A stretch of 64,000 nucleotides of DNA from Couchioplanes azureus (GTDB lineage: Bacteria > Actinomycetota > Actinomycetes > Mycobacteriales > Micromonosporaceae): assembly GCF_014648355.1 (NCBI RefSeq), contig NZ_BMQY01000002.1, positions 828,389 to 892,388 on the forward strand. Reading direction: 5' to 3'. Under the pieces are notes generated by a model, which was not told where the DNA came from, made no database searches, and saw only the letters and a program-made list of their open reading frames with translations. The translations under genes were made by a program, and so were the position numbers. Shown here one piece after another: positions 1 to 64,000 of the stretch (its first letter is position 1; every line of letters begins with the position of its first letter).

Positions 1-465
1 GGCCCCCGGCGCAGCAGCGTCTTCCGCGTCCCGCCGCGCGCGGTCTGGCAGGAGACCGACTTCGCGGCCGCCAACCGGCTCTGCCGGGAGCTCACCGGCG
101 CCGGGCTCAGCCGCCAGTCCTGGGCGATGCGGCCCAAGCTGCTCGAGGCGAACGCGATCTGGGAACGCCACCCCGGCCTGCTCTTCGAGGCGCACCCCGA
201 GGTGTCGTTCCGGGAGATGGCGGGCGAGCCGCTCGCGTACGCGAAGAAGACCTGGACCGGCCAGGCCCGCCGCCGCGACCTGCTCGCCCGGCACGGGATC
301 GTCCTGCCCGACCAGCTCGGCCCGGCCGGTCAGGCGCCCCCGGACGACATCCTCGACGCCGCCGCGGTGGCCTGGAGCGCCCACCGGATGGCGACCGGAA
401 AGGCCCTGAGCCATCCCAGCCCGCCCGAGGAAGCCAACGGCGCCCGCATCGCCATCTGGTACTGA
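1..465 (+). CDS. DUF429 family protein, 3' part only
   Basis: The reading frame is open from the first base and ends with TGA, so the N-terminus lies outside the window and 154 residues are visible. The visible part contains the HPEVSF motif and a following AYAKKTWTGQ segment typical of DUF429 proteins, a family predicted to have an RNase H-like fold and nuclease activity. The C-terminal helix rich in Asp and Ala (DDILDAAAVAWSA) is also usual for the family. Its biochemical role is not established. It converges on proC, with only 3 nt between the two stop codons, so it is not in an operon with anything shown here. Confidence 0.8.
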   Translation, partial: GPRRSSVFRVPPRAVWQETDFAAANRLCRELTGAGLSRQSWAMRPKLLEANAIWERHPGLLFEAHPEVSFREMAGEPLAYAKKTWTGQARRRDLLARHGIVLPDQLGPAGQAPPDDILDAAAVAWSAHRMATGKALSHPSPPEEANGARIAIWY

Positions 466-468
466 CGG

Positions 469-1275
469 TCAGGCGCTCTGCGCGGCGATCTCGCGGGCCC
501 GGTCCCGAGCCGCCTCCAGGGCGGCCAGCAGGGCGGCCCGGACCCCGTGGTTCTCCAGCTCGCGGATGGCCGAGATGGTGGTGCCCGCCGGGGACGTCAC
601 CGCCTCGCGCAGCTTGACCGGGTGCTCGCCCGAGTCGCGCAGCATCACCGCCGAGCCGATCGCGGTCTGCACGATCAGGTCGTGGGCGACCTGCCGCGGC
701 AGCCCGAGCAGGATGCCGGCGTCGACCATCGCCTCCACCAGCAGGTAGAAGTACGCCGGGCCGGAGCCCGAGAGGGCGGTGACCGCGTCCTGCTGCGACT
801 CCGGCACCCGGATGGTCGCGCCGAGCGGCTTGAACATCTTCTCGGCGACCGCCAGGTGGTCACCGGTGGCGTGCGGGCCGGCCGAGATCGCCGTCATCGC
901 CTCGTCGACCAGGGCCGGGGTGTTGGTCATGACCCGGACCACCGGGGTGCCCTCGGGCAGCCGGGCGGCGAAGAAGCTGGTCGGCAGGCCGGCGCAGAGC
1001 GAGACGACGAGCTTGCCGGCCGGGATCGCCGGGCCGATGTCGGCGAGCAGGGCGCCCGCGTCCTGCGGCTTGACCGCGATCGCCAGCACGTCCGCCTGGG
1101 CCACCGCGTCCGCGTTGCCGACCGCCCTGATGCCGTAGCGCTCGTGCAGCTCCTCGCCGCGGGCGGGGCGGCGGGTGGTGACGAGCAACTTGTCCGCCGG
1201 CCAGCCGGCGCGGAGCAGGCCGGACAGCACCAGCTCACCGATCTTGCCGGCGCCGAGCACCGCGACGACGGTCAT
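469..1275 (-). CDS. proC: Pyrroline-5-carboxylate reductase
   Basis: This gene encodes the last step of proline synthesis: NAD(P)H-dependent reduction of 1-pyrroline-5-carboxylate to L-proline in the cytoplasm. The 268 residues match the normal family length. A Rossmann dinucleotide-binding loop GAGKIG lies at residues 8-13, and the C-terminal domain has the P5C reductase signature (AVTSPAGTTISAI followed by a helix). A GGAGG ribosome binding site sits 5-6 nt before the ATG, which fixes the start. It follows the phosphofructokinase gene on the same strand, but a strong hairpin lies between them, so it probably has its own promoter. Confidence 0.97.
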   Translation of the reverse strand: MTVVAVLGAGKIGELVLSGLLRAGWPADKLLVTTRRPARGEELHERYGIRAVGNADAVAQADVLAIAVKPQDAGALLADIGPAIPAGKLVVSLCAGLPTSFFAARLPEGTPVVRVMTNTPALVDEAMTAISAGPHATGDHLAVAEKMFKPLGATIRVPESQQDAVTALSGSGPAYFYLLVEAMVDAGILLGLPRQVAHDLIVQTAIGSAVMLRDSGEHPVKLREAVTSPAGTTISAIRELENHGVRAALLAALEAARDRAREIAAQSA

Positions 1276-1296
1276 ACGTCCTCCGTGGAAAGCCGG

Positions 1297-1323
1297 AGGG
1301 GCGGGCGTCGTCCGCCCGCCCCT
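1297..1323 (-). terminator. GC-rich hairpin after the phosphofructokinase gene
   Basis: An 11-bp perfect stem (1297-1307 with 1313-1323) closes a 5-nt loop. It lies 14 nt past the phosphofructokinase stop codon and before proC. There is no clear U-tract, which is common for actinobacterial terminators. Confidence 0.6.
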
Positions 1324-1336
1324 TGGTGGATCGGAC

Positions 1337-2365
1337 TCAGCTGCCGAAGAAGACCTCGGCCTCGTCGTACCGCGAGATCGGCACGGTCTTGAGCTCGCCG
1401 GTGCCCTCGGCGAGCGGCACCCGGACGATGTCGGTGCCGCGCAGCGCCATCATCTTGCCGAAGTCGCCCTCGTGCACGGCGTCGATGGCCTGCAGGCCGA
1501 AGCGGGTCGCGAGGACCCGGTCGAACGCCGTCGGCGTGCCGCCGCGCTGGATGTGACCGAGGACGACCGTGCGGGCCTCCTTGCCGGTCTTCTCCTCCAG
1601 CTGCTCGGCGAGCCACTGGCCGATGCCGCCGAGGCGGACGTGACCGAACGAGTCCAGCTCCTGGTTGTGCAGGACCATCTGGCCCTCGAGCGGCTGGGCG
1701 CCCTCGGCGACCACCACGATGGGGGCGTACTCGACCTGGAAGCGCTTGGTCACGTAGGTGGCGACCTGGTCCACATCGAAGTGACGCTCGGGCAGCAGGA
1801 TGACGTTGGCGCCGCCGGCGAGGCCGGCGTGCAGCGCGATCCAGCCGGCGTGCCGGCCCATGACCTCGACGACGAGGGTGCGGTGGTGCGACTCGGCCGT
1901 GGTGTGCAGCCGGTCGATGGCCTCCATCGCGATGTTGACCGCGGTGTCGAAGCCGAACGTGTAGTCGGTCGCGTTCAGGTCGTTGTCGATGGTCTTCGGC
2001 ACACCGACGACGTTGACGCCCAGGTCGGTGAGCTTGGTGGCGACGCCGAGGGTGTCCTCGCCGCCGATCGCCACGAGCGCGTCCACGCCCTGCTCGGCAA
2101 GGTTGGCCTTGATCTTCTCGACGCCGCCGTCGATCTTGAACGGGTTGGTCCGGGAGGAGCCCAGGATGGTGCCGCCGCGGGGCAGGATGCCGCGGACCTC
2201 GGCGATGCCGAGCGGCTTCGTCAGACCCTCCAGGGGGCCCTTCCAGCCGTCCCGGAAGCCGACGAACTCGTGACCGTAGACGGCGACGCCCTTGCGCACC
2301 ACCGCCCGGATCACGGCGTTGAGACCGGGGCAGTCGCCGCCGCCGGTGAGCACGCCGATACGCAT
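1337..2365 (-). CDS. pfp: 6-phosphofructokinase, likely pyrophosphate-dependent
   Basis: This enzyme phosphorylates fructose 6-phosphate in glycolysis. The open frame extends to 2500, but the ATG at 2365 has a strong AGGGAGG site 9 nt upstream and begins with the conserved MRIGVLTGGGDCPG, giving 342 residues. Family motifs are PKTIDND (residues 123-129, with catalytic Asp127) and MGRHAGW. The phosphoryl-donor positions are informative: residue 104 is Asp (GGEDT, 101-105) and residue 124 is Lys. In this family Gly104 marks ATP enzymes, while Asp104 with Lys124 marks PPi enzymes such as that of Amycolatopsis methanolica. PPi dependence is therefore inferred, and the reaction would be reversible. 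A possible -10 (TACAGT on the minus strand near 2470) lies about 100 nt upstream. Confidence 0.93.
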   Translation of the reverse strand: MRIGVLTGGGDCPGLNAVIRAVVRKGVAVYGHEFVGFRDGWKGPLEGLTKPLGIAEVRGILPRGGTILGSSRTNPFKIDGGVEKIKANLAEQGVDALVAIGGEDTLGVATKLTDLGVNVVGVPKTIDNDLNATDYTFGFDTAVNIAMEAIDRLHTTAESHHRTLVVEVMGRHAGWIALHAGLAGGANVILLPERHFDVDQVATYVTKRFQVEYAPIVVVAEGAQPLEGQMVLHNQELDSFGHVRLGGIGQWLAEQLEEKTGKEARTVVLGHIQRGGTPTAFDRVLATRFGLQAIDAVHEGDFGKMMALRGTDIVRVPLAEGTGELKTVPISRYDEAEVFFGS

Positions 2366-2507
2366 AGTGACTCGTCCTCCCTTATCGGGTTTGCGAGAGA
2401 TGCCCGGCACCCGGGAAAGGTCGGTCGTCCGGCTTCGCTGCCGGGTCCGGGGGCGGGCCGCATGCGCACTGTAGTCGGCGGCCCCATCCGGGACCATCAC
2501 CGCCCCG

Positions 2508-3008
2508 CTACAAACGTACGGTTTCGTTCTCCCCCGCGTCCGGGGTCTTCCCGGTGACCGCCGCCTTCACGTATCCCAGCAGGGTGACCACCCGTGAGCT
2601 GTGCGCGGCCTCCCAGTACTCGGCGCTGTGGGCGTGCACCTTCACCAGGGTGAGGTTCGGCGTCTCGAGCCCGTCCGGGAACCACGCCTTCAGCGGCGGG
2701 CTCCAGAGCTCCTCCGCCTTCGCCCGGTCGTCGGTCTGCACGGCGACGCCGGACACCGAGGTCCACGCGTGCTGCTTGGCGTCGCTGAACGAGACGTTCA
2801 CCTCGGGGTGGGACCGGATCTGCGCGACGAGGTCCGAGTCGGCGTACGCGAAGAACCAGAGGTCGCCGTCGAACTCGACGTCCTGCAACGCCATCGGCCG
2901 GCTGACGTGGTGGCCGTCCGCGGTCATCGTGGTGAGCATCCCGATCCGGGCGTCCTTCACGAGCTGCTTGAGCTTGTCGCGCTTCTCCTGTTCGGTGTGC
3001 TCGGCCAT
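2508..3008 (-). CDS. Pyridoxamine 5'-phosphate oxidase-like (general stress 26 type) protein
   Basis: This is a 166-residue split-beta-barrel protein of the flavin/F420-binding oxidase superfamily. The segment from about residue 15 to 120 (IGMLTTMTADGHHVSRPM, then FDGDLWFFAYADSDL and VNVSFSD) follows the pattern of general stress protein 26 homologues. These are usually annotated as pyridoxamine 5'-phosphate oxidase-related, without proven activity. The start ATG has a very good GGAGGGAG site. It probably binds FMN or F420 and reduces small substrates, but no substrate can be read from the sequence. A second, unrelated-looking member of the superfamily lies at 20709-21335. Confidence 0.85.
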   Translation of the reverse strand: MAEHTEQEKRDKLKQLVKDARIGMLTTMTADGHHVSRPMALQDVEFDGDLWFFAYADSDLVAQIRSHPEVNVSFSDAKQHAWTSVSGVAVQTDDRAKAEELWSPPLKAWFPDGLETPNLTLVKVHAHSAEYWEAAHSSRVVTLLGYVKAAVTGKTPDAGENETVRL

Positions 3009-3074
3009 GGCGACTCCCTCCGTCGGGTTTTCCCGCAGGACTTCCCGCGGCCCCGGACGCGAAACGAACCGGTC

Positions 3075-3767
3075 CTACCTTTCCGCCATGCCGGCCCGGC
3101 GGCGCAGCGCCGAGACGTCGGTGACCACGATCCGCCGGCCCTCGGTGCGCAGCCAGCCGCGGGTCGCGAACGAGCCGATGGCCTGGTTGACGCTCTGCCG
3201 GGACCCGCCGGCCATCTCGGCCAGCTGGCTCTGGTTGAGCTCGATCGTGATCATCGGCGCCTGGCTGTCGCCGGCGAGCCGGACCAGCGTCTTGGCCACC
3301 CGGCCGGGCAGGTCGAGGAAGACGTGGTCGGCGTTCTGCTCGGTGAGGCGCCGGATCAGGCCGCCGACGGAGCGCATGACCGCGTCGAGGATGCGCGGGT
3401 TGGAGTGCACCAGGTCCATGAACGCCACCCGGGACAGCGCCAGCGCCTGGCTGTCCTCGATCGCCTCGGCGCTGGCCGACCGGGTGGACGCGTCCAGCAG
3501 CGAGACCTCCCCCAGCACGTCCGGCGGGCGCACCACGTGCAGCACGGCCCGCTCGCCGGTGGGCGCGGTGCGGAACACCGCGATCGCGCCGCGGCGCAGC
3601 ACGATCAGCGAATCGCCCGGATCGTGCTCGACGAACAGGATCTGGCCCTTGCGGTACGTACGGGGCACGGCGGCGGCGATCACCCGCTGGCGCACGTCGG
3701 GCTCCAGCCCGGCGAACATCTCCACGCCCGTGAGCGCGTCACCCGGCTCCGGCAGCCGATGATCCAC
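3075..3767 (-). CDS. Crp/Fnr-family transcription regulator
   Basis: This is a 230-residue regulator. An N-terminal cyclic-nucleotide-binding barrel spans about residues 15-130 (FVEHDPGDSLIVLRRGAIAV), followed by a long dimerisation helix. A C-terminal winged helix-turn-helix contains the recognition region GGSRQSVNQAI. The open frame runs on to 3995, but GTG at 3767 has GGAAGGA just upstream and yields the normal family length, so I use it. The 275 nt between this gene and the divergent kinase-like gene carry no other gene. I could not find a convincing Crp-type TGTGA palindrome there. Ligand and targets are unknown. Confidence 0.88.
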   Translation of the reverse strand: MDHRLPEPGDALTGVEMFAGLEPDVRQRVIAAAVPRTYRKGQILFVEHDPGDSLIVLRRGAIAVFRTAPTGERAVLHVVRPPDVLGEVSLLDASTRSASAEAIEDSQALALSRVAFMDLVHSNPRILDAVMRSVGGLIRRLTEQNADHVFLDLPGRVAKTLVRLAGDSQAPMITIELNQSQLAEMAGGSRQSVNQAIGSFATRGWLRTEGRRIVVTDVSALRRRAGMAER

Positions 3768-4029
3768 GGTCAGTCCTTCCCCCGGTCGGGACCACCGCCG
3801 GACATGCCCGACGTCGCTCCCTGGACGTGAACGATCACTCTTAGCATGAAGAGCGCCATCAACGCCATTTGATACCTCCAGCGCCTGCCTTTCGATCATT
3901 TCGCGTATGTCGCTCGCTGTATAGCCCCAATCGCGAGGGGTAACAAATGCATCGAGTTCGGGACCGACCACCCGGCGAAACCGCGGCCAAACCACCCACG
4001 GTGTCCGTCGCTACTACTCAGTGTGCCGA

Positions 4030-4035
4030 CATAAT
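4030..4035 (+). promoter_or_regulatory. -10 element for a leaderless transcript (kinase-like gene)
   Basis: CATAAT ends 7 nt before GTG at 4043. There is no Shine-Dalgarno sequence, so the transcript probably starts at or next to the start codon. Confidence 0.5.
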
Positions 4036-4042
4036 CGCGGCC

Positions 4043-4924
4043 GTGCCGGACCACGACCTCCTTCGATCCACCCTGCGGGAGCAGTGGCATCTCGTGCCCG
4101 CCGAGATCTCGGCGCTGCCCGGGGGCCTGTTGTCGCACGGGTGGGACGTGACCGCGGGCGGCGAGCGCTTCGTCGCCCGCCTCGCCGAGCCGGCCGCCCG
4201 CCAGCCGGTGGAGGCGGGGCTCGCCGCCGCCGAGCACCTGCGCAGCACCGGCATCGAGGCCGGCGAGCCGGTGCGGACGCTGGCCGGGGGCCTGACGGCC
4301 GACACCCCGTTCGGCGCGATGGCGGTGCTGCGCCGGGCGCCGGGCCGCATCCTCGACGGCCGGGACCCGATCGACCAGCAGTTCTGGGGCGACCGCCTGG
4401 GCGCCGTGCACCGCACGCTGCAGACCTTCCACCATCCGGGCCTGCGCCGCTGGAACCTGCTCGACCCGGACGCCCCGCACCTGGCCGTGGAGCCGTGGCT
4501 GCGGGAGGCGGTCGCCGGCGCGGTCACCGCCATGACCCGCCTGTCGGTCACCGACCGGCTCACCTACGGGGTGCTGCACGGCGACCCGGCCCCGGAGATC
4601 TTCCTGGTGGATCCGGCGACGGGCCGGGCGGGCCTGCTCGACTGCGGTGCGAGCGGCACCGGCCCGCTGCTCTACGACGTGGCGGCCGCCGTGGTCTACG
4701 CGGGCGGCCCGGAGACCGCGGCGGAGCTGCTCGACGGCTATCTCGCGGCCGGCCCGGTGGACGAGGGCGAGCTGCACGCCGCGCTGCCGGTGATGCTGCG
4801 CTTCCGCTGGGCGGTGCAGGCGGACTGGGCGGCCCGGCGGCTCGTCACCGGCGAGGGCGACGGCAACCGGGAGGTGCTGCGGCGCTCGCGGGCGGCCCTG
4901 GTCGCCGAGGCCGACCCGCGGTAG
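4043..4924 (+). CDS. Aminoglycoside phosphotransferase (APH)-fold protein
   Basis: This is a 293-residue protein of the APH/choline kinase fold. The catalytic loop is recognisable (VLHGDPAPEIFLVD), as is the second metal-binding Asp (LLDCGASGTG, the DxG equivalent). The usual loop is HGDxxxxNxxxD. Here the Asn position is Ile, although the catalytic Asp and the downstream Asp are present, so activity is uncertain. Many such proteins phosphorylate small metabolites rather than antibiotics, and resistance should not be assumed. The longer frame from 3947 lacks any start signal; GTG 4043 sits 7 nt after a -10 hexamer. The next gene begins 16 nt after its stop, suggesting co-transcription. Confidence 0.8.
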   Translation: MPDHDLLRSTLREQWHLVPAEISALPGGLLSHGWDVTAGGERFVARLAEPAARQPVEAGLAAAEHLRSTGIEAGEPVRTLAGGLTADTPFGAMAVLRRAPGRILDGRDPIDQQFWGDRLGAVHRTLQTFHHPGLRRWNLLDPDAPHLAVEPWLREAVAGAVTAMTRLSVTDRLTYGVLHGDPAPEIFLVDPATGRAGLLDCGASGTGPLLYDVAAAVVYAGGPETAAELLDGYLAAGPVDEGELHAALPVMLRFRWAVQADWAARRLVTGEGDGNREVLRRSRAALVAEADPR

Positions 4925-4940
4925 GCGAGGATGGGCCGCG

Positions 4941-5447
4941 ATGGTCTACCGCTATTTTTACGACTGCGAATTCATCGAGGACGGCCGCACGGTCGACCTC
5001 GTGTCGATCGGCGTCGTCGACGAGCACGGCCGCACCTTCTACGCGGTCTCCACCCAGTTCGACGACTCCCGGGCGGTGCCCTGGGTGCGCCGCAACGTGC
5101 TGGACAAGCTGCCGTCCCCGGCGGACCCGGCGTGGCGCTCCCGGGAACGCATCCGCGACGACCTGTACGCGTTCCTCACCGAGCCGATCCACGGCCGGGA
5201 CGAGCAGATCGAGCTCTGGGCGTGGTACGCCGCGTACGACCACGTGGCGCTCGCCCAGCTCTGGGGCGCGATGCCGGCCCTGCCCCGGGAGATACCGCGC
5301 TTCACCAAGGACCTGCGCCAGCGCTGGGACGACGTGGGCAACCCGCCCCTGCCCGGCGCCGAGGGCCGGCACGACGCGCTGGTGGACGCCCGGCACAACC
5401 TGGCCCGGTGGAGGGCCATGGAAGCGGGCGGCCACGCGCCGCGGTGA
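4941..5447 (+). CDS. 3'-5' exoribonuclease, AS type (DEDDh)
   Basis: This 168-residue protein matches the compact RNase T-like exoribonucleases of actinobacteria (Rv2179c in M. tuberculosis, named polyadenylate-specific exoribonuclease AS). The metal-binding acidic residues are visible: Asp8 and Glu10 (YDCEF), an Asp in WYAAYDHVAL, and the C-terminal HDALVDARHN supplying the His and last Asp of the DEDDh set. The family trims RNA from the 3' end with a preference for adenylates. The start ATG has AGGA about 9 nt upstream. It lies 16 nt behind the kinase-like gene and is probably read from the same promoter. Confidence 0.9.
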   Translation: MVYRYFYDCEFIEDGRTVDLVSIGVVDEHGRTFYAVSTQFDDSRAVPWVRRNVLDKLPSPADPAWRSRERIRDDLYAFLTEPIHGRDEQIELWAWYAAYDHVALAQLWGAMPALPREIPRFTKDLRQRWDDVGNPPLPGAEGRHDALVDARHNLARWRAMEAGGHAPR

Positions 5448-5504
5448 CGGCAGGGTGACCCTCGACGAGGACGGGCCGCGGGGGCGGGCGCCGGATCTGA
5501 CGGC

Positions 5505-5903
5505 TTACTTCGCCCGGGCCTTGCGGTCGCTGCGCCTGTTGGCCTTCTGGATGGCGTCGACCAGGTCGGACTTGGTCATCCGGGAGCGGCCGCGGATCTC
5601 CAGGCGCTTCGCGACGCCGAGCAGGTGCTCCTTGCTGGCGTTGGCGTCGACGCCGCCCTTGGCCTGCGCCTTCGTCCCGCGGCCCCCCGCGGCCTTGGCG
5701 TCGCTGGGCCCCTTCTTCGCCTTCGGCTCCCAGTGGTCGCCCACCTTCTCGAACGAGTGCTTCACCGCGGAGAACGCCGTGCGGTGGGCGCGCTCGCCCT
5801 CGCCGTACTGCTCGACGGCCGAGTCGTGGGTCTTGGCCCAGGTGTCCTGAGCCTTCTTCGGTGACCGCTTCAGCGTGCTGGGCATCTCCTCGCGTGCCGG
5901 CAT
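5505..5903 (-). CDS. ChaB-domain protein with Rho/SAP-like C-terminus
   Basis: This is a 132-residue basic protein. Its N-terminal 60 residues match the ChaB fold (MPSTLKRSPKKAQDTWAKTHDSAVEQYGEGE), a domain named from the E. coli cation-transport operon but of unknown biochemical function. A Lys/Ala/Gly linker follows. The last 40 residues (ASKEHLLGVAKRLEIRG, then TKSDLVDAI) look like the short helix-extended-loop-helix found in Rho N-termini and SAP domains, which suggests nucleic acid binding. The start at 5903 is chosen because AGGAGG lies 7 nt upstream; the longer frame to 5957 has no such signal. Confidence 0.85.
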   Translation of the reverse strand: MPAREEMPSTLKRSPKKAQDTWAKTHDSAVEQYGEGERAHRTAFSAVKHSFEKVGDHWEPKAKKGPSDAKAAGGRGTKAQAKGGVDANASKEHLLGVAKRLEIRGRSRMTKSDLVDAIQKANRRSDRKARAK

Positions 5904-5953
5904 GTCGAACCTCCTCACTGTGACCCGATCACCGTGCCCGGTCCTCCACCGGC

Positions 5954-6667
5954 TCAAACGCCGGTGCGGCGGCGGGCCGGCGGGTGGGGCGCGACGACCG
6001 ACGTCTTCAGCGACGCGGCGTAGACGTCGACGTACTCGCGGCCGGTCAGGGTCATCAGCTCGTACATGATCTCGTCGGTCACCGCGCGCTCGACGAAGCG
6101 GTCGCCGACCGAGCCGGAGTACCGGGAGAAGTCGAGCGGGGGGCCGAAGCGCAGCCGGACCCGCTTGATCTTGGGGATGAGCTTGCCGGTCGGCTGGATT
6201 TCGTCGGTGTTCAGCAGCGCGACCGGCACCACCGGGGCGCCGCTCTCCAGCGCGAGGCGGGCCACGCCGGTCTTGCCGCGGTAGAGCCGGCCGTCGGGCG
6301 AGCGGGTGCCCTCCGGGTAGATGCCGGCGATGTTGCCCGAGCGCAGCACCCGCAACTGGGTGTCGAGGGCCGCGCGGGCGGCCTTGCCGCCCGAACGGTC
6401 GACCGGGATCGTCCCCGTGCCGACGAAGAACTGCCGCATCAGCCAGCCCTTGATCCCCTTACCCGTGAAGTACTCCGCTTTGGCGACGAATGTCACCTTC
6501 CGCTTCACGATCAGGGGTGTGAAGATCGAGTCGGAGAACGACAGGTGGTTGCAGGCCAGGATCACCGGACCGGTCGCCGGGACGTGCTCGAGTCCCTCCA
6601 CGTCGGGGCGGAAAAGGCATTTCAGGACAGGTCCGAGAACCACGTACTTCAGCAGCCAGTAGAACAC
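5954..6667 (-). CDS. 1-acylglycerol-3-phosphate O-acyltransferase family (PlsC)
   Basis: This is a 237-residue acyltransferase of membrane phospholipid synthesis. A hydrophobic N-terminus precedes the catalytic NHLSFSD motif (His41, Asp46, the HX4D pair). The substrate-binding EGTRS block is at 119-123, followed by the VVPVALLNTDEI segment. It should attach acyl groups to lysophosphatidate or a related glycerolipid at the inner face of the membrane. Mycobacteria keep a homologue (Rv2182c) close to pimB, so a role in phosphatidylinositol mannoside precursor lipids is possible but inferred. GTG at 6667 has AAAGGA upstream and removes an Arg-rich extension. Confidence 0.92.
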   Translation of the reverse strand: MFYWLLKYVVLGPVLKCLFRPDVEGLEHVPATGPVILACNHLSFSDSIFTPLIVKRKVTFVAKAEYFTGKGIKGWLMRQFFVGTGTIPVDRSGGKAARAALDTQLRVLRSGNIAGIYPEGTRSPDGRLYRGKTGVARLALESGAPVVPVALLNTDEIQPTGKLIPKIKRVRLRFGPPLDFSRYSGSVGDRFVERAVTDEIMYELMTLTGREYVDVYAASLKTSVVAPHPPARRRTGV

Positions 6668-6815
6668 CGAGGTCCTTTCCCGCGCGCCGCGGCCCATGTG
6701 GAAGGGAAAGCGTACGAAGCGGGAGCGGCACGCCACAACGCACTCCCGCAAGCGGCACCTGTCGTGTCACCATTCAAGGCACGCGCGAGCGGCGCGGGGC
6801 GAGGAGTGTGCAGGG

Positions 6816-7643
6816 GTGTCTGCGGGTGGCGCCCGTCGCGGGCGGCGGGACAACGGGCTCGACGCGGCCGATTACGCGGCCGCGGGCGACGTGGATCCAC
6901 GCGTCGGCGAGCATCTGCTCGACGTGCTGGCGGCCGGCGGCATCGCCGCCTATCTGCAGCCCTCCGCCGATCTCAACCCGATCCTGCGGGCCACGACGCT
7001 CCCGGCCCGGCCCACCGACCGGCTCTACGTCGACCGCACCCATCTCGACACCGCCCGCGAGCATCTGCAGAAGCTGACCGGTGACGCCGGCACCGCCTCG
7101 CCGGCCACGCCGCCGAAGGAGCGCCCGAGCGGCGACCAGCGGGAGGTCGACGCCGCCTGGGCGCAGATCGTCGCCGGTTTCCACACCGCCGTCGACCCGG
7201 CCTCGCCGCCGTGGCCGGCCGCGGAGGGCATCGACGCCGCCCGGGCCCCGCAGCCGCCGGCCGAGCCCGGCGACAAGATCACCTCGGCCACCGACGTCGC
7301 GGGCATCCAGCTCAACCGGCGCCGCACGGACCGGGTCGACGAGCCCTCCCTGCTGGACGGGCTGGACACCTTCGGCACCGGCCCGGGCGGCGAGGACGAC
7401 GACGAGCGCTACGTGCCCCCGCCCCCGCCACCGCTGCCGCACATCTCGAAGTACGCGATCGCCGGCGTGGCGGGCGTGGTGCTCGGGTTCGTGCTGTTCC
7501 TGTTCCCGTGGCTGCTCCCGGTCGACCGCAACCTGGTCACGCTGATCGGCTTCACGTCGATCGTCGCGGGCGCGGTGACCCTGGTGTGGCGGCTGCGCTC
7601 CGGCGACGACGACGACGAGTTCGACGACGGGGCGGTCGTCTGA
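6816..7643 (+). CDS. Membrane protein with a DUF2007-like N-terminal domain
   Basis: This is a 275-residue protein of unknown function. Residues 20-85 (HLLDVLAAGGIAAYLQPS, then DRLYVDRTHLDTAREHL) resemble the small DUF2007 signal-transducing-like fold. A long acidic, Pro-rich linker follows, then a run of prolines. Two membrane helices near the C-terminus (YAIAGVAGVVLGFVLFLF and VTLIGFTSIVAGAVTLVW) precede an Asp-rich tail. The protein is probably anchored with the soluble part in the cytoplasm. GTG 6816 is chosen because GAGGAG lies 9 nt upstream, while the longer frame from 6696 reads through an Arg/His-rich non-coding stretch. The DUF2007 assignment rests on pattern only. Confidence 0.75.
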   Translation: MSAGGARRGRRDNGLDAADYAAAGDVDPRVGEHLLDVLAAGGIAAYLQPSADLNPILRATTLPARPTDRLYVDRTHLDTAREHLQKLTGDAGTASPATPPKERPSGDQREVDAAWAQIVAGFHTAVDPASPPWPAAEGIDAARAPQPPAEPGDKITSATDVAGIQLNRRRTDRVDEPSLLDGLDTFGTGPGGEDDDERYVPPPPPPLPHISKYAIAGVAGVVLGFVLFLFPWLLPVDRNLVTLIGFTSIVAGAVTLVWRLRSGDDDDEFDDGAVV

Positions 7644-7673
7644 GGCCCGCCGCCATGGCATAGATCACCGACG

Positions 7674-7703
7674 TTGTATCTCTCGGTAGTCATCCATTAA
7701 CCT
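7674..7703 (+). promoter_or_regulatory. Promoter for leaderless otsA
   Basis: TTGTAT (7674-7679), an 18-nt spacer and TAACCT (7698-7703) end 7 nt before the otsA ATG. No ribosome binding site is present. This is the best two-part example of the leaderless pattern in the window. Confidence 0.6.
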
Positions 7704-7710
7704 TTCGTGA

Positions 7711-9126
7711 ATGCGCCAGAGCTCGCTCGTGGTCGTCGCCAATCGCCTCCCCACCGACGACAGCGCCGCGCCCGACGGCGCCTGCGAATGGCGGCGCAGT
7801 CCCGGCGGCCTCGCCAGCGCCCTGCACGCGATCCTGCAGCAGACCCCGGCGACCTGGGTCGGCTGGGCGGGCGGGGTCGGCGCCGCGCCCACCCTCACCG
7901 ACATCGGCAGCCTGCGCCTGCGCACCATGGCGCTGTCCGAGCAGGAGCTGCGCGGCTACTACGAGGGTTTCGCCAACTCGACGCTGTGGCCGCTCTACCA
8001 CGACGCCGTCGAGCAGCCCGTCTTCCACCGGGGCTGGTGGGAGACCTACTCCGAGGTCAACCGGCGCTTCGCGGAGGCCGCCGCCGAGGTCGTCGAGCCC
8101 GGCGGGGTGCTCTGGGTGCAGGACTACCACCTGCAGCTCGTCCCGGAACTGCTGCGCCGGCTCCGCCCCGACGTGCTGATCGGGTTCTTCCTGCACGTGC
8201 CGTTCCCCCCGCCCGAGCTGTTCATGCAGCTCCCCCGCCGCATCGAACTGCTGCGCGGGATGCTCGGCGCGGACCTCGTCGGCTTCCAGCGCCCGCAGGC
8301 GGCGCACAACTTCGCCCAGCTCGCGGTGAAGCTGCTCGGCGCGCGGGTCACCGCCAACGACCAGATCACCGTCGACGGCCGTACGGTGCGCACCGGCGCC
8401 TTCCCCGTCTCGATCGACGTGGCCGAGATGCAGGCGCTGGCCGCCCGCCCCGACGTCCGCGAGCGGGCCCAGCAGCTGCGGGCGGACCTCGGCCGCCCGC
8501 GGCGGGTCCTGCTGAGCGTGGACCGCCTCGACTACACCAAGGGGATCGAGCACCGGCTGACCGCGTACAGCGAGCTGCTGCACGACGGCCGGGTGAAGGT
8601 CCGCGACACGGTGATGGTGCAGGTCGCGGTGCCGAGCCGGGAGCAGGTGGAGAACTACCGGGTGCTGCGCGACCGGATCGAGGGCGAGGTCGGGCGGATC
8701 AACGGCGAGTACGGCCGCGTCGGCGAGCCCGCCATCCACTACCTCAACCAGCCGTTCGACCGCGCCGAGCTGGCCGCGCTCTACCAGACCGCGGACGTGA
8801 TGGTGGTGACCCCGCTGCGCGACGGCATGAACCTGGTCGCCAAGGAGTACGTGGCCGCCCGCGCGGACGCCTCCGGCGCGCTCGTGCTCAGCGAGTTCAC
8901 CGGCTGCGCCGCGGAGCTGGAGGACGCGTTCCTCGTCAACCCGCACGACGTGGACGGGCTCAAGGAGACGCTGCTGCGCGCGATGGAGGCCGATCCGGCG
9001 GACCTGGCCCGCCGGATGGCCGCCATGCGGGCGCACCTGAGCAGCCACGACATCGTGACGTGGGCCCGGGCCTACCTCACCGCCCTGGACCGCACCGGGA
9101 GGGTCGCGGCGCGGCTGCGCCGCTGA
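7711..9126 (+). CDS. otsA: Trehalose-6-phosphate synthase
   Basis: This is a 471-residue GT20 glycosyltransferase that joins glucose from a nucleotide sugar to glucose 6-phosphate to make trehalose 6-phosphate, used for osmotic and desiccation protection. The usual landmarks are all present: GGLASAL near residue 30, WVGWAGG, the [16 protein letters not shown] acceptor region, [14 protein letters not shown], and [15 protein letters not shown] in the donor domain. No otsB phosphatase lies nearby, so dephosphorylation must be encoded elsewhere. The gene has no Shine-Dalgarno site and is preceded by a leaderless-type promoter. It converges on the membrane protein gene, with 6 nt between stops. 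Confidence 0.97.
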
Positions 9127-9132
9127 GCAGGA

Positions 9133-10893
9133 TCAGGGGATCCAGATCCAGACGTCCCGGTCCTGGCGTGCCGGCCCGTAGACCTGCTCCACCAGGGCGC
9201 GCGTCGGCTCGTACCTGGCTTCGGCCTTCATCACCAGCACCCCGCCGTTCCACCGCCGCACCTCGGCGCGGATGGTCTCCTTCTCCGCGTCGGTGAGTGG
9301 GGGAGCGACCCCCTCCTTGCGGACCCTGAGGACGAAGTGGGTGAACCAGCTGGCCCGCGCGGGGCCCATCTTGCCGATGCCCGCCGGGTCCGGCCCGAGG
9401 AAGTAACCCTCCGGCACCACGAACTCGTGCCTCGCCTCCGCGCTCCAGCTCAGCGTCTCCCGGCCCAGCCAGTCGCTCGGCAGGGGCACCGGGACCAGCG
9501 TCTGGCCGGGCTTCACGTACGGGCGCCAGGCACCCGAGCTGATGAACTCCGGCGTCGGCCAGTCCGGCCGGGCCGGGATCGGCTTGGGCACCAGCGGCAG
9601 CACCGACAGGGCGATGAGCACCCGGGCGACCGGCACCGGTCCGGCCTGCCACCGCAGGTGCTCCCAGCCCAGGGCGAGCAGCACCGTGGTCGCGCCGATC
9701 ACCACGAAGGTCAGGCGGCTCGGCATGAGCAGGCCCAGCACCGGCATGTGCTCCGGCATCGCGGCGAACGGGCCGGGGATCTCGGTGAGGATGCCGGCGA
9801 AGCGCAGCGCCGGGCCGAGCGAGAGCAGGCCACCGGCGATGCCGGTGACGACCGCCAGCCGCGCCGCCACCGACCGGCTCCACAGCACGACGGCCAGCAC
9901 GATGAGCATCAGCACCAGCGGCGGGCCGAACCAGCTGTTCTGCTCGGTGCGCCCGACGGTCAGCTCGGAGGCCTTGGTGCCGGCGATGGTGTCGCGCGCA
10001 AAGGTCAGGTAGGCCAGCGGGTCCTCGCCCCAGTCGACGAACAACGGCAGCGCCGAGAACGACCCCGGCCCGTTGAACTGGAACCAGATCGGGTACGCGC
10101 AGAGCACGCCCGCCACGACCGCGGTCAGCCCCAGCGCCCGCGCGAAGTCCGCCACCCGCCGGCGCGCCTCGGCGCGGCACAGCACCGCGTACCCGAGGGT
10201 CAGGAACAGGCAGCCGACCGCCGTGATGAGCAGCAGCTCCTCGTTGAGGAAGAGCTGGTAGGTGACCAGCAGCCCGAGGATCACCCCGTCGCGGCGCCAG
10301 CGGCCGTCCAGGCCGAGCCGGGCCACCCGCGCCACGATCAGCGGCAGCAGGAAGTTGGAGACGAAGTTCGGCTGTCCGTTCGCGTGGTGCACGACGCCGG
10401 GCGCGAAGCCGGCGAAGGCGCCGCCGAGGAACGCCGCCACCCGCGACGTGACGAGGTAGCGCCGCAGCACCCAGTAGGTGCTGAACGCCGTGCCGGCGAG
10501 GGCGCCGACCATCCAGACGAAATACGCGACGCGCGGCCCGAACAGCATGGTCACCGGCGCCATCGGCAGCGTGACGCCCAGCACCGAGGTGTTCGCGATC
10601 ATGTTCACGCCGTCGGGCGCGTTCTGCTGGTGCGAGAACAGCGGGTTGCTCAGGTGCCGCACCGAGTACGCCCCGTGCGAGAGCAGCCACTGGAACCAGG
10701 TGTTGTCGCTGGCCAGGTGCCCGGAGACCCGTCCGGCCGGATCGGCCAGGTAGCCGCCCATGACGACCAGCGCGAGCCCGAGGTAGGCACCCGCCGCGGG
10801 CAGGTGCGAGCGGGCCCGGCGCCATCGCGACGGGGCGGGCGCCTGCGCCGCGTCGGCGGGCTGCGGGCGCTCGGAGGTGACCGGACTGACCAT
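9133..10893 (-). CDS. Polytopic membrane protein, GT-C glycosyltransferase-like
   Basis: This is a 586-residue protein with about ten to twelve hydrophobic helices. After the first helix (AYLGLALVVMGGYLAD) comes an extracytoplasmic loop with ASDNTWFQW and NAPDGVNM, the style of loop seen in lipid-linked GT-C glycosyltransferases and the ArnT-like membrane proteins of actinomycetes. The last 150 residues form a soluble domain. No DXD or DE catalytic pair could be assigned with certainty, so glycosyl transfer is an inference from architecture. The frame continues upstream to 11745, but ATG 10893 lies 8 nt after a TACTGT -10 element and before any hydrophobic segment, so it is taken as the start. 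Confidence 0.75.
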   Translation of the reverse strand: MVSPVTSERPQPADAAQAPAPSRWRRARSHLPAAGAYLGLALVVMGGYLADPAGRVSGHLASDNTWFQWLLSHGAYSVRHLSNPLFSHQQNAPDGVNMIANTSVLGVTLPMAPVTMLFGPRVAYFVWMVGALAGTAFSTYWVLRRYLVTSRVAAFLGGAFAGFAPGVVHHANGQPNFVSNFLLPLIVARVARLGLDGRWRRDGVILGLLVTYQLFLNEELLLITAVGCLFLTLGYAVLCRAEARRRVADFARALGLTAVVAGVLCAYPIWFQFNGPGSFSALPLFVDWGEDPLAYLTFARDTIAGTKASELTVGRTEQNSWFGPPLVLMLIVLAVVLWSRSVAARLAVVTGIAGGLLSLGPALRFAGILTEIPGPFAAMPEHMPVLGLLMPSRLTFVVIGATTVLLALGWEHLRWQAGPVPVARVLIALSVLPLVPKPIPARPDWPTPEFISSGAWRPYVKPGQTLVPVPLPSDWLGRETLSWSAEARHEFVVPEGYFLGPDPAGIGKMGPARASWFTHFVLRVRKEGVAPPLTDAEKETIRAEVRRWNGGVLVMKAEARYEPTRALVEQVYGPARQDRDVWIWIP

Positions 10894-10901
10894 GGGCGCC
10901 G

Positions 10902-10907
10902 ACAGTA
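10902..10907 (-). promoter_or_regulatory. -10 element for the GT-C-like membrane protein
   Basis: On the minus strand TACTGT ends 8 nt before the ATG at 10893. No ribosome binding site is present (CGGCGCCC precedes the ATG), which fits leaderless initiation. Confidence 0.45.
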
Positions 10908-10940
10908 CCGGATGACCGGGTAAGTCCCGGGTAAAGGGCC

Positions 10941-11708
10941 TTAGGGCGAGAGCTCCTTCACCAGCCAGTCCAGGATCGCGTCGATCGGCTCCCGCCAGCC
11001 GGCGTCCAGCATCAGGTCGTGCCCCATGCCGGGGAACAGCAGCGGCGCACCGCCGTGGCCGGCCGCGACCCGGTCCAGCGCACCGCGGGTGACGATCCGG
11101 TCGTCCGGGCTGCCCAGCACGAGCACCGGGGGCGTGCCGACCGGCCGGGCCGGCGCGGGCGCCGCCAGCAGGGACCGGCAGACGGCGGCGGGCGTCCGGA
11201 CGAGACGCCCGGCGTACGCGTCCACGCCGGCGAACCCCGCGCTGAAGAGCTGCCCGGCGCGGAGCCTGAGGCCGCCGCCGAAGCAGGCCGGCAGGGTGCC
11301 GAGCGGGTTGGCCCGCAGCGCCGCACCGAGCGCCGACCATCCCCGCAGCACCGGCGCGGCCAGCACCGCGGCCCGGGCGGGATAGCGCGCCAGCGCGTGG
11401 GCCACGATCCGCGCGCCGGTCCCGTGGCCGATCAGGACGGCCTGGCGGGGCAGCGCGGCGGCGGCCTGCACCACGTCGTGCACGTACGCACGCAGCGTCC
11501 CGTTCGCGCGCGGGCTCAGCGCGTACGCGGCGAACCCGCGCGACGCGGCGTGACCGAGCCAGTGCTCGCGGAAGGCCCACGCGCCGTGCCCCAGCCCGGG
11601 GACGAACAGCAGCGGCGGCTGCCCCTCGTCCGGATGCGGCAGCGCGCTGAGGACCTCCCGGCGCACCGGGGGCACCGGGTCGGTCCAGTCCTCGAAGCGC
11701 AGGATCAT
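10941..11708 (-). CDS. Alpha/beta-hydrolase fold protein lacking the usual Ser nucleophile
   Basis: This is a 255-residue alpha/beta-hydrolase. It has an oxyanion-region loop (FVPGLGHGAWAF), an acid residue in LGSPDDRIV, and a histidine in GMGHDLML. The nucleophile elbow reads GHGTG instead of GHSxG, so the Ser position is Gly; unless the Thr substitutes, it may be non-hydrolytic. Its ATG overlaps the monooxygenase stop codon as ATGA (11705-11708), meaning translational coupling. The pair likely acts in one process, for example oxidation of a ketone or aromatic followed by handling of the product, but the substrate is unknown. Confidence 0.8.
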   Translation of the reverse strand: MILRFEDWTDPVPPVRREVLSALPHPDEGQPPLLFVPGLGHGAWAFREHWLGHAASRGFAAYALSPRANGTLRAYVHDVVQAAAALPRQAVLIGHGTGARIVAHALARYPARAAVLAAPVLRGWSALGAALRANPLGTLPACFGGGLRLRAGQLFSAGFAGVDAYAGRLVRTPAAVCRSLLAAPAPARPVGTPPVLVLGSPDDRIVTRGALDRVAAGHGGAPLLFPGMGHDLMLDAGWREPIDAILDWLVKELSP

Positions 11709-13048
11709 GCCTTCTCCAGGCGCGCGAGCAGCTCCTCGACGGCACGCAGATAGCCGACCGCGCTCACCTCGAACCAGTGCCGCGACGACCGGACGTCCCG
11801 CGGCCGGGACCAGGTGCGCAGCGGCCGCGACGACTCCTTGCGCTGCACCTGCGCGGCTCGCTCCGGATCCTCCCGGCGCAGCCTCAGCCAGCGGGCGACG
11901 GCCACGCTCTGCCAGTGGGCCAGGGGCAGCAGGCCGTGGTCGGACTCCACCAGCCCCACCACCGCCAGGGTGGGATGGCGCCGGGCGAACGCGTGCAGGT
12001 GAAGATCGGGCCTGCCGTTCTCGTCGATGTCCAGCGCCTCGGGGGCGAGGAACTCGAACCGCGGCAGATAGCCGGTGGCGGCGACGACGAGGTCCGGATC
12101 GGCGCGCCGGCCGTCGGCGAACGTCGCCGTGGTGCCCTCGAGCCGCACGACGTCCGGCACCAGGGTGATCCGGCCGTGGCCGACGTAGTGGACCAGCTGG
12201 CTGTCGACCACCGGACGGCTCTCGTACGTGCGGCGGTCGGGTGCCGGCAGCCCGAAGCGCGTGACGTCGCCGACGGTGAGCCGCACCGTGCGCCGGTAGA
12301 TCCACCGGCGCACCCGCGGCGGCAGGCGCAGCCGGTGCAGCAGGGCGCCGAGCTGATCGGCCGGGCGGCCGAGGACGTACTTGGGGGCGTACCAGTGACC
12401 CCGGCGGATCGAGTGCCACACCGCGTCGGCGTGCTGGGCCGCGTCGACCGCGATGTCGCAGCCGGTGTTGCCGCCGCCGACGACCAGCACCTTCCGCCCG
12501 CGCAGCTGCGCCGGATCCTGGTACGCCGAGGCCGGCAGGACCTGCCCCCGGAAGCCCGACGAGTCCACCTCGAACGGCTTCGGCGACCAGTTGTGCCCGT
12601 TGGCGACCACGACGGCGGCATAGCGCTGGACCCGCTCCGCGCCGCCGCCGGTGCCGCGGGTCGTCACGTCCCAGCGGCCGTCGCCGACCGGGGTCACCGC
12701 GACCACCTCGGTGCCGAACCAGATGCTGTCCCGCAGCCCGAAATGCTCCGCGTAGCGCTCGAGGTAGGTCAGGAACGCGCTGTGGTGCGGATAGTCCGGC
12801 CAGTCGTCCGGCATCGGGAAGTCGGGAAACTCGGACAGCGCCCGCGACGAGACCAGATGGGTGCCCGCAGAGACCGGGCTGCGGTCGTGGCGCCAGTTCC
12901 AGGCGCCGCCGACGGACGCCTCGCGCTCGTAACAGTCGACGGAGAAGCCCTGCTCCCGCAGATTCTTGAGCGCGGCGAGGCCGCTGCCGCCCGCACCGAT
13001 CACGCAGACCGCGTCGTGCCGGTCGGCGATGTCCGGGGTGTCGTGCAT
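11705..13048 (-). CDS. Flavin-containing monooxygenase (FAD/NADPH)
   Basis: This is a 447-residue class B flavoprotein monooxygenase. The first Rossmann motif VIGAGGSGLAAL binds FAD. The central VVGGGNTGCDIAVD is the NADPH-binding Rossmann loop. VVVANGHNWSPKPF occupies the region of the family fingerprint, and VAATGY is the conserved ATG-type motif near the C-terminus. It should oxygenate soft nucleophiles (N or S) or ketones using NADPH and O2. The start is set by GAGG 8 nt before the ATG at 13048; the frame itself runs to 13648 inside the next gene. It is coupled to the hydrolase-like gene downstream. Confidence 0.9.
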   Translation of the reverse strand: MHDTPDIADRHDAVCVIGAGGSGLAALKNLREQGFSVDCYEREASVGGAWNWRHDRSPVSAGTHLVSSRALSEFPDFPMPDDWPDYPHHSAFLTYLERYAEHFGLRDSIWFGTEVVAVTPVGDGRWDVTTRGTGGGAERVQRYAAVVVANGHNWSPKPFEVDSSGFRGQVLPASAYQDPAQLRGRKVLVVGGGNTGCDIAVDAAQHADAVWHSIRRGHWYAPKYVLGRPADQLGALLHRLRLPPRVRRWIYRRTVRLTVGDVTRFGLPAPDRRTYESRPVVDSQLVHYVGHGRITLVPDVVRLEGTTATFADGRRADPDLVVAATGYLPRFEFLAPEALDIDENGRPDLHLHAFARRHPTLAVVGLVESDHGLLPLAHWQSVAVARWLRLRREDPERAAQVQRKESSRPLRTWSRPRDVRSSRHWFEVSAVGYLRAVEELLARLEKA

Positions 13049-13086
13049 CGGGGAATCCTCGCAGAAGCCCGGGCACCCCGGAAGGG

Positions 13087-13776
13087 TCAATCGGGGGGCA
13101 GGGCCAGGTCGGCCAGCACCGGCAGATGGTCGCTGGCCCGGCGCGCGGCGTCGGAGTCGACCACCTCGTAGCGGACCACCTCGATGTCCGGCGAGACGAA
13201 GAGCCCGTCCAGCCGCTGCCGCGGCAGGGTCGCCGGGAAGGTCAGGGCCGCGCCGCCGCGCCGGGCGCCGGTGTCCACCAGGCCGTCGGCGACCGTGCGC
13301 CACGCTCCCCCGCCCGGGCCCTCGTTGAGGTCGCCGCCGGCGATCAGCGGACCCTCCACCGCGGACAGCGCCTCCTTCCAGCACGCCGCCTGGTCGGGAC
13401 GCTCGGCCGGATCCGTGGCGAGGTGCGATCCGGAGACGGTGAACCGGGCGTTGCGCACCGAGCAGCGCGCGAAGGCCGCGCCGCGCAGGTGCCGGCCCGG
13501 CGTCAGCGGATAGCGCAGGCACCAGGTCTCGTGCACCCGTACCCGCAGGCTGACCAGCAGCAAGTTCCCCAGGGACGGCAGCCCGCCGGCCGCGACCACC
13601 ATGCCGAAGTCGTCGGCGAGGGCCGCGCACTTGTGCCGCCAGCGCCACCGGCGCGGCGCCTCCTGCACGACGACGACGTCCGGGGCCAGCTCGCGGACCA
13701 GCCCGGTCAGCGCGGCCCGGTCGTCCCGCAGGCCGTGCACGTTGTAGCTGAGCACCCGCAGCGGTACCCCGGACAC
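13087..13776 (-). CDS. Endonuclease/exonuclease/phosphatase (EEP) family protein
   Basis: This is a 229-residue metal-dependent phosphoesterase-fold protein. The four usual blocks are visible: LSYNVHGLRDD at the N-terminus, VVVQEAP with the metal-binding Glu, GGDLNEGPG with the catalytic Asp/Asn pair, and SDHLPVLADL at the C-terminus. Members cleave DNA, sphingomyelin, phosphoinositides or other phosphodiesters; the substrate cannot be told here. There is no signal peptide, so it acts inside the cell. It lies 10 nt after the glucokinase stop, with GAGGGAG ahead of its GTG start, and is likely in one operon with it. Confidence 0.9.
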   Translation of the reverse strand: MSGVPLRVLSYNVHGLRDDRAALTGLVRELAPDVVVVQEAPRRWRWRHKCAALADDFGMVVAAGGLPSLGNLLLVSLRVRVHETWCLRYPLTPGRHLRGAAFARCSVRNARFTVSGSHLATDPAERPDQAACWKEALSAVEGPLIAGGDLNEGPGGGAWRTVADGLVDTGARRGGAALTFPATLPRQRLDGLFVSPDIEVVRYEVVDSDAARRASDHLPVLADLALPPD

Positions 13777-13786
13777 GTCGTCTCCC

Positions 13787-14737
13787 TCAGATCCGGCGGG
13801 CCAGGTCGGCCGCGCCGAGCACCCCGGCGGTGTTGCCGGTCTCCGCGGCCCTGATCTCCGCGACCGGGAACCGGCTCCGCTGGGCCAGCTGCTCCTGATA
13901 GGTCCGCACCGTCGGCCCCATCAGCAGCTCCCCCGCGTCGATGACCCCGCCGCCGACGACGAACACCTGCGGGTCGAACGTCTGGGCCAGGTCGGCCATC
14001 GCCACCCCCAGCCAGTAGCCGATCTGCGCGAAGGCGTCGCGGGCTACCGCGTCGCCGCGCTGCGCCGCCTCGGTGATCATCCGGCCGCTGATCGCCTGCG
14101 GGTCACCCCCGGCCAGCTCCAGCAGCGTCCCGGCGCGCTCCGGCTCCTGCCGCGCACCCGCCTGGGCGAAGCGGACCAGGGCGTTGCCGCTCGCGTACTG
14201 CTCCAGGCAGCCCAGCCGCCCGCAGCCGCAGGGATGCCCGCCGTTCACCGACTGGATGTGGCCGAGCTCCCCGGCGATCCCGTTGGCACCGCGCCACAAC
14301 GCGCCGTTGAGCACGATGCCGCCGCCGATGCCGGTACCCACGGTGATCATCACCATCGAGTCGTCGGCCTGCCGCGCGGCGCCGAACCGGAACTCGGCCC
14401 AGGCCGCGACGTTGGCGTCGTTCTCCAGCACGGTCGGCAGGCCCACGGCCTTGGCCACGTAGTCGCGCACCGGCTCGTCCCGCCAGGCGAGGTTCGGCGC
14501 GAAGAGCACCGTCGCACCGGCGGCGTCGATCCAGGCGGCGGCACCGATCCCGACGGCCTTCGCCGCGGGATACCGGGCCGCCAGCTCGGCGGCGACCGCC
14601 ACGATGGTGTCCCGCGTGCCGGCCGGGTCGTCCGCCGGGGTCTCGCGCCGCGTCTGCGCGATCACGACACCCTGGTCGTCCACCACCCCGCCGGCCACCT
14701 TCGTGCCGCCGACGTCGACTCCGATGGTCAGCGTCAT
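13787..14737 (-). CDS. glkA: ROK-family glucokinase
   Basis: This is a 316-residue kinase that phosphorylates glucose with ATP. The phosphate loop DVGGTKVAGG is at the N-terminus, the catalytic region VLENDANVAAW lies near residue 105, GTGIGGGIV follows, and the zinc-binding ROK signature reads CGCGRLGCLEQYASG. The sequence closely follows Streptomyces GlkA, which is the main glucokinase and is involved in carbon catabolite repression there; the same regulatory role here is an inference. The ATG at 14737 has AGAGGGGAC upstream. A cluster of short repeats lies immediately upstream and may control transcription. Confidence 0.95.
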   Translation of the reverse strand: MTLTIGVDVGGTKVAGGVVDDQGVVIAQTRRETPADDPAGTRDTIVAVAAELAARYPAAKAVGIGAAAWIDAAGATVLFAPNLAWRDEPVRDYVAKAVGLPTVLENDANVAAWAEFRFGAARQADDSMVMITVGTGIGGGIVLNGALWRGANGIAGELGHIQSVNGGHPCGCGRLGCLEQYASGNALVRFAQAGARQEPERAGTLLELAGGDPQAISGRMITEAAQRGDAVARDAFAQIGYWLGVAMADLAQTFDPQVFVVGGGVIDAGELLMGPTVRTYQEQLAQRSRFPVAEIRAAETGNTAGVLGAADLARRI

Positions 14738-14770
14738 GCCGTCCCCTCTGTTGTGTGGCACGGTGTCGTG

Positions 14771-14901
14771 TCACACGTTGTTGCCTCACACGTCTGCGGT
14801 GTCACACGTCGTTGCGTCACACGTCTGCCGTGCCCGGGGTGGGGTCCGTCCTGTGCCAGGTCGTGTCACAGGGTGCTGCCCCACGTTGTTGTGTCACACG
14901 T
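14771..14901. repeat. TCACACGT octamer repeats between glkA and the Cys-motif gene
   Basis: The octamer TCACACGT starts at 14771, 14786, 14802, 14817 and 14894, so the first four are spaced 15, 16 and 15 nt apart. A variant (TCACAGGG) lies at 14866. The first copy is the right half of the palindrome CGTGT-C-ACACG (14767-14777). The last copy provides the stop codon of the upstream minus-strand gene. The even spacing suggests a protein-binding array. Confidence 0.6.
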
Positions 14902-15859
14902 CGCCGGTGGCTCGCGTTTCCCGCGCCTCGGGGGTCCGGGGCCGGGCCGACACATCATGATCTACGGTGCCGGATCCCGCAGCGGCACTTTCCCGCCGCG
15001 ATTCCCCGTTTTCGTCGGCGGGGGATCGTTCGGGTCCGGCATTTTTTTCGGTACGGGCGGCGGCGTCCCCGGAAGCAGCGGCGGACCTCCGCCCCGACGG
15101 GGACGCGGCCTTACGGGCGGGCCGCGCTCTGGGACGCGCCCCGGCGTCGTGCCGCGCCTCGGCCGGGCTTCCGTCGTGGTCCCGGCCGCCGGCCGCTTCT
15201 CTGCCCGTGCCGGCCGGGCTCCGGGTGGCCGCGGCCCACGGGTCGGCGTTCCTGTCCGCCGGCGGCTCCACCCGCTCGCCGGCGGCACGAGTCGCGCTCT
15301 TCCCGCCGGCGGTCGGCGCGGTCCTCGCGGTCTTCGCGCTCTTCGCGCCGGCGGTCGGCGCGGTCTTCGGCTCAGCGGTCGGCGCGGTCTTCGGCCCGGT
15401 GCGGGTGGTGCTCTGGGCGTCGGTGCGGGTTGCGGCGGACCACGCCTCGTCCGGGGTCGAGGGCGGGTAGCGGGCCGGGTCCCGGTCCGAAGCCGGCTCT
15501 TGGTGGCCTGTCGAGTCCCGGTCGGGGGTTCTGGTGGCGCCGAGGACGGCGGAGAGGCCGCGCATCAGGGTGGCCAGGCCGGTGGCGAGATCGCCGGCGC
15601 CCGTGGCCAGGCGTTCGGCGGTCTCGGGGGTCGGGTCGCGGAGGGCGGCCATGGCCCGGCAGATCGGGCAGACGCAGCACTCGGCCGTGCCGGTGGCCCA
15701 GCCGGTGCTGCTTCTGTGCTGCTGTGTGCCCGTACCGGAGAGGAATTGACCCACCGCCGATCCGAGCAGGTCTCCCAGGCCGTCGCGGCCGCCCTGCGCG
15801 GCCCTGGCGAGCAGGGCGGCGACGAGCCGCTCGGCCTCCTGGCGTGCCGTCCCTGTCAT
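14894..15859 (-). CDS. Conserved actinobacterial protein with CxxC motif and disordered tail
   Basis: This 321-residue protein has a short folded N-terminal part: a helix (EAERLVAALLARAA), then CCVCPICRAMAALRD, a compact CxxC-type cluster that could bind metal, and a helix LATGAGDLATGLATLM. From about residue 125 onward it is low complexity, with repeats such as KTAPTA and alternating Lys/Ala/Thr/Pro like a histone H1 tail. Similar proteins sit beside an SRPBCC protein and the ROK glucokinase in Streptomyces, as I recall, so the neighbourhood is conserved, but no function is known. Purine-rich CAGGGGGCAGGG precedes the ATG. Confidence 0.75.
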   Translation of the reverse strand: MTGTARQEAERLVAALLARAAQGGRDGLGDLLGSAVGQFLSGTGTQQHRSSTGWATGTAECCVCPICRAMAALRDPTPETAERLATGAGDLATGLATLMRGLSAVLGATRTPDRDSTGHQEPASDRDPARYPPSTPDEAWSAATRTDAQSTTRTGPKTAPTAEPKTAPTAGAKSAKTARTAPTAGGKSATRAAGERVEPPADRNADPWAAATRSPAGTGREAAGGRDHDGSPAEARHDAGARPRARPARKAASPSGRRSAAASGDAAARTEKNAGPERSPADENGESRRESAAAGSGTVDHDVSARPRTPEARETRATGDV

Positions 15860-15959
15860 CGCCCTGCCCCCTGCTGTATGCCGCCACCGCCGTCCGGCTG
15901 CCGCCGCTCCCGCTGTCGTGCCGGATCCAGGCCTGCCGGCGCTCCTGACACGTGCCGGT

Positions 15960-16409
15960 CTAGGCCTGCCGGCTCTCGACGCGGCGCTTCAGCTCCTTCA
16001 GCGCCGTATCCATGATCATTTTCTCGGCCTTGCGCTTGAACATGCCGAGCATGCCGATGTTGAGCTCCACCTCGAGCGAGTACGTCACCTCGGTGGCGCC
16101 GTTCCCCGCGTCGACCAGGTCGTAGGAGCCGTTCAGCATCTTCTGCATCTTCGACGGTGCCACGAGATGCCACTCGATGCGCGACAGGTCGTCGGCATAC
16201 GCGTATTCGAGCGTGTAGTCGTCGGAGAGCGGCCCGGCGTCGATGACGAACCGGACCTGGGCCGCGTAGCCGTCGTCGTACTCCTCGAGCACCTCCACCC
16301 GCTTCATCGCGTCGGCCCACTCCGGATAGCGGGGGAAGTCGCAGATCACCGCGGCGACCTGGTCGAGGGGCGCCTGGACCTGGATGGACTGCGTCGAGGT
16401 GTCCGCCAT
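15960..16409 (-). CDS. SRPBCC (polyketide cyclase/dehydrase-like) protein
   Basis: This is a 149-residue START-type helix-grip protein. The opening strand and helix (TQSIQVQAPLDQVAAVICDF) and RYPEWADAMKRVEVL are standard for the family, whose members hold a hydrophobic ligand in a cavity. M. tuberculosis has a comparable protein (Rv2185c) at the equivalent place near pimB, which hints at lipid or cell-envelope metabolism, but this is inference. The ATG has no ribosome binding site and sits 7 nt after TAGCCT on the minus strand. Confidence 0.88.
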   Translation of the reverse strand: MADTSTQSIQVQAPLDQVAAVICDFPRYPEWADAMKRVEVLEEYDDGYAAQVRFVIDAGPLSDDYTLEYAYADDLSRIEWHLVAPSKMQKMLNGSYDLVDAGNGATEVTYSLEVELNIGMLGMFKRKAEKMIMDTALKELKRRVESRQA

Positions 16410-16416
16410 GGCAGGC

Positions 16417-16422
16417 AGGCTA
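16417..16422 (-). promoter_or_regulatory. -10 element for the leaderless SRPBCC gene
   Basis: On the minus strand TAGCCT ends 7 nt before the ATG at 16409. The divergent histidine kinase has the same arrangement about 200 bp away. Confidence 0.55.
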
Positions 16423-16610
16423 CCGCGTGCCGGACGCCATGCGACTCACGGCCTCTCCGCTGGCGCCCACGCCGCCCCGCCCGGCCCCCGCTCGCCGGCG
16501 CCGCCCCCACGCCGGCCACCCCGACGCCAGACCGTCCCATGCCACGGCCGTCGCGGCGGGAGCAGGGACGTGGACGCATCGGGCGATGGGCCGATTCCCG
16601 ATGGTGCGGC

Positions 16611-16616
16611 TACGAT
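16611..16616 (+). promoter_or_regulatory. -10 element for the leaderless histidine kinase gene
   Basis: TACGAT ends 7 nt before GTG at 16624. The 7 nt (CCGTCAC) carry no ribosome binding site. Confidence 0.55.
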
Positions 16617-16623
16617 CCGTCAC

Positions 16624-18315
16624 GTGCCCGCCTCAGCCAGCGTTCTCGTGCGCGTCCACCCGCTCGCGGTAGCCGCTCGCCTCGTCATGCTCGCCCTCGT
16701 CTCGGCGCTCACCCTGATCGCCACCCAGGACGCGGGCCAGTTGCGCTGGATCGCGTTGCTGCTGGTCGCGGCGCTGCCGGCGTTCTTCCTGCCGCATCAC
16801 CGGGTGGTCGCGCCGCTGGGGCGGGTCGCCGAGGTGGCGGTCACCGGGCTGGCCGCCGGGTCGGTCGCCGCGGCCGCGAACGTCTCCGGGACGGTCGAGG
16901 CCGGGTTCGGTGCCGAGGCGGTCCTTCCGTACCTGGCGGTCCCGCTGCTGACCGCGGCGCTGCGCCGGCGGCCGACCGAGGGGGCGGCGCTGCTCGGGGT
17001 CGCGGCCGTCGCGATGGTGATCGGCGGGGTGATCGCCGAGGACGGTGAATCGATCGTCACCCAGCCGGGCTATCTCGCCGCCGGCGGGCAGTGGCTCGTG
17101 CTCGGTGCGATCGTCACCTTCGCCGCGGACACCATGCGGCAGCTCATGACGCCGGTCGAGAACAAGCCGCAGCCGTACGCGGAGGCCACCCGCCTGCTGA
17201 CCCAGCTGCGCAGCGTCGCCCGGTCGCTGCCCGGCGCGACCCTCGACCCGGGCGGCATCTCGGAGCACCTGCTCGAGGAGCTGCGCGTGGTGGCGCCCGG
17301 TCACCGGGCCGCCGTGCTGTCGGCCAGCGGCGGCGGGCGGCTGGTCGTGCTCGCCCAGACCGGCGCCGAACGCGTCGACTGGGAGGTCACCCTCGACGCC
17401 GACTCGGCGATCGCCGACGCGTGGGCGAGCCAGCAGCCGCAGACGGCGACCCGCTCGCAGGCCCGCTCGCACCAGGGCGGGGAGGCGTCGTCGCTGGTCG
17501 TGCCGCTGGTCGCCGGCGTACGCACGATCGGGCTCGTGATCCTCGAGGCGGACGTGCCGAACGCGTACCCGTCGGCGGTGATCGCGAGGGTGACCGAGGT
17601 GACCGGCCCGGCCGCCCTGCGGCTGGAGGCCGCGCTGCTCTTCGACGAGGTGCGCTCGCTGGCGACCAATGAGGAGCGTCAGCGCCTGGCCCGCGAGATC
17701 CACGACGGCGTCGCGCAGGAGCTCGTCATGGTCGGGTACGGCATCGACAACGCGCAGGCGACCCTGCCCGAGGGCGCCGACGAGACCGCCGAGGAACTGC
17801 GCACCCTGCGCGGCGAGGTCACCCGGGTCATCACGGAGCTGCGACTCAGCCTGTTCGAGCTGCGTTCCGAGGTGGACCGCAACGGCGGGCTCGCGGCGGC
17901 CATCGCCGAGTACGCCCGCACCCTGGGCACGTCCGCGGGCCTGCGGGTGCACTTCACGTTCGACGAGTCCACCGCGCGGCTGCCCGCCGCCACCGAGGCG
18001 GAACTGCTGCGCATCGCCCAGGAGGCGATCACCAACGCCCGCAAACACGCCGGCGCGTCCAACCTGTGGGTCACCTGCACGGTCGACCCGCCGTACGCGG
18101 AGATCGAGGTCTCCGACGACGGCAAGGGCTTCGCCGACGACCGCCCGGACGGGCGGTACGGCCTTGCGATCATGGCCGAGAGGGCGGAACGTATCCGAGG
18201 CCGGCTGGAGATCAGACCACGACACCCCAGCGGGACAACCGTTGCGGTAGTGCTCGGAACCTCGGCTCGGCGCGATAGCGTGCGGGATAGCGTTTCCGCA
18301 CCAGAAGGGGAGTAA
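16624..18315 (+). CDS. Sensor histidine kinase, NarL/DesK type
   Basis: This is a 563-residue membrane sensor kinase. About six hydrophobic helices lie in the first 170 residues, starting with VAARLVMLALVSALTLIA. A GAF-like region spans roughly residues 200-340 (LVVPLVAGVRTIGLVIL). The HisKA_3 domain follows with the phospho-accepting His360 in REIHDGVAQEL, and the ATPase domain carries NARKHAG (N box) and DDGKGF (G1 box). It should autophosphorylate and pass the phosphate to the response regulator encoded 7 nt downstream. The much longer frame from 16384 lacks a start signal. The signal sensed is unknown. Confidence 0.93.
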   Translation: MPASASVLVRVHPLAVAARLVMLALVSALTLIATQDAGQLRWIALLLVAALPAFFLPHHRVVAPLGRVAEVAVTGLAAGSVAAAANVSGTVEAGFGAEAVLPYLAVPLLTAALRRRPTEGAALLGVAAVAMVIGGVIAEDGESIVTQPGYLAAGGQWLVLGAIVTFAADTMRQLMTPVENKPQPYAEATRLLTQLRSVARSLPGATLDPGGISEHLLEELRVVAPGHRAAVLSASGGGRLVVLAQTGAERVDWEVTLDADSAIADAWASQQPQTATRSQARSHQGGEASSLVVPLVAGVRTIGLVILEADVPNAYPSAVIARVTEVTGPAALRLEAALLFDEVRSLATNEERQRLAREIHDGVAQELVMVGYGIDNAQATLPEGADETAEELRTLRGEVTRVITELRLSLFELRSEVDRNGGLAAAIAEYARTLGTSAGLRVHFTFDESTARLPAATEAELLRIAQEAITNARKHAGASNLWVTCTVDPPYAEIEVSDDGKGFADDRPDGRYGLAIMAERAERIRGRLEIRPRHPSGTTVAVVLGTSARRDSVRDSVSAPEGE

Positions 18316-18322
18316 CCCGAGC

Positions 18323-18991
18323 ATGTCGACCAGTCCGATGCCGACGACCCGCACCAAGGTGCTCCTCGTCGACGATCACGACCTGATCCGTAAGGGGCTG
18401 CGGCACGCGTTCGAGCGGGACCGCCAGTTCGAGGTGGTCGGCGAGGCAGCCACGGCCGCCGAGGCCGTCCGCCAGGCCGGCGCGCTCCAGCCCGACGTGG
18501 TGATCATGGATCTGCGGCTGCCCGACGGCAGCGGCCTCGAGGCGACCCGTGCCCTGCGCAAGAACAACGCCAACATGGGCATCGTCGTCCTCACCATGTA
18601 CGCGGGCGACGACCAGCTGTTCGGCGCCCTGGAGGCGGGAGCCAGCGCCTTCGTGCCCAAGACCGCCCCGGCCGACGAGGTGGTGGCGGCGGCGCGGCAC
18701 GCGGCCTCGGCCCCGAGCGCGTTCACGGCGGCCGACCTCGCCGAGGCCATGAAGCGGCGGCTCGCCCCGTCCGGGCCGCAGCTCTCGCCCCGCGAGGGTC
18801 AGGTCCTGCGCCTGCTCGCGGACGGCATGAGCGTCGCGGGCATCGCCAAGCAGCTCTTCGTGTCGGAGTCGACGGCGAAGACGCACATCTCCAAGCTGTA
18901 CGAGAAGCTGGGCGCGGCGAACCGGGCCCAGGCGCTGATGACGGCGCTGCGGCTGGGCCTGCTCGAGGCCCCGGACGCCCCGAAGTTCTAG
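18323..18991 (+). CDS. Response regulator, NarL/LuxR type
   Basis: This is a 222-residue DNA-binding response regulator. The receiver domain has the acidic pocket VDDHD near residue 17, phospho-acceptor Asp63 (VVIMDLRLPDG), the switch Thr in VLTMYAG and the Lys in FVPKTA. The C-terminal LuxR helix-turn-helix reads LSPREGQVLRLLADGM and ends with the recognition helix SESTAKTHI. It starts 7 nt after the kinase stop with AAGGGGAG ahead of the ATG, so the two are co-expressed. The palindrome upstream of the neighbouring esterase gene is a candidate binding site, but that link is speculative. Confidence 0.95.
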   Translation: MSTSPMPTTRTKVLLVDDHDLIRKGLRHAFERDRQFEVVGEAATAAEAVRQAGALQPDVVIMDLRLPDGSGLEATRALRKNNANMGIVVLTMYAGDDQLFGALEAGASAFVPKTAPADEVVAAARHAASAPSAFTAADLAEAMKRRLAPSGPQLSPREGQVLRLLADGMSVAGIAKQLFVSESTAKTHISKLYEKLGAANRAQALMTALRLGLLEAPDAPKF

Positions 18992-19008
18992 CCGGCCCGT
19001 GTGCCGAA

Positions 19009-19039
19009 CCGCCCGTCGCCCTCCGCAGGCGGCGGGCGG
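19009..19039 (+). terminator. Terminator-like hairpin after the two-component operon
   Basis: A 12-bp stem (19009-19020 with 19028-19039, one G-U pair) closes a 7-nt loop, 18 nt past the response regulator stop. It has no U-tract. Confidence 0.5.
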
Positions 19040-19057
19040 CACTGTCTGCCCGTCGTC

Positions 19058-19094
19058 ATCCACCGATCGGTGGATCGGACTCTCCACCGATCGA
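19058..19094. promoter_or_regulatory. Palindromic operator candidate upstream of the esterase gene
   Basis: A perfect 18-nt palindrome ATCCACCGATCGGTGGAT occupies 19058-19075, and a related half, TCCACCGATCGA, follows at 19083-19094. It lies 50-85 nt before the esterase ATG, where a regulator dimer would control the promoter. Confidence 0.55.
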
Positions 19095-19144
19095 GCTCCC
19101 GGCGGTCGATCCACTGCTGACGATGCGCGGCCAGGCTGGACCGC

Positions 19145-20695
19145 ATGACCGTCTCTTCATTCCGCAGAACCCTGGCGGCCGGCCTGCTCGGCCTGGCCAC
19201 GACGCTGATCACCGGCGCGGCGCCGGCGACCGCCGGGAACCCCGCCATCGTCCGGACGGACGCCGGGCTGGTCCGCGGCACCCTGCACGACGGCTACCGC
19301 ACGTTCCACGGCATACCGTACGCCGCGCCGCCCACCGGCGACCTCCGCTGGCGCCCGCCGCAGCCGGTCGCGCCGTGGCCGGACGTGCGCGAGGCCGACG
19401 CACCGGGACCGGCCTGCAAGCAGAACTCGCCCGGCCACGGCGGGCCCCGCAGCGGCGCGGAGGACTGCCTCTACCTGAACGTCACCACGCCGCTCGGGAA
19501 GCCCCACCGCCGGCCGGTGGTGGTGTGGCTGCACGGAGGCAGCTTCCAGACCGGCTCGGGCGGCATGTACGACGCCCACCGGCTCGCCGTCCGGGGTGAC
19601 GTCGTCGTCGTGACCGTCAACTACCGGCTGGGGGTCTTCGGCTTCCTCGGCCTGCCCGGCCTGGCCGGCTCGGGCACCTTCGGACTCCAGGACCAGCAGG
19701 CCGCGCTGCGCTGGGTACGCCGCAACGCCGCGGCCTTCGGCGGCGACCCCCGCAACGTCACGCTCGCCGGGCAGTCCGCGGGCGGCCTGAGCGCGTGCGC
19801 GCACCTCGCCTCGCCCGCGGCGGCGGGCCTGTTCGACCGGGCCGTTCTCCAGTCCGGACCGTGCCTGACCGACTGGCCCGCCGAGCTGTCCTATCCGGAC
19901 GTCGAGGCGGGTTCCCCGTTCTCGCCGGTGGCCGACGTACGGCGTGCGGGTGCCGAGCTGGCGGCCACGTTGCACTGCGGCGCCGACGTGGCCGCATGTC
20001 TGCGCGCCCAGCCGGCGGACGCGCTGCTGCAGCACACCGAGGGCGTCGGGCTCGACGCGTTCCTGAACCCCGCCCACGGCACCGCGCTGCTGCCCCGGCA
20101 TCCCGCCGACGCGCTGCGGGCGGGCGCCTTCCACCGGGTGCCGGTGCTCTCCGGCAACACCCGCGACGAGCACCGGGGCATGATCGCCTTCGTCGAGGCC
20201 GGCTCGCCGGTCACCGCCGAGCGGTACGCCGCCGTCCTGAAGGCCGCCTTCGGCGACCGGGCCGGCCAGGTGGCGGCAGCGTATCCGGTCGAGGCGTACG
20301 CCTCCCCCGCCCAGGCCTGGGCCGCCGTGGCCACCGACCGGATCTGGGCCTGCCCCACGCTGGCGGGCAACCGGCTCTTCGCCCGGCACACCCCGACCTT
20401 CGCGTACGAGTTCGCCGAGGGCCAGGGGCCGTGGGGCGCCTACCACGGGTCCGAGCTGCCGTACCTGTTCGACGTCGCACCGCTGCCGCCACCGGCGGGG
20501 CCGGCCCTGGCCGAGGAGATGATCGACGCCTGGTCCCGGTTCGCCGCCACGGGCGGGGCCGGCTGGCCGCGGCTGCGCCCGGGTGCCGCCACACCGTACG
20601 TGCGGACCCTGGCGACCGGCGCGTCCGGCGGCGTCGACCTGGCCGCCGAGCACCGCTGCGGGCTGTGGACGGCATCGACGCCGGTCGCCGGCTGA
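19145..20695 (+). CDS. Secreted type-B carboxylesterase
   Basis: This is a 516-residue serine esterase of the carboxylesterase/para-nitrobenzyl esterase family. A cleavable signal peptide covers the first 30 residues (Arg-Arg, then LAAGLLGLATTLITGAAPATAG), so it is exported. The catalytic Ser211 sits in AGQSAGG, the acid in NTRDEHRGM, and the His in AYHGSELPYLF. The early block FHGIPYAAPPTGDLRW is diagnostic. It would hydrolyse small carboxylic esters outside the cell. A perfect palindrome just upstream suggests tight regulation, possibly by the adjacent two-component system. Confidence 0.94.
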   Translation: MTVSSFRRTLAAGLLGLATTLITGAAPATAGNPAIVRTDAGLVRGTLHDGYRTFHGIPYAAPPTGDLRWRPPQPVAPWPDVREADAPGPACKQNSPGHGGPRSGAEDCLYLNVTTPLGKPHRRPVVVWLHGGSFQTGSGGMYDAHRLAVRGDVVVVTVNYRLGVFGFLGLPGLAGSGTFGLQDQQAALRWVRRNAAAFGGDPRNVTLAGQSAGGLSACAHLASPAAAGLFDRAVLQSGPCLTDWPAELSYPDVEAGSPFSPVADVRRAGAELAATLHCGADVAACLRAQPADALLQHTEGVGLDAFLNPAHGTALLPRHPADALRAGAFHRVPVLSGNTRDEHRGMIAFVEAGSPVTAERYAAVLKAAFGDRAGQVAAAYPVEAYASPAQAWAAVATDRIWACPTLAGNRLFARHTPTFAYEFAEGQGPWGAYHGSELPYLFDVAPLPPPAGPALAEEMIDAWSRFAATGGAGWPRLRPGAATPYVRTLATGASGGVDLAAEHRCGLWTASTPVAG

Positions 20696-20701
20696 CAGAA
20701 T
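20696..20701 (+). promoter_or_regulatory. Possible -10 element for the downstream oxidase-like gene
   Basis: CAGAAT, directly after the esterase stop, ends 7 nt before ATG 20709. This supports that start over the in-frame ATG at 20700, whose first bases are inside the hexamer. Confidence 0.35.
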
Positions 20702-20708
20702 GCGGGTC

Positions 20709-21335
20709 ATGGGGAAAACGTACGAGCGGATCTCAGGACGGCTGAGGACCTTCATCGAGGCACAACCGATCTTCTTCACCGCGACGGCGCCGCTGGCCGG
20801 GTCGGGCACGGTCAACCTGTCGCCGAAGGGGCTCAACGGCTCGTTCGCCGTCGTCGACGAGCTGACCGTCGCCTATCTCGACTGCGCCGGAAGCAACGCG
20901 GAGACCATCGCGCACCTGCGCGAGAACGGCCGCATCACGCTGATGTGGTGTTCCTTCCAGGGACCGCCCACCATCGTGCGCATCCACGGGCGCGGCGAGC
21001 CGATCTTCCGCGATGATCCACGCTGGACGGATTACGTCTCCTACTTCCCGGACCTGGACACCTCGTCGCACGGGGTACGCACGATCATCGTGGTCCGCGC
21101 GGAGATGATCCGCGACAGCTGCGGCTACGCCGTCCCGCTGATGACCTACGAGGGTGACCGGGAGCTGCACGGCCAGCGGTTCGCGAGGGAGGACGACGCG
21201 TCGCTGAACGCGTACTTCGAGAAGAAGGAGTTCATCGCGGCCAGCCTGGACGGCCTGCCCGCCCTGCCGCTGCCGCTGCCGCCTCTGCCGGGCCCGGCGC
21301 CGGCACCGGCGGTGAGCGCCTCCCCGGAGCAATGA
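20709..21335 (+). CDS. Pyridoxamine 5'-phosphate oxidase-like FMN-binding protein
   Basis: This is a 208-residue split-barrel flavoprotein. FIEAQPIFFTATAPL at the N-terminus, the NLSPKGLNGSFAVVD block, and RITLMWCSFQGPP are typical of the larger pyridoxamine 5'-phosphate oxidase-related subfamily, in which a phosphate-binding SPKG loop contacts FMN. A late YEGDRELHGQRF segment and a Pro/Leu-rich tail complete the protein. The physiological substrate is unknown. It follows the esterase by 13 nt and may be co-transcribed with it, although a leaderless-type hexamer also precedes it. Confidence 0.85.
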   Translation: MGKTYERISGRLRTFIEAQPIFFTATAPLAGSGTVNLSPKGLNGSFAVVDELTVAYLDCAGSNAETIAHLRENGRITLMWCSFQGPPTIVRIHGRGEPIFRDDPRWTDYVSYFPDLDTSSHGVRTIIVVRAEMIRDSCGYAVPLMTYEGDRELHGQRFAREDDASLNAYFEKKEFIAASLDGLPALPLPLPPLPGPAPAPAVSASPEQ

Positions 21336-21359
21336 GGTCGGCGGTTCGAGAACGGGGGC

Positions 21360-21397
21360 GCTCCGCCGGATCCGGGTTCGCCCGGGTCCGGCGGAGC
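21360..21397. terminator. Bidirectional hairpin with a TTCG loop between convergent genes
   Basis: A stem of about 17 bp (one wobble) closes a TTCG tetraloop in a 38-nt element. It lies between the stops of the oxidase-like gene (21335) and the GNAT gene (21403), so it can end transcripts from both sides. Confidence 0.75.
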
Positions 21398-21402
21398 GGC
21401 CG

Positions 21403-22320
21403 TCACTGCCAGGTCATGTCGATCTGGCGCTCGAACGTGACGTAGCCGGCCCGCGCGAAGGCGGCGGCCATCGGTGCGTTGCCGACGTCGGTGGCCGCCC
21501 GGATCCGCGGCACGCCCTGCGCGGCGAGCAGGCCGGTGCCCACGGCGAGCAGGTCGTGGATGTACCCCCGGCCGCGGTGCGCCGGCACCACGCCGACGTA
21601 CGCGATGATCGGGTTGTAGCCGTTGTGCGCGGGGATCACGAAACCGACCGGTTCCCCGCCCGGGAGCGTCGCGATCCGCCACCACTCGTGCGGGCTGGCG
21701 TAGCGGGCGAGCTCGGTGCGGTAGTGCTCGCGCGCGGCCTCTTCGGGGGTCATCCGGGTCAGGTCGTCGCGGCCGTGCGCGTCGAGCGTGCCGTCCAGCA
21801 CCAGCGTCATGAGCGCGACGAGCTCGTCCGGGTCGCGCACCGGCCGGAAGGCGAGCCGTCCGCCGGGTTCCGGAACGGGTGAACCGGCACGCCATTCCAG
21901 CCGGAGGCGCTCGACGAAGAGCTTCGCCCCGACCCGGTGCAGCGCCTCCATCCGGTCGTCCACCGCCTGCCGGGTGGCCGGGTGGTCCCGCCAGTCCGGC
22001 GGCAGGAACCGGCCGTACTCCGGCGGGGTCGCGCCGGGCGGGACCACGGCGGCCAGCGCGGTCGTCAGCAACCGCACGCCGTCGCCGACGTCGCCGTCGA
22101 TGTCGAAGACGTCCATCAGCAGGGGGTGCGGGTCACCGGACCGCGACCACCACCCGGCCCGGGCCACCACGCGGTCGTCGCGCAGGGCGAGCCACAGCCA
22201 TTCCGGACGGCGGCGGCCCGCCGCCAGGTCGTCGCCGATCTCGCCGTTGAGCACGTACGGCAGGCGGTTGAAGAGGTCCAGCTCGTCGGGTCCGACGATC
22301 GGACGCAGGGTCAGAGTCAA
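21403..22320 (-). CDS. GNAT-family N-acetyltransferase
   Basis: This 305-residue protein looks like a tandem GNAT: an N-terminal degenerate half, then a full C-terminal GNAT domain with the acetyl-CoA pyrophosphate loop VPAHRGRGYIHDLL and a terminal NAPMAAAFARAGY helix typical of the fold. The mycothiol synthase MshD has a similar two-domain layout, but I see nothing that identifies mycothiol here, so the substrate is left open. TTG at 22320 is preferred because AGGAG lies 6 nt upstream; the frame itself reaches 22341. A short possible leader peptide is encoded just upstream. Confidence 0.8.
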   Translation of the reverse strand: MTLTLRPIVGPDELDLFNRLPYVLNGEIGDDLAAGRRRPEWLWLALRDDRVVARAGWWSRSGDPHPLLMDVFDIDGDVGDGVRLLTTALAAVVPPGATPPEYGRFLPPDWRDHPATRQAVDDRMEALHRVGAKLFVERLRLEWRAGSPVPEPGGRLAFRPVRDPDELVALMTLVLDGTLDAHGRDDLTRMTPEEAAREHYRTELARYASPHEWWRIATLPGGEPVGFVIPAHNGYNPIIAYVGVVPAHRGRGYIHDLLAVGTGLLAAQGVPRIRAATDVGNAPMAAAFARAGYVTFERQIDMTWQ

Positions 22321-22357
22321 GGCGGTCTCCTGGGGAGGCACCCTGTCCGCTCCGGGA

Positions 22358-22411
22358 TCAGCGCGAACGGCCGTCCCGGGAGGACACGAGCGCGGTCTGC
22401 ACGGCGTACAC
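22358..22411 (-). CDS. Possible 17-residue leader peptide upstream of the GNAT gene
   Basis: A GTG codon at 22411 follows a strong GGAGG site 8 nt upstream. The frame gives 17 residues (starting MYAVQTALVSS, ending RDGRSR) and stops 37 nt before the TTG of the acetyltransferase gene. The good ribosome binding site with no other gene to serve suggests it is translated, perhaps as an attenuating leader or as a small membrane-independent peptide. No homologue is known to me. Confidence 0.4.
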   Translation of the reverse strand: MYAVQTALVSSRDGRSR

Positions 22412-22479
22412 GGCTCAGCCCTCCTTTCTCGAAGATCCGGCCACCAGTTCTAGGCGGAACCGGCCGGGCCCGCAACCGA

Positions 22480-23607
22480 TTACCGCTGCCTCAGCATGGC
22501 GGCGAGGCCGGCGGCCTTGGTCTCCCAGCGCCACTCGCGCTCGACCCAGGCCCGGCCCGCCGCGCCCATCGCCCGCGCGCGGGCCGGATCGGACAGCAGC
22601 CCGGCGAGCCGGTCGGCGATCGCCGGCACGTCCCGGCCGCCCACGACGTGGCCGGTCTCCCCCTCGCGGACCGCGTCGGGAGCGCCGCCGGAGTCCCCGG
22701 CGAGCACGGGCAGGCCGGTCGCCGACGCCTCGAGGTAGACGATGCCCAGGCCCTCGACGTCGAGGCCGGCGCCGCGGGTACGGCACGGCATCGCGTACAC
22801 GTCCCCGGCCGCGTAGTGGGCGGGCAGGTCGGCCCAGGGCACCGAGCCCGTGAAGACCACATCGGACTCGACGCCCTCGGCGCGGGCGAGCGCCTGGAGC
22901 TTCTCCCGGTACGGCCCCCCGCCGACGATCAGCAGCGCCGCTCCCGGGACCCGCCGGCGGACCGCCGGCAGCGCGCGGATCAGCATGTCCTGGCCCTTGC
23001 GGGCCACGAGCCGCGAGACGCACACGACGACGGGCCGGTCGCCGAGCCGGTGTCTCGCCCGCACCTCGGAGCCGTCGACGTCCGGGTGGTACGCGTCGAC
23101 GTCCACGCCGGGAGTGAGCCGTTCGAGGGAGGTGAGCCCGTGCAGCGCCCGGTCGAGACGTACCCGCTGGAACTCGGTCAGAAAGGTCACCACGTCGTTG
23201 TCCCGGGCGATGCGCCGCAGCAACTGCCGGGCGCCGGGCAGGGCGGCCCAGCCGATCTCGTGGCCGTGGGTGAGCGCCACCGCCCGGGTGATGCCGGTCC
23301 GCCGGCGCAGCCCGCCGGCCAGCAGCCCGAGCGGCGCCGCGGCCCCGAACCAGACGCTGTCGCAGTCGTACGACCGCGCGATCTCGGCCGCCCGCCGCGC
23401 GACGGCGGGCGTGGGCAGCAGCACCCCGGTCTTCTCCCGGACGACCTCGAACGGCTGCTCGGCGTCGAACTTCGCGGCTCCCCGCCACGTGGAGGCGTAG
23501 ACGACCACGGACCCGGAGGGCTGCCGCACCGCCAGGTTGTGCACGAACTGCTGGATCCCCCCGGGCCGCGGCGGAAAGTCGTTGGTGACCAGCAACGTCC
23601 GCGCCAT
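22480..23607 (-). CDS. pimB: Phosphatidylinositol mannosyltransferase, second mannose (PimB)
   Basis: This is a 375-residue GT4 glycosyltransferase. It follows the mycobacterial/corynebacterial PimB closely: LLVTNDFPPRPGGIQ at the N-terminus, VWFGAAAPLGLL, THGHEIGWAALPGARQLLRRI, VSRLVARKGQDMLIRALP in the donor domain, GGGPYREKL, and the MPCRTRGAGLDVEGLGI stretch with the nucleotide-sugar Glu. PimB adds the alpha-1,6 mannose from GDP-mannose to phosphatidylinositol monomannoside on the cytoplasmic face of the membrane, the start of the PIM/lipomannan pathway. An alternative is a related mannosyl transfer onto a glycolipid. It starts 55 nt after the M48 protease stop. Confidence 0.92.
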   Translation of the reverse strand: MARTLLVTNDFPPRPGGIQQFVHNLAVRQPSGSVVVYASTWRGAAKFDAEQPFEVVREKTGVLLPTPAVARRAAEIARSYDCDSVWFGAAAPLGLLAGGLRRRTGITRAVALTHGHEIGWAALPGARQLLRRIARDNDVVTFLTEFQRVRLDRALHGLTSLERLTPGVDVDAYHPDVDGSEVRARHRLGDRPVVVCVSRLVARKGQDMLIRALPAVRRRVPGAALLIVGGGPYREKLQALARAEGVESDVVFTGSVPWADLPAHYAAGDVYAMPCRTRGAGLDVEGLGIVYLEASATGLPVLAGDSGGAPDAVREGETGHVVGGRDVPAIADRLAGLLSDPARARAMGAAGRAWVEREWRWETKAAGLAAMLRQR

Positions 23608-23662
23608 CAGCGCTCACCCTTCCCGCCACCGCGGACGGCGACCGCTCCGCACGACCCCGGCA

Positions 23663-24919
23663 TCAGCGCTCGCCCCGGGCGTAGGCGCGAGCGGCGGCCA
23701 TCCGTTCGACGGTGGACGGATGCGAGGCGGTCATGAGGTACTCCCAGGGCGGCGGGTCGGGGTCGGACAGGTTGACGCTGCCGAGGCGGCGCTGCATCGC
23801 CTCGAAGGCGGCCGGGTCGCCGGTCAGCGCGAGCGCGTGGGCGTCCGCGCGGGCCTCGACGCGGCGGGAGACCAGCGCCTGCACCGGGCCGGCGGCCAGA
23901 CCGGCGAGCGTCACCAGGGCGAGGAGCAGCGCGATCGCCCGCGGCTCGCCCATCGCGTCGACCCCGGCCCGGCGCAGCAGCCAGCCCAGCGAGCCGAGCA
24001 GGTAGAGCGCGATCACCGCCGCGGCCGCACCGAGCGCGCCGACGATCGTGCCGGTGAGGACGTCGTGGCGCTTGGCGTGGCCGAGCTCGTGCGCGGCCAC
24101 GGACACCACCTCGGCGGGCGCCGCCTCGGCGAGCAGCGTGTCGTACACGACGATCCGCCGGGTCGGCCCGAAGCCGGAGACGTAGGCGTTCACCGCCCTG
24201 GTCCGCCGGGACGCGTCGGCGACGAGCACGTCTCCGACGGGTACGCCGTCGCGCGCCGCCAGGTCCATCAGCTCGGTGCGCAGCGGTCCGGCGGCCATCG
24301 GGGTGAACTTGTTGAAGATCGGCTCGACCACCACGGGCAGCACGAACGACAGCAGCACCACCAGGGTGGCCGCGCCCACCGCGCCGAACGCCCACCACCA
24401 GCGGGGCGCCAGGCGGGTCACGGTGAAGAAGCCGAGCAGCGCGATCGCACCGATCACCGCGCCGACGGCGAACGACTTGGCCACGTCGACCGCCCACGGG
24501 CCCCAGGTCTGCGTCGAGATGCCGTACCGGACGACGACGGTGTGCCGCCAGGCGGCGAAGGGCAGGGTGAGGAGCTCGGCGACCAGGACGACGAGCAGCC
24601 CGCCGAGGACCGCCTGGGCGATCCAGTGGTCGCCGAACGGGCGGCCGGCCCACGCCACGAGCCGCGAGCCGAGCGGGGTGAGGCCGAGCAGGAGCGCGCC
24701 GAGGAGGCCGATCGCCAGCCCACCGTAGGCGCCGGGCCGCAGCGCGGAGTGGAACTCGCGGGCCCGGGCCACCTGCTCGGCGGGCAGCTCCCCGAGCGCC
24801 GCGATCTGGTCGGCCCGGGGTGCGGGCGGCCGCTGCCACGGCACGGTCACCGCGGCGTAGCCGATCAGCGCGACCAGCAGCACACCCAGCGTGCATGCGG
24901 CCCACAGCCGTGGCGTCAC
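23663..24919 (-). CDS. M48 (Ste24-type) membrane metalloprotease
   Basis: This is a 418-residue zinc protease embedded in the membrane. Several hydrophobic helices precede and surround the catalytic site. The zinc motif AAHELGHAKRHD (HEXXH) is followed by the third ligand Glu in VEARADAHAL. The N-terminal insertion before the first helix bundle fits the Ste24/CAAX-protease branch rather than the shorter HtpX. It is expected to degrade misfolded or surplus membrane proteins. GTG 24919 has GGAGG 7 nt upstream; the longer frame to 25018 reads through a repeat-rich intergenic region. Confidence 0.9.
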   Translation of the reverse strand: MTPRLWAACTLGVLLVALIGYAAVTVPWQRPPAPRADQIAALGELPAEQVARAREFHSALRPGAYGGLAIGLLGALLLGLTPLGSRLVAWAGRPFGDHWIAQAVLGGLLVVLVAELLTLPFAAWRHTVVVRYGISTQTWGPWAVDVAKSFAVGAVIGAIALLGFFTVTRLAPRWWWAFGAVGAATLVVLLSFVLPVVVEPIFNKFTPMAAGPLRTELMDLAARDGVPVGDVLVADASRRTRAVNAYVSGFGPTRRIVVYDTLLAEAAPAEVVSVAAHELGHAKRHDVLTGTIVGALGAAAAVIALYLLGSLGWLLRRAGVDAMGEPRAIALLLALVTLAGLAAGPVQALVSRRVEARADAHALALTGDPAAFEAMQRRLGSVNLSDPDPPPWEYLMTASHPSTVERMAAARAYARGER

Positions 24920-25232
24920 CCTCGTGCCTCCATCCTGGCCCTCCGGCCGGCAACGCCGCCGGCCGACCCACACCCGTCGCCCCACGTCCGTCAGCGCCGC
25001 ACGCCCGCCGGCCCACACCGGCCGGGCCCGCGTCCGTCAGCGCCCACACCGGTCGACCCACGCCGCCGCCCGCCGGCCCACACCGGCCGGTCCGCACGCG
25101 TCGGGCCTGCGCATCGGCCGGGGCAAGGACCCGACCATCCTAGGCGCGGACCCCGCGGTGATCACGCCACCCGGACCCACCACGGCCCGCACCGCGTCGC
25201 CGTGCCGTGCGCCGCCGCCCGCCGGGTCATGA
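24920..25232. other. Gene-free stretch with imperfect direct repeats
   Basis: This 313-nt stretch upstream of the protease gene holds no credible gene on either strand. It contains an exact 20-nt direct repeat (25006-25025 and 25071-25090). CGTCCGTCAGCGCC also occurs twice (about 24985 and at 25031), and GGCCGACCCAC-type segments occur near 24961 and 25052. The open frames across it are Pro/His/Arg-rich shadows. Confidence 0.6.
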
Positions 25233-25454
25233 TCACGCGACGTGTCCGCGGCGGCGGACCAGAGGGACCGAGACGGGCGGCTCCGGGGTCTCCAGCAGCT
25301 CGACCTCGAACCCCGCCAGCTCGAAGACCTCGATCGCCCGCAGCTCGCCCGGGGTCAGGTCGCCGATGCCGTCCGGGGTGTCGGCCATGGCCTTGATCAG
25401 GCATCCTTCGCATCCGCGTCCCCTACCGGGGCAGCGGCCGCAGTCGATGATCAT
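25233..25454 (-). CDS. Small Cys-rich actinobacterial protein
   Basis: This 73-residue protein begins MIIDCGRCPGRGRGCEGCL, a cluster of four cysteines within 14 residues that could hold zinc or an iron-sulfur centre. It continues with DLTPGELRAIEVFELAGFEVELL. The spacing is tight and glycine-rich. Function is unknown, but the compact conserved style suggests a real protein common among actinomycetes. The start at 25454 is fixed by GAGGAGGAAG directly upstream; the longer frame to 25526 has no such signal. It lies downstream of the NYN gene on the same strand (109 nt gap). Confidence 0.75.
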   Translation of the reverse strand: MIIDCGRCPGRGRGCEGCLIKAMADTPDGIGDLTPGELRAIEVFELAGFEVELLETPEPPVSVPLVRRRGHVA

Positions 25455-25563
25455 CACTTCCTCCTCGCGGGCGACGGTGGCCCGGCCGCGATCCGGGGGA
25501 AGTGCCTGTCGCGGACCGACCACCATCGGTGACAGTCACGCTATGGAAGGGGTACGACAAAAA

Positions 25564-27237
25564 TCAGGACCGCGCGAGCCGGCGCAGCAACGAGTCGGCA
25601 CCCATCGGGTACGCGCCATGCCGGCGCACGCCGTCCGCGACCTCCCGGTCCGACGAGATCACCACGAGCGGACGGCCCGCCGGCTCGGCCCGGACCAGCT
25701 GCCGGATCAGCTCGTCGGCGGTGTCGCCCTTGCGGGAGAACAGCACGCGTACGCCGCGGGGCGCGGGGGGCAGGCCGTGGACGCGTTCCGCCCCGTCGAA
25801 GACGACCGTGACCTCGTCCCCGGTCTGCGCGGCGATGCCGCCGAGCCCGGTGATCAGCCGCTTGCGCTGGTGCTCGAGCGACATCTCGGCGAAGCCGCGC
25901 TTGGTGACGTTGTAGCCGTCCACGATCAGGTGGGCGCGGGGCAGCGCCAGCAACTGGTCGAGACGGCCCGGGTCGTCGGTGTCCTGGGCGCGGGGGCGCG
26001 ACCGTTCCGCGGCGCCCGGCCGGTCGGCGGCGACGTCCGCCACGAAGTCGGCGGGAAGCTTGTCGGCCGGCCCGAGGGCCAGCTCGCGGCGCAGACCGGA
26101 CGCGGCCTGCCCGATCGTCTCCAGCAGCAGCCAGAGGCGGGCGTCGTCGGCGGCCCGGGCGTCCTTGGCGCTCTGCTTGCCCGAGGCCGCCGCGGCCTCC
26201 GCCTCGGCCAGGCGGGTGCGCAACCGCCGTACCTCCGCGTCGTGGTCCGCGGCCGCCTTGGCCGTACGCCCCTTCTCGGTGGCCAGCAGGTCGGCGGCCC
26301 GCTTGTGGGCCGCCTGCGTCTCGCGCAGCGCCCGGGCCGTGGTCCGGGCCTCCTCGCGGAGCTGGCCCAGTTCCTCGCGCACCCGGGCGAGCTCGTCGCG
26401 GAGCTTGTCCGCCTCCACCTTGGCCACGGCACGGTCGTGCTCGGCCCGGGCGGCACGCTGCTCCGCCTCGCGGATCTGGTGGGCCACGGCCGCGCTGTCG
26501 ACCTCGGCACGCACCGACTCGCCGGCGGCCGTCACCAGGTCGCGCCAGCCGGCCGGCCGGGCCAGATAGGCCAGGGCGGCGACCTCGACCGGGTCGGCCG
26601 CGGCGGGCGCCATCCCGGCCGCGACCGCGGCACCCAGGTCTCCGCTCTCGGTCACCACCCGGGAGCCGATGCGCTGGCGGAACAACGGGTCGGCGGTGAG
26701 CTGCGCGGCGAGCGCGGCACCGCCCAGCCGGGCGCGACGGTTCGGGGCGAACCGGGCCACCCGCCGCAGCGCGACGGGAATCTCGTCGGCCGGCATGCCG
26801 GGCAGGGCGGCGGCCGTCAGGGCGGTGATCCGCTGACGCACCGGCTCGGGCAGCACCGGCTCCGGCACCCCGGCATCCTCATCCGCCGCACCGCCGTCAT
26901 CCCCGGTGTCCGCACCCACGGCACCCGGACCCACCGCACCCGGGCGCTCAGCATCCGAGCTTGCCGCACCCGAACCGATGGCATTCGAACCCGCAGCCTC
27001 CGAGCCCAAGGCGTGCGAGCTTTCGGTGCCCGCGCCTTCGGCGCCCCCCGCACCCTCCGAGACCGCCGTGTCCGGATCCACGCCGACCACGCCGGGGCCG
27101 TCCGGGCCGCCCGCTCCGGGGCCGGGCGGGCCGGCCGCTCCGGGGCCGTCCGGGCCGCTCGGGTCCTGGTCCGGCGCACCGAGCAACGCCGCCTCCTCCT
27201 CGGAGGGGCGATCGGCGTACTCGTGCGGCGCGGACAT
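25564..27237 (-). CDS. NYN-domain (YacP-like) predicted RNase with coiled coil
   Basis: This is a 557-residue protein in four parts. First comes an acidic, Gly/Pro/Ala-rich disordered region of about 130 residues. A helical domain then ends near residue 255. A long coiled coil of heptad type (AEQRAARAEHDRAVAKVEAD onward) follows. The C-terminal NYN domain contains LIVDGYNVTKRGF, VTVVFDGAE and ISSDREVADGVRRHGA, with the acidic residues of the PIN-like RNase fold. YacP relatives cut structured RNA in Bacillus, so an RNA maturation role is plausible. The ATG at 27237 has GGGAG upstream. Confidence 0.85.
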   Translation of the reverse strand: MSAPHEYADRPSEEEAALLGAPDQDPSGPDGPGAAGPPGPGAGGPDGPGVVGVDPDTAVSEGAGGAEGAGTESSHALGSEAAGSNAIGSGAASSDAERPGAVGPGAVGADTGDDGGAADEDAGVPEPVLPEPVRQRITALTAAALPGMPADEIPVALRRVARFAPNRRARLGGAALAAQLTADPLFRQRIGSRVVTESGDLGAAVAAGMAPAAADPVEVAALAYLARPAGWRDLVTAAGESVRAEVDSAAVAHQIREAEQRAARAEHDRAVAKVEADKLRDELARVREELGQLREEARTTARALRETQAAHKRAADLLATEKGRTAKAAADHDAEVRRLRTRLAEAEAAAASGKQSAKDARAADDARLWLLLETIGQAASGLRRELALGPADKLPADFVADVAADRPGAAERSRPRAQDTDDPGRLDQLLALPRAHLIVDGYNVTKRGFAEMSLEHQRKRLITGLGGIAAQTGDEVTVVFDGAERVHGLPPAPRGVRVLFSRKGDTADELIRQLVRAEPAGRPLVVISSDREVADGVRRHGAYPMGADSLLRRLARS

Positions 27238-27311
27238 TTTCCCATTCTCCCACCGTGGGCTGCGGAAAGCTTGCGGAGGCAAGTGATCTTTTCGGGTACG
27301 GACCCGGCAGA

Positions 27312-29141
27312 ATGTCGTACCCCACCCCTACATTCCCCGCCGTGGCACAACCGGCATACGTCCAGGGCACTCTGGACACCCTCCTGAGCGCCGACGGCTC
27401 GGTCGACCCGGCGGCGCTGTCGCTGCGGGACACCACGTTCGTGGTCCTCGACCTCGAGACCACCGGCGGTGCGCCGGACGGCGGCGGGATCACCGAGATC
27501 GGCGCGGTCAAGGTGCGTGGCGGCGAGGAGCTGGGGGTGCTGGGCACCCTGGTCAACCCGGGCGAGCGCCTGCCGCCGTTCATCACCGTGCTGACCGGCA
27601 TCACCGAGGCCATGCTGGCGCCCGCCCCGCCGATCGAGGCCGTCCTGCCCAGCCTGCTTGAGTTCCTCCGGGGTGCGGTGCTGGTCGCCCACAACGCGCC
27701 CTACGACGTGGGTTTTCTCAAGGCCGCCTGCGCGCGGCACGGGCACGCCTGGCCGCAGCTGCGCGTGCTGGACACCGCCGCCCTGGCCCGCCGGGCGCTG
27801 ACCCGCGACGAGGTGCCCAACCGCAAGCTCGGCACGCTCGCGCAGTTCTTCCACGCCCGGGTGCAGCCCACCCACCGGGCGCTCGACGACGCCAAGGCCA
27901 CCGTCGACGTCCTGCACGGGCTGATCGAGCGGCTGGGCAGCTTCAAGGTCCACACCCTCGGCGACGCGATCGAGTTCGCCAAGGCGGTCACCCCCGCTCA
28001 GCGGCGCAAACGTCATCTGGCCGACGACCTGCCGCACGTGCCGGGCGTCTACGTGTTCCGGGCGGCCGACGACCGCCCGCTCTACGTCGGCACGTCGGTC
28101 GACATCGCCACCCGCGTGCGCAGCTACTTCACGGCGAGCGAGAAGCGGGCCCGGATGTCGGAGATGATCGCCGCCGCCACCCGGGTGGAGGCGGTCGAGT
28201 GCGCCCACGCGCTGGAGGCCGAGGTGCGGGAGCTGCGGCTCATCGCCACCCACGCCCCGCCCTACAACCGCAGGTCGAAATATCCGGAAAGGGTGGTCTG
28301 GCTCAAGCTCACCGCGGAGGCGTACCCGCGGCTGTCGGTGGTCCGCCAGTTCGCCGACGACGGCGCCGCCTACCTCGGGCCGTTCTCGTCGCGGCGCACC
28401 GCCGAGCTGGCCGCCGCCGGGGTCTACGACGCGGTGCCGCTGCGCCAGTGCACCCACAAGCTCTCCACCCGGACCACCACGCCGGCCTGCGTACTGGCCG
28501 AGCTGAGCAGATGCGCGGCGCCCTGCGAGCACCGCATCACCCCCGAGGAGTACGCCCTGAGCGCCGCGCTGCCCTTCAGCACGGCGACCGAGGGCGACCC
28601 GGAGCCGCTGGTGGAGGCCCTGATGGCCCGGATCGAGGCGCTGTCCGACCGGCAGCGTTACGAGGAGGCGGCGGTCGTGCGGTCCCGCCTGGTCGCCTTG
28701 CTGCGAGCCACCGTGCGCATGCAGAAGCTGCGGGCGCTCACCCGGCTCGGCGAGCTGGTCGCGGCGCGGCGCAACGACGCGTACGGATGGGAGATCATCG
28801 TGGTCCGGCACGGCCGCCTGGCCGCCGCCGCGACGTCTCCCCCGCGGTTGCATCCCCGGCCGACCCTCGACCTGGCCCGCGCGACGGCCGAGACGGTCCT
28901 ACCCGGACCGGGTCCGGTCCCGGCGGCCTCGGCCGAGGAGAGCGAGCGGATCCTGGCCTGGCTGGAACGACCCGACACCCGGCTGGTGGAAACTTCCGGC
29001 GACTGGGTGTCACCCGCGCGGGGCGCCGCGCGCTTCACTACCCTGCTCAGCAAGGCCGAAGCCGCGGCGTCGAGAAGAGACTCGTCCATTCGCTCATCGG
29101 TAACTGACCGTTCGGACGAGGCTCGCTCGCATAGGCTGTAA
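27312..29141 (+). CDS. DEDD exonuclease fused to UvrC-like GIY-YIG endonuclease
   Basis: This 609-residue protein joins a DnaQ-like proofreading exonuclease domain (Asp47 and Glu49 in VVLDLETTG, then AHNAPYDVGFL and HRALDDAKAT) to a GIY-YIG nuclease domain starting near residue 243 (VPGVYVFRAADDRPLYVGTS), followed by UvrC-style helices and a UvrB-binding-like EALSDRQRYEEAA segment. The C-terminal RNase H half of true UvrC is lacking. The same fusion is known in actinobacteria (Rv2191) and resembles E. coli Cho attached to an exonuclease, so a backup repair nuclease is likely. There is no clear ribosome binding site before the ATG. Confidence 0.92.
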   Translation: MSYPTPTFPAVAQPAYVQGTLDTLLSADGSVDPAALSLRDTTFVVLDLETTGGAPDGGGITEIGAVKVRGGEELGVLGTLVNPGERLPPFITVLTGITEAMLAPAPPIEAVLPSLLEFLRGAVLVAHNAPYDVGFLKAACARHGHAWPQLRVLDTAALARRALTRDEVPNRKLGTLAQFFHARVQPTHRALDDAKATVDVLHGLIERLGSFKVHTLGDAIEFAKAVTPAQRRKRHLADDLPHVPGVYVFRAADDRPLYVGTSVDIATRVRSYFTASEKRARMSEMIAAATRVEAVECAHALEAEVRELRLIATHAPPYNRRSKYPERVVWLKLTAEAYPRLSVVRQFADDGAAYLGPFSSRRTAELAAAGVYDAVPLRQCTHKLSTRTTTPACVLAELSRCAAPCEHRITPEEYALSAALPFSTATEGDPEPLVEALMARIEALSDRQRYEEAAVVRSRLVALLRATVRMQKLRALTRLGELVAARRNDAYGWEIIVVRHGRLAAAATSPPRLHPRPTLDLARATAETVLPGPGPVPAASAEESERILAWLERPDTRLVETSGDWVSPARGAARFTTLLSKAEAAASRRDSSIRSSVTDRSDEARSHRL

Positions 29142-29215
29142 GGACGCGGCCGCGAAGCCGAGCAATCCGCGGCTTCCCTGCGTAGGGTGTGGTCGATCGG
29201 TGAGGGGGTGTCCGG

Positions 29216-30994
29216 GTGGACGTCGACGCCGGCCACGGCGCCGCGCTTGGACGTGCCCTGCCGGCGGCACCGCTGTCCCAGCGGCTCCGATCGTTCCTGA
29301 GTTTTCAGGGCAACGACGACGATCCGGTCACCACCCTGACCCGCACCCACCGCGCCATCCACCCGTCGGCCGACGCGGGCATCCTGCGCCGCAGCTACGC
29401 CGTCGCGGAGAACATGCACCGCGGCCAGTTCCGCAAGAGCGGCGACCCGTACATCACCCACCCGCTCGCCGTCGCGCAGATCTGCGCCGAGCTGGGCATG
29501 GACACGACGACCCTGGTCGCGGCCCTGCTGCACGACACGGTCGAGGACACCAGCTACACGCTGGAGACGTTGCACGGCGACTTCGGCCCCGAGGTGACCC
29601 ACCTGGTCGACGGCGTGACCAAGTTCGACAAGGCGTTCTACGGCAAGGTCGCCGAGGCCGAGACGATCCGCAAGATGATCGTCGCGGCGGGCAAGGACGT
29701 CCGGGTCCTGGTGATCAAGCTGGCCGACCGGCTGCACAACATGCGCACCCTCGACGCCCGCTCCCCCGCCTCCCGGGCCCGCATCGCGACGGCCACGCTG
29801 GACGTGCTCGTGCCCCTCTGCGACCGCCTCGGCATCCAGGCCCTCAAGCGCGACCTCGACGACGTGGTGCTCTATCACCTCGAGCCGGAGTCCTACTCCC
29901 GCATCGACGAGCACGTGAAGAACCGTCCGGGCTGGGACGAATACCTCGCGGGCGTCTCCGCACAGGCCCGCACGGCCCTGCGCCGCCAGCGGGTCAGCGC
30001 CGACGTCAAACCGCGCCCGCGGCACTACTACTCGATCTGGAAGGACACGGTCGCGGGCGGGCACACCGTCCCGTTCGATCTGCCCCGCATCGCCGTCGTG
30101 GTCGACGGGCCGGAGACCGACTGCTACGCCGCCCTCGGCGCGATCCACGGCAAGTGGCGCCCGGTGGCCGGCCGCTTCAAGGACTTCATCGCCTCACCCA
30201 AGAACAATCTCTACCGCTCCCTGCACACCACGGTCACCGGTCCCGAGGGCCGCCTGGTCGAGGTGCTGATCCGGACGGTGTCGATGCACCGCTGCGCGGA
30301 GTACGGCGTGGCCACGGGCTACCGATACCCGAAGTCCGACTCCGAGACCGCCCCCGGCACCGACCAGCTGACCTGGCTCAAGCGGGTCCTCGACTGGGAG
30401 CAGGACACCACCGACGCGGGACAGTTCCTCGCCTCGCTGCGCTGCGACCTCGCCGAGGCCCAGATCACGGTCTTCGCCAAGGGCCGCACCGTCGAGCTTC
30501 CGGCGGGCTCCACGCCGGTCGACCTCGCGTACGAGCTGAATCCCGACCAGGGCGACCAGACGCTCGCCGCGACCGTCAACGGCCGGCTGGCCCCCCTGAG
30601 CTCCCAGCTCCGCGACGGCGACGTCGTCGAGATCTTCTCCGAGACGGACGGCCACACCGGCGCCGGAACGGGCACCGGCGTGCGCGGGCCCCGCAAGGAG
30701 TGGCTCGGCTTCGTCAAATCGACGCAGGCGCAGATGCAGATCAACCGCTACTTCGCGGAAGAGAACGCCCCGGGCATCAGCATCGCCGACAAGGTCCGCC
30801 TCGGCCGCGCGACCATCGGCCTGACCCTGCGCAAACACGACCGCGGCCTGGCCAGCGAGGTCCCGCTGCGCCGGCTCGCGGAGGAACTGGGCTACCCCGA
30901 CCTGGAAACCATGCTGGTGGCGGTGACCGAGCGCAACCTCGAACCGGACCAGGTCGTGGAGCAACTCATCGCCCTGGTGGACCACCCCGACTGA
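29216..30994 (+). CDS. Short RelA/SpoT homologue without the C-terminal regulatory region
   Basis: This is a 592-residue (p)ppGpp enzyme. The hydrolase domain has HDTVEDTSYT and KLADRLHNMRTL. The synthetase domain has RPRHYYSIWKD, FKDFIASPKNNLYRSLHTT, and VEVLIRTVSMHRCAEYG, where the usual EIQIRT Gln is Leu and the following AHW is replaced by ATG. A TGS domain (ITVFAKGRTVELPAGSTP) and a helical segment follow, and the protein ends where full-length Rel continues with zinc-finger and ACT/RRM domains. It is probably a second Rel-type enzyme with altered ribosome control. GTG 29216 has GAGGGG 8 nt upstream, and a TAGGGT -10 candidate lies at 29183-29188. Confidence 0.88.
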   Translation: MDVDAGHGAALGRALPAAPLSQRLRSFLSFQGNDDDPVTTLTRTHRAIHPSADAGILRRSYAVAENMHRGQFRKSGDPYITHPLAVAQICAELGMDTTTLVAALLHDTVEDTSYTLETLHGDFGPEVTHLVDGVTKFDKAFYGKVAEAETIRKMIVAAGKDVRVLVIKLADRLHNMRTLDARSPASRARIATATLDVLVPLCDRLGIQALKRDLDDVVLYHLEPESYSRIDEHVKNRPGWDEYLAGVSAQARTALRRQRVSADVKPRPRHYYSIWKDTVAGGHTVPFDLPRIAVVVDGPETDCYAALGAIHGKWRPVAGRFKDFIASPKNNLYRSLHTTVTGPEGRLVEVLIRTVSMHRCAEYGVATGYRYPKSDSETAPGTDQLTWLKRVLDWEQDTTDAGQFLASLRCDLAEAQITVFAKGRTVELPAGSTPVDLAYELNPDQGDQTLAATVNGRLAPLSSQLRDGDVVEIFSETDGHTGAGTGTGVRGPRKEWLGFVKSTQAQMQINRYFAEENAPGISIADKVRLGRATIGLTLRKHDRGLASEVPLRRLAEELGYPDLETMLVAVTERNLEPDQVVEQLIALVDHPD

Positions 30995-32783
30995 CCCGGG
31001 CGGCGCCGGCGGGCCCGTGCCACGACTCCCACAGGGCCGCGTACGCCCCGCCCTCGCGTACCAGCTCTTCGTGGCTGCCGACCTCGCTGACCCGCCCGCT
31101 GTCCATGACCACGATGCGGTCGGCGTCCCTGGCGGTTTGCAGGCGATGAGCGATCGCGATGACGGTCCGGTTCCGTAGTACGGCGCTGAGGGCGCGCTCG
31201 GTGTGCCGGGCAGTGATCGGATCCAGCGACGCGGTCGCCTCGTCCAGTATCACCGTGTGCGGGTCGGCCAGGACGACCCTGGCCAGGCTGAGCTGCTGGG
31301 CCTGCGCGTCGTCGAGCGTGACCTCCTCACCGAACGTGGTGTCCAGACCGTCGGGCAGTTCACCGGCCCAGTCGGCGCCGACCACCTCGAGCGCGGTGAG
31401 CAGGTCGGCGTCGCCGGCGTCAGGGGCCGCGAGAAGGAGGTTGTCGCGCAACGATTCGCGAAACACATGGTGGTCCTGGGTCACGAGGATCACGTGCCGG
31501 CGCAGCTTTTCGGCGGGCAGGCTCGACACCGGCACGCCGCCGACCGTGATGGTGCCCGCCCGTGGCGCATCCACACCGGCTACCAGTCGGCCCAGGGTGG
31601 ACTTGCCGGCGCCGGACGAGCCGACGATCGCCAGGCGTTCACCGGGCCGCACATCGAGGTTCACACCGTTGAGCACATCGCGGCCGGTGCCGTAGGCATA
31701 GTGCACATTCGAGATCTCGATCCGATCGCCGACCGGCTCGCTCGCCACCTGGTACGGCGTCTCGGCGCCCCGAACGCCCTCGACCCGGGCGAACGCGGCA
31801 CCGCCGCTCTGGAGGCTCTCCATCCAGGTGAGGATCAGGTCCAGCGGTACCGACAGCTGGCGTAGGTAGAGCGCCGAGGCGGTCACCACGCCCAGGGTCA
31901 CCGCGCCGCGGTGGTACAGCAGTCCGCCGACGATGAGCACGCCGACCACGGCGATCACGTACGACGAGTCGACGACCGGGTACAGCACGCTGCGCAGGGA
32001 GAGGGTTCGCATCCGGGTGCGCATGCCGTCGTCGACGGCTCGGTCCGCGACCGCGCGGCGCTGCTGCTCGAGGCCGAAGGCATCGACCGTGCGGGCGCCG
32101 GCCGACGTGCTGACCAGGACGTCGGTGATCGCCGAGCCGGCGGTTCCCTCGGCCAGGTAGGCCGTGCGAGCCCGCCGGAGGTACCACCGGCTGACGAACA
32201 CGATGCCGGTCATGCCGACGATGCCGCAGGCACCCAGCAACGGGTCGAGGAAGAAGGTGAGCACGAGGATCAGCACGGCCTGCACGGCGGCGACGAGGAC
32301 TTCGGGGATGCCGTCGCGCAGGATCCGGGCGACCTCGGAGACGTCGTGGACCACGCGTGCCGTGATATCGCCGGGCGACGTACGTTCGACCAGCGAAGCG
32401 GGCAGCCCGAGGGCACGGTCGACCGCCTGCTCGCGAACCCGGGCGGCGGTCCGCTCGCCGAACCGGAACCCGATGAGCAGCGCCGACCGGGACAGCAGAA
32501 TCTGCAGGCCCGCGGAGAACACGATCGACAGGGCCAGCCAGTTGATCGTGGTCAGGGCGCCGGCCGACGTCGCCGGGTTCCGGGTGGCGTCGGCCACGGT
32601 GTCGATGATCCGGCCGAGCAGCCAGGGTCCGGCCAGCGCTGCCAGCGCGGCCGAGCCGTTGAGGAGCAGCATCCAGACGACCGATGCGCGATCGGCACGG
32701 ATGAGATGACGGGCTGCCCGCCGCAACTGGGCAGGTCCGGCCACCGCGAGGTGGTTCTCCGGCGGCTCGGGGTGGCCTTCCAT
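30966..32783 (-). CDS. ABC exporter half-transporter with degenerate signature motif
   Basis: This is a 605-residue type IV half-transporter: six membrane helices in the first 320 residues, then a nucleotide-binding domain. Walker A (VGSSGAGKSTLG, about residue 385), Walker B (VILDEATASLD) and the H-loop (AIAHRLQ) are intact. The ABC signature that should read LSGGQ is LDDAQAQQ (about residue 490). It starts 1 nt after the stop of the partner gene, so the two are coupled and almost certainly form a heterodimer. Its 3' end overlaps the convergent rel gene by 29 bp. No cargo, lantibiotic or resistance gene is adjacent. Confidence 0.9.
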   Translation of the reverse strand: MEGHPEPPENHLAVAGPAQLRRAARHLIRADRASVVWMLLLNGSAALAALAGPWLLGRIIDTVADATRNPATSAGALTTINWLALSIVFSAGLQILLSRSALLIGFRFGERTAARVREQAVDRALGLPASLVERTSPGDITARVVHDVSEVARILRDGIPEVLVAAVQAVLILVLTFFLDPLLGACGIVGMTGIVFVSRWYLRRARTAYLAEGTAGSAITDVLVSTSAGARTVDAFGLEQQRRAVADRAVDDGMRTRMRTLSLRSVLYPVVDSSYVIAVVGVLIVGGLLYHRGAVTLGVVTASALYLRQLSVPLDLILTWMESLQSGGAAFARVEGVRGAETPYQVASEPVGDRIEISNVHYAYGTGRDVLNGVNLDVRPGERLAIVGSSGAGKSTLGRLVAGVDAPRAGTITVGGVPVSSLPAEKLRRHVILVTQDHHVFRESLRDNLLLAAPDAGDADLLTALEVVGADWAGELPDGLDTTFGEEVTLDDAQAQQLSLARVVLADPHTVILDEATASLDPITARHTERALSAVLRNRTVIAIAHRLQTARDADRIVVMDSGRVSEVGSHEELVREGGAYAALWESWHGPAGAARVSRGGPPGR

Positions 32784-32784
32784 C

Positions 32785-34518
32785 TCACACCCGGCCGGGT
32801 GCTGCCGCTTCGGCGCGGTCCTCGCCGCCCCGTTCCACCAGGGCGCGGTAGCCGGGCTCGTCCGCCATCAGGTCACGGTGCGTGGCGCAGGCCGCGACCC
32901 GGCCATCGATGACGTGGAAGACGACATCGGCCTGTTCAAGGAGCAGCGGTGAGGTGGTCGTCACGACCGTCGTACGGCCCGCCCGGGCCGTCTTGAGGCG
33001 CTGGGCGAGCGTGGCCTCGGTGTGGGCGTCCAGCGCCGAGGTCGGCTCGGTGGCCAGCAACACCTCGGGATCGGCGAGCAACGCCCGGACCAGCCGGAGT
33101 CGCTGCCGCTGGCCACCGGACAGGTTGCCGCCGCGGGCGGCGATCACCGATTCGAGCCCGGCCGGTAGCGCCTCCACGATGTCCTCGGCGACCGCCGCCT
33201 GCACGGCCCGCCTGATCGCCTCCGCGCTGCGGTCGCGCCGGCCGGAGACCACATCACGGAGCCGGCCTTCGAACAACTGCGCGTCGTTCTCCGTGACAAG
33301 GATCCGAGCACGCACGGCCGTCCGTGCGATGTCGGATACGCGCAGGTCGCCCCACACGGCTTCCGAGTCGGTCAGGCGCCCCAGCCGTTCGACGATCGCG
33401 GCCGAATCCGCCGAGCGACCAGCGACGATGGCCGTCATCAGACCGGGCTCGATCACCACGCCGGATACCGGGTCCCGCAGCAACGCCGGTGACGCCGGCC
33501 CTTCGGGCACGGCGTGCGGGAGATCGACCGGTCGCGGCAGCGACAGCAAGCGCGTCACGCGGCGAGCGGCAACCGCTGCCCGGCTGAGATCCGATCCGCC
33601 CTCGATGAGGGACGACACCGGGACCACCAGTACGGCCGCGTACCCGTAGACCGCCACCAGTTCTCCCACGCTGATCTCACCCCGTACCGTCATCGCCGCT
33701 GCCAGCCAGGTGACGGCGGCCAGGAAGACGGCCGGTAGCCCGACGCCGAGGGCTTGCACCCAGCTGGTCACGGAGCCGACCCGGTACCCCGCCGCCTGGA
33801 GCAGTTGCGAGCCGCTGCGGTAGCGGTCGCTGTGCACGGACTTGCCGCCGAAGCCGTTGAGCACCCGCAGACCGTGGACGATGTCCACGACCTGGTCGGA
33901 GAGGCGGCCCTCCTGTTCCCGGTAGGCGTTGCTGCGGCGCTGCAGCCGCCCGAGCAACGGGCCGACGATCGCCACGAGGGTCGGCACACCGGCCAACACC
34001 ACGATGGCCAGCAGCGGAGCGATGGACAGCAGCAGGCCGGCGACCACGAGGTAGGCGACAACCGCACCGAATCCCGGGCCGGTCACGGTCAGGGCCTGCG
34101 CGATGACCCAGATGTCGCGGCTGCCGACGGCAACGATCTCGCCGGACGAGACCAGCCGCGGCAACCGGACCCCCAGCGCCGTGGTCTGGCGGACGACCGC
34201 ACGCACCACCCGGTACGCGGCGTCCAGCCTGATCCGGGTCATCGTGCGGTGCCTCATGATGGCGAGGAAGGCATCGGCCAGGCCGACCGCCGCCAAGACG
34301 CCCGACCACAGAAGGAGACGGCCGAAGTCCCTGTCCCCCAGCCCCCGGTCGATGGCCAGCGACAGGACGTAGGGCGGCAGCGTGAGACCGACCATCCAGC
34401 TGACGCCGAACAGCGCGCCGCAGGCCACGCGCAGGGACTGACTCCTGACCAACCACCACAGAAATCGCCACGGGCGCCGCAGGTCGGTCGCCGACGGGTC
34501 GCTGTGCGAATCGGTCAT
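32785..34518 (-). CDS. ABC exporter half-transporter with lost Walker motifs
   Basis: This is a 577-residue partner half-transporter with six N-terminal membrane helices. Its nucleotide-binding domain is the mirror image of its neighbour: the Walker A position reads VAGRSADSAAIVERLG with no GK(S/T), Walker B reads LLATEPTSALD (Asp replaced by Thr, catalytic Glu kept), and the H-loop region TTTSPLLLEQAD lacks His. The signature LSGGQRQRL (about residue 463) is perfect. In a heterodimer this gives one fully canonical ATP site and one fully dead site. GGTGGGGG/CGAGG precedes the ATG. Confidence 0.9.
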   Translation of the reverse strand: MTDSHSDPSATDLRRPWRFLWWLVRSQSLRVACGALFGVSWMVGLTLPPYVLSLAIDRGLGDRDFGRLLLWSGVLAAVGLADAFLAIMRHRTMTRIRLDAAYRVVRAVVRQTTALGVRLPRLVSSGEIVAVGSRDIWVIAQALTVTGPGFGAVVAYLVVAGLLLSIAPLLAIVVLAGVPTLVAIVGPLLGRLQRRSNAYREQEGRLSDQVVDIVHGLRVLNGFGGKSVHSDRYRSGSQLLQAAGYRVGSVTSWVQALGVGLPAVFLAAVTWLAAAMTVRGEISVGELVAVYGYAAVLVVPVSSLIEGGSDLSRAAVAARRVTRLLSLPRPVDLPHAVPEGPASPALLRDPVSGVVIEPGLMTAIVAGRSADSAAIVERLGRLTDSEAVWGDLRVSDIARTAVRARILVTENDAQLFEGRLRDVVSGRRDRSAEAIRRAVQAAVAEDIVEALPAGLESVIAARGGNLSGGQRQRLRLVRALLADPEVLLATEPTSALDAHTEATLAQRLKTARAGRTTVVTTTSPLLLEQADVVFHVIDGRVAACATHRDLMADEPGYRALVERGGEDRAEAAAPGRV

Positions 34519-34730
34519 CCTCGCCCACCCCCACCTTTCCCGGCGCAGGCAGCAACCATACGAGCAAGATCACGGATCGCCGCGGCCGGGCCGTCTTCGT
34601 TACGCAGCGTCCACAGACGCGGTGGCGGGGCCGGCCCTCAGCGAGGCCGGATCCGGGCGGCGTGGAGACAATCAAGCTGATCGCGGTGCCGGAAACGGCG
34701 GCCGCGGCGGGGCGGGAGGCGGCTCCCCGC

Positions 34731-34736
34731 TAGCCT
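34731..34736 (+). promoter_or_regulatory. -10 element for the leaderless Nudix gene
   Basis: TAGCCT ends 7 nt before GTG 34744 with no ribosome binding site, the same hexamer and spacing as at the SRPBCC gene. Confidence 0.55.
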
Positions 34737-34743
34737 GGGGGTC

Positions 34744-35259
34744 GTGAAAATGCCTCGGCGGTTGCGCGGCGCCGCATATCAGGCGTTCTACCGGCTGCCG
34801 CATGGGATGCGCCGGCGGATCGTGCGGCTCGTCGTGCCGAAGTACCTCGTCGGGGCGGTGTGCATCGTGCGCGACGCCGAGGCGGCCGATCCCGGCCGGC
34901 TCCTGCTGCTGCGCCAGCCGCCGGGCCGGAGCTGGGGCCTGCCCGCCGGCCTGCTCAAGAAGGCGGAGCGGCCGGCCGTCGGCGCCGCCCGGGAGCTGCG
35001 GGAGGAGTCGGGCGTCGACATCGACCCCGCCGACCTCACGCCGGCGGTCCCGAACGCGATCGTGCACACCAAGGGCTGGGTCGACACCGTCTTCCTGGCC
35101 ACCGTGCCGGCCTCCACGACCACACTCCAGGTCGACGGCGGCGAGGTGCTGGAGGCCGACTGGTTTCCCCTCGACGCCCTCCCGCCGCTGACCCCCAGCA
35201 CCGCCCACCTTCTCGGCATCTACGGCATCGGCCCGCACGCCGTCCCGCAGTCCTCCTGA
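34744..35259 (+). CDS. Nudix hydrolase
   Basis: This 171-residue protein has a complete Nudix box (G-x5-E-x7-REL-REESGV, about residues 74-96), which binds Mg2+ and cleaves nucleoside diphosphates linked to another group. A basic amphipathic N-terminus (RRLRGAAYQAFYRLPHGMRRRIV) precedes the fold and may touch membranes or nucleic acid. The downstream gene begins 7 nt after its stop, so the two form an operon with a sugar nucleotidyltransferase, which hints at nucleotide-sugar housekeeping. The exact substrate is not readable. Confidence 0.9.
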   Translation: MKMPRRLRGAAYQAFYRLPHGMRRRIVRLVVPKYLVGAVCIVRDAEAADPGRLLLLRQPPGRSWGLPAGLLKKAERPAVGAARELREESGVDIDPADLTPAVPNAIVHTKGWVDTVFLATVPASTTTLQVDGGEVLEADWFPLDALPPLTPSTAHLLGIYGIGPHAVPQSS

Positions 35260-35266
35260 CGCCGCC

Positions 35267-36223
35267 ATGACCCCCACGAACGACGCCACCCCCACCGCCG
35301 CCGCGAAGGCCGCCACCCCCACCGCCGCCGCGAAGGTGGCTGTGGCGGCCGTCATCCTGGCCGCCGGGGAGGGGCAGCGGCTTCGTCCTCTGACGACGCT
35401 CGTACCCAAGGCGCTCTGTCCGGTCGCCAACGTGGCGCTGCTGGACCGGGCCCTGGCCCGGCTGGCCGGCCTGGGCATGCAGGGGCCGTCCACCGTGGCG
35501 GTCAACGCGGCGTATCTGGCCGACCAGATCGTCACCCACGTCGGCGACCGCGCGCATCTCTCCGTGGAACCCGACGGCCCCGTGGGCACCTCGGGCGGCA
35601 TCGGACGGCTGCGCGGCTGGATCGACGGGCGCGGGGTGCTGGTCGGCAACGCGGACGCGTACCTCGCCGATCCGCTGCGGGAGCCGGGCAAGGACATCGC
35701 CGCCCTGCTGGACGGCTGGCGCGGCGACACGGTACGCATGCTGACCAAGCCGGTCCTGCCGGGCGACACGGGCGGCTTCAGCGGGCGCCGCTTCGCCGGT
35801 TTCTCGCTGCTGCCGTGGCGCTACGTCCGGGACCTCACTCCGGAGTTCTCCGACCTGGTGCACACGGTGTGGCGGCCGGCGGAGGCGGCGGGCGAGCTGG
35901 AACTGATCCCGTACGAGGGCGTCTACCTCGACACCGGCACACCGGCCACCTACCTGGCCGCCAATCTGCACGCCGCCGCTGCGAGCGGCGACGGCGACCG
36001 GCCGGGGCCGGCCGCCGGGAGCGGGCGGCCGATCGCCCCGGACGCGACGGTGACCGGGTCGGCCGAGGACTCGGTCGTCGGGGCCGGGGCCCTGGTGGCC
36101 GGGCGGATACGCCGGTGCGTGGTCTGGCCGGGTGCCCGCGTCGCCGCCGGCGAAGACCTGACCGACGTGATCCGCGCCAGCCACGACATGACCGTGCCCG
36201 CGTCGCCGCCGGCGAGGATCTGA
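35267..36223 (+). CDS. Sugar-nucleotide transferase (NDP-sugar pyrophosphorylase-like)
   Basis: This 318-residue protein has the nucleotidyltransferase core: VILAAGEGQRLRPLT and PKALCPVANVALLD (the signature Lys), GTSGGIG, VGNADAYLAD with the metal-binding Asp, and YLDTGTPATYLAAN. A short left-handed-helix-like end follows. It should join a sugar phosphate to a nucleotide, mannose-1-phosphate guanylyltransferase being one option given pimB in the window. The first 23 residues are two copies of a TPTAAAK unit before the core, and no ribosome binding site precedes ATG 35267; GTG 35336 is an alternative start. The C-terminus is altered by a 62-bp duplication. Confidence 0.85.
   Translation: MTPTNDATPTAAAKAATPTAAAKVAVAAVILAAGEGQRLRPLTTLVPKALCPVANVALLDRALARLAGLGMQGPSTVAVNAAYLADQIVTHVGDRAHLSVEPDGPVGTSGGIGRLRGWIDGRGVLVGNADAYLADPLREPGKDIAALLDGWRGDTVRMLTKPVLPGDTGGFSGRRFAGFSLLPWRYVRDLTPEFSDLVHTVWRPAEAAGELELIPYEGVYLDTGTPATYLAANLHAAAASGDGDRPGPAAGSGRPIAPDATVTGSAEDSVVGAGALVAGRIRRCVVWPGARVAAGEDLTDVIRASHDMTVPASPPARI
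35285..35335 (+). repeat. 27-nt direct repeat at the 5' end of the nucleotidyltransferase gene
   Basis: A 24-nt block (35285-35308) recurs exactly at 35312-35335, period 27 nt, encoding two ATPTAAAK units. Such in-frame repeats arise by slippage and may simply extend the N-terminus. Confidence 0.85.
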
Positions 36224-36264
36224 CCGGCGTGATCCGCGCCGGCCACGACATGACCGTGCCCGCG
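36132..36264 (+). repeat. 62-bp tandem duplication at the 3' end of the nucleotidyltransferase gene
   Basis: Copy 1 is 36132-36193 and copy 2 is 36194-36255, with 4 mismatches in 62; the first 9 nt of the unit recur at 36256-36264. Since 62 is not divisible by 3, copy 2 is read in a different frame and supplies the present stop codon. With a single copy the protein would end HDMTVPAP. Confidence 0.9.
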
Positions 36265-36358
36265 CCCTGAGCGCGCCGCCGGTGATCGGTGGATGGTGGT
36301 CCCGGCGGGCGGCCGGGGATCGTTAGCATGAACCGACGCCGACCCGAGGGAGCTTTTC

Positions 36359-36646
36359 GTGAACACCGCGATCGTGCACATCGACTGCGCCACCGACTCG
36401 ATTCCGGAGGTCGCTCAGGCGCTGGCCGAGCTGCCCGGCGTCAGCGAGGTCTACTCCGTCGCCGGAAACGTCGATCTCATCGCGATCGTCCGGGTGCCGC
36501 AGTTCGACGACATCGCCGAGGTGATCGCCGGGCGGATCTCGAAGACGCCCGGCGTGGTCGGCACCGAGTCGCACATCGCGTTCCGGGCGTACTCGCGGCA
36601 CGACCTCGAGGACGCCTTCGCGATCGGCCTGCCCGACGCCGACTGA
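36359..36646 (+). CDS. Stand-alone RAM-domain (Lrp/AsnC C-terminal) protein
   Basis: This 95-residue protein consists only of the ligand-binding RAM/AsnC_trans_reg domain (AIVHIDCATDSIPEVAQALAE, then GVSEVYSVAGNVDLIAIVRV and FRAYSRHDLEDAF), with no DNA-binding part. Such single-domain proteins form ring-shaped oligomers that bind amino acids, and they may modify full-length Lrp proteins. In actinomycetes it sits next to qcrB, as here. GAGGGAG lies ahead of the GTG start. TAGCAT at 36324-36329 is a reasonable -10. A strong bidirectional terminator follows. Confidence 0.9.
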   Translation: MNTAIVHIDCATDSIPEVAQALAELPGVSEVYSVAGNVDLIAIVRVPQFDDIAEVIAGRISKTPGVVGTESHIAFRAYSRHDLEDAFAIGLPDAD

Positions 36647-36674
36647 GCGCGCCCCGGACGACCGGAAGAGCAAG

Positions 36675-36712
36675 ACGAGGAAGGGGGCCCCGGCCGGGGC
36701 CCCCTTCCTCGT
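36675..36712. terminator. 38-nt perfect palindrome, bidirectional terminator
   Basis: The 38 nt from 36675 to 36712 are a perfect inverted repeat with 17-19 possible pairs. It separates the stops of the RAM-domain gene (36646) and qcrB (36721) and can end both transcripts. Confidence 0.85.
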
Positions 36713-36720
36713 GTCACGGC

Positions 36721-38340
36721 TCAGCGCCCGGAGGTGATCTCCTGGCGGTCGTCCCGCCCGGTCACCGGCGGCACCGCCGGCGAGACCGGGGCCTCGACCG
36801 GCTTCTCGACCGGGAAGAAGAAGCCCTTCACCGCCGGCGCCAGGGCGCCGAGGCGGTTCATCTTCTTCGGTACGACCCAGCCCGCGTACTCCAGCGGCAG
36901 CGGGTGGCCGTGGTCGTCGACCGGGCCGAGCGGCTGGTGGACCTCCACGAACCGGCCGTCCGGCATGCGCTTGATGATGCCGGTCTCCGCGCCGTGTGCC
37001 AGGACCTCGCGGTCGTGCTGCTGCAGGCCGAGGCAGATGCGGACGGCGATGTAGTAGGCCAGCGGCGGCAGGAGCACCAGGCCGATGCGGCCGATCCAGG
37101 TCATCGCGTTCAGGCTGATGTGGAACTTGTCGGCGATGACGTCGTTGCCGCCGGACACGGTCGCCACCACGAAGAACGTGAAGGCCATCGCGCCGAGACC
37201 GGTGCGCTCGGGCGCGTCGCGCGGGCGCTGGAGCAGGTGGTGCGACTGGGTGTCCTTCAGCCGCCGCGCCTCGATGAACGGGTAGAACATCGGCACCGTG
37301 GTCAGCGCGCCGAGGCCGACGACCGCCGGCCAGAACAGCGGCGGGATCACGTAGCCGTCGCCGATCGGGATGTCGATCTGCCAGGCCGGCATGAGGCGGA
37401 CCAGGCCGTCCATGAACATGACGTACCAGTCCGGCTGGCTCGCGGAGGAGACCTCGGAGGCACGGTACGGCCCGAACAGCCAGATCGGGTTGATCTGGAA
37501 CAGGCCGGCCATCAGCGCGATCACGCCGAAGACGGCCATGAAGAAGCCGCCCTGCTTGAGCGCGTACCGCGGGAACATGCGCTCGCCCACGACGTTGTCG
37601 TTGGTGCGCATCGGGCCGGGCCACTGGGTGTGCTTCTGCTTGAAGACCAGACCCAGGTGGATGCTGATCAGCGCCAGCAGGCCGCCGGGGATGAGCAGCA
37701 CGTGCGCGATGTAGAAGCGCCCGATGATCAGCTCGCCGGGGAACTCACCGCCGAAGACCGACGCCGACACCCAGGTGCCGACGACCGGGATGGACAGCAT
37801 GATCGCCGAGGCGATGCGCAGGCCGGTGCCGGAGAGGCCGTCGTCCGGCAGCGAGTAGCCGGTGAAGCCGGCGAGGAAGCCGAGCAGGAACAGCGCGACG
37901 CCGATCGCCCAGTTGGCCTCGCGGGGCTTGCGGTACGCGCCGGTGAAGAAGACGCGCGCCATGTGCACGACGATCGAGGCCATGAACAGCAGCGCCGCCC
38001 AGTGGTGCATCTGCCGCATGAAGAGGCCGCCGCGGACCTCGAACGACAGGTGCAGCGAGGACTCGTACGCCGCCGACATCTCGATGCCCCGCATCGCGGT
38101 GTACGAGCCGTCGTACGCGACCTCCTTCATCGACGGGTCGAAGAAGAGGGTCAGGAACACGCCGCTGAGCAACAGGACGATGAACGAGAACAGGGCGATC
38201 TCGCCGAGCAGGAAGGACCAGTGGTCGGGGAAGACCTTGTTCAGCAGGGCCCGCAACGGGGTCGCGGCCTGGAAACGGTCGTCAACTCCCTTGCCGACGG
38301 CAGCGGGGACCTGTGCGAGGTCCAGCTTTCGGCGCTTCAC
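36721..38340 (-). CDS. qcrB: Cytochrome bc1 complex cytochrome b subunit
   Basis: This is a 539-residue quinol-oxidising cytochrome b of the actinobacterial bcc-aa3 supercomplex. Paired haem ligands are seen in [20 protein letters not shown] and in [21 protein letters not shown]. The Qo-site motif reads PDWY (QPDWYVMF), as is usual in actinobacteria instead of PEWY. The protein extends past the eight core helices with a cytoplasmic Pro-rich tail ending near EITSGR. Its GTG start overlaps the qcrA stop as GTGA, so qcrC, qcrA and qcrB are translated as one coupled operon. Confidence 0.98.
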
Positions 38341-39440
38341 GGCCGCTCCCAGAAGTCGGGTCCGATGGCTTCCCGGTAGTCAGACGCTGCCACGAAGAAC
38401 CCCTCTGCGTCCACCTCGAGGGGCAACGCGGGCAGGCGGCGGCTGGCCGGGCCGAAGATCGGACGGGCGTTGTCGGTGATGAGGAACTGGGACTGGTGGC
38501 ACGGGCAGAGCAGACGGTTGGTCTGCTGCTCGTACAGGCTGGCGGGGCAGCCGGCGTGGGTGCAGATCTTGGAGTACGCGATGTAGTTGCCCCACATCGC
38601 GCCCTTGTTGACCTCGTCCTCGTCGAACGCCTTCCGGGCCGCCTCCGCGTCCTCGTCCCGCAGGTGGATGAGCAGGGTCGGCGAGTCCGCGTAGTGGTTG
38701 GTCGCGCCGCCCGGCACGCCGGGGAAGACGGTGATCTGGCCGCCGACGCTGACGTCCTCGGGCCGGATCGGGGTGCCGTCCTCGTGGGTCAGGCGCACCG
38801 GCTTGCCCTGGTTGGGCACCGGGTCGAAGCCGGTGTGGTACATCATCGGCTCGTCGGCCTTGTGCGGGTTCTGGATGAGCCCGCCGATCAGCGGCGCCGC
38901 GGCGGCGACCCCGAGCGGGGCCATGCCCAGCGCGATCGCGCCCTTGAGCAGCGGCCGCCGCTGCACGCCCAGCTCGTCCGCCACGTACGCCAGCGTCTGC
39001 CCGGCGATCAGCCGGTCGTCGTCGCTGGACGGGCTGTTGTGCCGGTCCTGGATCGAGACCTCGTGCGGCAGCAGCTTCTTGGCCCAGGCCAGGATGGCGA
39101 AGCCGAGGGAGAGCAGCGAGATGCCGAGGCAGACGCCGAGGATCGGGGTGTAGTAGTCGTTCATCGAGTGGCCGAGCTCGAACTCCCAGGGCCAGACGAT
39201 GTAGAAGACCACGAACGCCGCCGCGCCCAGCCCGGAGAGCAGGAACAGCAGGGCGATGTTGCGGACGATGCGCTTCTCCGCCTTGGAGTTCGTGCCCTCG
39301 AACTGCGACTCGTACGTGACGATCTCGATGTCGTCGCGCCGGGCGCCCTCCCGCACGATGTCGAAGCGGGACAACCGGGGGTCCTGGACGTCGACCGGCT
39401 CGGTGCCGGCGCCGTGCGCCCCGTGCTTCGTGACCGTCAT
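38337..39440 (-). CDS. qcrA: Cytochrome bc1 complex Rieske iron-sulfur subunit
   Basis: This 367-residue protein carries the Rieske domain near its C-terminus: [11 protein letters not shown] and [10 protein letters not shown] supply the two Cys and two His of the 2Fe-2S cluster. Upstream lie three membrane helices, the actinobacterial arrangement with an extended N-terminus. It transfers electrons from quinol to the dihaem QcrC. The ATG at 39440 overlaps the qcrC stop as ATGA; the longer frame to 39458 is not needed and GGGGAAG precedes the chosen ATG. Confidence 0.98.
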
Positions 39441-40285
39441 GACTTCCCCGCAATCCACAGCGCCGCGAACACCAGGACCGTGATGCCGACCAGGAAGATG
39501 GCCAGCCCCTCGGTGACCGGGCCGTACCGGCCGAGGTTGAACACGCCGCCCGGGTCCTTGTCCTCCTGGAGCTGCTGCGTGATGTACGTGATGATCTCGC
39601 GCTTCTGCTCCGGCGTGATCTCGTTGTCGCCGAAGACCGGCATGTTCTGCGGGCCGGTCAGCATCGCCGCGTAGATCTCCTCCGCGGTCGCGTCGCTCAG
39701 GCCCGGCGCGAACTTGCCGGACGAGAGGGCGCCACCGGCACCGCCGTAGCTGTGGCAGGAGGTGCAGTTGATCCGGAACAGCTTGCCGCCCTCGGCCAGC
39801 GCCTCGGGGTTCTCCTCGATGTCCTCGACGAGCGAGCCCTTCGGAATCTGCGGGCCGCCGCCGAGCTCCTGGATGTACTGCCCGAGCTGCTTGGTCTGGC
39901 TCTCGGTGAACTGCGGCGTCTTCTGCTCGGCCTGGCCCTCCTGGCGGGTCATCGGCATGCGGCCGGTGCCCACCTGGAACTCCACGGAGGCGGACCCGAC
40001 GCCGACCAGGCTGGGACCACGGCCCTCGACACCCTCGGCATTGCGGCCGTGGCAGCTGATGCAGCTGTTGTCGTAGAGCGCCTTACCCTCCTGGGCGGCG
40101 GCGGAGAGCTGCCGGGTGTCCTCGGCGAACGCTCCCGGCGTGAAGGCGGTGTAGACGCCTCCGGCGAGAGCGAGGGCGGCGACCATGCGGACCGCGGCGC
40201 CGAGGCGCCGGCGCGCCCGGCTCGGCGCGGACCGCCGCCGGTTGAACACCCGGAAACGCCGTCCGGCGGGGGTGTCAGAAGTCAT
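39437..40285 (-). CDS. qcrC: Cytochrome bc1 complex dihaem cytochrome c subunit
   Basis: This is a 282-residue dihaem cytochrome. An N-terminal membrane anchor (VAALALAGGVYTAF) is followed by two c-type domains, each with a CxxCH haem site (CISCH near residue 75 and CTSCH near residue 175) and a distal Met (MPMT, NMPVFG). A C-terminal helix (GLAIFLVGITVLVFAALWIAG) anchors it again. It links bc1 directly to the aa3 oxidase. GAGGG precedes the ATG. It follows ctaE by 49 nt on the same strand. Confidence 0.98.
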   Translation of the reverse strand: MTSDTPAGRRFRVFNRRRSAPSRARRRLGAAVRMVAALALAGGVYTAFTPGAFAEDTRQLSAAAQEGKALYDNSCISCHGRNAEGVEGRGPSLVGVGSASVEFQVGTGRMPMTRQEGQAEQKTPQFTESQTKQLGQYIQELGGGPQIPKGSLVEDIEENPEALAEGGKLFRINCTSCHSYGGAGGALSSGKFAPGLSDATAEEIYAAMLTGPQNMPVFGDNEITPEQKREIITYITQQLQEDKDPGGVFNLGRYGPVTEGLAIFLVGITVLVFAALWIAGKS

Positions 40286-40334
40286 GGGCTGTGTCCCTCT
40301 GGGTCTTGACCTTGAAACTCACGGACGGCGGCTA

Positions 40335-40931
40335 TTACTGAAGCCAATAGATCATGGCGAACAGCGCGATCCACACGATGTCGACGAAGTGCCAGTAGTA
40401 GGACACCACGATCGCGGAGGTGGCCTGCGCCGGCGTGAACCGGCCCATGGTGGTGCGGATCATGTAGACGATGAAGGCGACCAGACCGCCCGAGACGTGC
40501 AGGCCGTGGAACCCGGTGGTGAGGTAGAACATCGACCCGTAGCCGTCGCTGTTGATCTTGATGCCGTCCTCCACCAGGTGGCGGTACTCGTTCGCCTGGC
40601 CGAGCACGAAGATCAGGCCCATGACGAAGGTGATGGTGAACCAGCGTCGCAGCGCGAACACGTCACCCTTCTCCGCCGCGAAGACGCCGAGCTGGCAGGT
40701 GACCGACGACAGCACGAGGATCACCGTGAACGTCGTCGCGTACGGGATGTTCAGGGCCTCGGTGTGCTTCTCCCACTGGCCGGGGTCCGCCGCGCGGATC
40801 GCGAAGTACATCGCGAACAACGCCGCGAAGAACATGAGTTCGCTGGAGAGCCACACGATGGTCCCGACGCTGACCATGTTGGGTCGGGTCAGCGAATGGA
40901 TCCGGCTCTTGTCGATGGCTGCCGCTGTCAC
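40335..40931 (-). CDS. ctaE: Cytochrome c oxidase subunit III
   Basis: This is a 198-residue five-helix subunit of the aa3-type terminal oxidase. [19 protein letters not shown], the Glu-containing GQANEY and the conserved [14 protein letters not shown] plus [14 protein letters not shown] are characteristic. Subunit I (ctaD) is not in the window, as is normal in actinobacteria where it lies elsewhere. The GTG start has no ribosome binding site; AATAAT ends 6 nt before it. It is the first gene of the ctaE-qcrCAB operon. Confidence 0.97.
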
Positions 40932-40937
40932 GGGCTC

Positions 40938-40943
40938 ATTATT
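40938..40943 (-). promoter_or_regulatory. -10 element for the ctaE-qcrCAB operon
   Basis: On the minus strand AATAAT (one mismatch from TATAAT) ends 6 nt before the ctaE GTG. This would be the main promoter of the respiratory operon, giving a leaderless first gene. Confidence 0.5.
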
Positions 40944-41028
40944 GCCCCGCGATCACCTCTACATGTCGCGGGGGGCCCAATCCGGCATGTGTCGCAGCCC
41001 GGTGGCGGGCCGGCCACCCGGTTGGGCC

Positions 41029-41034
41029 TAGCCT
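41029..41034 (+). promoter_or_regulatory. -10 element deciding the start of the CtaG-like gene
   Basis: TAGCCT ends 6 nt before GTG 41041 and only 3 nt before the in-frame ATG 41038. Leaderless initiation therefore favours the GTG. Confidence 0.55.
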
Positions 41035-41040
41035 CGAATG

Positions 41041-42024
41041 GTGCAGCTCGCCGAAACGCCCACCGTCGCCGCCGCGGCAGGGGATACTGTCCTCCCGCCG
41101 TTCAGCGTCGCCCAGATCTTCTCCCAGATCTCCCTGACCAGCCTGATCGCGCTCTTCCTGCTCGTCGCGGCCGCCGTCTACCTGTACGGCGTGCACCGCA
41201 TGCGGCAGCGAGGCGACCACTGGCCGCCGGGACGCACGGCCGCGTTCCTGGCCGGAGGGCTCGGCAGCATCGCGGCGGTCACGGTCACCGGGATCGAGGC
41301 GTACGACACAACCCTGATCAGCGTGCACATGGTGCAACACATGGTCCTGTCCATGGTGGGCCCGATCTTCCTGGCCCTCGGCGCGCCGGTCACGCTGGCG
41401 CTGCGGACGCTGCCGGTGCGCCACCGCAAGCTGCTGCTGGCCGTACTGCACAGCCGCGTGGTGCGGGTCGTGACGTTCCCGCTGGTCGCCTTCGGGATCT
41501 TCATCGCGAACCCGTTCGTGCTCTACTTCACCGGCCTGTACCGGGCCACGCTCGAGCACGCCTGGCTGCACGAGTTCATCCACGTGCACTTCATCGTGAC
41601 CGGGTGCCTGTTCTTCTGGCCGCTGCTGGGGTTGGACCCGCTGCCCAACCGGTGGCCGTACCCGGCCCGCGCCCTGCTCATGGTGCTGTCCGTGCCGTTC
41701 CACACGGTGCTGGGCCTGACGATCATGCAGAGCAAGACCCTGCTCGGCGGCGACTGGTATCCGAACCTGCAGCTGAGCTGGATGGACCCCTTCTCCGACC
41801 AGGTCACCGCCGGGGGCATCCTGTGGGCCGGCGGCGAGATCGTGAGCGTCACCATGCTCGGCATCCTGGTGCTGCAGTGGATCAGGCAGTCCGAGCGCGA
41901 GGCCAAGCGCATCGACCGCGCCCTGGACCGCGCCGAGGCCGAGGACCGGGCGGCCACGGCGCCGGCCGCGACCAAGATCACAAAAGAGCCGTCCACCGTA
42001 CGCCCGGAGCCCGACGCCGACTGA
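41041..42024 (+). CDS. Cytochrome c oxidase assembly protein (CtaG/Caa3 family)
   Basis: This is a 327-residue membrane protein with about seven helices. The family's histidine-rich loops are visible: HMVQHMVLSMVGP, HAWLHEFIHVHFIVTG and SVPFHTVLGLTIM, which may bind copper for delivery to the oxidase. A charged cytoplasmic tail (REAKRIDRALDRAEAEDRAA) ends the protein. It is divergent from ctaE, so the intergenic 109 nt holds both promoters. The start is set at GTG 41041 by the -10 element. Confidence 0.9.
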   Translation: MQLAETPTVAAAAGDTVLPPFSVAQIFSQISLTSLIALFLLVAAAVYLYGVHRMRQRGDHWPPGRTAAFLAGGLGSIAAVTVTGIEAYDTTLISVHMVQHMVLSMVGPIFLALGAPVTLALRTLPVRHRKLLLAVLHSRVVRVVTFPLVAFGIFIANPFVLYFTGLYRATLEHAWLHEFIHVHFIVTGCLFFWPLLGLDPLPNRWPYPARALLMVLSVPFHTVLGLTIMQSKTLLGGDWYPNLQLSWMDPFSDQVTAGGILWAGGEIVSVTMLGILVLQWIRQSEREAKRIDRALDRAEAEDRAATAPAATKITKEPSTVRPEPDAD

Positions 42025-42033
42025 CCGGTTCGG

Positions 42034-42039
42034 TACGAT
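42034..42039 (+). promoter_or_regulatory. -10 candidate for the receiver-like gene
   Basis: TACGAT lies 38 nt before ATG 42078, giving a short leader of about 30 nt. A weak GGGG purine run sits 8 nt before the ATG. Confidence 0.35.
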
Positions 42040-42077
42040 CAGCGGGCACCTACGAGCGTGGGGAACCGGGGCACACC

Positions 42078-42524
42078 ATGAGCGACGACAGCAAGCCCAA
42101 GCCGGACACGTACACGGTCCTGCTGTACAGCGACGACATCGAGGTCCGCGACCGGATCCGGCTGGCGATCGGCGTGCGCCCCGCTGCGGACCTCGCGGTC
42201 GAGTTCGTCGACGCCTCCACCTGGGAGGAGTGCCGGCGCCTGCTCGACGACTACGAGATCGACCTGATGGTCCTCGACGGCGAGGCGAGCCCGGCCGGCG
42301 GCCTCGGCATCGCCCGCCAGACCAAGGACGAGTACGCCGACCCCCCGCCCACCTGCGTCGTCATCGCCCGCGCGGCGGACCGCTGGCTGGCGGCCTACGC
42401 GCAGGTCGACCAGACCCTGGTCTACCCGCTCGACCCGGTCACCACCGGCCAGACGATCGCCGGCATGCTCCGGGCCCGCCGCAACGGCGCGGTGCCGCTC
42501 GGCACGCTCGGCACCCTGGGCTGA
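42078..42524 (+). CDS. Receiver-like (CheY-fold) protein without output domain
   Basis: This 148-residue protein has a response-regulator-like layout: the acidic pair in [14 protein letters not shown], a candidate phospho-acceptor Asp in [14 protein letters not shown], and [17 protein letters not shown] in place of the switch Thr/Ser strand. The conserved Lys is not obvious, so phosphorylation is uncertain. No DNA-binding domain is attached. The gene stands alone between the CtaG-like gene and trpD; no kinase is adjacent. A role as a degenerate receiver or adaptor is inferred. Confidence 0.7.
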
Positions 42525-42666
42525 CCCACCCGCCGCGCCCGGCCGGCGCCTCCGCCGCACACAGGCTGACGCACCGCCCGCACGGCGGTCGTCGCACCGG
42601 CAGCGCGCCGGGGCTTCGGCCGCCGGTCACTCCCCCGACCGCACCTCGCCCCTCCGGAGGCCCCTC

Positions 42667-43731
42667 ATGGGCGCACCCACCTGGCCAAACCTGCTGAGCG
42701 CCCTGCTGCGGGGCGAGGAACTGCCGGCCCAGGACACCGCCTGGGCCATGGGCGAGATCATGGCTGGCAACGCCTCACCGGTGCAGGTGGCCGGCTTCGC
42801 CGTGGCGCTGCGCGCCAAGGGCGAGACGCCGGTGGAGCTGGCCGGCCTCGTCGAGGCGATGCTGGCCAACGCGACGACCGTGGACCTGCCCGAGGAGGTC
42901 CGCGCCGGCGCGGTCGACGTGGTGGGCACCGGCGGCGACCGCGCCCACACCGTGAACATCTCCACCATGGCGGCGATCATCGTCGCCGCGGCGGGGGTCA
43001 CGGTGGTCAAGCACGGCAACCGGGCCGCCTCGTCGGCCTGCGGCACCGCCGACCTGCTCGAGCACTTCGGCATCCCGCTCGACCTCGGGCCGCGGGGCGT
43101 GCGGCACACGGTGTCCGAGGCGGGCATCGGCTTCTGCTTCGCGGCCCGCTACCACCCGGGCATGCGGCACGCCGCGGTCACCCGCCGCGAGCTGGGCCAC
43201 CCGACCTTCTTCAACGTCCTGGGCCCGCTGACCAACCCGGCCCGCCCGCGCAACGCGGCGGTGGGCTGTTTCGACCAGCGGATGGCCCCGGTGATGGCCG
43301 AGGTGTTCGCCCGCCGCGGCGACTCCGCGCTGGTCATGCGCGGCGAGGACGGCCTGGACGAGTTCACCACGGCCGCGCCCACCCGGGTCTGGCTGGTCAA
43401 GGACGGCACGGTGACGGAGTCCGTGGTGGACGCCGTGGACCTGGGCCTCCCGCGCAGCAACCCGGGCGACCTGCGCGGCGGCGACGCGGCCTTCAACGCG
43501 GACGCGGCGCTGCGCACCTTCGCCGGCGAGCAGGGACCGATCCGGGACGCGGTGCTGGTCAACGCGGCCGCGGCGTTCGCCGCCCAGGCGGGCTTCCCCG
43601 GCACCTTCGCGGACACGATGCGCGAGGGGATCGCCCGCGCGGCACACACGGTCGACTCCGGCGCCGCCACCGCACTTCTGCACCGCTGGGTGGCGGCGGC
43701 CCAGGCCGCCAAGGCCGCCGAGCAGGCCTGA
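42667..43731 (+). CDS. trpD: Anthranilate phosphoribosyltransferase
   Basis: This is a 354-residue enzyme of tryptophan synthesis that transfers phosphoribose from PRPP to anthranilate. The PRPP loop [16 protein letters not shown] is present (family GTGGD), followed by the [18 protein letters not shown] block and the [11 protein letters not shown] segment that contacts Mg-PRPP. Length is normal. GGAGG lies 7 nt before the ATG. The other trp genes are not in the window, so it is a detached trp gene, as it is in mycobacteria (Rv2192c beside ctaE). Confidence 0.97.
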
Positions 43732-43927
43732 CAACGCCGTCGGTCAGGCCTCGAGCGGGCCCGGCGCCGCCGCCGCGAGGGCCCCACCAGCCGACGTCGG
43801 TCGACGATGACGGGCAGCGGGTGGCCTGGCGCGGCGCCGAGGCATGTCCGCAGATGAAACGTGGATGTGAAAAGGCCCGCATTTGTCACAACACGCCGGG
43901 GCTCGTCCACCGCTGCCCGGCCAACCC

Positions 43928-43957
43928 GTGACAACGTTCGAATGACATTCGGGTAAT
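43928..43957 (+). promoter_or_regulatory. Promoter with an operator-like palindrome in its spacer
   Basis: GTGACA (43928-43933), 18 nt, and GGTAAT (43952-43957) form a plausible promoter. The spacer holds the palindrome CGAATG-A-CATTCG (43939-43951), where a repressor would block polymerase. The zinc-ribbon gene starts 28 nt downstream. Confidence 0.45.
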
Positions 43958-43985
43958 CCCACCTTCCGACGAAGAGGAGCCACCC

Positions 43986-44192
43986 GTGAACGAACGAGAG
44001 CTACGCTGCATCGTCTGCGACGCGGAGATGACGTTCGAGGTGCCGCCCTGCGTGGACGGCCACGAGGACGACTGCCCGGAGCTGGTCTGCACCCGCTGCG
44101 ACACCGCCGAGATCCTGGCCCCGCTCGAGGTCCGCGTGTGGTTGCGGCCCGGCGGCGACCGGATCGCCCCGCTCCAGCGCCGCGCCGCCTGA
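43986..44192 (+). CDS. Small zinc-ribbon-like protein
   Basis: This 68-residue protein has two CxxC pairs (CIVC at residues 8-11 and CTRC at 35-38), with further Cys and His between (PPCVDGHEDDCPE). The spacing fits a zinc ribbon. It has no other domain and no recognised function; homologues are common in actinomycetes. GAGGAG precedes the GTG start by 7 nt, and a clear terminator hairpin follows, so it is a single-gene transcript. Confidence 0.8.
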   Translation: MNERELRCIVCDAEMTFEVPPCVDGHEDDCPELVCTRCDTAEILAPLEVRVWLRPGGDRIAPLQRRAA

Positions 44193-44213
44193 CTCCCTCT
44201 GCCGCTGAAAGAA

Positions 44214-44247
44214 CTTCAGGCCCGCGCCATCCGGTGCGGGCCTGAAG
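44214..44247 (+). terminator. Hairpin terminator after the zinc-ribbon gene
   Basis: A 12-bp perfect stem (44214-44225 with 44236-44247) closes a 10-nt loop, 21 nt past the stop codon. Confidence 0.7.
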
Positions 44248-44271
44248 CATGTCTCCCGGACCCGAACTCGA

Positions 44272-44484
44272 TCAGCGGTCGAACTCCCCGGCCTTCGCGC
44301 CCGCGACCATGGCCTCCCACGCGCCGAGCGGTGGAGCATGTCGACTCACCGAGATGGACTTCGTGCGGCCGCCGTCGTGTGGGACGCCCTCGAAGAGGCG
44401 GTGCACGACCTTCCTCCCACGCCGGCCACCGAGCTGTTCCAGCGATTCCTGAGCTGGATCCTCGGACGCGACGAAGGCCCGCAC
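44272..44484 (-). pseudogene. Probable remnant of a DUF397-family gene
   Basis: The last 20 or so residues (AWEAMVAGAKAGEFDR) match the typical end of DUF397 proteins, which are short actinobacterial partners of XRE regulators. The preceding 50 residues do not look like a DUF397 N-terminus (no WRKSS-type start), and there is no good ribosome binding site before GTG 44484. No XRE gene is adjacent. I read it as the 3' end of a decayed or truncated gene, with the upstream part replaced by other sequence. Confidence 0.35.
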
Positions 44485-44493
44485 CTCGCGTGA
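44338..44493 (+). CDS. Possible 51-residue small protein antisense to the DUF397 remnant
   Basis: An ATG frame gives 51 residues with an amphipathic, mostly helical look (AAAVVWDALEEAVHDL, then ELFQRFLSWILGRDEG) and about 78% GC at third positions. It lacks a well placed ribosome binding site; GGAG is only 3 nt from the ATG. It overlaps most of the minus-strand remnant, so at most one of the two is likely real. Confidence 0.3.
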   Translation: MSTHRDGLRAAAVVWDALEEAVHDLPPTPATELFQRFLSWILGRDEGPHLA

Positions 44494-44523
44494 GGTACGG
44501 GCCTGTCGGCGAAGCGATACGAG

Positions 44524-44946
44524 TCAGTGCTCGGCGGGGTGCCGGGTGCCGGAGTAGTACTCGAAGAGCAGGCCGCACGCGGCGAAGATCACCATGACCA
44601 GGCCCAGCAGGAGCAGCCACCACATCCAGAACACCAGGCCCATGGCGGCGACCGACGCGGCCAGCGCGAGGCCGAACGGCCAGTAGCTGCCCGGGCTGAA
44701 GAAGCCGATCTCACCGGCGCCCTCGGCGATCTCGCCGTCCTCACGGTCCTCCGGGCGCAGGTCGATGCGCCGCGCGACGAACCAGAAGAAGCCGCCGCAC
44801 ATCGCGCAGAGCAGGCCCGAGAGGATCAGCGCCACGGTGCCGACCCATTCGGTCTGGCCGACGCCGTTGGTGTAGAGGCCGTACACGGCCGCGGCGCCGA
44901 AGAGGAAGACGGAGACGCCCGCGAAGATCTTGTATTCGGTCTTCAA
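44524..44946 (-). CDS. ctaF: Cytochrome c oxidase subunit IV, actinobacterial type
   Basis: This is a 140-residue four-helix subunit found only in actinobacterial aa3 oxidases. Two helices (IFAGVSVFLFGAAAVYGLY and VALILSGLLCAMCGGFFW) precede a polar loop with the family motif FFSPGSYWPFGLALA. Two more helices and a short His-containing tail end the protein. The TTG start follows GGGGA by 6 nt and lies 9 nt after the ctaC stop, so ctaC and ctaF are one operon. Confidence 0.95.
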   Translation of the reverse strand: MKTEYKIFAGVSVFLFGAAAVYGLYTNGVGQTEWVGTVALILSGLLCAMCGGFFWFVARRIDLRPEDREDGEIAEGAGEIGFFSPGSYWPFGLALAASVAAMGLVFWMWWLLLLGLVMVIFAACGLLFEYYSGTRHPAEH

Positions 44947-44955
44947 CTCGTTCCC

Positions 44956-45882
44956 CTACTTCCCTGCGGCCATGGGCTGGTTCCACGACTGACCCTGGCG
45001 ACGGGTGTCGAACGGCTTCGTCGTGGTGGCGAAGCGCTCGTCCCCGGTGAAGCCGATGGCTCCCATCGCGTCCTGGGTGCTCGCACCCTTCTTCTTCGCC
45101 TCGAGGAACTGGTTGAAGCGCTCGGGCGAGACGACGACCAGCTCGAACTGCATGAAGGCGTGGTACGTGCCGCAGAGCTCGGCGCACCGGCCGACGTAGC
45201 GGCCCTCCCGGTCGAGGGTGACCTCGAAGACGTTGCGCACGTTGCCCGGGAAGACGTCGCGCTTGAACAGCATCTCCGGCACCCAGAACGAGTGGATGAC
45301 GTCGCGGCTCGTCTCCTCGAACCGGATCTTCTTCCCGGTCGGCAGCACCAGCAGCGGGATCACGTCGGAGGAGCCGAGGTTCGACGCCACGGTGTTGGCG
45401 TCCTCGCCGGGCGCGTCGCGGTAGTTGAACTGCCAGTTCCACTTGAACGCGACGACCTCGACGGTGTGGTCGGGCTTGGCCGACAGCTTGTCCACATCGG
45501 TCTGCACGATCGCCGTGTAGTAGAAGAGCACCGCGACGATCAGCACCGGGGTGACCGTGTAGAGCACCTCCATCGGCATGTTGAACCGCGTCTGCACCGG
45601 CAGGGTGTCGCCCCGCTTGCGGTACCGGATCACGCACCAGAAGATCAGGCCCCACACGAAGAAGCCGACGACCAGCGCGGCGATCGTCGAGGCGATCCAC
45701 AGGTCGTACATCTTGTGGGCCTGCTCGGTGATGCCGTGCCGCGGCCAGCCGAAGCCGCCGAGCCGGTCACCGATGTCATTCGCGGAACAGCCGGACAGCA
45801 GGGCCAGCAACACGGCACCACTGACACCGAGCCCGGCGAGCCGTACGACGCGCGGCCGTGCGACCGAACTCCTTGAGACCAC
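44956..45882 (-). CDS. ctaC: Cytochrome c oxidase subunit II
   Basis: This is a 308-residue lipoprotein subunit. Its signal peptide ends in the lipobox LLSGC (AGLGVSGAVLLALLSGC), two membrane helices follow, then a cupredoxin domain with the CuA site: the first His in VIHSFWVPEM and the CAELCGTYHAFM block with two Cys, His and Met. It accepts electrons from the bc1 complex. The start GTG 45882 is chosen because GGGAGG lies 9 nt upstream; the longer frame to 45939 adds an unlikely N-terminus before the signal sequence. Confidence 0.96.
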   Translation of the reverse strand: MVSRSSVARPRVVRLAGLGVSGAVLLALLSGCSANDIGDRLGGFGWPRHGITEQAHKMYDLWIASTIAALVVGFFVWGLIFWCVIRYRKRGDTLPVQTRFNMPMEVLYTVTPVLIVAVLFYYTAIVQTDVDKLSAKPDHTVEVVAFKWNWQFNYRDAPGEDANTVASNLGSSDVIPLLVLPTGKKIRFEETSRDVIHSFWVPEMLFKRDVFPGNVRNVFEVTLDREGRYVGRCAELCGTYHAFMQFELVVVSPERFNQFLEAKKKGASTQDAMGAIGFTGDERFATTTKPFDTRRQGQSWNQPMAAGK

Positions 45883-46041
45883 CTGCTCCTGCCTCCCTAG
45901 AGCACCGCCCGGTGCGACGAATCCGGACACCGGCGGCAAGGTGTCACCGACGGTCGCACACTACTCGACCAGGCCCCGCCGCCTGGCTACCGGGGGTCGG
46001 ATCTTCGACCGGGCGGGCAATACCCCTGATCCTGTGGACGA

Positions 46042-46047
46042 TACCGT
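46042..46047 (+). promoter_or_regulatory. -10 element for the leaderless cysteine desulfurase gene
   Basis: TACCGT ends 7 nt before GTG 46055. No ribosome binding site is present. Confidence 0.5.
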
Positions 46048-46054
46048 TCCCAGA

Positions 46055-47203
46055 GTGGAATACACGGCGGAACAAGCCGGTGGCCCCGCGTACCTGGACG
46101 CGGCCAGCGCGGCCCCGATGCATCCCGTGGCCCGGCAGGCCCTGCTCGCCTCCCTGGAGGACGGCTGGGCGGACCCGGACCGGCTCTACGCCGCGGGCCG
46201 CCGGGCGCAACAGCTGAGGGACGCGGCGACGGCCACCGCGGCCGAGTGTCTGGGCGTACGCCCGGACGAGCTGACCTTCCTGTCCTCGGGCACCGCCGCG
46301 GTGCACGCCGCCGTCCTCGGTGGCCTCGCCGGACGCGCCCGAGCTGGGCAGACGCTGGTTCACTCGGCCATCGAGCATTCCTCGGTGCTGCACGCGGCGG
46401 CCCGGCACGGCACGTCGGCCGAGGTCGGGGTGGCCCGCTCCGGGCGCCTCGACCTGGCCGCCTGGCACGACGCCGTGGGCCGTCCCGGCGTGGCCCTGGC
46501 GAGCCTGATCAGCGCCAGCCACGAGGCCGGCACGCTGCAGCCCGTCGCGGCGGCGGCGGAGGCCTGCGCGGAGGCCGGGGTGCCGCTGCACGTGGACGCC
46601 GCCCAGTCGATCGGGCGCGTGCCGGTGCCGCCGGGCTGGTCCCTGCTCACCGCGAGCGCCCGCAAGTGGGGCGGGCCTGGCGGGGTGGGCGTGCTCGTGG
46701 TCCGCAAGGGCACCCGCTGGCTGTCGCCGTACCCCGGTGACGATCTTCACAGACCGCACCCGCCCGGCGCGCTGGACCTTCCCGCGGTGGTCGCGGCCGC
46801 GGCGAGCCTGCGGGCCGTGCTCGGCGAGGCACAGACCGAAGCGGTACGCCTCGGCGCCCTGGTCGACCGCATCCGCGCGACGGTCGCGGCGACCGTGCCG
46901 GACGTCGAGATCGTGGGCGACCCGGTGGAGCGGCTGCCCCACCTCGTCACCTTCTCCTGCCTGTACGTCGACGGCGAGACCCTGCTGCACGCGCTGGACC
47001 GGCGCGGCTTCGCGGTCTCGTCGGGCTCGTCGTGCACCGCGTCCACGCTGCGGCCCAGCCACGTGCTGGAGGCGATGGGGGTGCTCAGCCACGGCAACGT
47101 GCGCGTGTCGCTGCACCGCGGCACGACCGAGGCGGACGTGGACCGGTTCCTGGCCGTGCTGCCCGGCGTGGTGGCCGAGATCCGGCAGGAGGCGGGGATG
47201 TGA
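46055..47203 (+). CDS. Cysteine desulfurase-like class V aminotransferase
   Basis: This is a 382-residue PLP enzyme of the NifS/IscS group. The PLP Lys lies in TASARKWGGPGG, the phosphate-binding region in FLSSGTAAVHAAV, and the active-site loop in SSGSSCTASTLRPSHVL with the persulfide Cys. It removes sulfur from cysteine. It is coupled to a TusA-like gene (GTGA overlap, 47200-47203), so the pair probably relays sulfur for tRNA thiolation or a cofactor. The frame is open far upstream, but GTG 46055 fits both the fold (VEYTAEQAGGPAYLDAAS) and the promoter. Confidence 0.9.
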   Translation: MEYTAEQAGGPAYLDAASAAPMHPVARQALLASLEDGWADPDRLYAAGRRAQQLRDAATATAAECLGVRPDELTFLSSGTAAVHAAVLGGLAGRARAGQTLVHSAIEHSSVLHAAARHGTSAEVGVARSGRLDLAAWHDAVGRPGVALASLISASHEAGTLQPVAAAAEACAEAGVPLHVDAAQSIGRVPVPPGWSLLTASARKWGGPGGVGVLVVRKGTRWLSPYPGDDLHRPHPPGALDLPAVVAAAASLRAVLGEAQTEAVRLGALVDRIRATVAATVPDVEIVGDPVERLPHLVTFSCLYVDGETLLHALDRRGFAVSSGSSCTASTLRPSHVLEAMGVLSHGNVRVSLHRGTTEADVDRFLAVLPGVVAEIRQEAGM

Positions 47204-47412
47204 TCGAGGTGGACTCCCGCGGCCGGCGCTGCCCGCTGCCGATCATCGACCTGGCGAAGCGGATGCCGTCGGTGCCGGTCGGCGACGTGGTCCGGGTCCT
47301 CGCCGACGACCCGGCCGCGGCCAACGACATCCCGGCGTGGTGCCGGATGAAGGGTCAGCAATACCTGGGCAGCCCCGCGCCGGACGCCTACGACGTCCGG
47401 CGGGTCAGCTGA
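47200..47412 (+). CDS. TusA-family sulfur carrier
   Basis: This is a 70-residue sulfur-relay protein. The diagnostic CPLP motif (RCPLPIIDLAKRM, Cys12) accepts persulfide sulfur, and the later DDPAAANDIPAWC segment matches the family's second block, including an extra Cys. It overlaps the desulfurase stop by 4 nt with AGGAGG suitably placed upstream, so translation is coupled and the desulfurase is its probable sulfur donor. Its last 8 nt overlap the convergent kinase gene. Confidence 0.88.
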   Translation: MIEVDSRGRRCPLPIIDLAKRMPSVPVGDVVRVLADDPAAANDIPAWCRMKGQQYLGSPAPDAYDVRRVS

Positions 47413-47905
47413 GGTAGTCGGCGACCGCCCCGACCGCGTCCACGGCCAGGGACGTGTCGACCACCAGGCGGGGGCCGAGGTACGGCTCGTACTCGCTCTG
47501 CCGTTCGAGGACCCGCACCCAGTCGGGGACGCCGTCGTGGGTGCGCTGGGCGTAGCGGGCCTCGACCCGGCGCCGGTGCTCGGCGTCGTCGCCGCACACC
47601 ACCTCGACGACGCGCAGCGGCACGCCACGGCGCTCGGCCAGCTCGGTCCAGAGCTGCCGGGCCGCCTTCACCGGGCTCACCGCGTCGATGATCACACTGT
47701 GGCCCATGGTGAGCTGCGTCTCGGCGAGCGCCGCCACCACCCCGTACGCGGCATGGCCGGGGCGGGGCTCGGTGACGTCGTAGGCCTGCAGGGTCTCGTC
47801 GACGGTGTCGACGGCGAGCACGGCGGCCGGCAGCACCGCGCCGACCTGCTGGGCGAGCGTGCTCTTTCCCACGCCCGGCAGGCCGGCGAAGACGGCGAGG
47901 ACCAT
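47405..47905 (-). CDS. P-loop kinase-like ATPase
   Basis: This 166-residue protein has a Walker A loop GLPGVGKSTLAQQV, an Asp/Glu-rich strand DTVDETL, and a lid-like stretch RRRVEARYAQRTHDG. It resembles the small AAA-type kinases related to zeta toxins, gluconate kinase and adenylylsulfate kinase. The substrate is unknown. It starts 5 nt after the stop of the adenosine kinase gene, so both share a transcript. A 2-helix C-terminus with Asp-rich DTSLAVDAVGAVADYLS closes the fold. Confidence 0.8.
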   Translation of the reverse strand: MVLAVFAGLPGVGKSTLAQQVGAVLPAAVLAVDTVDETLQAYDVTEPRPGHAAYGVVAALAETQLTMGHSVIIDAVSPVKAARQLWTELAERRGVPLRVVEVVCGDDAEHRRRVEARYAQRTHDGVPDWVRVLERQSEYEPYLGPRLVVDTSLAVDAVGAVADYLS

Positions 47906-47910
47906 GGCCT

Positions 47911-48888
47911 TTACGCGGGGAGGTGCGGGTGGATCTCGGCGGCCGCCGCGTCACCGTACGAGTCGGCGAAGCGCTTGAGGAAGTCGTCGCTGCGGACGTC
48001 GTACTCCTGCGGGCCGACGGTCTCCAGGACCAGGGCGGCGACCAGCGAGCCCACCTGCGCGGCCCGTTCGAGGCCGAGGCCCCAGCTGATCGCGGCGAAG
48101 AAGCCCGCCCGGAAGCCGTCGCCGACGCCGGTCGGGTCGTCGGGCACCACGTCGCGGGCGACCGGCACGTGGATGGTCTCGATGCCGCGCCCGCTGATCT
48201 CCACGCCGTCCTTGCCCAGCGTGGTGACCCGGATCTTGACGTGCTCGAGGACCTGGTCGGCGCTCAGCCCGGCCTTGGTCTCCAGCAGCGAGCGCTCGTA
48301 CTCGTTGGTCATGAGGTATTCCGCGCCGGAGATCAGCGTCATCACGTCGCTGCCGTCCATGCGGGCGAGCTGCTGCGACGGGTCGGCGGCGAACGCGTAG
48401 CCGCGGGCCCGGCACTCCTGGGAGTGACGGATCATGGCGGCCGGGTCGTTGGCGCCGACCAGGACCAGGTCGAGACCGCCGGCGCGGGTGGCGACCGGCT
48501 CCAGCTCGATGTTGCGGGCCTCGGACATCGCCCCGGCGTAGAACGAGGCGATCTGGTTGAGGTCGTCGTCGGTGGTGCACACGAAGCGGGCCGTGTGCGC
48601 GACCTCGCTGACGTACACCGAGTCGCAGTCCACCCCGTGGCGTTCGAGCCAGGAGCGGTAGTCGGCGAAGTCGGCGCCCACCGCACCGACCAGCACCGGC
48701 CGCAGGCCGAGCTTGCCCATGCCGTACGCGATGTTCGACGCCACGCCGCCCCGGCGGACCACGAGGTCGTCGACGAGGAACGAGAGCGAGACCTTGTGGA
48801 GCTGGTCGGCGATGAGCTGCTCGGCAAACTTGCCGGGGAAGTGCATCAGGTGGTCGGTGGCGATCGAGCCGGTGACGGCGATCTTCAT
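47911..48888 (-). CDS. adoK: Adenosine kinase, PfkB family
   Basis: This is a 325-residue sugar-kinase-fold enzyme that closely follows mycobacterial AdoK (Rv2202c), which phosphorylates adenosine to AMP. Conserved stretches include AVTGSIATDHLMHFPGKF, KVSLSFLVDDLVVRRGGVA, TARFVCTTDDDLNQIASFY and the catalytic DPTGVGDGFRAGFF with the base Asp. The frame continues to 48963, but ATG 48888 starts exactly at the conserved MKIAVTG and has GAGG upstream. A downstream kinase-like gene shares the operon. Confidence 0.93.
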   Translation of the reverse strand: MKIAVTGSIATDHLMHFPGKFAEQLIADQLHKVSLSFLVDDLVVRRGGVASNIAYGMGKLGLRPVLVGAVGADFADYRSWLERHGVDCDSVYVSEVAHTARFVCTTDDDLNQIASFYAGAMSEARNIELEPVATRAGGLDLVLVGANDPAAMIRHSQECRARGYAFAADPSQQLARMDGSDVMTLISGAEYLMTNEYERSLLETKAGLSADQVLEHVKIRVTTLGKDGVEISGRGIETIHVPVARDVVPDDPTGVGDGFRAGFFAAISWGLGLERAAQVGSLVAALVLETVGPQEYDVRSDDFLKRFADSYGDAAAAEIHPHLPA

Positions 48889-48966
48889 GTCGGCCCTCGG
48901 GGGTCGGGTGCGATTACCCCCGGAGCCTACCGGCCGTTCGCACCCCGGACATCTTCGCGTCACGGG

Positions 48967-49004
48967 CGAGGGCCGCCCGCCCCCGCAGGGGTGGACGGCC
49001 CTCG
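48967..49004 (-). terminator. Hairpin after the HesB-type gene
   Basis: A 9-bp outer stem (48967-48975 with 48996-49004) surrounds an inner C/G-rich pairing. It lies 20 nt past the HesB-type stop on the minus strand. Confidence 0.5.
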
Positions 49005-49023
49005 AAGTCCCCGCGGGCGCGGC

Positions 49024-49398
49024 TCAGTGGAAGGAGTCGCCGCAGGCGCAGGAATTCTGCGCGTTCGGGTTGTCGATGGTGAAGCCCTGGGCGTCGATGC
49101 GGTCGGCGAAGTCGATCGTGGCACCGGCGAGGTACGGCGAGCTCATCCGGTCGACGACCACCTCGACACCGTCGAAATCGGTGACCACGTCGCCGTCGAG
49201 CGAGCGCTCGTCGAAGAAGAGCTGATAGCGCAGGCCGGAGCAGCCGCCGGGCTGCACCGCGATGCGCAGGCGCAGGTCGTCGCGGCCCTCCTGCTCGATC
49301 AGGGCCTTGACCTTGGTCGCCGCGACATCGGTCAAAATGACGCCGGTCGGCGCGGCCGTGGTGGCCTCGGTCGACTCGGTGTGCGATTCAGTGGTCAC
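49024..49398 (-). CDS. HesB/IscA-type iron-sulfur cluster insertion protein
   Basis: This is a 124-residue A-type carrier. A Thr/Glu-rich tail of about 20 residues precedes the fold (VILTDVAATKVKALIEQEG). The cluster ligands are Cys in QPGGCSGLRYQLFF and the pair in NSCACGDSF. It delivers Fe-S clusters to enzymes such as NadA, encoded 1.5 kb away, and to the Rieske protein. GTG 49398 has AGGGAGAA 7 nt upstream, better than the longer frame to 49470. It is a single gene bounded by a hairpin. Confidence 0.92.
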   Translation of the reverse strand: MTTESHTESTEATTAAPTGVILTDVAATKVKALIEQEGRDDLRLRIAVQPGGCSGLRYQLFFDERSLDGDVVTDFDGVEVVVDRMSSPYLAGATIDFADRIDAQGFTIDNPNAQNSCACGDSFH

Positions 49399-49516
49399 GT
49401 GCGGTTCTCCCTGCCGGTCCGGTGATGTGCCGTACCGGCTAACGCTAGCTCCGCCGGGCCTTATTCCCAATTCGGTGCGGCGAGATGTCGGACACCCACG
49501 GTCACCGGCGCCGCGG

Positions 49517-50629
49517 TCACCGGCTCCATTGCCCGGCGAGCCTCGCCCCGATCTCCCTCAGGCCGCGGGCCGGCTCGGCCAGCGCCCGCTCCTCGGAGCC
49601 GAAGTGCTCCAGCAGCGCGAACGTCTCGGTGACGCCGGCGTTGGCGGCCTCCCGGTAGCCCGTCTCGTTGCGGCCGGCGACCACCACGCACGGCAGGCCG
49701 CGGTCCCGGGCGGCGTTCGCGACGCCGGCGGCCACCTTGCCGCGCAGCGACTGGTGGTCGAAGGACCCCTCCCCCGTGATCACCAGGTCCGCCCGGTCGA
49801 GCTGCTCCTCCAGCCCGATGATCCGGGTGACGAGGTCGATACCGGACACCATCCGGGCGCCGAGGGCCAGCAGCGCGGCGCCGACCCCGCCCGCCGCCCC
49901 GGCACCCGGCATCGCCGCCAGGCCGTCGATCTCGAAGGCCCTTTCCAGGACGCCGGCGAAGTGCTCCAGCGCGGCGTCGAGGCGCAGCACGTCCTCCCTC
50001 GTGGCGCCCTTCTGGGGGCCGTAGACGTTGCTGGCGCCGTGCAGGCCGAGCAGCGGGTTGTCGACGTCGGTGGCCGCCACCAGGCGGACCTGGCGCAGGC
50101 GGGGCGGGCCCTCCAGGCGGTCGGCCGCGCCGAGGACGGCACCGCCGTACGGCAGCGCGTACCCGCCGGCGTCGACCGGCCCGGCGCCCAGCGCGGCCAG
50201 CATCCCGGCGCCGGCGTCGTTGACCGCGGAGCCGCCCAGGCCGACGACCACCTCGACCGCGCCCGCCTCGACCGCGGCGGTCAGCAGCAGGCCCAGCCCG
50301 TACGACGTGGCGGCGCCGGGGTCGAGCTCCTTGCGGGTGAGCAGGTGCAAGCCGCACGCCTGGGCGCTCTCCACGTACGCGGTGGCGCCCACGAGCAGGA
50401 CCTCGCCGCGCACCGGGCGCCCCAGCGGGTCGACGGTGGCCACCGGGACGCGCCGGCCGTCCAGGGCGCCGCCGACCACCTCCGTGAAGCCGGGACCGCC
50501 GTCGGAGAGGGGCCGCAGCACGCACTCGTCGCCCGGGGCCGTCTCGCGCCAGCCCTCGGCGACCGCGGCGGCCACCTCGGCGGCGCTGAGCGTTCCGGCG
50601 AACTTGTCGGGGCAGATGAGGACGCGCAC
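49517..50629 (-). CDS. Glycerate kinase
   Basis: This is a 370-residue kinase of the class II-type glycerate kinase family (GarK/GlxK). The opening VLICPDKFAGTLSAAEVAAAV, then LSDGGPGFTEV, GLGGSAVNDAGAGML and ITGEGSFDHQSLRGK are family blocks. It makes 2- or 3-phosphoglycerate from glycerate. The frame is open to 50803, but GTG 50629 begins exactly at the conserved VRVLICPDKF and sits 6 nt after TACTTT, so leaderless translation is likely. Mycobacteria have the same gene here (Rv2205c). Confidence 0.92.
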   Translation of the reverse strand: MRVLICPDKFAGTLSAAEVAAAVAEGWRETAPGDECVLRPLSDGGPGFTEVVGGALDGRRVPVATVDPLGRPVRGEVLLVGATAYVESAQACGLHLLTRKELDPGAATSYGLGLLLTAAVEAGAVEVVVGLGGSAVNDAGAGMLAALGAGPVDAGGYALPYGGAVLGAADRLEGPPRLRQVRLVAATDVDNPLLGLHGASNVYGPQKGATREDVLRLDAALEHFAGVLERAFEIDGLAAMPGAGAAGGVGAALLALGARMVSGIDLVTRIIGLEEQLDRADLVITGEGSFDHQSLRGKVAAGVANAARDRGLPCVVVAGRNETGYREAANAGVTETFALLEHFGSEERALAEPARGLREIGARLAGQWSR

Positions 50630-50635
50630 GAGGTG

Positions 50636-50641
50636 AAAGTA
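50636..50641 (-). promoter_or_regulatory. -10 element for leaderless glycerate kinase
   Basis: On the minus strand TACTTT ends 6 nt before GTG 50629. It lies back to back with the divergent small-protein promoter 25 bp away. Confidence 0.5.
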
Positions 50642-50665
50642 CAGGTTTCGCCCAGGCAGGCCGGG

Positions 50666-50671
50666 CAACCT
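50666..50671 (+). promoter_or_regulatory. -10 candidate for the 49-residue basic protein
   Basis: CAACCT ends 7 nt before ATG 50679, matching the xANNNT pattern without a ribosome binding site. Confidence 0.35.
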
Positions 50672-50678
50672 TGTCTCC

Positions 50679-50828
50679 ATGCCGACCCTCATGCAGCGCG
50701 TGCAGAAGTTCCTCCGCAGCCCCCAGGGGCAGCGCCTCATCCAGGAGGGCCAGCGCCAGCTCGCCAAGCCCGAGAACCGGGCCAGGCTGCGGCAGCTGGT
50801 CACCCGGCTGCAGAACCGCCGCCGCTAG
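50679..50828 (+). CDS. Small basic 49-residue protein
   Basis: This short gene encodes 49 residues, very rich in Arg, Gln and Leu (QRVQKFLRSPQGQRLIQEGQ, then ENRARLRQLVTRLQNRRR). It forms an almost continuous basic amphipathic helix. Similar small proteins with a conserved RSPQGRRL-type core lie at this place, between glycerate kinase and nadA, in Streptomyces as I recall. The protein has no recognised domain; binding to nucleic acid or membrane is a guess from charge. It ends 59 nt before the nadA start. Confidence 0.7.
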   Translation: MPTLMQRVQKFLRSPQGQRLIQEGQRQLAKPENRARLRQLVTRLQNRRR

Positions 50829-50875
50829 TGGTCCACAACACCGCCTCGGGCCCCTGACAGGCGGCGGGGTTGTGG

Positions 50876-50881
50876 AACCAT
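50876..50881 (+). promoter_or_regulatory. Weak -10 candidate deciding the nadA start
   Basis: AACCAT ends 6 nt before GTG 50888. It is the weakest member of the leaderless set, and no alternative ribosome binding site is present. Confidence 0.3.
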
Positions 50882-50887
50882 GGTCTT

Positions 50888-52093
50888 GTGACGTCGACCT
50901 GGACCGAACCCTCGAACACCCCGCTCGCGCTGCTGCTGCTCGGCAAGGGCACCGACCCGGCCAGTGAGCGCGGCGTCGACTGCCCCGGGGACCTCCCCGC
51001 GCCGAGCGACCCCGACCTGGTCGCCCGGGCCGCCGCCGCCAAGGCCGCGCTCGGCGACCGCGTCTTCGTGCTGGGCCACCACTACCAGCGCGACGAGGTC
51101 ATCCAGTTCGCCGATGTCACCGGCGACTCCTTCAAGCTGGCCCGCGAGGCGGCCGCCCGGCCCAGCGCCGAGTTCATCGTCTTCTGCGGCGTGCACTTCA
51201 TGGCCGAGAGCGCCGACATCCTCACCACCGACGCGCAGCGGGTCGTCCTGCCCGACCTGGCGGCCGGCTGCTCGATGGCCGACATGGCCGTGCTGGGCCA
51301 GGTCGAGACGGCCTGGGACCACTTCACCGAGCTCGGCATCGCGGACGAGCCTGCCCGCGGCGGAAAACAAAAAGGGAAAAACGGGATAGTCCCGGTCACC
51401 TACATGAACAGCTCGGCGGACATCAAGGGCTTCGTCGGCCGCAACGGCGGCGTGGTGTGCACGTCCTCCAACGCCAAGCGCGCCCTGACCTGGGCCTTCG
51501 AGCAGGGTCAGAAGGTGTTCTTCCTGCCCGACCAGCACCTGGGCCGCAACACCGCGGTGCTGGAGATGGGCTTCTCCCTCGACGACTGCGTGCTCTACGA
51601 CCCGCACAAGCCGCACGGCGGGCTCACGCCGGAGCAGCTGCGCGACGCCAAGATGATCCTGTGGCGCGGGCACTGCTCGGTGCACGGCCGCTTCACGATC
51701 GACAGCGTCCGCGAGGTCCGCGAGCGGGTGCCCGGCGTCACCGTCCTGGTCCACCCGGAGTGCCGCCACGACGTCGTGCGCGCGGCCGACATGGTCGGCT
51801 CGACCGAATACATCATCAAGGCGCTGGAGGCCGCGCCCGCCGGCTCGGCCTGGGCGGTCGGCACGGAGCTCAACCTGGTCCGCCGGCTGGCCCTGGCCCA
51901 CCCGGACAAGCAGATCATGTTCCTCGACAAGACGGTCTGCTACTGCTCCACCATGAACCGCATCGACCTGCCGCACCTGGTGTGGGCGCTGGAGGAGCTC
52001 GTGGCGGGCCGCGTGCCCAACCAGATCACGGTCGACGAGGACACCGCGAAGTTCGCCCGGATCGCCCTCGATCAGATGCTGGCGCTCCCTTAG
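50888..52093 (+). CDS. nadA: Quinolinate synthase A
   Basis: This is a 401-residue 4Fe-4S enzyme that condenses iminoaspartate with dihydroxyacetone phosphate to quinolinate in NAD synthesis. Three conserved cysteines bind the cluster (VFCGVHFMAESAD, HPECRHDVV, KTVCYCSTMNRID). LGHHYQRDEVIQFAD and WRGHCSVHGRF are also diagnostic. An unusual lysine-rich insertion (GGKQKGKNG) written in A-rich codons interrupts the stretch before VPVTYMNSSAD, where other actinomycetes read straight through. A classic Rho-independent terminator follows. Confidence 0.96.
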   Translation: MTSTWTEPSNTPLALLLLGKGTDPASERGVDCPGDLPAPSDPDLVARAAAAKAALGDRVFVLGHHYQRDEVIQFADVTGDSFKLAREAAARPSAEFIVFCGVHFMAESADILTTDAQRVVLPDLAAGCSMADMAVLGQVETAWDHFTELGIADEPARGGKQKGKNGIVPVTYMNSSADIKGFVGRNGGVVCTSSNAKRALTWAFEQGQKVFFLPDQHLGRNTAVLEMGFSLDDCVLYDPHKPHGGLTPEQLRDAKMILWRGHCSVHGRFTIDSVREVRERVPGVTVLVHPECRHDVVRAADMVGSTEYIIKALEAAPAGSAWAVGTELNLVRRLALAHPDKQIMFLDKTVCYCSTMNRIDLPHLVWALEELVAGRVPNQITVDEDTAKFARIALDQMLALP

Positions 52094-52111
52094 TCCGTCA
52101 CACTCAGTAAC

Positions 52112-52144
52112 CAACGGCGAGCCCTGTGCTCGCCGTTGTCTTTT
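52112..52144 (+). terminator. Rho-independent terminator after nadA
   Basis: A 10-bp stem (52112-52121 with 52129-52138) closes a 7-nt loop and is followed by a T-rich run (TCTTTTTG). It is the only textbook U-tract terminator in the window. Confidence 0.9.
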
Positions 52145-52192
52145 TGTTGCCTTAATCATCCGGTATTCGTGCCACCTTGAGCGGTGTGATGA

Positions 52193-52221
52193 TTTCTGCA
52201 ACGGTCACGCAGCGCTATGCT
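52193..52221 (+). promoter_or_regulatory. Promoter candidate for murA
   Basis: TTTCTG (52193-52198), 17 nt, and TATGCT (52216-52221) form a sigma-70-like pair, about 87 nt before the murA TTG. Confidence 0.45.
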
Positions 52222-52307
52222 GCCCGGGCGGCTGCGCCGGGATCCACGACCAGGCGCAGCACCAAGTCCCGCTCCGGACGCCCCCGCGTCCGACACTGGA
52301 GGTTGCG

Positions 52308-53663
52308 TTGACCGACGACGTCCTGGCCGTACACGGCGGTGCGCCGCTGCACGGGCAGATCCGGGTCCGAGGCGCCAAGAACCTGGTCTCCAAGGCCATG
52401 GTCGCCGCCCTGCTGGGCGAGTCCCCGAGCCGGCTCTACGACGTCCCGCGCATCCGCGACGTCGAGGTCGTCCGCGGCCTGCTCGGCCTGCACGGCGTCA
52501 AGGTGACCGACGGTGCCGAGGACGGCGAGCTGGTCATGGACCCCACGAACGTGGAGAGCGCCAGCAGCGACGAGATCAACGTGCACGCCGGCTCCTCCCG
52601 GATCCCGATCCTGTTCTGCGGCCCCCTGCTGCACCGGCTCGGGCACGCGTTCATCCCCGACCTCGGCGGCTGCCACATCGGCCCGCGCCCGATCGACTTC
52701 CACATCCAGGCGCTGCGCCAGTTCGGCGCCGTCGTCGACAAGACGCCCGAGGGCATGCACCTGACCGCGCCCAACGGGCTGCACGGCACCAAGCTGGAGC
52801 TGCCGTACCCCAGCGTCGGCGCGACCGAGCAGGTGCTGCTCACCGCGGTCCGCGCCGAGGGCGTGACCGAGCTGCGCAACGCCGCCATCGAGCCGGAGAT
52901 CGTCGACCTCATCTGCGTGCTGCAGAAGATGGGCGCGATCATCACCGTGCACACCGACCGGGTCATCGAGATCCTGGGCGTGCCGAGGCTGGGCGGCTAC
53001 CACCACAAGCCGATCCCGGACCGGATCGAGGCGGCCAGCTGGGCCGCCGCCGCCCTCGCCACCCGCGGCGAGATCGAGGTGCTCGGCGCCCAGCAGGCCG
53101 ACATGATGACGTTCCTGAACGTCTTCCGCTCCATCGGCGGCCAGTTCGAGGTCACCGACCCCCGGGTGACGCGGCCCGGCGTGCAGGGCGTCGAGGGCGG
53201 CATCAAGTTCTGGCACCCGGGCGGCGAGCTGCAGGCCGTGGCGCTGGAGACCGACGTGCACCCCGGGTTCATGACCGACTGGCAGCAGCCGCTGGTGGTC
53301 GCGCTGACCCAGGCCCGCGGCCTGTCGATCATGCACGAGACCGTCTACGAGCAGCGGCTGGGCTACACCGAGGCGCTCAACTCGATGGGCGCGACGATCC
53401 AGGTCTACCGCGACTGCCTCGGCGGCACCCCCTGCCGTTTCGGCCGGCGCAACTTCATCCACTCCGCCGTGGTCGCCGGCCCCAGCAAGCTGCACGCGGC
53501 CGACCTGGTCATCCCGGACCTGCGCGCGGGCTTCAGCCACCTGATCGCGGCCCTCGCCGCCGAGGGCACCTCCCGGGTGTACGGCGTCGACCTGATCAAC
53601 CGCGGCTACGAGGACTTCGAGGGCAAGCTCGCCGCCCTGGGCGCGCAGACCGAACGCCTCTGA
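52308..53663 (+). CDS. murA: UDP-N-acetylglucosamine 1-carboxyvinyltransferase
   Basis: This 451-residue enzyme catalyses the first committed step of peptidoglycan synthesis, adding enolpyruvate from PEP to UDP-GlcNAc. It matches the Streptomyces MurA form. The N-terminal RGAKNLVSKAM loop with the catalytic Lys-Asn and the active-site Cys122 in GGCHIGPRPIDFH are present; this Cys is the fosfomycin target. TTG 52308 has GGAGG 6 nt upstream. The DUF3043 gene follows, after about 90 nt and its own promoter. Confidence 0.95.
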   Translation: MTDDVLAVHGGAPLHGQIRVRGAKNLVSKAMVAALLGESPSRLYDVPRIRDVEVVRGLLGLHGVKVTDGAEDGELVMDPTNVESASSDEINVHAGSSRIPILFCGPLLHRLGHAFIPDLGGCHIGPRPIDFHIQALRQFGAVVDKTPEGMHLTAPNGLHGTKLELPYPSVGATEQVLLTAVRAEGVTELRNAAIEPEIVDLICVLQKMGAIITVHTDRVIEILGVPRLGGYHHKPIPDRIEAASWAAAALATRGEIEVLGAQQADMMTFLNVFRSIGGQFEVTDPRVTRPGVQGVEGGIKFWHPGGELQAVALETDVHPGFMTDWQQPLVVALTQARGLSIMHETVYEQRLGYTEALNSMGATIQVYRDCLGGTPCRFGRRNFIHSAVVAGPSKLHAADLVIPDLRAGFSHLIAALAAEGTSRVYGVDLINRGYEDFEGKLAALGAQTERL

Positions 53664-53739
53664 GCGTCATCACGCGCATACGCCGCGTCGCTGATCCGTG
53701 GATCGGCGGCGCGGTTTCGGCTTTCCGGCGGCGCTTGGC

Positions 53740-53745
53740 TACTCT
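53740..53745 (+). promoter_or_regulatory. -10 element for the leaderless DUF3043 gene
   Basis: TACTCT ends 6 nt before GTG 53752, with no ribosome binding site. Confidence 0.5.
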
Positions 53746-53751
53746 GCTGGG

Positions 53752-54378
53752 GTGCCCTCGCTGTTTCGCCGAAAGTCCACCGATCTCGTCGCCGACGCCG
53801 TCGAGGAGGTGACGCCCGAGCCCGCCGCACCGCGGCCCAAGGGCTACACACCTTCCAAGAAGGAGCTCGGGCTGCAGACGCCCAAGCGGCAGAGTGTCCA
53901 GCGGCGGCACGACGCGGTGCAGGCCCCGGCGAACCGCCGCGAGGCCTACAAGCAGATGCGGGAGCGTCAGCGCGCCGAGCGCGCGGAGGCGTCGGCCGGC
54001 ATGCGGGCCGGCGACGAGCGCTACCTGCTCGCCCGCGACCGGGGGCCGGAGCGCGCCCTCGTCCGCGCCATCGTCGACTCCCGCCGTACGGCCGGCACCT
54101 GGTTCTTCGTCGGCGCGATCATCGTGTTCATCGGCTCGACCGGCACCATGCCGATGGCCGTGCGGCTCGGCTCCAACCTGCTCTGGGCCGTCCTGGCGAT
54201 CACCGTGATCATCGACAGCTTCCTGATCTCGCGCCGGATCAAGAAGCTGGTGACCGAGCGCTTCCCGAACACGACCCAGCGGATGGGCTCGCTCTACCTC
54301 TACGGCATCATGCGCGGCCTCACGTTCCGCCGCATGCGAGTCCCGAAGCCGCAGGTCGAGCTCGGCGACAAGGTCTGA
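53752..54378 (+). CDS. DUF3043 membrane protein
   Basis: This is a 208-residue actinobacterial protein of unknown function. A basic, Pro-rich N-terminal region (GYTPSKKELGLQTPKRQS, then RREAYKQMRERQRAERAEA) precedes two membrane helices (TWFFVGAIIVFIGSTGTM and NLLWAVLAITVIIDSFLIS) and a basic C-terminus (RRIKKLVTERFP). Mycobacteria keep a homologue after the glycerate kinase gene. The upstream frame to 53698 has no start signal; GTG 53752 has a -10 element. It converges with azlD across a palindrome. Confidence 0.88.
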   Translation: MPSLFRRKSTDLVADAVEEVTPEPAAPRPKGYTPSKKELGLQTPKRQSVQRRHDAVQAPANRREAYKQMRERQRAERAEASAGMRAGDERYLLARDRGPERALVRAIVDSRRTAGTWFFVGAIIVFIGSTGTMPMAVRLGSNLLWAVLAITVIIDSFLISRRIKKLVTERFPNTTQRMGSLYLYGIMRGLTFRRMRVPKPQVELGDKV

Positions 54379-54410
54379 GCCGCCGGCCTCGCTCGGCTCA
54401 CCCCCTTCCA

Positions 54411-54432
54411 TCCGCGGACGGCCGTCCGCGGA
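54411..54432. terminator. 22-nt perfect palindrome between convergent genes
   Basis: The 22 nt from 54411 to 54432 are a perfect inverted repeat between the stops of the DUF3043 gene and azlD. Confidence 0.6.
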
Positions 54433-54449
54433 CCCGGCCGGCGGGCCGG

Positions 54450-54758
54450 CTAGGGCACGCCGGCCAGCCGCAGCAGGGCCGCGGTGAGCGCGGCGGCCAG
54501 GACCACCACGACGAAGGGCGCGCGGCGCCAGGCCAGCAGGGCGCCGACGGCCACCCCGGCCGGGCGGGCCACGCCCGCGAACGTGGCCCCCTCCATCAGG
54601 GCCGCGGTGCCGGCCAGGGCCGCCAGCAGGGTCGCGGCGGCCATCGGGAGCAGCCGCTGGAGCCGGTCGGAGAGCTCCAGCCGGTCGCGCAGCAGGACCC
54701 CGCTCAACCGCATGACGTACGTGCCCAGCGCCAGCACGGCGATCGACGCGATCAGCAC
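54450..54758 (-). CDS. azlD: Branched-chain amino acid exporter small subunit
   Basis: This is a 102-residue, four-helix AzlD-family subunit. It begins LIASIAVLALGTYVMRLSGV and ends VVVVLAAALTAALLRLAG. It works with AzlC to export branched-chain amino acids or analogues. Its GTG start at 54758 lies inside the last codons of azlC (7-nt overlap), preceded by GGAGG, so the two are translationally coupled. The longer frame to 55466 reads through azlC out of frame. Confidence 0.88.
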   Translation of the reverse strand: MLIASIAVLALGTYVMRLSGVLLRDRLELSDRLQRLLPMAAATLLAALAGTAALMEGATFAGVARPAGVAVGALLAWRRAPFVVVVLAAALTAALLRLAGVP

Positions 54759-55459
54759 GGCACCTCCTCCTTGCGCACCTTCCCGGGAGCTCGCCGGCGG
54801 GGGCCGAGGACGGCGAGGAGGCCCAGGAGCGCGCACAACACCGGCAGTCCCGCCGGGAGAACCGGGGTGAGCAGCACCGCCACCGCAGCCCCGGCGAGGG
54901 CGGCGGTGCGGGTCGCCCGGTCGCGCAGCGACGGCAGGATCAGGGCGATGAGCCCGGCCGGGAAGGCCGCGTCGAGGCCCAGCGCGGCCGGGTCGCCGGT
55001 GGCGCCGCCGAGCAGGACGCCCAGCGCGGTGCCGGCGTTCCACGAGGTGAACAACGTGACGCCGATCAGCCGGTAGGTGCGCCGCCGCCGGGCCGGATCC
55101 TGCTCGCGCAGCGTGAAGGCCACCACCTCGTCGGTCATCAGATGGCTGCCGACGAGCCGGTCGCGCCACCGGGCGCCGACCGTGCCGGCGACCGCCAGAC
55201 CGAACGGCAGGTGGCGGGCGTTGAGCAGCAGGCCGGCGAGGACGGCCGCCACCGGGTTGCCCGCCGCGATGAGACCGACGGCGAGGAACTGCGAACCCCC
55301 GGCGAACACCGCGGCCGACATGGCGAAGGGCACCCAGGACGGCAGCCCGTACGCGATCGCGATGGCCCCGAACGACGCGCCCACCGCGACCATCGCGGCG
55401 GCGATCGCGGCCGCGTCCCGCAGCAGAGCGCGGTCCGGTGTTCGGGAAGTCGTACGCAT
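54752..55459 (-). CDS. azlC: Branched-chain amino acid exporter large subunit
   Basis: This is a 235-residue membrane protein with about six helices. The family core is clear: GASFGAIAIAYGLPSWVPFAMSA-type first region, VFAGGSQFLAVGLIAAG, LLLNARHLPFGLAVA, and the HLMTDEVVAF loop. It forms the channel of the AzlCD exporter. The ATG has no ribosome binding site; TATTTT on the minus strand ends 5 nt before it. The divergent XRE-cupin regulator and two inverted repeats lie in the 67-nt intergenic gap. Confidence 0.9.
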   Translation of the reverse strand: MRTTSRTPDRALLRDAAAIAAAMVAVGASFGAIAIAYGLPSWVPFAMSAAVFAGGSQFLAVGLIAAGNPVAAVLAGLLLNARHLPFGLAVAGTVGARWRDRLVGSHLMTDEVVAFTLREQDPARRRRTYRLIGVTLFTSWNAGTALGVLLGGATGDPAALGLDAAFPAGLIALILPSLRDRATRTAALAGAAVAVLLTPVLPAGLPVLCALLGLLAVLGPRRRAPGKVRKEEVPC

Positions 55460-55460
55460 G

Positions 55461-55504
55461 GTTCAAAATAATGAACGAAGTGCCCGCCGTTCGTCAAACC
55501 GAAC
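55461..55504. promoter_or_regulatory. Pair of inverted-repeat operators between azlC and the XRE regulator
   Basis: Two 16-nt sites share one design: GTTCA-N6-TGAAC (55461-55476) and GTTCG-N6-CGAAC (55489-55504), centres 28 nt apart. The first covers the azlC -10 region. The divergent regulator probably binds both. Confidence 0.65.
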
Positions 55505-55526
55505 GAAACGACCGATGGAGCGAACC

Positions 55527-56084
55527 ATGTCCCAGCCGGCTCCGCCGCTCGCCACCATCGCCGCCGCCCTGCGCCGCGAGCGGGAACGCGCCGGCATCTC
55601 CCTCGCCGAGCTCGCGCGCCGGGCCGGGCTCGCCAAGTCGACGCTGTCGCAGCTGGAGAACGGCAGCGGCAACCCGAGCATCGAGACGCTGTGGTCGCTG
55701 GGCGTCGCGCTGGGCGTGCCCTTCAGCCGGCTCGTCGAACCTCCGGCGCCCACCGTCCGCGTCGTGCGCGCGAACGACCAGGTCCGGCTCCGCGCCGACC
55801 AGGCCGACTTCGCCGCCAGCCTGCTCGCGGCCGGCTCCACCCACGCCCGGCGCGACCTCTACGTCCTGGAGCTGGAGCCCGGCCAGCCCCGGCAGGCCGA
55901 GGCACACATCCCGGGCAGCGTCGAACACGTGGTGGTGGCGGCCGGACGGCTCAGCGCCGGCCCGGTGGGCGAACTCGTCGACCTCGGGCCCGGCGACTAC
56001 GTGGCCTTCCCCGGCGACGTCCCGCACCACTACGAGGCCCTGGCGCCGGGCACGTGGGCGGTGCTGCTGATGGAACACCGCTGA
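55527..56084 (+). CDS. XRE-cupin transcription regulator
   Basis: This is a 185-residue regulator. The N-terminal helix-turn-helix (ISLAELARRAGLAKSTLSQLENG) is followed by GNPSIETLWSLGVALGVPFSRLV, then a C-terminal cupin beta-barrel (VLELEPGQPRQAEAH, PGSVEHVVVAAG, GPGDYVAFPGDVPHHYEAL) that should bind a small ligand. Such proteins commonly control divergent transporter genes, and here azlCD is the obvious target. ATG 55527 has GGAG 6 nt upstream; an in-frame ATG lies 12 nt earlier. Confidence 0.92.
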   Translation: MSQPAPPLATIAAALRRERERAGISLAELARRAGLAKSTLSQLENGSGNPSIETLWSLGVALGVPFSRLVEPPAPTVRVVRANDQVRLRADQADFAASLLAAGSTHARRDLYVLELEPGQPRQAEAHIPGSVEHVVVAAGRLSAGPVGELVDLGPGDYVAFPGDVPHHYEALAPGTWAVLLMEHR

Positions 56085-56111
56085 CCGGCACCGCCCCGGC
56101 GGCCGACGGCG

Positions 56112-57059
56112 CTACGACCGGTAGAGCCGCGCGACGACGTCCTCGATGTCCGGCTCGACGAGCGACAGGTCGCGCACCGACGCCAGGGCGGTCAGCTCAC
56201 CCACCACCGCCCCCGCCGACGAGGACAGCAGGTCGAACGACGCCCGGTGGCCGTCCGCCTCGAGCGACACCAGCTCCGCGCCGGGCACGGTGAAGCCCGG
56301 CCGCAGCGGCACGTCCAGGTCCGCGACCAGGCGGCGGCGCGAGCCGTACCGGGAATGCAAGGCCTCGATCGTCCCGTCGTGCACCACCCGGCCGTGGTCG
56401 ATCACCACCAGCCGCCGGCACAACCGCTCGATGTCGGCGAGGTCGTGCGTCGTCAGCACCAGCGTCACCGCGCCGGTGGCGCCGAGCTCGGCGAGGAACG
56501 AGCGGACCGCCTGCTTGCTGACCACGTCCAGCCCGATCGTCGGCTCGTCCAGGAACAGCACCGACGGCCCGTGCAGCAGGGCGGCGGTCAGCTCGCCGCG
56601 CATCCGCTGGCCCAGCGACAACTGCCGCACCGGCGTGTCCAGGAACCCGTCCAGCTCCAGCAGCGCCCGGCAGCGGCGCAGCCGGGCGGCGTGCGCGTCC
56701 GCGGGCACCCGGTAGACGTGGCGCAGCAGCGCGAACGAGTCGCGCAGCGGCAGGTCCCACCAGAGCTGGGAACGCTGCCCGAAGACCACGCCGATGCGGA
56801 GCGCGAGGCGCGTGCGCTGCGGCACCGGGGTCAGCCCGCAGACCGACACCGCGCCCGCCGACGGGGCCAGCACCCCGGTCAGCATCTTCAGCGTCGTCGA
56901 CTTGCCGGCGCCGTTCGGGCCGATGTAGCCGACCATCTCACCCTCGGCGATGGTCAGGTCGATGCCGTCCACGGCGGTCACCGTCCGCTTCTCACGGCGC
57001 AGCACACCCTTGCGGACGCGTACGGTGAAATCCTTGCGCAGACCCTGCATCTCGATCAT
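56112..57059 (-). CDS. ABC-2 type exporter ATPase
   Basis: This 315-residue ATPase has Walker A GPNGAGKSTTLK, a signature region LSLGQRMRGEL, Walker B SVLFLDEPTIGLD and the switch His in TTHDLADIE. The extended first strand (RKDFTVRVRKGVLRREKRTV) is typical of a subgroup that pairs with DUF990-type ABC-2 permeases. The C-terminal extra domain (LDVPLRPGFTVPGAELV onward) is a regulatory addition. ATG 57059 overlaps the stop of the permease gene as ATGA, so the three-gene operon is translated as one unit. Confidence 0.93.
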   Translation of the reverse strand: MIEMQGLRKDFTVRVRKGVLRREKRTVTAVDGIDLTIAEGEMVGYIGPNGAGKSTTLKMLTGVLAPSAGAVSVCGLTPVPQRTRLALRIGVVFGQRSQLWWDLPLRDSFALLRHVYRVPADAHAARLRRCRALLELDGFLDTPVRQLSLGQRMRGELTAALLHGPSVLFLDEPTIGLDVVSKQAVRSFLAELGATGAVTLVLTTHDLADIERLCRRLVVIDHGRVVHDGTIEALHSRYGSRRRLVADLDVPLRPGFTVPGAELVSLEADGHRASFDLLSSSAGAVVGELTALASVRDLSLVEPDIEDVVARLYRS

Positions 57060-57856
57060 GAGCCCGTACTCCGGTAATGCCTGATCCCGGCGCGCCACAC
57101 GACGGCGGCGGCGCCCGCGGCGACCAGGGCGGCCAACGGTGAGACGAAGCCCGCCCAGGCGGGCAGGCCGAGCGGGTCGGCGCGGCCCAGCAGGGCCAGC
57201 GCCGGCTGGTAGGCGACGAACCCGAAGCCCATCGCGTACGCGAACAGCACCCGGAACCAGCCGTCGTAGACGGGCACCGGATAGGCCGCGAAGTCCCGGC
57301 CCCCGTAGGTGAAGGCGTTGCCGACCTCGCCCGACTCGACCCACCAGAAGGCGAGGCTGGCGCTGACCACGAAGACCGACCCGAAGAACAGCGCACCGGC
57401 GACCGGCGCGGCGACGACCAGCGCCAGCCGGGGCGCGGTCCAGTCGAGGTCGTTGAGGCGCAGCGCCACCCCGAGCACCGCGGCGGCGACCACGATGCGC
57501 AAGGCCTTGCGCATCGGCAGGTCCATGAGCACGAGCTGCGGCAACGCGCCGAGCGGACGCACCAGCACGGCGTCCAGCGTGCCGGTGCGCACGTAGGTCT
57601 TGAGCCGGTCGATGTTGCCCACCACGAAGTCGGCGACGGCGAACCCGCACGACGAGAGACTGACGACGAGCAGCCCCTCGGCCACCGTGAAGCCGGCGAT
57701 CGTCCCGGCCGTCCGGAAGAACACCAGCACGGCGATGACGTCGAGCAGCCCGCCGACGACGTTGGTGCCCAGCTCCACCACGAAGGACGCCCGGTAGGAG
57801 GCCAGGGACCGCCACTGCCCGGCGAACAGCGCCGCGTACGCCCGCAGCTCAGCCAC
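57056..57856 (-). CDS. ABC-2 type permease, subunit 1
   Basis: This is a 266-residue membrane protein with about six helices (GGLLDVIAVLVFFRT, VVSLSSCGFAVADFV and ALFFGSVFVVSASLAFW among them). NIDRLKTYVRTGTLDAVLVRPLG is the cytoplasmic coupling loop shared by this permease family. It pairs with the adjacent permease to form the channel of the exporter. The substrate is unknown. Its GTG start is 41 nt downstream of the stop of the partner permease gene. Confidence 0.88.
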   Translation of the reverse strand: MAELRAYAALFAGQWRSLASYRASFVVELGTNVVGGLLDVIAVLVFFRTAGTIAGFTVAEGLLVVSLSSCGFAVADFVVGNIDRLKTYVRTGTLDAVLVRPLGALPQLVLMDLPMRKALRIVVAAAVLGVALRLNDLDWTAPRLALVVAAPVAGALFFGSVFVVSASLAFWWVESGEVGNAFTYGGRDFAAYPVPVYDGWFRVLFAYAMGFGFVAYQPALALLGRADPLGLPAWAGFVSPLAALVAAGAAAVVWRAGIRHYRSTGS

Positions 57857-57897
57857 GCCGCACCCCCGCGCCCGCCCGCCCCGGCCCGCCGCCCGGC

Positions 57898-58758
57898 TCA
57901 GCCACCCTGGACCACCAGTCGCCTTTCGGCGCGCCGCTGGACGAGGGTGGCCAGCGCCAGCAGTGCCGCCGCCCACGCCGCCTGCAGGGCGACCAGGCCC
58001 AGCTGGACCGGCGCCGGGTCGCGCTCGACCAGCACGTCCAGCGGCGTCTGCAGCAGGCCGGGGAACGGCGTGCCGACCCACAACGTCACCGCCAGCCAGT
58101 CCGGCAGGAACCGCAGCGGGAAGTAGAGCCCGGCCAGGATGCCCGCCGACAGGGTCCAGAGGATGATCGGGCCGCGCGCGTCGTGCAGCCAGTACGCGGT
58201 CGCGTTGACCAGGAACCGCAGGCCCAGGCTCGCGACCACGGCCAGCCCGACGGAGAGCGCGAACAGCGGGACGGTGAACCATCGGCCGGGGGCGTACAGG
58301 TCGAAGAAGAGCGCGCCGACGGCGAGCGGCGGCAGGAAGCGGAAGATCATCGCATGGCCGGCCCGCCCCAGGTCGGGAGCCAGATACCCGGCCACCACGG
58401 GTACGGGACGCAGCAGGTCGGCGGCCACGTCGCCGGAGCGCACCCGGTCGGCGAGCTCGGTCCATCCCCACAGCGACACCACCGTGAGCAGACCCTGACC
58501 CACCCAGACGAACGTGACGAGCTGCGTGGTGCCGTATCCGCCCGGCCGTCCCCCGGCGGCTCCGGCGGCGACGGCGAGCAGCACGTAACACCGGAGGAAC
58601 CCGAAGACGATATTCGTGAACGATCCGGCTATGGTCGCCTGCCGGTAGGTCGCGTACCTCCGGAAACCCGACCACGAAAGCGCACCGAACGTAGTGACAG
58701 AATCCCGTAACGGACCGCGGGGAGAGATCGCAGGCACCCTGGCGTCGAGCCGTTCCAC
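57898..58758 (-). CDS. ABC-2 type permease, subunit 2
   Basis: This is a 286-residue membrane protein with about six helices (SFTNIVFGFLRCYVLLAVAA, TLSAGILAGLYFPLRFLPDWL and others) and the coupling loop RVRSGDVAADLLRPVPVVAGYLA, a form of the same loop as in its partner. It opens the export operon. AGAGGAG lies about 11 nt ahead of the GTG start. The divergent giant-protein gene begins 209 nt away across a region with a 16-nt tandem repeat. Confidence 0.87.
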   Translation of the reverse strand: MERLDARVPAISPRGPLRDSVTTFGALSWSGFRRYATYRQATIAGSFTNIVFGFLRCYVLLAVAAGAAGGRPGGYGTTQLVTFVWVGQGLLTVVSLWGWTELADRVRSGDVAADLLRPVPVVAGYLAPDLGRAGHAMIFRFLPPLAVGALFFDLYAPGRWFTVPLFALSVGLAVVASLGLRFLVNATAYWLHDARGPIILWTLSAGILAGLYFPLRFLPDWLAVTLWVGTPFPGLLQTPLDVLVERDPAPVQLGLVALQAAWAAALLALATLVQRRAERRLVVQGG

Positions 58759-58802
58759 GCCGCTAATCTCCTCTCACCATCCCGTGGTCCGCACACCCCG
58801 CC

Positions 58803-58850
58803 GTTCGCACAACCAGCCGTTCTCAGAGCCAGCAGTTCTCACAACCAGCA
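58803..58850. repeat. 16-nt unit repeated three times upstream of the giant-protein gene
   Basis: Units at 58803, 58819 and 58835 share the pattern GTTC(T/G)CA(C/G)A(A/G)CCAGC(A/C). They fill the gap between the divergent export operon and the 1500-residue gene, 45 to 165 nt from the two starts, as regulator-binding iterons would. Confidence 0.6.
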
Positions 58851-58967
58851 GTGGAGCCGGGCGACTGTATCCGGTGCGCCGCCCCGCCACCGAGCCAATT
58901 TCTCGACAAGGTGGAACGTCGTCGTGACGCAGCGTAGGCAGACATCCGAGACCCGCACGGGTTCGGA

Positions 58968-61900
58968 ATGAACGGCTGGAGCTCACACGTCGGCGCCGGC
59001 GGCTGGGACGACGAACCGGCCTGGGTGTACGAGATCACCTGGGAGTGGCAGCCCCTGCCGGGCCAGCGCTACCCGGGCGACCCGGGCCGCCGCCGGGCCG
59101 TCCACCACCCGGTCTACGACGCGGCCGCGGCCGCCGAGGCCGCCGCGTCCTGGGACGCCGACTTCCGGGCCATCGCCCAGGCCTCGGGGCCGCCGGTGTC
59201 CGAACCGGGCCGGCCCGCGCCCGATCACCCGGTCTCACCGCCGCGCCCGCCGGGCGGATGGTCCGGCCGGCCCGGCACCCCGGGCCCCCCGATCTCCCCG
59301 GCCGGAAGCCACCCGGTCTCTCCCGCCGCGAGCCACCCGGTCTCCCCGGCCGGCGGACGCCCGACCTCGGCACCCCCGGGACGCCCGGTCTCCCCGGCCG
59401 CGGGACGCGCCACGGTCGGCCGCCCACCCCAGCCCCCGCCGTCCTGGACCGCCCCACCCGACCAGCCGGCGGCGACACAGCAGCCGTCCTGGACCGCGCC
59501 ACCCGAGCAGCCGGCGGCACCCCAGCAGCCGTCCTGGAACCGCCCCATGCCGCTGCCGGAACGCCTGCTCGACCCCGACCGCCGACCCGACCCACGCCGG
59601 GGCGGCCCCTACGGCCCTGTCCCGAACGGCCCTGTCCCGAACGGCCCGCACGGCCCTGTCCAGAACGGCCCTGTCCAGAACGGCCCTGTCCAGAACGGCC
59701 CGCACGGCCCAGGCCAGAACGGTCCGCACGGCCCCGGCCAGAACGGTCCGCACGCCGCCGGTCAGCCGCCTCGGCCATATCCCGGCACGCGACCGCCGGC
59801 TCCGGACGCCACGCCCCGCGCGCCCCGGCAGGATGCGCCACGTCCGGGCGCACCATACGGTCCCTACGGCCCCGAACCGTCTCGTGCTTCGGACGCACCC
59901 TTCGGTCCCGGCCGCCCGCAGGGCCCGGCGGCCCCGCACGGCCCGGGCACGGGCCGTGGCCCTGGCGACGTTTACGGCCCGAACACATCCCATCGCGCAG
60001 GGGCAAGCTCCGGCATGGGAGCGCTCCACGGCGCCGGAGCGACCCAGGGCTCGGATCCGTCCCACCGCTCGGATGCGCCCCACCGCTCGGATGCGCCCCA
60101 CCGCTCCGATGCGCCCCACCGCTCCGATGCGCCCCACCGCTCCGATGCGCCCCACCGCTCCGATGCGCCCCACCGCTCCGATGCGCCCCACCGCTCCGAT
60201 GCGCCCCACCGCTCCGATGCGCCCTACGGCTCGGATGCGCCCTACGGCTCGGATGCGCCCTACGGCGAGCCGCGGTTCGCCGGACCTCGTCCGGAGCCGC
60301 GCTCCGCGAAGCCCTACGGCGATCCACGCCCGGCCGCGCCCTACGCGGCGCCCCACGGCGTGCCCCAGCCCGGCGCCGTCTACCCGCCACGGCCGGAAAC
60401 CCGCGCCTACCCCCAGCCGGCCCCGGACCGCTCGGAACTGCCGGCCCCGCACCGCCCGGACCTGCCGGCCCCGCACCGCCCGAACCTGCCGGCCCCGCAC
60501 CGCCCAGATCTGCCGGCCCCGCACCGCCCAGATCTGCCGGCCGCAAACCGCTCGGATGTGGTCGACGCCCGCCGCCCGGATGTGGACATGCGCCAGTCTG
60601 CACCGCGGCGCGGGATGCACAATGCCGAGCCGCCGACCGACCCGCGCTTCCCGGCGCCGCTGCAAGCACGACAGGACGTGGAGACTCCTCGCCAGGCCTG
60701 GTATCCGCCGGAGACCACCCAGCAACTGTCCGCTCCGCCGTCCGAGCACACCGCGGCAGCTCCGAACCCGTGGGCACCGCCGCCGGTCCCCGCCGTGCCC
60801 GCCCCACCGGTCTTCGTCGCGCCGGAACCCGCCGCTTCCCGGGCCGCCGAGCCGGCTCCTACCGCGCCCGAACCCGCCGCGCCCGAAACTGCCGAGCCGG
60901 TCACTGCCGCGCCCGAACCCGCCGCTCCCGAAACTGCCGAGCCGGTCACTGCCGCCCCCGAACCCGCCGCTCCCGAAACTGCCGAGCCGGTCACTGCCGC
61001 CCCCGAACCCGCCGCTCCCGAAACTGCCGAGCCGGTCACTGCCGCGCCCGAACCCGCCGCTCCCGAAACTGCCGAGCCGGTCACTGCCGCGCCCGAACCC
61101 GGCGTTGCGGAAGCTGTCGAGCCGGTTCCTGCCGCGGAACCCGCCGCACCGGAGGCCGCCGAGCCGGTTCCTGCCGCGGAACCCGCCGCACCGGAGGCTG
61201 CCGAGCCGGTCGCTGTTACGCCCGAACGCGCGACGTCGGAGGCAGCGGAGACCGGTGCGGAGGAGGACGGCCGCGGTCTCGGGTGGCTGCTTTCCCTGAG
61301 CGGGCTCGGCGCCGTCAGTCCCGTGCCCGTGTCGCCCGCTCCCGAGGTGGCTGCCGACGCGTCCCAGGACACTCCGATCAGCGGCGCTCCGGTCAGCGCG
61401 GCGCCGGTCAGCAGCGCACCGACCAGCGGCGCGCCGGGCAAGTCCGACTGGTTCTCGTCCTCGCCCGAGACTGCGGACGAGGGCGAGAAGGTCGTAGAGG
61501 CTCCTCACGAGCCGGTCCAGGCTGCGGACGAGCCGGCCCAGCTTGCCGACGAGGCGACCGAGACTTCGGACGCGCCGGCCGACGTCACGAGTGAGCCGGC
61601 CGATGAGCCGGCCGATGAGCCGGCCGACGTTGCGGATGAGCCGGCCGATGCTGCCGCCGAGCCCGCGGCGGCATCCGACGACCAGGCGTCGGCCGCCGAT
61701 ACCGCGGACGATCTCGCGGCGGCAGACACCGAGGCACCGGTCCAGGAACCGGCCGAGACGCCGACCGAGCCTCACGCCGAGGAAACGGGTGAGGAGCGGG
61801 CCGAGGCGCCGGCGCAGGAGCTGGCCGAGGCGCAGGCCGAGGTGCCGGAACCGGTCGCCGAGGTGGCCGAGCCAGTCGCCGAGGTGGCGGAACCGGTCAC

Positions 61901-63470
61901 GGAGGTGGCCGAGCCGGGTACCGAGGTGGCGGAACCGGTCACGGAGGTGGCCGAGCCGGGTACCGAGGTGGCGGAACCGGTCACGGAGGTGGCCGAGCCA
62001 GTCGCCGAGGTGGCCGAGCCGGGTGCCGAGGTGGCCGGGCCGGGTGCCGGGGATGGTGGGGCCGGGCGGGTCGAGAGAGCGGTCCGGGCGCCCAGCATGC
62101 AGCTGCCCACCGTTTCCGTCGTTCCTCCGCCGGAGCCCGAGGCCGAGCCCCTGCCTACCCTCGTCGACCCGGAGCAGGTGCTTGCCGCGTACCCGTGGGA
62201 GGTCGATCCGGTCACCCTGCGGGAGACCGCCGCCGAGCCGGACCGGATGCGGGCCGTGCGGGATCGGCTGACCGACAAGCTGGAGTATGCCGAGCGGGAT
62301 GCCGTGCGGGCGCGGCTGCTCAGCCTGCGGGCCGTGGTGAGCCGGGTGCTCGGCGAGTACGGCCGGGCGCTGGCCGACGCGCGGGAGGCGTTGCGGCATG
62401 CCGAGGCCACCGGCGAGCTGCCGCGGATCGCGATCGTGCAGGCCCGGCTCGCCCATGTGCAGCACTGGCGCGGGGACTTCGCCGAGGCGGACCGGCTCTA
62501 CGAGGAGGCGAACTCCGTCGAGCTGCCCGGGCTGCTGCGGGCCGAGATGCACGTCAACGCCGGGAAGTGCTGTTACGAGCAGGGGCGCTATCTCGAGGCG
62601 TGCAACCATTTCGAGCTGGCGCTGGAGCTGCGGCGGGTCGAGGATCCGGAGCTCGTGGCCCGGACGGAGGCCGCGCTGGACGCGGTGATGGCCCGGGTGC
62701 AGGAGACCGGGTGGGGGCCCTACCCGCGCTCGCGCGAGGAGATCCTGCAGCAGAGCCGTCCGCCGCAGCCGGCTTCGGACCATGAGACCGGGTTGCGCGG
62801 GTACGCCGACAGCAACGGCGATCTCGTCGTCCCCGCGGACTACGCGCAGGTCCAGCCGTTCAGCGAGGGTGCCGCGTGGGTGCGCCGCCCGGATGCCGAG
62901 GCGTGGGAGCTGATCGACGAGACGGGGACGCTGCTGATCGACGGCGCGTCCGCGTACGTGCGGGTCATGCCCTTCTCCGACGGGCTGGCGTGGGTGTCGC
63001 GGGAGCCGGAGGGCGGCTGGTTCGCCGTCGACTGGCACAACCGGGTGATCGTGCCGGGCGGGTTCGACGACGTGCGGCCGTTCCGGCGGGGCGTGGCGCC
63101 GGTGCGCCGGGACGGCTGGGGCGCGCTCGACCGGCACGGGCGGATCGTGGTGCCGCCGGCGTACCGGAGTTTCGCCACCGCGCTGACGCCCGCGGGCCGG
63201 CAGGTCGACGGGTTCACCGAGGAGGGTCTCGCGGTCGTCGGGGCGGAGGACCGGTTCGGGGTCGTGGACCGTACGGGCCGGCTGCTCGTGCCGCCGGTGC
63301 ACGCGCGGGTGCTGATCCACCCGTCCGCGTACGTGATCGGTGACCCGCAGGGCCGGTGGGGTGCCCTCGACCGGCAGGGTGAGCCGCTCGTCGACGTGGT
63401 GCACCCGGAGCCCGCGGACGTCGTCCGGGAGATCGACCGGCTGCACCCGGACGCCAGGCCGGTCCTGTAG
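58968..63470 (+). CDS. 1500-residue repeat protein with TPR-like and WG-repeat C-terminus
   Basis: Residues 1-70 form a small folded part ([14 protein letters not shown], then [18 protein letters not shown]). Residues 80-1060 are disordered and Pro/Ala-rich, with arrays of [39 protein letters not shown] and PV(T/A)EVAE units. A helical, TPR-like domain follows (about 1065-1250: [51 protein letters not shown]). The last 220 residues are WG-type repeats ([34 protein letters not shown]). There is no signal peptide. The layout suggests a cytoplasmic scaffold or partner-binding protein; function is unknown. The ATG has no clear ribosome binding site. Confidence 0.85.
59613..59753 (+). repeat. NGP-type repeat array in the giant gene
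   Basis: Units of 15-21 nt encode [18 protein letters not shown] and similar blocks, nearly identical at the DNA level (AACGGCCCTGTCCAG repeated). Confidence 0.85.
60051..60266 (+). repeat. 18-nt x 12 array encoding [12 protein letters not shown]
   Basis: Twelve contiguous 18-nt units: one SDPSHR, eight SDAPHR and three SDAPYG. Variation is limited to a few positions (TCG or TCC for Ser, CAC-CGC versus TAC-GGC), which points to recent expansion. Confidence 0.95.
60441..60560 (+). repeat. 24-nt array encoding PAPHRP(D/N)L
   Basis: Four full 24-nt units start at 60441, 60465, 60489 and 60513, followed by a degenerate fifth. Confidence 0.9.
60864..61215 (+). repeat. 45-nt array encoding [15 protein letters not shown]
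   Basis: Five near-identical 45-nt units run from 60864 to 61088, followed by degenerate relatives ([13 protein letters not shown]) to about 61215. Confidence 0.93.
61848..62053 (+). repeat. 21-nt array encoding EP(V/G)(A/T)EVA
   Basis: About nine 21-nt units alternate [14 protein letters not shown] and PVAEVAE; pairs form a 42-nt higher-order unit. Confidence 0.9.
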
Positions 63471-63514
63471 GCGACATGCGCAGCGAGCGCCCGGCCGGTC
63501 CGGCGCGCGACGGG

Positions 63515-63520
63515 TAACGT
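63515..63520 (+). promoter_or_regulatory. -10 element for the leaderless aldo/keto reductase gene
   Basis: TAACGT ends 8 nt before ATG 63529, with no ribosome binding site. Confidence 0.5.
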
Positions 63521-63528
63521 CGGCGGAC

Positions 63529-64000
63529 ATGGAGTTCCGTCATCTCGGCCGTTCCGGGCTGCTGGTCAGCGAGATCGCGTACGGGAACTGGATCACCCAC
63601 GGTTCCCAGGTGGAGGAGGACGCCGCCGCGGCGTGCGTCCGGGCCGCGCTCGACGTGGGGATCACCACGTTCGACACCGCGGACGCGTACGCCGGCACCC
63701 GCGCCGAGGAGGTCCTGGGCCGGGCGCTGAAGGGCGAACGCCGCGACGGCCTGGAGATCTTCACCAAGGTCTTCTGGCCGACCGGGCCGGGCCCCAACGA
63801 CCGCAGCCTGTCCCGCAAGCACCTGATGGCGTCGATCGACGGTTCGCTGCGCCGGCTGCAGGTGGACCACGTCGACCTGTACCAGGCGCACCGCTACGAC
63901 AACTCGACGCCGCTCGAGGAGACGATGGAGGCCTTCGCCGACATCGTGCACTCCGGCAAGGCGCTCTACATCGGCGTCTCGGAGTGGACCGCGGCGCAGA
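63529..64000 (+). CDS. Aldo/keto reductase, Kv-beta/YghZ-like, 5' part only
   Basis: The visible 157 residues open with [21 protein letters not shown]. The catalytic Asp and Tyr are in [10 protein letters not shown], the Lys in [11 protein letters not shown], and the His in [10 protein letters not shown], completing the AKR tetrad. [19 protein letters not shown] is characteristic of the AKR6/AKR14 (potassium-channel beta subunit and YghZ) branch. It should reduce aldehydes such as methylglyoxal using NADPH. The C-terminus lies beyond the window end. A leaderless-type -10 element precedes the ATG. Confidence 0.93.

Follow-up and report, generated by a model that had tools for sequence, protein, structure and literature searches.

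A putative heterodimeric ABC exporter of Actinobacteria with one canonical and one impaired composite ATP site

The gene pair and its nucleotide-binding motifs

The window analysed here, a 64,000-nucleotide stretch of the Couchioplanes azureus genome, encodes two adjacent half-transporters, A and B, on its minus strand. Both open reading frames begin with ATG, and B lies upstream of A with a gap of a single base. In each half, Pfam identifies an exporter membrane domain fused to a nucleotide-binding domain (NBD). The ABC_tran profile covers the NBD of A in full, while it aligns to B only from position 48, leaving the Walker A part of B unrecognised. The features are as follows.

30966..32783, minus strand: subunit A, half-transporter with exporter fold, 605 aa; PF00664 and full-length PF00005; nucleotide side intact, signature broken
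31692..31694, minus strand: A, A-loop Tyr364; Tyr in 99/99 partners
31596..31622, minus strand: A, Walker A GSSGAGKST (sequence and alignment)
31476..31478, minus strand: A, Q-loop Gln436 (alignment)
31290..31316, minus strand: A, LDDAQAQQL in place of the signature; xSGGQ gone in 99/99 partners
31218..31250, minus strand: A, end of Walker B and D-loop, ILDEATASLDP (alignment)
31146..31148, minus strand: A, switch (H-loop) His546 (alignment)
32785..34518, minus strand: subunit B, half-transporter, 577 aa; PF00664 and PF00005 from profile position 48; signature and D-loop kept, NBD without nucleotide side
33445..33498, minus strand: B, stretch ahead of the Walker A position, A-loop missing (alignment)
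33394..33420, minus strand: B, Walker A position, GRSADSAAI without GK(S/T) (alignment, register loose here)
33286..33288, minus strand: B, Asn411 at the position of the Q-loop Gln (alignment)
33097..33123, minus strand: B, intact signature LSGGQRQRL, completing the live site (alignment)
33025..33060, minus strand: B, Walker B without Asp and intact D-loop, LLATEPTSALDA (alignment)
32947..32955, minus strand: B, Thr-Ser-Pro where the switch His-Arg-Leu belongs; Ser-Pro in 100/101 B-like homologues

Sequence and alignment together give A the motifs GSSGAGKST, VTQD, LDDAQ, VILDEA, the D-loop ASLD and AHRL, while B has GRSADSAAI at Walker A, VTEND at the Q-loop, LSGGQRQRL, LLATEP at Walker B, the D-loop SALD and TTTSP at the switch. 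The earlier note, which had described A as keeping Walker A, Walker B and the H-loop His with LDDAQ for LSGGQ, and B as keeping LSGGQRQRL while losing GK(S/T), the Walker B Asp (replaced by Thr) and the H-loop His, is confirmed on every one of these points. Two further losses in B go beyond it, namely the empty A-loop Tyr column and the Asn in place of the Q-loop Gln. Judged by sequence, one composite site is canonical and the other is impaired: B is devoid of the A-loop, the Walker A Lys and the Q-loop Gln, and the parts for ATP binding are not retained.

The pair is surrounded by genes for a RelA/SpoT-type protein, a NUDIX protein, a nucleotidyltransferase and an Lrp-like protein, and by qcr/cta genes. 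The window holds ctaC (44959-45930) and ctaE (40338-40931) and no COX1 (ctaD) match, although ctaD normally adjoins ctaC; COX1 is matched by one full copy and four pieces, situated either on different contigs or at the ends of contigs. A 1500-aa open reading frame with WG and TPR repeats (58968-63470, plus strand) adjoins a set of ABC-2 type transporter genes (56112-58758) and is overlapped by a long antisense frame (59235-63530). Two tRNA calls by ARAGORN (16850-16925 and 50381-50470) fall inside protein-coding genes for a histidine kinase and a glycerate kinase, respectively, each on the strand of its gene and antisense to none; given this location, both may be false positives.

Conservation of the motif layout in homologous pairs

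B was searched against 60 genomes of the genus, all of which gave a best match with E 3.5e-126 or better, and against 296 genomes of the phylum, from which the stretches around selected matches were fetched. We examined 121 loci, excluding those with short flanks from the count, and arrived at 101 B-like NBDs from 69 genomes, 10 family codes and one phylum; the window pair is not included in the 101, while three paralogues from its own genome are. Eighteen further loci contained only other ABC NBDs. As the homologues were selected by likeness to B, the conserved absence of motifs is partly a matter of ascertainment; the same searches also retrieved classical degenerate pairs, and the trait tracks the clade. 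In the plasmid collection, the best matches to B come from Streptomyces, at 59-60% identity, and the 11 records with a coverage of B of at least 80% all belong to Actinomycetota. Seven of these 11 were inspected, and all seven named loci (Streptomyces, Nonomuraea, Arthrobacter) display the same layout. A scan of named genomes with B yielded one confirmed locus (Collinsella), which encodes a canonical ABC ATPase, and no named relatives.

An A-type gene adjoins its B-like gene within the fetched stretch for 99 of the 101 homologues, always in the order B then A and on one strand. The remaining two are a locus at a contig end (L052) and a true orphan (L162). The orphan was also viewed in a 19.9 kb context (L202), in which no A-type gene is found. 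Partner swapping was considered and was not seen in the genome of the window, where each of the four B-like genes has one of the four best A matches as its neighbour; elsewhere, the orphan is the single exception.

The earlier note had placed all working motifs on one composite site and all broken ones on the other, and had proposed a search for the same complementary losses in homologous pairs. Our survey revealed this layout in 99 of 99 pairs, and the sorting of intact and broken motifs onto the two sites exceeds chance. Among the 99, neither a pair intact in both genes nor a change of partner turned up, the orphan L162 standing apart. The A partners retain the Walker A Lys, the Walker B Asp and Glu, the Q-loop Gln and the switch His in 99/99, and xSGGQ is present in none (0/99). 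In the paired B subunits, the Walker A Lys and the switch His are each found in 0/99, while xSGGQ is kept in 98/99 (the exception, L109, reads FSSGE) and the D-loop Asp in 99/99. A GK[ST] search of the 101 B-like NBDs gave a single match, in L142, away from Walker A. The A-loop column holds Tyr in 99/99 A subunits and a gap in 101/101 B-like sequences, although two columns upstream a Tyr is aligned in 7 of these and a His in 8; the Q-loop Gln occurs in 1/101 (L095). The switch of B reads Thr/Ser-Ser-Pro, with Ser-Pro in 100/101 against Arg-Leu in 99/99 A subunits. Seven of the 101 B-like genes (7/99 in pairs: L145-L149, L169 and L158) still have the Walker B Asp, with Walker A, the A-loop and the switch His already gone, a distribution that suggests a stepwise loss of motifs.

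The loss of Walker A itself had been called unusual, and the contrast set agrees. The Lys is present in 32 of 33 other NBDs of the survey and in all 11 classical degenerate subunits from the same search, in which the Walker B Glu is changed to Asp; among the cases consulted in PMC7756269, the only changes of this Lys are to Arg in ABCG5/G8 and to Cys in Pdr5.

That B is a decaying gene or a pseudogene might be supposed from the disappearance of most of its nucleotide motifs. Open frames, a near-invariant signature and D-loop, a newly fixed Ser-Pro at the switch and 101 homologues across 10 family codes make this scarcely credible, and we regard pseudogene and sequencing error alike as ruled out by conservation. 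The latter, raised in the earlier note, is excluded because the losses of the Walker A Lys, the A-loop and the switch His recur in 101/101 B-like homologues.

A FastTree phylogeny of 112 rows separated 102 B rows from 10 classical subunits by a fully supported branch, to be read with caution on account of long branches. The B rows form clade I (70 rows, including the window) and clade II (32 rows). The D-loop Asp of A is lost in 31/31 clade II pairs and kept in 68/68 clade I pairs, and the A subunit of the window keeps it as well. According to PMC4242082, each D-loop of TAP helps to build the composite site that holds the Walker motifs of the other subunit, and the clade II loss thus falls on the dead site.

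The two sites also differ in their rates of change, expressed as weighted entropies in bits and computed after removal of one misaligned A row (L134). The live site hardly varies: 0.48 for Walker A of A, 0.0 for its A-loop, Q-loop, Walker B Asp-Glu and His, 0.26 for the signature of B and 0.46 for its D-loop. At the dead site, B scores 2.20 at Walker A, 2.02 at the Q-loop, 2.24 at the Walker B Asp, 1.08 at the Walker B Glu and 1.20 at the switch, and A scores 1.47 at the signature and 1.04 at the D-loop; the means are 1.69 for B and 1.32 for A. Walker A, the Q-loop and the Walker B Asp of B therefore vary faster than the average position of the B NBD, while the signature of A lies only slightly above the A mean, and the switch and the Walker B Glu of B are more conserved than the B mean despite their location in the dead site. 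The fixed Ser-Pro and the constrained switch point to a new structural role at this position of B rather than to plain decay.

Gene neighbourhoods and candidate substrates

We searched 80 wide contexts for FecCD, SidA-type monooxygenase and NRPS genes. At least one of these siderophore/NRPS genes was present in 22/32 clade II contexts (FecCD 16, NRPS 14, SidA 6) against 1/48 in clade I. The contrast (Fisher p 4.6e-11) is descriptive only, as the rows are related, and it is somewhat biased, since a clade II locus supplied the Fec and SidA queries, and L186, the sole clade I match, supplied the NRPS query. The clearest case is found on a Streptomyces plasmid (L198), in which the clade II pair lies between genes for a SidA/PvdA monooxygenase, a formyltransferase, iron-chelate uptake and an NRPS. 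The substrates of clade II are most likely peptide siderophores, and this sister clade supplies candidate siderophore exporters in Streptomyces and relatives.

Siderophore importers with an exporter fold exist (IrtAB, YbtPQ), and together with the siderophore loci of clade II they raise the question of whether the pair is an exporter-fold importer, or else a regulator, instead of an exporter. We consider this improbable, since clade II loci usually already contain FecCD/FecE uptake genes (FecCD in 16/32), which makes export the missing function.

In clade I, a relative 55% identical to B lies within an NRPS cluster (L137/L186). On a Streptomyces globosus plasmid, a pair assigned to clade I by its motifs (L196, 7956-11566) stands beside methyltransferase, P450 and dpgABC genes, possibly a peptide antibiotic cluster. 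The paralogue pair C5 of the window's genome (L173) and its relatives, also clade I, lie beside tsaD and a TsaD-like/GNAT run in 9/10 Streptomyces contexts, and from this conserved position one copy looks vertically inherited. The remark of the earlier note that no cargo gene lies near the window pair holds: no cargo gene and no siderophore biosynthesis or uptake gene was found by Pfam among the 36 other window proteins, and we assign no substrate to the pair. Apart from the pair itself, none of its neighbours is shared with the 80 contexts, and an upstream operator search returned short GC-rich inverted repeats only.

Proposed mechanism and comparison with known systems

From the motif layout and its conservation, the near-invariance of the live site, the drift of much of the dead site and the gene pairing, all of which were directly observed, we infer a heterodimer with an empty dead site that spends one ATP per cycle and works in the export direction. 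Since two A subunits would not make up a canonical site and B is not equipped for ordinary ATP binding, the motifs are most simply read as those of an obligate heterodimer with a single catalytic site. Overall, we consider it probable that A and B are the two halves of an obligate heterodimeric exporter with a type IV (type I exporter) fold, using a single ATP, with the dead site as a nucleotide-free hinge. For ATP binding and hydrolysis, A would supply the A-loop, Walker A, Q-loop, Walker B and switch His, and B would face them with its LSGGQ and D-loop. The NBD of B would bind no nucleotide and act as the activating partner through its signature and D-loop. The other interface would be a nucleotide-free protein hinge, whereas for known degenerate exporters a hinge glued by ATP has been proposed.

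The literature bears on this proposal from different sides. P-glycoprotein mutants can still transport with only one Walker A site left intact (PMC4846820). According to PMC7756269 and PMC12038006, degenerate exporters that have been studied retain ATP at the impaired site, where it is said to serve as glue or hinge. A conventional degenerate exporter at the extreme end of the range, with a dead site incapable of catalysis that still holds nucleotide by non-standard contacts, as in Pdr5, is a rather unlikely alternative to the one-ATP reading. In its favour, Pdr5 has Lys changed to Cys, Glu to Asn, His to Tyr and an LNVEQ signature, and its deviant site nevertheless contains ATP (PMC8421411 and PMC7756269). 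In B, the switch (TSP) and the Walker B Glu/Asp positions are still constrained. We also count against one ATP per cycle the Walker B Asp in 7/101 homologues, the D-loop Asp kept by A in clade I, the small margin by which the A signature exceeds the A mean, the orphan B and the partly ascertained nature of the conserved absences. What tells against nucleotide at the dead site is that B is without an A-loop in 101/101 homologues and that, of the parts tested, variation is highest in its Walker A stretch (2.2 bits), unlike a site selected for ATP.

We hold as evenly poised the broader proposal that Actinobacteria may possess an old and widespread clade of ABC exporters using one ATP per cycle, in which the second site would now be a protein hinge marked by the fixed Ser-Pro and ATP glue would not be required, one branch secreting peptide siderophores and the branch of the window carrying other cargo. 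Why many ABC exporters have one degenerate site, and whether ATP is needed there as glue or hinge, are open questions, and the present family is a natural case for asking whether one bound ATP suffices. PMC7756269 argues that the degenerate site has kept a function since its sequence has not diverged further; in this family, such further divergence is seen on the B side, alongside a frozen live site. We found no description of an actinobacterial exporter without Walker A among the listed titles and abstract beginnings of the open-licence PMC literature, which is not proof of absence.

Among the solved relatives listed, B matches YheI (BmrC), and A matches TM_0288 and the 5mkk_A/6raf_A chain, which we take to be TmrA. 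Like A and B, TM287/288, BmrCD, TmrAB and MsRv1273c/72c consist of two half-transporters with one consensus and one degenerate site, the degenerate motifs being split over both subunits. The classical degenerate subunits differ from B in keeping Walker A (11/11), and MsRv1273c/72c differs in having ATP at both sites, with the ATP called glue (PMC12038006). TAP1/TAP2 follow the same composite-site logic, and the D-loop Asp of their degenerate site is dispensable, TAP2 D638A behaving as wild type, whereas very low ATPase activity remains at that site (PMC4242082). ABCG5/G8 likewise has a degenerate site with a changed Walker A Lys, but the change is only to Arg and the transporter is a type II exporter (PMC7756269).

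Pdr5 and the fungal PDR transporters resemble A/B in that every broken motif, including the Walker A Lys and the switch His, lies on one composite site. They differ in being a single chain with the order of NBD and membrane domain reversed; the Pfam architecture of A/B, with the membrane domain first and two genes, does not fit the NBD-first single-chain PDR layout. In PMC8421411, Pdr5 is called the most extreme case, and its degenerate site still holds ATP; in B the A-loop is lost as well. The kind of transporter is therefore a known one, the heterodimeric degenerate exporter, and what appears to be new here is a degenerate site that has gone from ATP-binding to nucleotide-free and is widespread in Actinobacteria.
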